27,252 nucleotides of DNA, taken from Auxenochlorella pyrenoidosa. Taxonomy: Eukaryota > Chlorophyta > Trebouxiophyceae > Chlorellales > Chlorellaceae. This document shows, piece by piece, positions 1 through 27,252 of the stretch. The notes beneath the pieces were generated by a model. It did no database searches, was not told the DNA's origin, and saw only the letters and a program-made list of their open reading frames with translations. Location of the stretch: NCBI GenBank assembly GCA_001430745.1, contig KQ481977.1, positions 532,986 through 560,237 of the forward strand. Reading direction: 5' to 3'. The translations under genes were made by a program, and so were the position numbers. Position 1 is the first letter of the stretch. Every line of letters begins with the position of its first letter.

Positions 1-227
1 GGGGGGGCCGCGCCCTTGCGGCATCAAGCTGCTGAAGCTTTGCTTCCTACGCCCTGGAAAGGCGAGCTCGTCCCTGCTGCGCGCTGCTGCAGGGGCTGCG
101 CGGCTGCGGCGTGTTTTTGCCTGGCAGGGCCGCCCTGTCGCCGCGCGTGCCGCCCCCCGCGGGCGCCCCGCCCCCAGCAGCCCGGGCCCACCTGCAGTCT
201 TCTAGCATCCTCCTTGCTCCCCTGCAG

Positions 228-1477
228 GACGGCTACCGCGTGGCCCGCCCCGAGTACGTGACGGACGAGCTGCCGCCAGCTGGCAGCGAGGCGGCGGCGC
301 AGCTGGCCAGGGAGGCGTCCGAAGTGGAGGCCCTGGCCGACTCTTGGGCTGAGCGGTTGCGCACGCTGGCGCAGGTAGGGAAAGGCGGGGAGGGGGGGGG
401 GGGGGCACTGTGGGAGGCGGCGGCAGCGCTGCGCTGGTCCGAGTGCGGCGGCGCGGCGCCTGCCCTGGTGCAACCTGCAAGGGTTCGCTCCCCTGCATCC
501 CCCTGCCCCGGCTCGCCTCTCCCCGCTGCTCTTCGAGGCGCGGCATGTTGCCGCCTTGCCGCCCGCTCTGCCTGCTTCCCTGGGCGCAGGGGGCAGCCCT
601 TAAAGAAACTTTCCGTGAAGCTTCCGTGCTTCCCTTGCCCCTGCCACAACTTGGGTTTCCCATCCCTGCCCTGCAGACGCGGCGCGGCGTGGCAGAGCTG
701 CTGGTGCGGGCAGGCGACAAGCCGGCAGGGGCGGGCCCAGAGGCGCTGTCATTCTGGGTGGTGAGCCACCGAGCTGCCGACCAGGGCAGGCCAGCGCGTC
801 CTGCCGCCAGCTCGCGAGCCGCCTTCCATATGCCTGCTTGCTCGGCGGCCTGTTTCTTGCCTGCCCGCCCGCCGGCCGCCACCTGCCGGCTGGTACTGTC
901 CACGAGACCGGCTGCGCTGCGCAGGCCGATGCACGTGCTGGGCGCGGAGGCTGACGCAGGCCGGCCGCACCCCTCCCCCGCGCCCCCCTCCCTCTCCCCC
1001 CACTGCCCTTTCCTCACCAACCCCACCCCCACCACCCTCCCCCTGCAGGCCAACCTCATCTGCCCGGTGCTGGACGTTGAGGCGGCGCTGAAGGAGCGGT
1101 TTGTGACCACACGCAGCACCCTGGAGCGCCTGCAGGTGCGCCCTGCTTTGCCCTCGCCGCGCATGCAGTGATGCAGTGATGGAGCCCCTCCTACGGGGTC
1201 TTCTGCCATGGGCGGCCCGCCTGCTGGCACAGGTGGCCCGCACCAGCCGTGCCGCTGGCCGCGCCGGTTGCCCTCTCGACTGGCAGCCACTAAGCTAAGC
1301 CGTCACGGGGCAGCGCGCAGCTGCCAGGCAGGCCCCTGCGCCTGCCCTCCCCTCTGCTGTTCACCGGTCCACTCCTACCCCCTCCCCTTTGCCCTCCCGC
1401 TGCCACAGACCGAGCGACAGGTGCTGCAGCAGCTCAGCTCGGTGGCTGCCTCCCCCCAGGGGTGCACCATCCAGTGA
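228..1477 (+). CDS. LON substrate-binding (PUA-like) domain protein, C-terminal part (5' end outside the window)
   Basis: Four exons join in frame: 228-374, 677-760, 1049-1135 and 1409-1477 (TGA at 1475-1477). They give 127 residues and are all phase 0. The peptide opens with a YRVARPEYV strand, followed by a helix rich in Glu/Ala/Leu, then SFWVANLICPVLDVEAAL and a final helix with TLERLQTERQVLQQL. This order (YxVAxxEyl, acidic helix, SFxVAxll, long terminal helix) is the C-terminal half of the LON N-terminal/substrate-binding domain. It is found in Lon proteases and in plant plastid LON-domain proteins that lack the protease. The stop falls right after the helical bundle, so no AAA+ or peptidase domain follows. 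This is therefore the stand-alone LON-domain type, presumably a substrate-binding or proteostasis factor. Bases 1-227 read as intron ending in CAG; the start codon and any targeting peptide are outside. The family call is fairly secure, the function is inferred. Confidence 0.72.
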
Positions 1478-2016
1478 GGGCCTGCATGTCCCACGGCCTG
1501 CTGCCGCATCTACCTTCTGCCGCAAGGCCCTTTCATGCCTGCCACACCACCCTCAAGCCCCTCCGCACGACTCCTTGCCCCGCCGCCACGGCGGGCGGGC
1601 ATGGCAGCTGGCCATTTGCCGGGCCGCTGAGCAGCCAGCTAGCCCCTGCCCGCCAGCTCAGGCCGCCGCGCTGTGGTCCCTTCCGCCCGCTTGATTGCTT
1701 ATTCTGTCCCCAGGCAGGCTGCGCCATTTCTCGCTATGAACCTGCAACAGCCTTCATTCTTGATGGGCATCCAAGCGCCGACAGGCAGCAGGCGCCGCAC
1801 GCCAGGAGCCGTCCCTCAGCTATGCTGCACTCCTGGCTGTGCAGCCAGCAGGGCCCCATTTCATTGCTCTTCCCCCAAAATCTTCCAGCCAGTGTCTCTC
1901 TTTGCGTTGTCTCTATACGTGTTCCACCTGCCGCTGTCCTTCGCTGCTCCTATGCCCGCATGCCTCAGCCTTCTAAAAGCCTCAGACCAATTGCTTTCCT
2001 CGACCTTTCACATCCT

Positions 2017-2151
2017 TGCCTGTGTAAAATGCCTGTGCGATGTGGAGGGGATTAGCAAGGTGGCAGCAGAAGCTCTCCAGTTCCGCTGTCTGCCTGTGTA
2101 GAATGCCTGTGCGATGTGGAGGGAATTGGCAAGGTGGCAGCAGAAGCCCTC
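2017..2151. repeat. 74-bp imperfect tandem duplication
   Basis: A unit beginning TGCCTGTGTA at 2017 is repeated from 2091, an offset of 74 bp. The second copy can be followed to about 2151. Both copies share TGCCTGTGCGATGTGGAGG and a GCAAGGTGGCAGCAGAAGC block, with a few substitutions. It lies in the presumed 3' UTR of the LON-domain gene. Only the first copy keeps TGTAA; the second has TGTAG at the same place. Confidence 0.9.
2023..2027 (+). terminator. Candidate TGTAA polyadenylation signal
   Basis: TGTAA is the usual poly(A) signal of chlorophyte green algae. This copy lies 546 nt after the stop of the LON-domain gene, on the coding strand, in a region without exons. The assignment rests on position and motif only. 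Confidence 0.4.
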
Positions 2152-2315
2152 CTGGCCAGTTTAACCGGCTGCTGTCTGCTCCCCCCTCTCCCGCCGCCAC
2201 AAACCTAGGTAGCAGGCTCGATACAATTACACTGTCGTTAGGTAGCACGCAGAAAGGAGCATAACCCGACAGGCGACACTCATGAGCAAGCCAGCGCGGG
2301 GAGACCAACAGACAC

Positions 2316-4358
2316 GTGCAGGCCACATTGGTGGGTTGCCTCCAATCTCACCACAAAAGCGCAAAACTGTCGTGCAGCTTTCGCACCATTGTGCCCAAGC
2401 GTTCGTCGATCGCACAACTGGTCCAAGGAGGCACCAAGGCACGCCATCCTCGCCCTCTGCCTGGCAACCACTGGCGGCAGCCCCCACAGAGGCCTGCAAA
2501 TGGGCCTGCGCCACCTGCCTTGGGCGCTTACCAGATGGACCGGTTTCAAAAGCAGCATGCGGCAAATCGACAGCAGGAGCGAAGACAGCAGCAGCAGGGA
2601 GGAGGCGCCGCCGCCGGTCCGCCCGCAGAACCTTCGGCAGCGCGCCGGGATATCCCTGCAACCTTGCAGCCAGCACCCAGCAGGCAGGGGCAAAGGTCAG
2701 AGCACAGCCTGGACCAGGAGGCATCCGCAGCCCAGGTCCTAGCAACCATGGTACCGTTAACCGTTGGCTTATCACCGAGAGCAGCAACCTCGCAAGGGGC
2801 TGCAGGCCCAGCTGCTCGCTCCTCCCCCCCTCCAGGCCGGCAGGCACAGGCAGCCCAACAGCAGCATGACCAGGAGCAGGGGGAGCAGCAGCAGCAGCAG
2901 TGGGGACAACAGCAGGTACCGCTAGAGGCGCCAAGCCCGCCGCCGCCCAAGCGGCAGCGCCTGGCAGCAGCACCTGCGCATGCGACTCACCAGCCCTTGC
3001 CACCGCGGCTGCCCCCCGTGCCACCGCTGCTGCCCTCCATGCCTGCGCCTGCCCCCGCTGCGGCGCCGCTGCTGCCGCGCGCTGGCGGCAGCGCAGACCT
3101 TGCAGCTGCCCTGGACGCTGCGATAGTGTCTGCAGCCAGCAGCCCTCGGGGCAGCTTCCTGCCGTCGCCCGCGCAGCAGCAGCAGTGGTGGCCCCGCGAG
3201 CACCCATCGCCGCCTTCCCGCGGCCTGGACCGCTCACCCTCTGTGCCAGTGGTAGAGAGTCTGCAGCAGCTGGCGCAGGTGAGATGGGCGGCTGGGTTGA
3301 GACGAATGTTGCTTGCAGAGACAGCGAGGGAGGGTGAGCAGGTTTTGCAACGCAAACACTGCCCTTCCCCTCAGCCCGGCCACCCTTGTTGACGCACCAG
3401 CACTGCATTCCGGCAGCTGTGCACGCCTGGGCAGTATGCTTCACGGCCCGGCACCCAATGTCCCGCTGAACATCCCTCCCCTCCCGCTGGCGAGCCCGCA
3501 GGTGGTGCAGGACTCAGAGGGCGGCGGGGCCCAGGCGCCGCGCTGCCCCTACGCCATGGTCTCGCTGCAGCTGCTGCAGGCGCTGCACAGGTGTCGCCGC
3601 CCAGCAGGCAGCCAGCGCCGGGGCGGCGAGCTGGCCACGCCCCTCCATGCCTCCCTTGTTGCGCCTTGCCCGGCCCTCCGCACAGCTGTCAATCCTTCAG
3701 TGCAAACCCGCCTTGACCCATGCTGCCCTCTGTTCCCCCCTGCAGGGCTGCCCAGTTTACCGTACATGAGGCTCGAGCCGACCTGGCATCCAGGCTGCTG
3801 ACAGCCCCCCGCGGAGCGCCCCCCAGCCGGCGCGGCGGCAGCACCCAGGCATCGCCGACGGCGTCTGCCTCGCCGCCCCGGCCGCCGGAAGCGGGGGGGA
3901 TGCCAGGCATGCTGCTCGTGGCAGGCTTGCCCCCTCGCCACGCTGCCGCTGCGCTGGTGCCACCAGCAGTACCGCCAGCAGGGCCCGCTGATGCAGCACG
4001 GCTTGGAGGAGCGGAACTGCAGGCGGCGCAGCTACTGCAGCAGGCGGCACAGCTGCTGAGGGCGGCACAGGCTGGCGGCCTGCCTGGGGAGCAGCCGCTG
4101 CCGCCAGCAGCAGCCGCGGAAGCAGATCCTGTGCCAGGCTTTGGCTACCGCGGCCCCTGGCTGCAGGAGCGTGCGTTCCCCATGCTCTCGACATGGGCCG
4201 CTTCGCATGCTGCGCCGAGGGGGGAGCCAGCGGCCGAGGCCGGCCCGCAGCAGCAGGGTGCGCCGCTTGCCGCCCCCATAGACCATTCGCTGGTCGCAGC
4301 GCTGCAGGCAGCACCACCAACAGCACCACCCACAGCAGCAGCACCCGCACCCGCACCC

Positions 4359-4394
<36 letters not shown>

Positions 4395-4487
4395 GCACCA
4401 GGATCGACAGTAGGGGCAGCAGCTGCAGCAGGCACCTTAGGACAATGTGCCAGCATGGGCCTGCGCCCCTTTCAACGTGCCTTGTAA
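2316..4487 (+). CDS. Unrecognised low-complexity, probably nuclear protein
   Basis: Three exons join in frame: 2316-3278, 3502-3590 and 3746-4487 (TAA). They give 597 residues from the first ATG. A later in-frame ATG at 2535 (MDRFQKQHAANRQQ) is an equally possible start, because the first 73 residues look unlike the rest. The protein has a Gln-rich segment (residues about 80-205) and a basic PPPPKRQR stretch near 213 that would suit a nuclear localisation signal. Pro/Ala/Ser-rich stretches follow. One ordered patch spans the exon 1-2-3 junctions (CPYAMVSLQLLQALHRAAQF and VHEARADLASRLL). The C-terminal third is Ala/Gln-rich with a (GCA)n polyalanine run. Sharp donors and acceptors and kept phase support the model. 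I recognise no enzyme domain; the ordered patch could be a small interaction helix pair. A transcription or RNA-linked role would be a guess. Confidence 0.6.
4360..4393 (+). repeat. (GCA)n trinucleotide repeat coding for polyalanine
   Basis: About eleven consecutive GCA triplets lie in the last exon of the low-complexity gene and are read as alanine. The tract follows short ACCCGC repeats. Such runs are prone to length change between strains. Confidence 0.85.
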
Positions 4488-5331
4488 GCTATTCACCCGC
4501 ACAAGACATTTCGTTCTTCCACTGACCTAAACTGACCAACCCTCTCCTGTCATTGTGCCCTCTGCGGGCCGCCGCCTATATTACTGCACCCCTTGGGCCA
4601 CTTTCTTTGGTTCTTTTGCCTCGGCTCCACCCCGTCCGACGCCAGCTTGGGTCTGCCAGCCAGGGGCCTGGGCAGGCCCTTGCAGCTGGCCCTTTTTGCT
4701 TTGGGCTCAGCCGCACCCTTGGCGTGTACTCTGCACTGCCTGCCCTCCCTCCCTCCCTGTACCCTCTATGCTTCCCCTTCCCAGGCCTCTCGATATCCCC
4801 TTTTGCCCCATCCTCTACCCAACTCCCTTTTGCCACGTGCTCGTCAATGCCCCGCCTCCGTGCCATACCCGCCTGCGCCTTTCTGAGGTGGCCCCCGCCA
4901 CTGGCACGCGACGCCTAGAAGAAATATGGGATCTATGCTTGTCTTGACAGCTCCAACTGCACCAGGCCCCTGAATTTCTGGCATACTCTTTGCGACCTGC
5001 ACCTCTTCGAGTATGTCACTGCCGCTGTGCCACAAACTCCACCCCTGGTCCGGCACTTTGCAATGAGCGCCCCGCCGGCATGAGGGTGTGCTAGCAGTGC
5101 AACCACAAGCGACAGAGCCTGATTTGACGGCCGCCACAGGGACGCAGGCCAAGTGCGATTGCAGGTGGAATCGCACGTTGCGCTCAACATATGGAGAGGA
5201 GCCCCGCTTGACAACTTGAGTTCAGGCGTCGCTGCACGTCGTGGCATGGTTGCTGGTGCAACGCCATGCCGTGCCGTGTCGAGCTGTGGTCCCCGTGCCG
5301 CTGGCCGCAGCAGCACGCACTGCGCGCCGGC
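4488..5331. other. Convergent intergenic region (two 3' UTRs)
   Basis: The genes on both sides end here: the plus gene stops at 4487 and the minus-strand photolyase fusion stops at 5332. No exon with good splice sites is visible. The left part is pyrimidine-rich. A perfect short hairpin lies at 5153-5176. No clean TGTAA was found for either gene, apart from one overlapping the plus-strand stop codon at 4483-4487. Confidence 0.5.
5153..5176. repeat. Perfect 8-bp inverted repeat (hairpin)
   Basis: GTGCGATT at 5153-5160 and AATCGCAC at 5169-5176 are exact reverse complements separated by 8 bases. On the minus strand this lies about 155 nt past the photolyase-fusion stop, so it could be an mRNA 3' stem-loop. 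It may also be chance. Confidence 0.6.
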
Positions 5332-8300
5332 TCACGGCGGCAGCGCGGCATAGGCGGTGGGAGGCAGGCGGCGGGCCGCGGCTGCTGTGCTCTTGCCCGC
5401 CAGGCAGCCTGAGATGGGCGTCTCAGCCGAGGCCTTGGGGGCGTCATACATGCCTGGAAAGGGGGGGTGGGGGGTTGGGGGTGGAGGAAGGTAGCGTCAG
5501 CAGCATGAACAGGCAGGAGGTGCAAGAGGCGAGGATCCAGCAAGCAAGACAGAGTTGGGCGCACGGCTGGTGCAGGCTACTAGCATAAGCTGGCAGCGGC
5601 GCGCCTGGCGGCGCACGCGGAGCAGGCAGCACGCAGGCGGCTCGCACCGAAGCACCACAGCACGCCGGCATAGGATGCAGGGTCGCAGCCGTCCAGCGCC
5701 CAGCGGTGGTTGGCGTGCAGCGCAGCGCTGCAGGCAGCGGGACAAGCACACGGGCTGCGCGGCGTCAGCAGCCGTGCACCCAGATGGGCGACCGGGGAGC
5801 AGGCAGGGGCGTGAGAGCCGGCTGGCTGGCTGGCAGGGGGAGAGCCCTACGGGCGGCGCTTCAGGGTGCAGGGACTGTGGCCTCACAGGCAGCGAGGCGT
5901 GCGCTGCGGAGGCAGACGCAAGATCACAGCCCAGGCATGCGTGCTCGGGGTCCCCCCACTGGTGCTTGCCTGAGCGCCGCCTGCGGGGAGGGCGCCCAGC
6001 CCAGAAAGGCCTTGCCCCAGGTCATGCGGGACCAGTTGTGCAGCTCGCCTGCAAGACGGGGCAGGCCAGGCAATCGCGCATGTGATCGGCTCTTTTCCGC
6101 AGTGTGCGCAGCTTGCCTGCAGGCAGGCACAGGCGCAAACGTGCGCGCCAGCCGCCCTCATGCCGCCCGGCTCACGCGCCGAGGCGTCCGCCCGCCACGC
6201 TGCCCGCCTAAGCCGGCAGGCGGGCCGCAGCGTCCGGCAGGCCCCGCCCGCCGAGCTGCGGCAGGTGGCGTCGAGTCGCGACCCACACCCTTACATACCC
6301 TTTCCCTCCCTCGGCGCCCACACCCCAACCACACGGTGCCGCAATGCAACGCACCCGTCTCCACCAGCTGGCGCTGCGCCGCGTCCCACCAGCCATCGCC
6401 CGTCTGTCCCGCCTCCAGCCTGGCATAGGCCAGCGCCGCCGGGCGGGGGTCGCCCGCGTGGCGCTCCAGCGTGTCCCTTGCCCACCTGCGGCGCAGCAGG
6501 GGCGGGGGGGCAGCCGCTGGGCGGGGCCGGGGTTTGCAAGGGGGGGGCGGCGCCAGCCGAGAGCCACGTGCTGGTGTTGCATTCCAAAGAGAGCGCATCA
6601 GATGCAGCTTGTGACGGCACCGTGGCCTTGCAGGCCGAGCGGAGCAGCATCAGTCCGCTTGCGCGCGCGGCGCGGGAGCCAGCAGCATCGGATGAGTGCA
6701 AGCACAGGCGCGGCGGCTGCTCACCGCGGCAGCGCGGCCAGGCTGTGCAGCTGCACGTGGCGGTGCAGGCACAGGTTGAACCCGATCTCCCGCCAGACCA
6801 GGAACTCATCTGCAGGCAGGGCAGGGCAAATGCTCAGCGGCAGATGGGCAGGGCGAAGGCCGCAGCAGGGCGGGCAGGCGGGCAGGGCAGCGGTCCCAGG
6901 GGTTGACAACAGGGGCAAAGGCTCAGCGGCAGGTGGGCAGGGCAAAGGCTTTGACGGCAATGGGACGGGCGAGCGCGAAGTGGCGCCTGGGTTTGGGCAA
7001 CAGCGATGCGGCCTGGCACCGAGGGCAGCTGGGCGAGAGCAGCAAGTGCGGCAGGGTGCAGGCAGATCGTCACCGACCGCGTCCCCCAGCACACGTGACG
7101 GCATGTGGCGCTGAGCCTACGCCCGATGGCAGTGGTGTAACGCTCAGACAGGCTGCACGGCTGGCTCACCCAGGAACTTGGCTGCCCCGGCGCCGCGGTC
7201 CATGGCAGCCTCCCTGGCCACCTTGAAAGGAGACACCATGCCCCTGCGGGTCGCAGGGGGCACGGGACAGCTGGGCTACGCGCATCGCGGCACCCGGGGG
7301 CCTTGACACAGCAGTGTGCGCGAGGGGCCCGCGGGCAGTGGGCAGCCGCTCCCGGCGTGGGCAGCGGGCTGCACGCGACAATGCTATGTGCCACCCCTCC
7401 TGCGCCACCGCCACCAGCAGAAAACGAGCGACCCGCTGGCGCACCCCTGCTGGGCAGCCCCCGTAGCTGGCAGCCCGGGAAGAAGCAGAGGCAGCGGGAG
7501 AGGGCTGCACCCCGACCGTGTGGGGAGCAGCCCTCGGCGGCACACACGGGCACGCAGGAGCACAAACATGCGCCGCTGGCACCTCCCCACCAGTGGTGGT
7601 AGGCAGACAGCCGGCTGGTGCCCTCGCGCAGCATCGGGTCGTTGCGCCGCGCCGCGTACAGGGGCAAGCCCTTCCTGCGGGGGCAGCCAGTGGTGGCGCT
7701 GGTGGTGGTTGTGGTGTTGGTGGGCAGGTGGGTGCGGGGGGGGGGGGGGCCTCGCAGCAGGCGGCATGCGATGTCGGATGGGCGAAACATGATGGCTGCC
7801 CAGCCTACCGACGCCGCATGCACACCACAAGCGCCTACTTGCAGACTCTTGGCCGTCTGCCTGCACCGCCTGCACTCACTTGCGGAAGGCCTCCCAGCGG
7901 GCGTATCCCGCCGCGCTGCCGCCGGGCATGTGCGCCACGCTGGGCACGCTGTGGTCGATGGCGCAGCGCGACAGCAGCGCGGCCAGTTGCGGCGCCAGGT
8001 GCGGCGGCGGCACCCCTGCCAACTCCAGCGGTGCCCACCCCAGGCGCTCCTTGCTCAGCAGCTCTGGGGGCAGCGGTGGCAGGCTGGCCAGGGCCGCCGG
8101 CGGAGGCGCCAGGGCGGCGGGGCCCACTGGCGGGGCGCCGGGCGCCAGCTGGTAGGTCCGGGTGATGCGCTGCTTGCGCTGCGCCTCGGTGGCTGACCGG
8201 AAGGCATAGGCTCTGCAGGGCAGGGTGGGGTGGGTGGTGGTGGCAGGCCTCAGGTGGACTGTAGAGGAGCAGAGGGAGTGCTTGACCTGGTGGTGAGGGG

Positions 8301-10824
8301 CAGGCGCGGCGAGACCCGCGCAGCTTGCATTCTGCTGCGCAAGCATGGCACGGCGGAAGGGGGCAGCGGCAGCGGGGGCAGCGGCGGCGGCGGCACCGGT
8401 ACGCCCTCACTTTTCGTGGCACTTCTTCACCAGCCGCATGGGCAGCACGCAGGCCGTGTCCACCGCCGCCAGCGGCACCTGCGCAGGCAGCTGCTCTGCC
8501 AGCGCCTGCACAAGGCAGACGGGCAGGGTGGCATCAGGGGATCAGGCACGATAAGGCACATGGACAATGGGGCCAGCATGCCAGACCAGCGCAGGCAGGG
8601 CAGCGGCGGCGTCGGCAGGCGGGTCGGTGGGCAGAGAGCTGGATTGGCAGCGCCGGCACTGGCCCAAAGACATGCAGCACGAGGCCGGGGGTCACAGCAA
8701 GATGATGCAGCCACAGCCAGGCCTGCAAAGACTGCGCAGCGCCCGCACCAGCAGCCAGTCGGCATCGGGTGGAACCGGCATGTCCTCAGTGACCACTAGC
8801 GCCGCCCCAGAGGCCAGGCGCAGCAGAGCCTGCCAGCCGGCTACAGGGCAGCAGGAGGGGCGCAGAGAGGGGCACAGAGTGGCGTCTTGGGTGGGTGGGG
8901 CGGGGGCCAGGGCGGGAGCAGCGGCTGCGGGGACACCGGCGCCTGGGCAGGTGTGCAGGCGTTAGGTTTCAGGCAGTCCACCCTCCTGCCTGACTGCCCT
9001 GCATGGATGCCGCAGCCTCGGGAGGCAGGCATGGCAAGAAAGGCTCTTGTAATGCTAGGAATCACTGCGTCGCTGCCATCCCCAGGGCTGACCAGGGCTG
9101 ACCTGTCTGGCGGAAGCTGGGCGGCGGTTGGAAGCTGAAGGAGGGGGAGTAGGGGTCTGCGGCCGCCCTGCCCGCCGGCGCAGCGTCCGCGCCCGACGCA
9201 GCCGCGCCGCCGCCGACAACAGCAGTGTCCTGCCCCTCTGCCGGATCCCCCGCATCCTCCGCGCCCTCCACGTACACAAGCAGCTCGACGCCCTGCACGT
9301 CAAGGCACGTCGAGAAAAGCGCTTGTCATGAGCGCATCGATGGAGAGCCTGGGGCAGCAGCCGACTTGGCTGCCTGCTTCTCACTGCCTTGCCCAGGCAT
9401 ATATCGGCCGCCCGCTGCCCTTGCCGCAAAACTCTGCTTGGGCGCTAAGCCGTGGCCGCTGCGGCGCCAGCCCAAACAGCTTTAGCAGGTGTCCAGAGGT
9501 GCCGCCAGGCAGAGCGCACGGGGATGGCTCCTGGGGCAGCCACCTTAGCCAGCGGTCCAAAACAACCCCACAGACTCGGCTCAAGGGCGGCGCACCCGTG
9601 GCCCCGCACCCCCACACACACCTGGCCCCGCAGCTCGGCCTGCGCGTCCCGCAGCCCCTCCAGCAGGAAGGCCCAGCGCCGGGAAGAGGCGTAGGGGTGG
9701 GAGGCCAGCAGGAAGGAGGCGGCCAGCAGGGGGAGGCCCAGGGAGGCGGCTGCTGCTGCGGCGGCGTCCAGGGCTGGGTTCTCGTGCCCCCGCACAGCCG
9801 TCTTCATCCAGTAAAGAACGTAGGAGCCAGCAGGGTGCTCTGCCTGCTGTCCCTGCTGCGCCTGCCCCGCCTGCTGCGCCTGCCCCGTCTGCTGCGCCTG
9901 CCCCGTCTGCTGCGCCTGTCGCGGCACCATGCACACCCGCTCCCGCAGCAGCGGCGGCAGCGACTGCAGCCAGGCCTGGTCCCCGGGGGCCTGCTGCGCC
10001 TGCTGTGGCTGCTGCGCCGGCGCCCGCTCTCCGCCAGTGCTGTCCACGTGCATGGTCTGTGGGCCGTCATGCTGCCCCTGGTCGGGCGAGGCTCCAGGCG
10101 CGCCCTCCCCCGGTGTGCCCTCGCCCCCTTCCTCAGCATCCCCCAGCTGCTCCCCCTCCTCCTGCACCTGCCCCTCCTGCTGCTGCCTGCTGAAGTAGGA
10201 GGCAATGGAGCGCTGCTCTCGCAGCTGGCGCCGCCGCTCGCGCTCCGCCTCCAGCCCGGCCAGGCTGCCCCACTTGGCGATGGCCGCCTTCTCCAACTGC
10301 TCCTGCAGCAGCCACACAGGGACGCCTTCAGTCCTAGAAAACCCCAGAAATGGAAGTGCCTGGGCAAAATGCGAGTGCAGCCGTTTGAAGCCACACCCAG
10401 TCCAGAACGGAGCAATGGTCACTTCTCAGGCGGCTCCTGCAGCCGCCCACGCATTCGCACACAAGCCAATGTCACGGCGGTTGTGTGCCCGGTGTTGCCA
10501 AGGCGTGCCTGCTGAGCTCGGCACGGCGCCGCCCGCCCACCTTTTGAAAAAGCTTCATAGGTGGGCCTCGCCGCGCCCGTGGGTTGGGCCTTTCCTCGCA
10601 TTCCAACCCCTCCAGCTGAGGGGGCAAGGGAGGGGATCAGCATGGGAGTGTGGCCTGGGGTGGTGCCACCAGAGGGTGCCGGCAGAAGGTGACAGTGATG
10701 GAAATTGCGGTCCCTCCAGCAGCGCCGGCATCACATATATCTTCACCTCGCTGTCCTTGAGACAAAAGAGCGTTTTAGCCTGCGTCTTGGCCACCCATTT
10801 GCTGCGGTCGAGCCGAGGCGCCAT
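5332..10824 (-). CDS. XPA C-domain / photolyase-cryptochrome fusion protein
   Basis: Fourteen exons join in frame (minus strand, transcription order): 10824-10747, 10615-10541, 10302-9622, 9292-9103, 8840-8749, 8505-8411, 8212-7880, 7674-7591, 7243-7170, 6809-6725, 6485-6355, 6048-5970, 5727-5648 and 5453-5332 (TGA). They give 732 residues. Residues 1-76 match the XPA C-terminal DNA-binding domain: KTQAKTLFCLKDSE, then PNPRARRGPPMKLF, then AAIAKWGSLAGLEAERERR. No XPA zinc finger is visible. QRSIASYF (81-88) fits a PIP box. A Gln-rich linker reaches about 211. The photolyase alpha/beta domain starts at YVLYWMK (212). The FAD-binding helical domain shows GTSRLSAYHHWG (533-544), FLVWREIGFN, WWDAAQRQL (628-636), GELHNW (640-645) and LDGCDPASYAGVLWCFG. 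The last motifs resemble class II and plant photolyase-like groups. The likely role is light-driven pyrimidine-dimer repair in the nucleus; substrate class is uncertain. The intron between 6048-5970 and 5727-5648 is GC-AG. Confidence 0.88.
6824..6949. repeat. Direct repeat of 37 bp within an intron
   Basis: Two near-identical 37-base copies at 6824-6860 and 6913-6949 share GCTCAGCGGCAG and TGGGCAGGGC. They differ at only a few sites and lie 89 bp apart. Both are in the intron between photolyase exons 7243-7170 and 6809-6725. Nothing suggests a function. Confidence 0.8.
9853..9919 (-). repeat. 18-bp tandem repeat coding for QAQQ[T/A]G units
   Basis: Three to four copies of an 18-base unit (plus strand CTGCTGCGCCTGCCCCGT with small changes) lie in the large third exon of the photolyase fusion. 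Read on the minus strand they encode repeated QAQQTG or QAQQAG. The repeat forms the linker just before the photolyase fold, so length variation would not break a domain. Confidence 0.85.
10192..10215 (-). other. PIP-box-like motif QRSIASYF in the photolyase fusion
   Basis: The eight codons read Gln-Arg-Ser-Ile-Ala-Ser-Tyr-Phe. This fits the PCNA-interacting consensus Q-x-x-[ILM]-x-x-[FY]-[FY] at every defined position. It directly follows a basic helix (ERERRRQLRE) that ends the XPA-like domain and precedes an acidic, disordered linker, a typical setting for a PIP box. Binding to PCNA is inferred from the motif alone. Confidence 0.6.
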
Positions 10825-10872
10825 TCGGGCTGCGCCTCTCAGAGCTCCAAGCAGCTGGAAGATCAGATTAGA

Positions 10873-10882
10873 TGATATAAAC
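10873..10882 (-). promoter_or_regulatory. Possible TATA box of the photolyase fusion
   Basis: The minus strand reads GTTTATATC here, about 50 nt upstream of the presumed ATG at 10824. It is one of few AT-rich spots in the region. If it is the TATA box, the 5' UTR would be only about 20 nt. The overlap with a splice-acceptor-like tract makes this tentative. Confidence 0.3.
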
Positions 10883-11122
10883 TGATCCGGAGTATGCAGC
10901 GCCCGATATGGGTGGCGAAATGGTCGAGCACTGCGGCAGCGCTGTGGCACAGTGGCGACGCCCTGGCCTGCTGGTGGTGGCATGGGTGTACCAATATCCA
11001 TATCCCTATGGGACGACCCCAGTCCCTCCAAAAGGCAACCGCATGGCAAAATGTACCAAGTATAGAAATCAGTTCACAAATTTGAAGGCTAGGGTTTGTA
11101 CCGCTGGTGCCGCTTGTATGGT

Positions 11123-11127
11123 TTACA
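11123..11127 (-). terminator. Candidate TGTAA polyadenylation signal of the MOS1-like gene
   Basis: TGTAA on the minus strand lies about 255 nt downstream of the stop codon at 11381. It sits on the coding strand in a gene-free, less GC-rich stretch, which suits the chlorophyte poly(A) signal. Confidence 0.5.
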
Positions 11128-11380
11128 CAGGCAAGCAGTCCTAGATACAGGATTGATTGGAGTAAAACTGCTGTGCATGCACGTGGCCTGTGCTGCAGCA
11201 GCGCAGGAGGAGCGCCGACAGGCGGGCGCTGCAGGAGCTGCCTTGTGAGCCACCGCTGCGGCTCCGCTGTCCACCCGCCAACATGGCGGGCTGGATTGCA
11301 GCCCCTTGCCAGCAGCCAGGAGGGTACTGCTGCGCACGCGTGCTGCTGCCAAATGTGCTCATACATCAAGCCACCGCTGC

Positions 11381-14300
11381 CTATGGGGCTGCTACAAGGG
11401 GTGCACCATCGCTGCCGGCGGCAACCGAAGCTGCCTGCGAGCTCTGCTGTCCGCCGCGGCCCCCGGCGCCGCCCCGACCGCTGCGCCCACGCCCGCGGCC
11501 CCGCCCGCCGCCAGGCGCGGAGGGCTCGCCTCCCTCGCCAGCAGCAGTGGAGACCGCAGCAGGCGGAGCATCCTTGCTCGCCTCGCTCGTTGCCGCAGCG
11601 GCATCAGGACTGCCGCCGCTGGCCCCCTTGCCGCCCTTGCCCCTGCTGCCACGCGGCTTGCGCTTGCCAGCACTGCCAGCCCCGGCTGCCGAGCCATTGG
11701 CCTCCTGACCCCCGGCGCTGTCTGCCGCTGCCGCTGCAGGCGCAGGCGCCGCCGCTGCTCCAGAGGCAGCCCCGCTGCTGGCCTTGCTCAGCCCAGGTGG
11801 CGGGGCCTGAGCAACGCCGCCGGCCTTCTTGCCGCCCAGGCCTGGCGGCGGGGCGGGGGCTGCTGCTGCGCTGGCGCCCTCCGCCGCTGGTGAGCAGGCA
11901 GTGGCCGCTCCGGGGCGGCGCTTGGGCACCACTAGCACCGCCCTTTTCTTCACCTCCCCATCGCCGCCTGCACGTGCCGCTGCGGCGGCTGGCTGGGGCG
12001 CCTGCTGCTCGGGGGGCTGCGCTGCTGCCAGCGGAGCTGTGGCGCCCGCAGGCTCCTCGCCTGCAGCGGCAGCCTTGTTCTTGCGGCCGCCGCGCGGGCG
12101 CTTTGCCTTGCCTGCGGCGCCGGCAGCGGGAGCCCCCTGGTCGGGGGCAGGGGCGGCGCCGCTGCTTGCCCGCGTCAGGGCCGGCGGTGGCGGCACAGGC
12201 GCCTTCACTGCAATCACCACGGGCGCTGCCGGCGCGGCAGCTGCCGCCTGAGCGGGCGCCTTGCCGCCGCGGCCGCCACGGCCGCCTGGCCGCTGCCCGC
12301 TGGCCTGCGCCGGCGCTGGCTGGGCTGCCGAGCAACGAGGGGGCGGGGGCGGCGGGGGAGCCACCACCACGGGCACAACCCTTGGGCGACGCTGGTTGGC
12401 ATCCTGCCGGCGTCCGGCCTGAGAACACGGGAGAGCAGGGGCAACGGCAGGCACGTGAATGCAAAAAGAACGAATTTAGCAATACGCAGCAACCCTGTCA
12501 AATCATTCCGCACGGCGGGCTGTGAGAGCGGCACGGCTTGGGCCACGCCACAGAGGATGCATGCCAAGCGCAGGAACAGGGCATGAAGGTCCAGGCAGGC
12601 GCTCACCCCCTGCTGCTGCTGTTGCTGCTGCTGAAGCTGCCGGGCACGCTCCGCCGCCTTCTGCTTCATGTAAGCACGCTGCGCCTCGGCCGACAGCGGG
12701 ACGTCAGCCGCCGCAGCAGGCATGGGAGCAGACTGCTCGGCGGCACTGGGCGGTGCCTCAGCATCTACGCTGCCATCAATGGCAGAGGGCAGCTGAATGG
12801 CTCCAAACTGCATCATCGCGTGCGGCTGCTGCTGCACATGCGGCGGGGCCAGCATGCTGCCCGGGGCGGCCAGCGGGGCGGCAGCGTACTGCGCGTGTGC
12901 CCCCGGCACCTGCTGGGGTGGGCCAAAGGTCATGAGGGGCAGCGAGGTGGGGACCAAGGGGGCCGCGGCGTGCTGCTGCTGCCGCTGCTGCTCCAGGGCT
13001 GCGAGCTGCGGATGGCCCAGCAGGCCCGGGTGCATTGCTGCAGAGGGCACGCCCAGCGCGGGCTGCTGGGCGCTGCCCGGCGGCAGCAGGTGCTGCTGCT
13101 GCGCCGACGGCGCCTGGCCACCAAAGTTGGCAACCACCGAGACGGGCGCCCGCTGCTGGGGAGGCAGGTGCGGGTGCAGGTGGGCGGCGCCCACGCCAGG
13201 CATGGGCATGCCAGGCGCGAGCGCAGCGTGCTGCGGCGGCAGCAGGCCGCGTGCAATCGCCTCCATGCCCGCCGCCTGCGGGCCCTGCTGCCGCGGCAGC
13301 CCGCTCGCCGGCATGCCCATCGCATGCTGCTGGGAGGGCGAGCTGAGGTGGTCCATGAGTGATGCCTGCGAGGGCAGGTTCACCGCGGTGCCAGGCTGAG
13401 GGTGGCCATGTGCCACGCCGTTGGGCTGGGGCTCCCGTTTGAGGATACGGGTAGGCTGCTGCTGGAGGGGGTAGCCGGGCTGCATAGGCCCGGGCTGCTG
13501 CTGCTGCTGCGCTGCCGAGCGGGGGCTGAGCACGCTTGGTGGGAGGTGTGCCTGCGGAGGCACCTGCCCCACAGCCTCCAGCTGCTGCCGCTGCTGCAGC
13601 AGCTCGGCGGCATCGGCGAGGCTGCCGGGCTCGCTGCGTGGCATGGAGCTGCCCAGCGTGGCAAGCCGGCTGCTCGCCAGCGTGCTGTCGCTCTGCTGCG
13701 TGGATGCGTTGCTGTGCAGGCTGCTGGTGCGCTCCAGCGGTGCCCCGCTGGGGTGCTGCTGCTGCGGCGGCTGCTGCACAGCGGCATGCTGCTCCGTGCT
13801 GGGCCCGTTAGGTTGCTGCAGGGCTCGGCGCGGTGGCGGCGGTGGCGGCGGCCGTGCAGCGTATGCCGGCGCTGCCAAGCCATCCGGGCCAGCTGCTGCA
13901 GGGCCGGCCGGGCCGCCTTGCTCGGGACCAGCGCTGGGCGGGCCTGCCGGCAGAGGGCCAGGGCTGCGGGCGCGGCGAGGGTACTCTCCCCATTCCCGCT
14001 CATCGCGATACCCGCCGCGCCTGCAGCAGCAGACAGCAAGGCAGCAAGTGTGAACGATCGTGGGTCGGCAGAGACGTGTTGTTCGCATGGCCGCAGGTCA
14101 CAGCTACGCACCACATGAAGCACGCCCGGCAGGGAACCTGTGCTGAATGACCTCTTGAGGGTGCAGGTTCAGGTCACGTCGACCTGGCCCATGCCGCAAC
14201 TGCTGCGCATTGTGCAACCCTGCCCTGCATGCTGCCCCTCGCTTCCATGCTGTCGTCTCACACCTGAAGCCTGGATCCTCGCGCTCGTATGACCCAGGCG

Positions 14301-16097
14301 GTCCGCGAGCATGCCCGTGAGGCCCGCTGTAAGCCTCCCGCTCCTCGTGCCCGTGCCCGTGGTGCGGGTGGGGGCCGTCCCGCTCCCGATCGTAATAGCC
14401 GCCCCGCCGGGGGGGGCCGTATTCGTCCTCGTAGCCGCCGTAGTGCCGCGGTGGTGGGCCGTGCCTGCTTGGACGAGCAAGGATACACAGCGGGTTCACA
14501 AAGATTCGGACGGTTTGACCATGGCATGAGCTGAACTGCAGTGTGCAGACCTGACGCTGTCACGAGCCCACGTGCTGGACTGTAAGAGCTCGGTGCATTC
14601 TCAGTCCTGCCTACCTGTCCCGGTCGCCATAGCGATCGTAACGATCGTAGTGGCCTGGAGGAAGGAGAAAAGGAGACAACTCAATCAATAAAAGCATACT
14701 CAACTTGATGTCTAAAATCTTCGTTCCAAGACATTCAACCGTCCCTTCGATACACATAACAACACGAGCCAGCAGGAGAAATGTGCGTGCTGCAAGTGGC
14801 AGCACAGCGCTGCAGGCAGAGGCGGCAGCGGCCGCGCCAAGCAAAGCCACGCACCCTCAAAGCGCCCGCGCTCGTAGCCATAGCGGTCCTGCGGCGGCCG
14901 CAAGTCGTACTCGGGATCAAACCGCGCATCCTGGCTGCTGGGTCCGTAGTGGTACCGACCGCGGTGAGGGGGCCCATCGGGCGGCGGGCCTGCAGGCAGG
15001 CAGTGCACGTGGCCGGGCATGAGGACAAGGGTCCTTGCCAGCAGAAAGCCTCCTCCGCTATGCTCACGCGCGGTGAGCTGCAGGCCGCGGCACGTGCGCC
15101 CCGCCCTGCTGCAGCGGGCCCCGCAGCGGAAACCAGCATGCTGCCGGAAGCGCCCAAGCCCGTGTGGAAGAGCTGCAGCAGATGTCGCCACAACTGTGGG
15201 GCCCCCAGCAGACGAGCACAGGATGCAGCACCAGGCGCTGCACGCACCAGTGTAGCTGCGCTCATCGGCGTCCCACGGGCGCCGCCGGGGGTCGTCATCA
15301 TACGGGTGCCGCCCAGGGCCCTCGTAAATGGGGTACTCGTGCTGCGCCGCCATCTCCACCTGGTGGCGCGCAGGGGTGGTCTTACGCGCAGATCAGGCAC
15401 GGCTGGTTCGCTGCAGGCACAGCAGCTGGTGACAGAGGCGGCCAGGCTGCAGCACGTGGCAGCGCCTGCCCTGGCGTGCAGCTGAGAAGCGCTGCGCAAC
15501 GCTCGCGCGCAGTGAAGCTGCAGACAAGAAGCACCCACCTGCTTCTTGCGCTCCTCAGGCAGGCCAGCGCCGCCCCAGGCGGGCGCTGGCTGCGCGGGGA
15601 TGGCCCGCTCAGGCTGCTTGCCGGACGACACATCCTCGCCGCCGCTGGTGCCGCCTGCACCACCGCCGGTGGCCCACCCGCCACTCTTGCCGATCAGGTT
15701 CACGGTCGGATCATTGCCGTTGTTCTCCTTCCTGCAGCGCAATGGGGCAGGGTAGCAGGCGGCAAAGCTCAGGTCCTGCCGGAGCGGCAGAAGAGCAGCG
15801 GCACTGCCGGCGGGAAGGCCTGGCAGCACTGGCAGCCCCCCAACGGGTATTATCTGCGCCCTTTAGGCCCGCACTTTGTCACCACTCATATCGGCGGCAA
15901 AAGGGCCCTCACTTTTGGCTGGGCAGGTTGATGGGCTTCGGGGCGGCCACTTTGCCGAGCGAGACCATGCGGCGCTGCCTGCACAGGGCGCAATCAGCAA
16001 AGAGGAGCGGCCGGGGTGAGCAGACAGAGCGGTCGGACGCCGGCGTGATCAGTGGCAAATTGGAACTCACGACTCACCGCGCCGGAGCTCCCATCAT
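11381..16097 (-). CDS. BAT2-N/PRRC2 (MODIFIER OF SNC1-like) disordered RGG protein
   Basis: Nine exons join in frame (minus strand): 16097-16078, 15978-15913, 15731-15539, 15359-15248, 14989-14855, 14654-14615, 14464-14264, 14020-12607 and 12418-11381 (TAG). They give 1072 residues. The N-terminus carries SLGKVAAPKPINLPSQ, then NNGNDPTVNLIGKSGGW. This is the signature of the BAT2 N-terminal domain shared by animal PRRC2 proteins and plant MOS1. Exons 4-8 are Tyr/Arg/Asp/Gly-rich, with YDRYDRYGDRDR and RRGGYYDRERDG runs. Exon 8 is Gln/Pro-rich and ends with a charged helix, AYMKQKAAERARQLQ, plus a polyQ run. The last exon is Ala/Pro-rich with KRPRGGRKNK-type basic patches and RGG clusters near both ends. 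PRRC2 proteins act in translation initiation and stress granules, and MOS1 in expression of an immune receptor gene in Arabidopsis. Which role applies here is unknown. Some internal exon edges in low-complexity parts could shift. Confidence 0.8.
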
Positions 16098-16768
16098 CCT
16101 GGCGGGTCCAGGCAGGGTTCGGCAGCAGCTAGTGCGCGCCAGAGGCTGCAGGCCCAGGATAGGAGAGAGAGGGGCGGTCAGCTTGAAGGCAGACGCCTTC
16201 GTGGCCCGTTCGGGCTTGATCGATGGCCATCGGTACGTAGAGAAGCAGCACCGGTGATGCCTTGGCCGGCCGCTGCCTGCCCCTACCGCTTGTGCCCTCT
16301 CTGCTACTGGAGCCTGGGTTTTGCGCGCGCCTCTAAACACAGAAAAAAGGGGGGCGTGAACGGGGTGAGGGAGACAGCTCTCGGGACCGGGGCTTGGCCC
16401 CAGGAAATCAGGAGCCAGGGCAGCACAGCGTGTCGGCAATTCAGCCCCCGGGAGCCAGGGTTGAATTGGGTGGCAGCAATCTTGTCGGCTGGTCGATCGA
16501 AAATTGGGAAGGCAGGGAAAACAGACGGGCTGCCCTTGTCCAGCCAACCACCCCCACCCGCCACTACTCGAGTTGCACTTCCCGGTACACATCTGCACCC
16601 AGCTGCTGAACATGGAAGGTGTGTTACTTCTCGCACTGCATCCTGCTGAATGTGTTGGCTACCAAGGGAACATCGCTGTGTGCGCCGGGTCTATGCACTG
16701 CCGCCGTAGCATGCGCTCAGCTGCCTGCCTGCCTGCGTGGCCAGCCCTGGCCGCTGCTCATGAATCCA
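16098..16768. other. Intergenic between two minus-strand genes
   Basis: About 670 bases separate the MOS1-like start (16097) from the stop of the CapK-like gene (16769). The right part should be the 3' UTR of the CapK-like gene and the left part the promoter and 5' UTR of the MOS1-like gene. I see no exon with credible splice sites and no clear TATA box or TGTAA on the minus strand. Confidence 0.45.
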
Positions 16769-19700
16769 TCAATCGCGGCCCTGCCCGCCGCCGCCGCCGT
16801 CCAGCACCCACTTGTGCTTCACGCCGGGCGGGAACCAGGCCGGGTCGGCATGTGGGTGCAGGTGGACCGCCGGCAGCTGGCACTCGACAGGGACGTATGC
16901 TGCAGGGGCAAGTGTGTGGGGGTTGCTTTGTTCACCGCCGCCGATTTGCATGCATGAGCCTCGCTGGATCCGAGCAGACTCTCAATACCAGGCGGGTTCC
17001 CCTCTGGACCCCCCTCCCTCCCTCCCGGCCCACCCACCCGCATACTCAGAGTTCAAGCGGCGAAGCTCGCGCAGCAGTACCGCGGCCACCTGCGACGGAG
17101 CCGGATGACATTGACCCCAGTCAACCCCACACCCATCTATTCACCCCCGGTCAAGCCGGCCGCCAGCCCAACGCCCCACTCGGCACAGCCCGCGGCCCCA
17201 GCGGCGGATGCACGCCGTGGGTTTCCAATAACCAAGGCGTCCATGCACGCACCTATGCACATCACACCCAGCAGGTGAGCTGCACCCAGCACTCGCGCTG
17301 CGCCCGGACCCCCAGCTGCCCCCAGCTGGCTCGCCTGCGCCTGCAGCTCCTTGCTGGGCTGCACGCCTGGCGCCAGCTCCACCCGCACCGCCAGCTGGCA
17401 GTCCAGGTCAGCGCTCTCCTCCATCAGCAGCACAAACTTGCCTGCAAGGAGGACTCTAGCTTAGAGTCTAGGAGTACACTACAGGCGGGCGCGTCCCACG
17501 GGCGATGGGGTGTCTCCCCGGGGCCGGGGGTGCAGCTTCGCGTGCCTCTAACCCATGCAGCCAGCCGCCCAACAGCAGGCGTCACGCGCCACGCCGCGAG
17601 CGTCCCCACGACAGGCCCTTGCACGCGCTTGCCCGCCCCTCCTCCCACGCCCCCACCCGAGGTTGCCTCGGCCAGCTCGGGCTGCTCCATGCCGCTCATG
17701 ATGTTCTCCACAAACACGTTGGCCCCAAACACAGACACGGTCCAGAAGGAGCTGGTTCGGGAGGCGAGTGGGAGGGGTGGGAGGGGTGTGTGGTGCGTCG
17801 GTGCGTCATGGAGTGCGTGTTGAAGTTTGTTTTGTCGCATCATGCCGCCGCCCCATCCGTGTGCATGCTTGAGTGTGTGTGCGTTGGGGGATTAGGCAGG
17901 GGAGCAGAGCGCAGCAGAGGGTGGGAGGCTGGGCGGTAGCTTAGCAAGTGCGGCCTGCAAGCCGTCCTCCCCTGCTGCTGGCCCCGCCGTGCCGAGGAGC
18001 AGGGCGGCCTCTGAGCCCCCGCTCACGCCCGGCCAGCCCCACCGCAGCAGTCCCCCGCCCACCCACCGGCCAAACACCCAGGCAAAGGGCAGCTTGCGCG
18101 TGCTGCCCAGGCCCGAGGGCGCTGCGAAGCCCCGATCCTCCACAAACCGAAGCATGCCTGCCCGGGACAGCACAAGGCGGGTGGGGGCCCGGGAGGGCGG
18201 GGCACAGGCAACATTGCTTACACCGACCCAACACTAGGCCCCAGCCCAGCCATCTCGTACTGCCTTGCCTGCAAATGACAACCCCCCGTGCACGCCTTGC
18301 CCTGCACAAAACACCCGTTAAAAGGGCGACAGGCAGTCGCTCGAAGCGCTCACCCTCGTATGAGAGGCAGCCCCCGGCGTCTCCAATGCAGTAGCGCAGC
18401 AGGGGCGCTGCCGTGTTGGGGGTGCCGGTGGCAGTGACCACCAGCGTGCCTGCAGTGAGGGCGGGGCGGCACCCGCCCCGAGGGGAGAGGAGGACTGGAG
18501 CCGCCGGTGCAGCAGCACAGCCGTGCAGCGAGGAAGCATCTGCTGCTGCGGCGGCGGCAGGGGCTGGGCCGGTACTGGAATCACCCCTCTTTCCCAGCAC
18601 AGCCTCCTGCAGTAAACCCTCGCCGCAGCGCCTAGGCATGCTGAGGTGTGCTCTCTCACCGTCCTCTGGGTGCCGCTCCAGCAGCCGGCTGTGAGGGTCA
18701 TATTGCACCTGCAGCAGGACGGGCGGCGCAGGGGGCGGCGCTCTGGCTGTGCAGGACGGCAGGTGCGCTGGTTGGCGGAGCAAGGCACGACGCGAAGCGC
18801 GTAAATGCACCAGCAAGAGGTGCAATGTGCACCAGCACTGCGGGGGGTGGGGTCCTCACCAGCGTGGGCAGGCGCTGCTGGCCAAACAGCTCTGCTGCTG
18901 CCTGGGGGTGCTGCGCCAGCCAGCGGCGGATGGCCACGCTGCAGCGGCCCGCGCGGGTGGCAGGAAGGGCGGGGCGCACAATTGGTTGCAGGCGGGGGTG
19001 GGGGTCCAGCAGGCAGCACCCCTGCTGCACAGCTGTCCTGGCTGCATGAGCGGCAGCCAGGGCCGCTTGCGCCACATGGATGCCCATGCCCCTCCCACAC
19101 GTGCCCTGGCGCCCCGCGCGCTCTGCCATGCAGCCTGCCAGCGCTGCGCCAATGTGCCAACCGTGGCCGCCATGCAGGCATGCTGGCTGCGCCTCAATCC
19201 CAGCTCTGGGCGGGCAGCCAGCGGCCCACCCCCAGCAGCCCCATGCCCAGCGGCCCAATCCGTGCGACCGCAGGCCCCCCCAACCTGAGGGCCGTCTCGC
19301 AGCCAATCACGCCCGCGTCGGCCGTGCCGTAAAGCGACACCACATCCCGCAGCGGATCCTGCATGCCCAGCCTACAGGCCGTGGGCAGGGTGGGGATGGG
19401 GGCCAGTCGACGCGTGGTCAGCGCACCAATTGGTGCAACGAGTCACCGTCAACGGCCTGGGGCCCACGGCAGGGCAGCCCCGTGCAGCAGGGGCGGGGTG
19501 CGCTTGGGAAAAGCAGGGGTATCACAAAATGCAGGGGTACTGCAGAGCACATGCTCAGCAGGCCTCGGCCCTCGGGTGAGGCCCACACACCTCGCAGTCT
19601 CCTCGCTGGCTGGGCCCCCCTCCCACAGCTGCAGCATGAGGGCGCGCCACCTGCCCCCCTCACCGCTGCGCCATAAGGGCGCGCCACCTGCCCCCCTCAC

Positions 19701-21904
19701 CGCTGCGCCATAAGGGTGCGCCACTCCTCGGAAAACACCTCGCCCGCCAGCACGAGCTTCACCCGATACTCAGCCCATGGCACGCCGGCGGCGATGCCTG
19801 AGCAGAAGAGCATGCACCAGGAGCGGTGGCCGAGGGGAGCCGGGGGCGGCAGGCGCGGCATACGGCTCGCACCAGTTCGCACCAGCAAAGCCCTGGCACC
19901 TTCCCAGCCGGCAATGAGTGCGCACACCCCCGTCCCTCACCCGCATCAGCAACCCCCTTGAGGAAGGGAGGGTAGCCGAGCAGCAGCGTCTGGCGGTGGT
20001 GTGGCGCCAGCTGGGCCACCAGCTCAAGGATCTGGGGCACGCTGTTGCCTGCGCCCAGGGGTGGTTAGTGGTCAACTAACGGGGGTCACACATAGGGGCA
20101 GTGCTCGGCAGCGCCCGCGCCCGGCTGCGCGGCTGCTTGTCAAACACGTGCCTGCAGCGCAGGCAGGGCAGGGCAGGGCAGGCCGGGCCGCCCTCCGAAC
20201 GCCTGGCCCCAGGCCCAGCCACCGACCCCCCGGCACCGTGCACCCTGTGACCCTGTTGCCAGTCAAGGGCGGGGGACGCGCCGGCCCCTCCCCTGCTGCC
20301 CCTCCCAGCGGCGCCCACCCGGGGTCACGGTGGTCAGGCGGTACCCTTTGAGGGTGAGGTACCGCAGGCACAGGGTGGTGAAGAGGCCGCCCACCCAGGA
20401 GCCCAGCGGGAAGGCCACCACCTGCGCTAAAGGGGGGGTGGGGGGTGGGGGGGCTTTGCTGTGGCAGGAAGGCCACCACCTGCGCGCAGGGAGGCACAAA
20501 CCGCTGTGGGACCACACTTTGGGGGCCACAACCCGCTCCGGGGCCACACCTTGGGAGGCACAACCCGCTGTGGCACAGATGCATGCGCATGCCTGTGCGT
20601 GCGCGCTGCCCAGGATCCTGCTCTGCCTGGGCGCCCAGCGGCGGGGCTGCCGCCTGCGCTGCAGGGGCTCGGCATGCAGTGTGCGCCACAGGGCGGGGCC
20701 GCTGCCAGCACTGCTAACACCCACACTCCCTTCAGCGATCCCTTGCTCCCCGGCGACCCGCCCTTCCAGCAGGGAGCGGGGTGCAGCGTGAGGGGCGCAC
20801 CGCCAGCGTGGGGTGCCGGTGCGCCTCAAAGTTGTCCCACAGAGCCTGCTCAAACCTGCAGCCGGGGGGCCGGCGGGCAGCGGGGGCAGGCGTCGGGTCT
20901 GGCAGCGAGCAAATGAGGGGCAGGCCCGCTGTGTGTGGCAACCTGTCAAATCAGCAATGGTGCTGGGATGCGCCAGGCAGAGGGCTTGATGATTCTGGCA
21001 AGAAAGGGTGGTGGGAGTCCTGAACCTGCCACTGCAAAGATCCCTGGACCACAAACACATCTCAAGTGCTGCTCAGGCTACGGCACAGCAGCGGCACTGC
21101 AGCGCCCAACGTTGCGCTCGAGCCCCTGCCGTGCTGGCTTGTGTGTGGCGCTGGCTGCGCCCAGCCCCGTCGCTCCCCAGCCCTGCCCTCCCACGCGGCC
21201 GCCGGCCCTGCTGGGCTGGCCTCACCGCGTGCACACCGCCAGCTCGTCAAACACGTTGCGGGCCCAGAGGGTGGGCGCGCCAGAGCTGCCAGAGGATGTG
21301 TGCACAAAGTCGGTAGCGCCCAGGCCGGCAGAGGGACCGCCCACGCAGCGGGCGGGCAGCGGGAAGGCGTGAAAGTAGTTCTGCTTGGTGGTGAAGGGGA
21401 CGCCCTGCCAGGACGCCGCCGCAGCTGCGCCGCGGGCGGGCGGCGTGGCCTGCGCGGCGGCAGCGCCGTCGGCCTCGCTGCAGGGCGCGCCCTGCTGCTG
21501 CTCCTGCTGTTGCTCCTGCGTCGGCGTCTGCTTGTGTTGCTGCTGCTGGTCCTGCAGGAACGCCGCATAGGCAGGGACCTGCAGGTAAAGAAGCACCAGT
21601 TGGTGGCAGGAAGGCAGGCATTTAGAATTAGGGCTGCACATGGTCGTACATCCATGCGCTGCTTGAAGACCCATTCTGCCGCAAAGGAGCCAAGGAGGCT
21701 GTCACCGGCTTTATTCTGCACATCAAAAGCCAGCCAGCAGCCCGCCATCCTCACCTTGACAGCTGCCAGCTTGTGCAGTTCGTGCGCAGCGCCCACAGCG
21801 CTGTCCGGCACGCTCTCCCCGCCTGTCGCCTCGGCAGCGGCTAGCAGCTGGTCCAGCGGTGTGCGACACCACTCCGTGATCGCAGACGGAGCGCTGGGCG
21901 GCAT
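16769..21904 (-). CDS. CapK-related / phenylacetate-CoA-ligase-like adenylate-forming protein
   Basis: Fifteen exons join in frame (minus strand): 21904-21755, 21578-21226, 20855-20801, 20421-20319, 20048-19941, 19797-19701, 19371-19285, 18938-18860, 18708-18660, 18449-18354, 18157-18067, 17751-17657, 17441-17335, 17089-17038 and 16899-16769 (TGA). They give 550 residues. The phosphate-binding loop SSGSSGAPT is at 145-153. YGTADAG (303-309) and RYCIGDAGG (379-387) follow, in the order seen in the PaaK/CapK branch of adenylate-forming enzymes. A C-terminal domain ends with LNSEYAAYVP and FPPGVKHKW. Such enzymes activate a carboxylate as its AMP ester; the acid used here cannot be read from sequence. 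A Gln/Ala-rich insert (about 60-105) interrupts the N-terminal part. The intron after 17441-17335 appears to be GC-AG. The start at 21904 has A at -3; an in-frame ATG at 22195 would add 97 residues and leave only 134 bp to the divergent gene. Confidence 0.85.
19641..19714. repeat. 37-bp tandem duplication copying a 5' splice site
   Basis: Two copies of a 37-base unit lie head to tail at 19641-19677 and 19678-19714, followed by the start of a third. The unit covers the last 14 bases of CapK-like exon 19797-19701 and its GTGAGG donor. An identical donor is therefore present 37 nt further into the intron (boundary 19664). Reading through to that second donor puts TGA immediately after the CAG CGG codons. 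Confidence 0.9.
20411..20485. repeat. Duplicated 3' splice-site segment
   Basis: AAGGCCACCACCTGCGC occurs at 20411-20427 and again at 20469-20485, an offset of 58 bp. The first copy holds the acceptor and first codons (VVAF) of CapK-like exon 20421-20319. The second is a decoy acceptor inside the intron. Use of the decoy would add 58 nt and shift the frame. Confidence 0.8.
20489..20580. repeat. Intronic minisatellite, about three 32-bp units
   Basis: Three imperfect copies of a 32-33 bp unit, each with a GGCACAA or GGCCACA core and a CCGCT block, lie in the intron between CapK-like exons 20855-20801 and 20421-20319. It directly follows the duplicated acceptor segment, so the two may have arisen together. 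Confidence 0.7.
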
Positions 21905-22329
21905 GTTGTTTGTCGGCTGCACGCACAAGCTGGTAGCAATTATGCTTGGTCGGCGGCAGCGGCAGCGGCAGTGGTGGGGTGCGAGGTAAGTCCTGAACGG
22001 CTGATCAAGAACTTGAACTTGCGTTTCCAGCTTATGTCGAGCAGTGAAACCGCCGAATTCCGGCGCAGGCGGGAGGTTGGCTGCAGGGTTTCGCAGTATC
22101 TCGCTCGTCGCAGCTAAGAACTTACAACAGTCTGTCAATATGCCAGTAATGATCTGAAGCGAGACAAGGGAGAAAAGAAGTGAGAAAATGTCCATCCCGT
22201 TGCTGGCATGCGCATTTGCAGCTCCTTACGCGCCGCCGACCGCTGTTTCTGCGATCGCAGATCTTGCATAGTGCACCAGCATTGCTCTGCCATCACCACA
22301 GGGCCGCACCGCAGACAGCGCCAGACAGT
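21905..22329. promoter_or_regulatory. Divergent upstream region shared by the CapK-like and Tim-family genes
   Basis: The minus-strand CapK-like gene starts at 21904 and the plus-strand Tim-family gene at 22330, so these 425 bp should serve both. The middle (about 22080-22200) is clearly less GC-rich than its surroundings. GCGATCGC, a perfect palindrome, occurs at about 22251-22258. No clear TATA box is seen for either side. An in-frame ATG for the CapK-like gene at 22195 lies inside. Confidence 0.5.
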
Positions 22330-23711
22330 ATGCCCAAAGCCAAGGCGAAGTCGAAGGCCAGCGAAGCCGAGCCTGTGATGGAGCTGCGAGTGGACGCTAG
22401 CAACCCCGACTCCCCAGCGTTCAGCGAGCCTGGGGCGGAGGCCGCTCGGTTCTCCACGCCCTGCAGCCTGACGGGCCTTGGCGCGGGCATTTCAGGCGGA
22501 TCTTTGGGCTGGGTGTTTGGATTCGGTAAGCGCCGGGACGATGGCCGCAGGGCTTGTGCTGGCCGCCGGGCGCCGGCTTGCTGCCGCCGCCAGGTGCTGC
22601 CAAGCGCTCTCACCCTGCTTTCCCGACCCATTGACCGCGCTGCTCCCAGGTGGCTATTGGATCCGCAACATGCGCGGGGGACAACTTAAAGCGTCGCTGG
22701 CAGAGGGCTGGGGCTCCGCTAAGGTGCGTTGGGCGACTGCGGCATCGGCCACCAGGCGCCAGTGCGAGGCACGCCTTTCCTGCCTCAGTGGTTGCCACCT
22801 GCTGCTTTCCTCGGGTACTCTACCTAGAACCCCCCTGCACCTGTCCCCTCTGCAGACATTTGGTATCATGGGCGGCCTGTACGCAGCCGTCAGCTGCTTC
22901 ATGCAGCGCCTGCGGCAGAAGAACGACGGTGGGTGCGCCTGCTGGCAGGCCTGTGGGGCAATCTGCTGGCAGGCCGCGCAGGAGCGCCAGGCGCACCTTG
23001 TGCTTGCATGTATGTCACTTTTTGACAGCACCGTCTGCAGCGGCCTGGGCACCTTGCGGCCCTGCTGGCACTCTTTGGCGCGGGCCTGCTGCCGAGGCGG
23101 CCACAGCAGCGACTGCGGACCTTCCCAGGCTCAACCCAACTGTGCGGGTCCCCCCTGCAGCCTGGAATGGCGCGGCATCGGGCTGTGCCACGGGGCTGGC
23201 GCTGGGCTGGAAGCAGGGGCCCATCAGCGCGCTGCAGGTGGGGCCTGCTCGCCCACTTGCAGACAGGCATACTGGGCTTGCCTGGCGCGGGGACCGACGG
23301 CACGGCGTGCATGTGTGCTATGTATCCCCCGTCAACACCCGCGATCTGCCCTGCCCCTGCTTGCTGTTGGCTTGCTGTGCCGGGAGCACCTCCGCCACCC
23401 GAACTCCCTGAAGCAGCCCGTCCATAACTGCTGCTGCGCGGCCCTCTCATGCCTCTCTCCTGCAGAGCTGTGCCATGCTGGGCTTCTTCTCTTACTTTGT
23501 GGACAGCATGGCGGTGCAGCCCGCGGCGGCAGCAGGCAGCGGCAGCGGCAGCAGGCAGCGGCAGCAGCAGGAGGCAAGGCAGCGCAGCCCCGTCGCGCTG
23601 CTGCTGTCGCCAGCGGTGCCGCTGCTGTTTGGGCCGTGCGCCGGCGGTGCCTGCTGCGCGAGCAAGGATGGCGGCACCGGCGGCGCGCTTGGCTGCCAAG
23701 TGCGGCGCTGA
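22330..23711 (+). CDS. Tim17/Tim22/Tim23-family membrane protein, Tim22-like
   Basis: Five exons join in frame: 22330-22525, 22650-22723, 22856-22928, 23161-23237 and 23466-23711 (TGA). They give 221 residues. A lysine-rich N-terminus (MPKAKAKSKASEAEP) precedes a Gly-rich first membrane segment, GLGAGISGGSLGWVFGFGGY. WGSAKTFGIMGGLYAAVSCF follows, then the loop RLRQKND, a segment with NGAASGCATGLALGWKQGP, and SCAMLGFFSYFVD. The regular Gly spacing, the charged R-x-R-x-K-x-D loop and the N-x-x-x-x-G-C-x-T-G motif are typical of Tim22, which inserts carrier proteins into the mitochondrial inner membrane. Related plastid proteins (HP20/HP30, OEP16) share the fold, so the compartment is not certain. 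A tail of about 65 residues, Gln/Ala-rich with a hydrophobic Cys-containing stretch, is unusual for the family. The gene is divergent from the CapK-like gene. Confidence 0.8.
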
Positions 23712-24518
23712 GCATGCGCGCGCTGGCTCTGGGGAGCCCGTGCTGCACTCCATGTGCCCCCCTGCTGCTCTCTGCTCCTGTCCATGCTCCCCCGGTGCCT
23801 TGCAACTTGACCCTTGCAACCAGCCCTTGCAAGGCATCGTGCACTGACCCTCTTCCCCGGTTGCATGGTACAGCGCAGGAGAGCGCAGAAAAAAGCAAGT
23901 GCTAGTAAACTCAGCGCAGAGGCAGAGGCAACCAACCCGCCCCGCTGCTGTGCAGCTGTTGCGGGGTCGGCCAGCCAACAAAAAATGTCATAACTGGCTG
24001 GCACGGCGCGGCTAGGAGGGGGCGCGACGCATTGCAAAAAGATCAGGGTGAGGAGGCAGGTGCGGCGGTGCTAAGGCAGGTGTTCAGGGGCATATGTAGC
24101 TGAGGCATTTATGCTGCTGCGTCGGCGGGCAGACCGGTTGCGAGGGGCCTCATGAAAAGCAGGGCTGGGGTGATGTGAGGAGGCGACTTTGGTACAGAGT
24201 AGTCAGAAAGTTTGGGTGGGTTGGAAGGATGGGAAGATTGGGAGGCACTCATAGAGCGGGCGCGTCCGCTGTGAGGCGCTGGTGTGGCGCCCGCACGCAG
24301 AGCTGAGGGCCCAGGCATCTTCTGACGCCAGGCCAGCAGGGGCTGGGTGGCGGACACGGCGACAGGCAGGCAGGCAGGCAGTGCCGGGAGCTTGGTGGTG
24401 GTGCGGCACCCGGCGCGCGGCTGGCAGCGCCCAGGAGCAGGCCCGCAGTCGGGCACCTGGCTGCTGCTGCGCGGCAGGCAGACGCGTCAGTTTGCAGGCA
24501 GCTGAAGCAGGCGGCGCC
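23712..24518. other. Convergent intergenic region
   Basis: The Tim-family gene ends at 23711 and the minus-strand gene at right ends at 24519, so about 800 bases are shared 3' flank. No exon with credible splice sites is visible on either strand, and no clean TGTAA was found. A short (GGCA)n run lies near 24365-24380. Confidence 0.45.
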
Positions 24519-27203
24519 TCAGGCCGAGACGGGGCCAGCCTCCAGCATCCTGCGGGGCTCGTTGCCGACCAGGGCCTCGTGGTGGGTGGCCTTGAGGGCC
24601 ACCTGTTGGGGGGGAGGGGGTGGCGGGGGGCGGCTCTATGAGTGCAGGTCAAGCGGGCCCACCAATGGCATGCCTGCTGCAGTGCATGCTGCACACCCCT
24701 CGCTGGCGACAGCATCTGTGAGTGCTGCCGCGCCTGCGCTCCGAGGCGCGCGCTGCTGCCTCTGGCCAGGCGGGCCCACGCTGCGCGCCCAGGGGGACCG
24801 CCTGCCAGGCCAGCCATGGATGCCGTCAGCCCGCCCCGCTGCCGCTAGTCTAGTCCAGCCTTACAACTTGTCGCCCGAAGGCTTGTGCCCCGTCCCTTTG
24901 GGCCTGGGACAAGCCTTTGGGCGACAAGTTGTTTAACTAGAAAACTAGAACTAACTAGACTAGTGCCCCGCCCCGCTGGCGCCACCCTCACCGAGGAGAT
25001 GCTGTACATGTCTGGGAAGTAGGGGAACGACTTGACGATGGCCGCCGCCTTCTGCGGTGCGCAGCCAGGGAGGAGAGGCGGCGGGGAGGGGCTGTGAGTC
25101 CAGCTGGGTGGGGGCTCTGCTGATCCACAGACGGCCGCCCCGCCCCTGCCTGCATCTGCATCCACTACCCGCCGAGAGTAGGTGCAGAACAGGCGGCGCG
25201 GCCTGCTGCTTGCCTGCACCGGTGTGAGCGTGTAGCCAAAGGCGTCGCGCAGGAAGGTCATGCACACGCAGTGCTCCTGGTTCATGTTGGCGGTCAGCTC
25301 GGCGGTGGCCTCGTGCACCTGTCGTGCGTTGGGCGGGGGACAGGGGTGTGGGTTGTGAGTGTGTGAGTGTGTGTGAGGGGGGCAGAGGGCAGCATGATGG
25401 TGCGCGTGAGTGACAAGGCAAAGATTCATTGCTTGCCGCCTGGTATGGAGGGCGGACCGCGGTGCAGACTGCACACAGAACGCGTGGGGCGCCGTGCTGG
25501 CGGGCAGGGGCGCAGACGCGCGGCATGCGGCCGCACGCGCGGCGGCGCACCTTGAGCCAGGCTGCCGTGGCTTGCTGCAGGACTCGCAGGGACGTGGGTA
25601 TCTCGGCATTCAGGACCTGCATCCAGTGGGCGGGAGGCTGAGCGCGTGAGCGCTGCCGGGCACGCTGCCGGGGAAACCCTTACGAAGGACCCCCGGTGAG
25701 GGCTCGCCAAGCTGCACGCATGCGCGGCCCTTGCAATGACTGCGTCCCAGCAGCGCACGCGCGTCTGTGGGGTTGCCCAAGGTCACCTGCAGGCGTTCGA
25801 AGATGGCGCGCCGCTCGGCGCACACGTCGGCGATGCTCGCCAGGAAGCGCGTGCGCGCTGCCTCCAGCCGCTCCAGCTGCTGCTCCGTGAGGCTGAGCGA
25901 CCCCTGCAGCGGGGCGCAGCGGGGGTGCACGGCACGACACGTCGAGGCCGAACAAAGGGCAGCGCGGCTCGAGGTGAGGTGCGGCAAGGCAGCCACGGGC
26001 GTGCTCGGCCGCACGCCCCCTTCGCCCATGGCCTGCACGTGTCGGGCTGCGCCCTCCGAAGTGCACAGGACACCATTCTGGCTGCTCCCTGGGCAGCACA
26101 GAGAGGGGCGGGAGGGCAGGATGGGATGCTGCGCTCACCGCCACAGCCTCCCAGTGATGAAGGTCCTCTGCCGACAGGTTGCTGCGCCCGTCGTCCAGCG
26201 AGGCAGCAAACAGCTTCTGCACGTTGGTCGGCTGGTAGACGGCGTGCTCGAAGCAGAAGGCTTGCTGCGGGCGGGGCGGGGCGGGAGGGTGGGCAGGCGG
26301 TGTTGAGGGGCAGGCGGCGCCGCGGGAGAGGGGGCGCACAGCGGGCGCTGCATGCGGCGATGCGCCCGCATCCCTGCAGCCTGTTCTGTGCAGACGGCCG
26401 CCGCCTTGTGGGGCGCGCCACTGCCTGAGGAGCAATGCAAAAGGCAAAACGCGTGCGCGGCGGTGCGCCGGGCTGGACCATCGGGAAGCCTGCAGGCAGG
26501 CGGGCACAGGTAGGTGTGAGGCCTATGGGGAAGGGGCTCGGGGGCGCGCCGGCTCACCCCCTCGCGCAGTGTCGTCTCAACGTCCCGCTCCAGCTGCTCC
26601 GCCCTCGCCGCCAGGCTGGGGTCCTGGCTGCTCCGCGCCGACTCCAGCTGCTGCAGCATGTGCCTGCAGGGGGAGGAGGGGGGAAGGTAGAGAAAGGGCG
26701 TGCTCAGGCTCCCGCCTGGGCGACCTAGGCCTTGCTCACCGCGGCAAACCTCGCTGTGATGCAGCAGTTTGCTCGCCCACGCAGGCAAGCAGGCGGGGAG
26801 GGCGGGCAGCTGGCCAGCCAGGCAGCGCAGGATGTGGCAGCGGCAGGGGCGGGTGCGCTCACGCTAGCCGCTGCGCGATGCCACGCCACGTGCGCTGCAG
26901 CTGCTCCGGCGGCGTCTTCTTCAGCTCGGCGATCTGGCTGAGGCTGAGCCCCGTGAAGGGGCACTGCCCCCTGCCCAGTGGGCTGCCCCCCTCGGGCCCG
27001 GCTGGCGCCGCGTCGTCGGCCAGGGCCACACTGTGGCAGATGGTCAGCTGCTGCGCGGCCAGCTTGGCAGCAGACCCGTTGGGCAGCATGCAGGTGCACT
27101 GCGCGGCGCTGGGGCAGCCGCAGGGCGGCGGCTTGGCCTCCGACGCCGCCTTGGCATGCTTGGCCGCCGCTGCCGCGCTGGCTGCGTCCTCCTCTTGGGA
27201 CGC
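24519..27203 (-). CDS. Unrecognised helical protein, C-terminal 334 residues (5' end outside the window)
   Basis: Eight exons join in frame (minus strand): 27203-26863, 26663-26558, 26264-26139, 25903-25787, 25616-25551, 25318-25214, 25051-24992 and 24602-24519 (TGA). Exon 27203-26863 follows an acceptor CAACAG, so more exons lie upstream. It begins Ala/Lys-rich, has a Cys cluster (CGCPSAAQCTC), then LSLSQIAELKKTPPEQLQRTW. The rest is mostly amphipathic helix: HMLQQLESARSS, EQLERDVETTLREG, LTEQQLERLEAARTRFLASI and NAEIPTSLRVLQQATAAWLK. It ends with a motif around LTPVQKAAAIVKSFPYFPDM. I do not recognise the family. The long helical C-terminus would suit an algal transcriptional regulator whose DNA-binding part lies outside, perhaps bZIP, but nothing here proves that. 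The intron after 25318-25214 has a GCAAGC donor (GC-AG). Confidence 0.7.
24845..24963. mobile_element. MITE-like foldback element in an intron
   Basis: This 119-bp segment is bounded by perfect 10-bp terminal inverted repeats, CTAGTCTAGT (24845-24854) and ACTAGACTAG (24954-24963). Inside is a second inverted repeat with 24-base arms at 24863-24886 and 24909-24932. The arms have one mismatch and a 22-base loop. The right side also carries several ACTAG copies. It is less GC-rich than its surroundings and lies in the last intron of the gene ending at 24519. It codes for nothing, so it would be a non-autonomous element. A target-site duplication is unclear; CTAG at both edges is possible but palindromic. 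Confidence 0.6.
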
Positions 27204-27252
27204 CTGTTGCAGGGTGTGGGGCAGGGGGTTACAGCATGGGTTCCACACACAA

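Follow-up and report, generated by a model that had tools for sequence, protein, structure and literature searches.

A predicted gene joining an XPA_C-type module to a class-II-like photolyase of a mainly bacterial clade in the green alga Auxenochlorella pyrenoidosa

The genome of Auxenochlorella pyrenoidosa comprises 51.6 Mb in 65 contigs, and we analysed a stretch of 27,252 nt from contig KQ481977.1 (C21 in our numbering), which is referred to as the window and in whose positions the coordinates below are given. On its minus strand, at 10824-5332, lies a gene for which we obtained a complete model of 14 exons with a product of 732 amino acids (Table 1). Splice sites in this model were picked by homology, and the 13 introns, which are 131-360 nt long, all have AG acceptors and GT donors except for one GC donor. 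Exons 1-3 are 78, 75 and 681 nt in length, all in phase 0, and follow the GT..AG rule. These three exons had been placed correctly to the base in a preliminary description of this DNA, and the interval given there, 9622..10824, contains them; the gene itself extends beyond it, to a stop at 5332. An alternative donor for intron 1, 12 nt downstream and adding VKIY, was rejected for the main model on its XPA_C score (33.2 versus 37 bits), and it is possible that it represents an isoform. We also observed that the stop of the gene, at 5332-5340, overlaps a donor-like GTGAGC. Upstream on the minus strand, 11384-12475 and 12214-14097 hold long frames that are rich in Q, P, A and G and had no Pfam match in either, and 22472-23902 on the plus strand weakly resembles Tim17 (18.7 bits against a cut-off of 32.7).

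Table 1. Features of the predicted fusion gene, in window positions
Feature	Position	Strand	Residues and remarks
Exon 1	10747..10824	-	aa 1-26; first part of the XPA_C-like module (KT..AK..LKD)
Exon 2	10541..10615	-	aa 27-51; hairpin region of XPA_C, RPNPRARRGPPMKLFQK, without the Trp of the hairpin tip
Exon 3	9622..10302	-	681 nt, aa 52-278; last part of the XPA-like helix, then the PIP-box-like motif, the linker and the first part of the photolyase alpha/beta domain
PIP-box-like motif QRSIASYF	10192..10215	-	aa 81-88
Linker, low-complexity, Q/G/E-rich	9976..10191	-	approx. aa 89-160; composition is that of aa 89-162
LPPLLRERV	9934..9960	-	aa 166-174; several bacterial relatives have an LPPHLAERV-type motif at the N-terminus in the aligned position
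Short tandem repeats of Q, A and G (units of QAQQTG)	9844..9918	-	approx. aa 180-204; read off the translation
Exon 4, photolyase	9103..9292	-	
Exon 5	8749..8840	-	
Exon 6	8411..8505	-	
Exon 7	7880..8212	-	
Exon 8	7591..7674	-	RNDP..SRLSAYHHW
Exon 9	7170..7243	-	
Exon 10	6725..6809	-	active-site Glu E569 (E301 in the M. mazei enzyme), W573
Exon 11	6355..6485	-	W629 (W360)
Exon 12	5970..6048	-	N644, M648, T649, W650, W657; GC donor
Exon 13	5648..5727	-	N672 (N403), W690 (W421)
Exon 14 and stop	5332..5453	-	product ends with the photolyase, without an oxidase domain

Using hmmscan on the first 81 residues we detected PF05181 (XPA_C) over residues 10-53, with 37.3 bits and an E-value of 2.5e-9 against a curated cut-off of 25, in agreement with the XPA C-like domain reported previously, while the same profile gave 32.4 bits in the whole 732-residue protein. 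As a control, the reversed N-terminal 90 residues were submitted and had no Pfam match. The rad14 equivalog of NCBIfam, TIGR00598, scored 43.3 bits, under its cut-off of 113.15. Comparison of residues 1-90 with the PDB (E <= 10) returned human XPA (2.8e-7, residues 6-82), Rad14 (5.6e-6 at best) and the XPA-like domain of SLC30A9 (0.003), the remaining match being one unrelated chain (E 1.5). When residues 1-100 were aligned with residues 134-214 of human XPA the local score was 117, with 29 identities in 76 aligned residues, and the maximum of 2000 shuffles was 56. Exons 1-2 alone (score 66) and the exon 3 part alone, residues 52-90 (score 54), each aligned with human XPA at a score that none of 2000 shuffles reached.

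The strongest evidence for the join is that the XPA similarity lies in the start of the uninterrupted exon 3 with no stop before the photolyase, whose YVLYWMK motif begins at residue 212 (9822) inside the same exon, so that both parts are predicted to form one polypeptide. That the end of an XPA C-like domain and the start of a photolyase share one uninterrupted 681-nt exon had been the central claim of the preliminary description, and it is confirmed here, the XPA similarity being present before and after the exon 2/3 junction. We are accordingly left with high confidence in the predicted architecture, an XPA_C-type module and a photolyase joined in one gene and polypeptide. The splice sites are homology-chosen and the gene is predicted from genomic DNA, so the apparent fusion could come from two adjacent genes, from contaminating bacterial DNA or from faulty assembly, but this is extremely improbable and was rejected, as the uninterrupted frame covers both halves, the XPA similarity is independent on each side of the exon 2/3 junction, and the 13 introns have GT/GC..AG ends and lie in a genome of 51.6 Mb, a size that together with the introns points to a eukaryote.

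Further comparison of the module with human XPA showed that K141, T142, K145 and K179 align with algal K13, T14, K17 and K47, and that the start of the long helix is kept (WGS..LE...E.R...RE). Human W175, at the hairpin tip, aligns with Gly43 in NPRARRGPP and is lost, and four residues ahead of the hairpin in human XPA are without an algal counterpart. The XPA_N zinc finger, formed of Cys 105, 108, 126 and 128, which are conserved in XPA according to the available sections of PMC10810185, is absent, as had been stated before: residues 1-90 contain Cys 21 and 32 only, and in the 776 nt preceding the ATG none of three frames held a suitable set of zinc-finger cysteines. Cys 261 and 264 in the C-terminus of XPA are likewise absent, and their place is occupied by the linker and the photolyase. 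What the algal protein has in common with XPA and Rad14 is the XPA_C domain plus the beginning of the long helix; it differs from these in that the zinc finger, W175, the conserved C-terminal cysteines and the N- and C-terminal partner-binding regions are missing, and by the criteria given in the accessible text of PMC10810185 it is not an XPA.

As described in the available parts of PMC6599211 and PMC11445577, W175 of XPA stacks on the junction base, with the hairpin sitting at the junction, while the extended helix acts as a DNA clamp. In the alga, junction binding may have gone with the hairpin-tip Trp. Of the DNA-binding half of XPA, described earlier as kept, the alga has the N-terminal lysines and the first part of the long helix, but not the Trp at the hairpin tip. 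The proposal that went with it, that the module holds bent or junction DNA for the photolyase, is weakened because this wedge residue is gone, although with the lysines and long helix kept it is possible still; a duplex clamp formed by the helix, perhaps together with PCNA docking, would fit the sequence better than junction holding.

An XPA-like domain is also found within a different host protein, the solute carrier SLC30A9 (2ENK), and the algal module could similarly be an XPA_C-type fold with an origin other than XPA proper, like the one in SLC30A9 or those of the F-box clade, and serve protein contacts, in which case the fusion would be incidental to DNA repair. Human XPA 134-214 scored 35.7 bits against SLC30A9, which is about the score of the algal module against XPA (34.1 bits in the PDB comparison), so score does not decide the descent of the module. 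However, the score of the algal module was lower with SLC30A9 (21.2) than with either XPA (34.1) or Rad14 (30), and the module is joined to a DNA repair enzyme; we consider an origin outside XPA improbable. Profile searches of the alga's own genome for XPA_C, rad14 and XPA_N gave, outside the fusion gene, only one XPA_N match (E 3.97), and PCNA and rad4 were likewise not found, but these negatives mean little since the genome is intron-rich and even PCNA and the XPA_C domain of the fusion gene itself were missed.

Adjoining the end of the XPA similarity (residues 81-82) is the motif QRSIASYF, which agrees with the PIP-box consensus Qxx[ILM]xx[aromatic][aromatic]. When the six-frame stop-to-stop ORFs of the window with at least 60 aa were scanned (42,145 residues), this was the sole match to Q..[ILMV]..[FY][FY], and in 179,898 residues of bacterial ORFs the pattern occurred 3 times. 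Shuffling produced it in 24 of 20000 trials with residues 1-210, 5 of 20000 with residues 54-210 and 71 of 5000 with the whole protein, although these figures are optimistic because the motif was spotted after reading the sequence. Human XPA binds PCNA directly via an APIM motif around F164, according to the available text of PMC3496702; the human APIM residues align with algal ECEER, and the APIM is lost. A PCNA link of the algal fusion protein through the putative PIP-box is plausible, and the motif, on which the preliminary description is silent, would offer a more specific route than the holding of bent or junction DNA.

The remainder of the product matched PF00875 (DNA_photolyase) with 52 bits (cut-off 26.6), while PF03441 (FAD_binding_7) fell just under its cut-off of 27 with 24.7 bits; two bacterial relatives likewise scored below this cut-off (24.4 and 15.4 bits). 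A PDB class II photolyase was matched at 1.2e-43, with the best stretch at residues 481-714, and TIGR00591, which represents canonical class II enzymes, gave 265.7 bits, under its cut-off of 550.05. Comparison with several bacterial relatives showed that photolyase-family similarity starts at about LPPLLRERV (residue 166), upstream of YVLYWM. The alga also has a separate canonical class II gene, on the minus strand of contig C47 (294000-301500; L021), and its enzyme is closest to PDB 3UMV, the rice protein (612 bits, versus 498 for the next chains, of Methanosarcina type), as would suit a green alga.

Bacterial relatives were collected by tblastn and a genome scan, and the best 80 of 574 confirmed stretches were used. 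In an 86-row tree built with these best 80 of 574, the algal protein belongs to a 55-row clade with 54 bacterial class-II-like proteins, with support of 99/99 (ultrafast bootstrap/SH-aLRT); the identities of the 54 members were taken from a quick tree, in which a 55-row clade is likewise present. Within the clade the position of the alga is poorly supported (81/27) and its composition deviates from that of the alignment, which makes transfer from bacteria and older descent indistinguishable. Identity to the best bacterial relatives (best 80 of 574) is ~48-50%, versus 31% to the C47 enzyme. Class II CPD photolyases (rice 3UMV, M. mazei 2XRY and the alga's own C47 enzyme) share the fold family and catalytic residues with the algal protein but form another clade on the other side of the tree, at ~31% identity for C47, and the N-terminal module is a feature of the algal fusion.

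Residues were numbered after the M. mazei enzyme by counting along the PDB alignment from known landmarks. All seven residues checked are kept in the alga, where E569, W629, M648, W650, W657, N672 and W690 correspond to E301, W360, M379, W381, W388, N403 and W421; in the 54 bacterial relatives (best 80 of 574) the same positions are kept in 54, 54, 54, 54, 53, 54 and 52, respectively, the two relatives missing at W421 having gaps there. Other positions set the clade apart from the 31 other tree rows (relatives again from the best 80 of 574). W305 is present in the alga and in 54/54 relatives, with Arg in 28 of the other rows, and position 380 is Thr in the alga (Thr649) and in 52 relatives, Ser in the other two, and Tyr or Leu in 31/31 other rows. 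His at 404, which is Asp in M. mazei (D404), is found in the alga, in 46/54 relatives and in one other row, while N375 is less exclusive, being present in the alga, in 53/54 relatives and in 13 other rows. Judged by its sequence, the algal photolyase half belongs with the class-II-like enzymes of a clade that is mainly bacterial and is not an ordinary class II photolyase. The earlier label 'photolyase/cryptochrome' was thus right as to photolyase but too generic, since the protein is of this bacterial clade and the ordinary class II gene is a separate one.

A Polymorphobacter protein (P0002) stands next to the algal and bacterial clade (97/95) without being part of it; its branch is long and its placement unsure, and we took it as PhrSph98-like because the available part of PMC9649867 lists a Polymorphobacter homologue. 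The PhrSph98-type bifunctional CPD/(6-4) photolyases of that paper resemble the algal protein, which has equivalents of their W314, N384, M388 and N412 (a numbering offset of +9), but Tyr389 of their electron path is Thr649 in the alga. The same text states that Thr or Leu in the place of Y380 could not join electron transfer, and it leaves such sequences, its node 13, out of the bifunctional group and excludes them from the true homologues. In the literature we searched, we came across no test of light-driven repair for any protein of the Thr380 clade. The Thr at 380 and the His at 404 that mark the clade, together with the ordinary class II photolyase gene already in the genome, would suit a photolyase half that has turned into a light sensor or regulator of cryptochrome type and is brought to DNA by the XPA module. 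Nevertheless, the equivalents of the lesion-pocket residues Glu301, Met379 and Trp421 and of tryptophans 360, 381 and 388 are kept, and there is no cryptochrome C-terminal extension, with the stop coming directly after the photolyase, and we regard a sensor as quite improbable.

The bacterial Thr380 proteins come from Planctomycetota, Gemmatimonadota, Myxococcota, Pseudomonadota and others, and share with the alga the clade (99/99) and the markers W305, N375 and T380; however, many have a C-terminal amine oxidase, which the alga lacks, and no XPA-like stretch was found in the 523 bacterial ORFs (at least 150 aa) searched in the 80 loci (best 80 of 574). More than 250 residues follow the photolyase in 40 of the 80 bacterial ORFs (best 80 of 574), which is an undercount because contig ends and the extraction cut hide some tails, for example in L024. 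A Pfam flavin amine oxidase was identified in the tails of two out of two proteins and then in six of seven more, the seventh running off its contig (all among the best 80 of 574), and C-terminal FAD/amine-oxidase-like fusions occur in L022, L054, L050, L056, L070, L060, L044, L065 and others. We searched the window by tblastn with 47 bacterial C-termini (from those ORFs of the 80 loci that exceed 750 aa) and rejected a hidden downstream oxidase exon, the only two matches apart from the photolyase exons being at 15305-15075 (E 0.008) and 1545-1429 (E 0.009). Elsewhere in the algal genome, C11:497447-497623 (L104) has a weak separate match (24.1 bits) to a bacterial amine-oxidase domain. Scans of viral contigs gave no relative, and none was found in phage records. 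This type of photolyase seems prone to fusion, and that of the alga would be a different one.

On balance, we hold our best explanation to be somewhat more likely than not, namely that the locus is one nuclear gene for a light-driven repair enzyme, in which a photolyase half of the bacterial clade is combined with an XPA-type DNA-binding module, a possible PIP-box and a flexible linker. The mechanism we propose for it, to which we give roughly even weight, is that FADH- would pass an electron to the pyrimidine dimer, as in class II enzymes, while the XPA module would clamp duplex DNA via its basic residues and long helix, and that this clamp would raise residence near lesions; the PIP-box, if functional, would let the enzyme dock with PCNA at replication forks or at patches of repair. 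The fusion protein is best read as a tethered photolyase and not as a replacement XPA.

It is rather unlikely that the XPA-like module is instead a docking site for excision repair (TFIIH/XPB), with the photolyase binding the dimer in the dark and passing lesions on without light. Photolyases can stimulate excision in the dark, which counts for such docking, and the algal similarity covers the start of the XPA extended helix. This is the helix by which human XPA contacts XPB, with the hairpin contacting XPD, according to the available sections of PMC6599211, but the XPA C-terminal region that reaches p52 and p8 in the same source is absent in the alga. Absent too are the hairpin-tip Trp and the zinc finger, to which the accessible part of PMC11445577 assigns contacts with RPA, XPF/ERCC1 and XPD.

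The available text of a 2023 survey reports XPA to be absent from green algae and most green plants, XPA-like hits with other domain architectures having been removed in that survey (PMC10810185), and a 2025 review treats plant excision repair without XPA as an open question in its available part (PMC12707071). Among the matches listed for photolyase with XPA or PIP-box, titles and abstract starts mentioned no XPA-photolyase fusion, and there was no such fusion in the available portions of PMC4564169, PMC9498864, PMC12558739 and PMC10498010. It is possible, if doubtful, that a DNA clamp derived from XPA is kept in a green alga as part of a PCNA-docked photolyase of bacterial ancestry, which would mean replication-coupled photoreactivation and an XPA remnant in a lineage reported to be without XPA. 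The 55 accepted homologues of PhrSph98 are all bacterial in the available text of PMC9649867, and the oxygenic phototrophs among them are cyanobacteria only; the fusion would add a eukaryotic member to the photolyase group adjoining PhrSph98, and it offers a concrete molecule for asking whether light repair rides on replication or excision factors.
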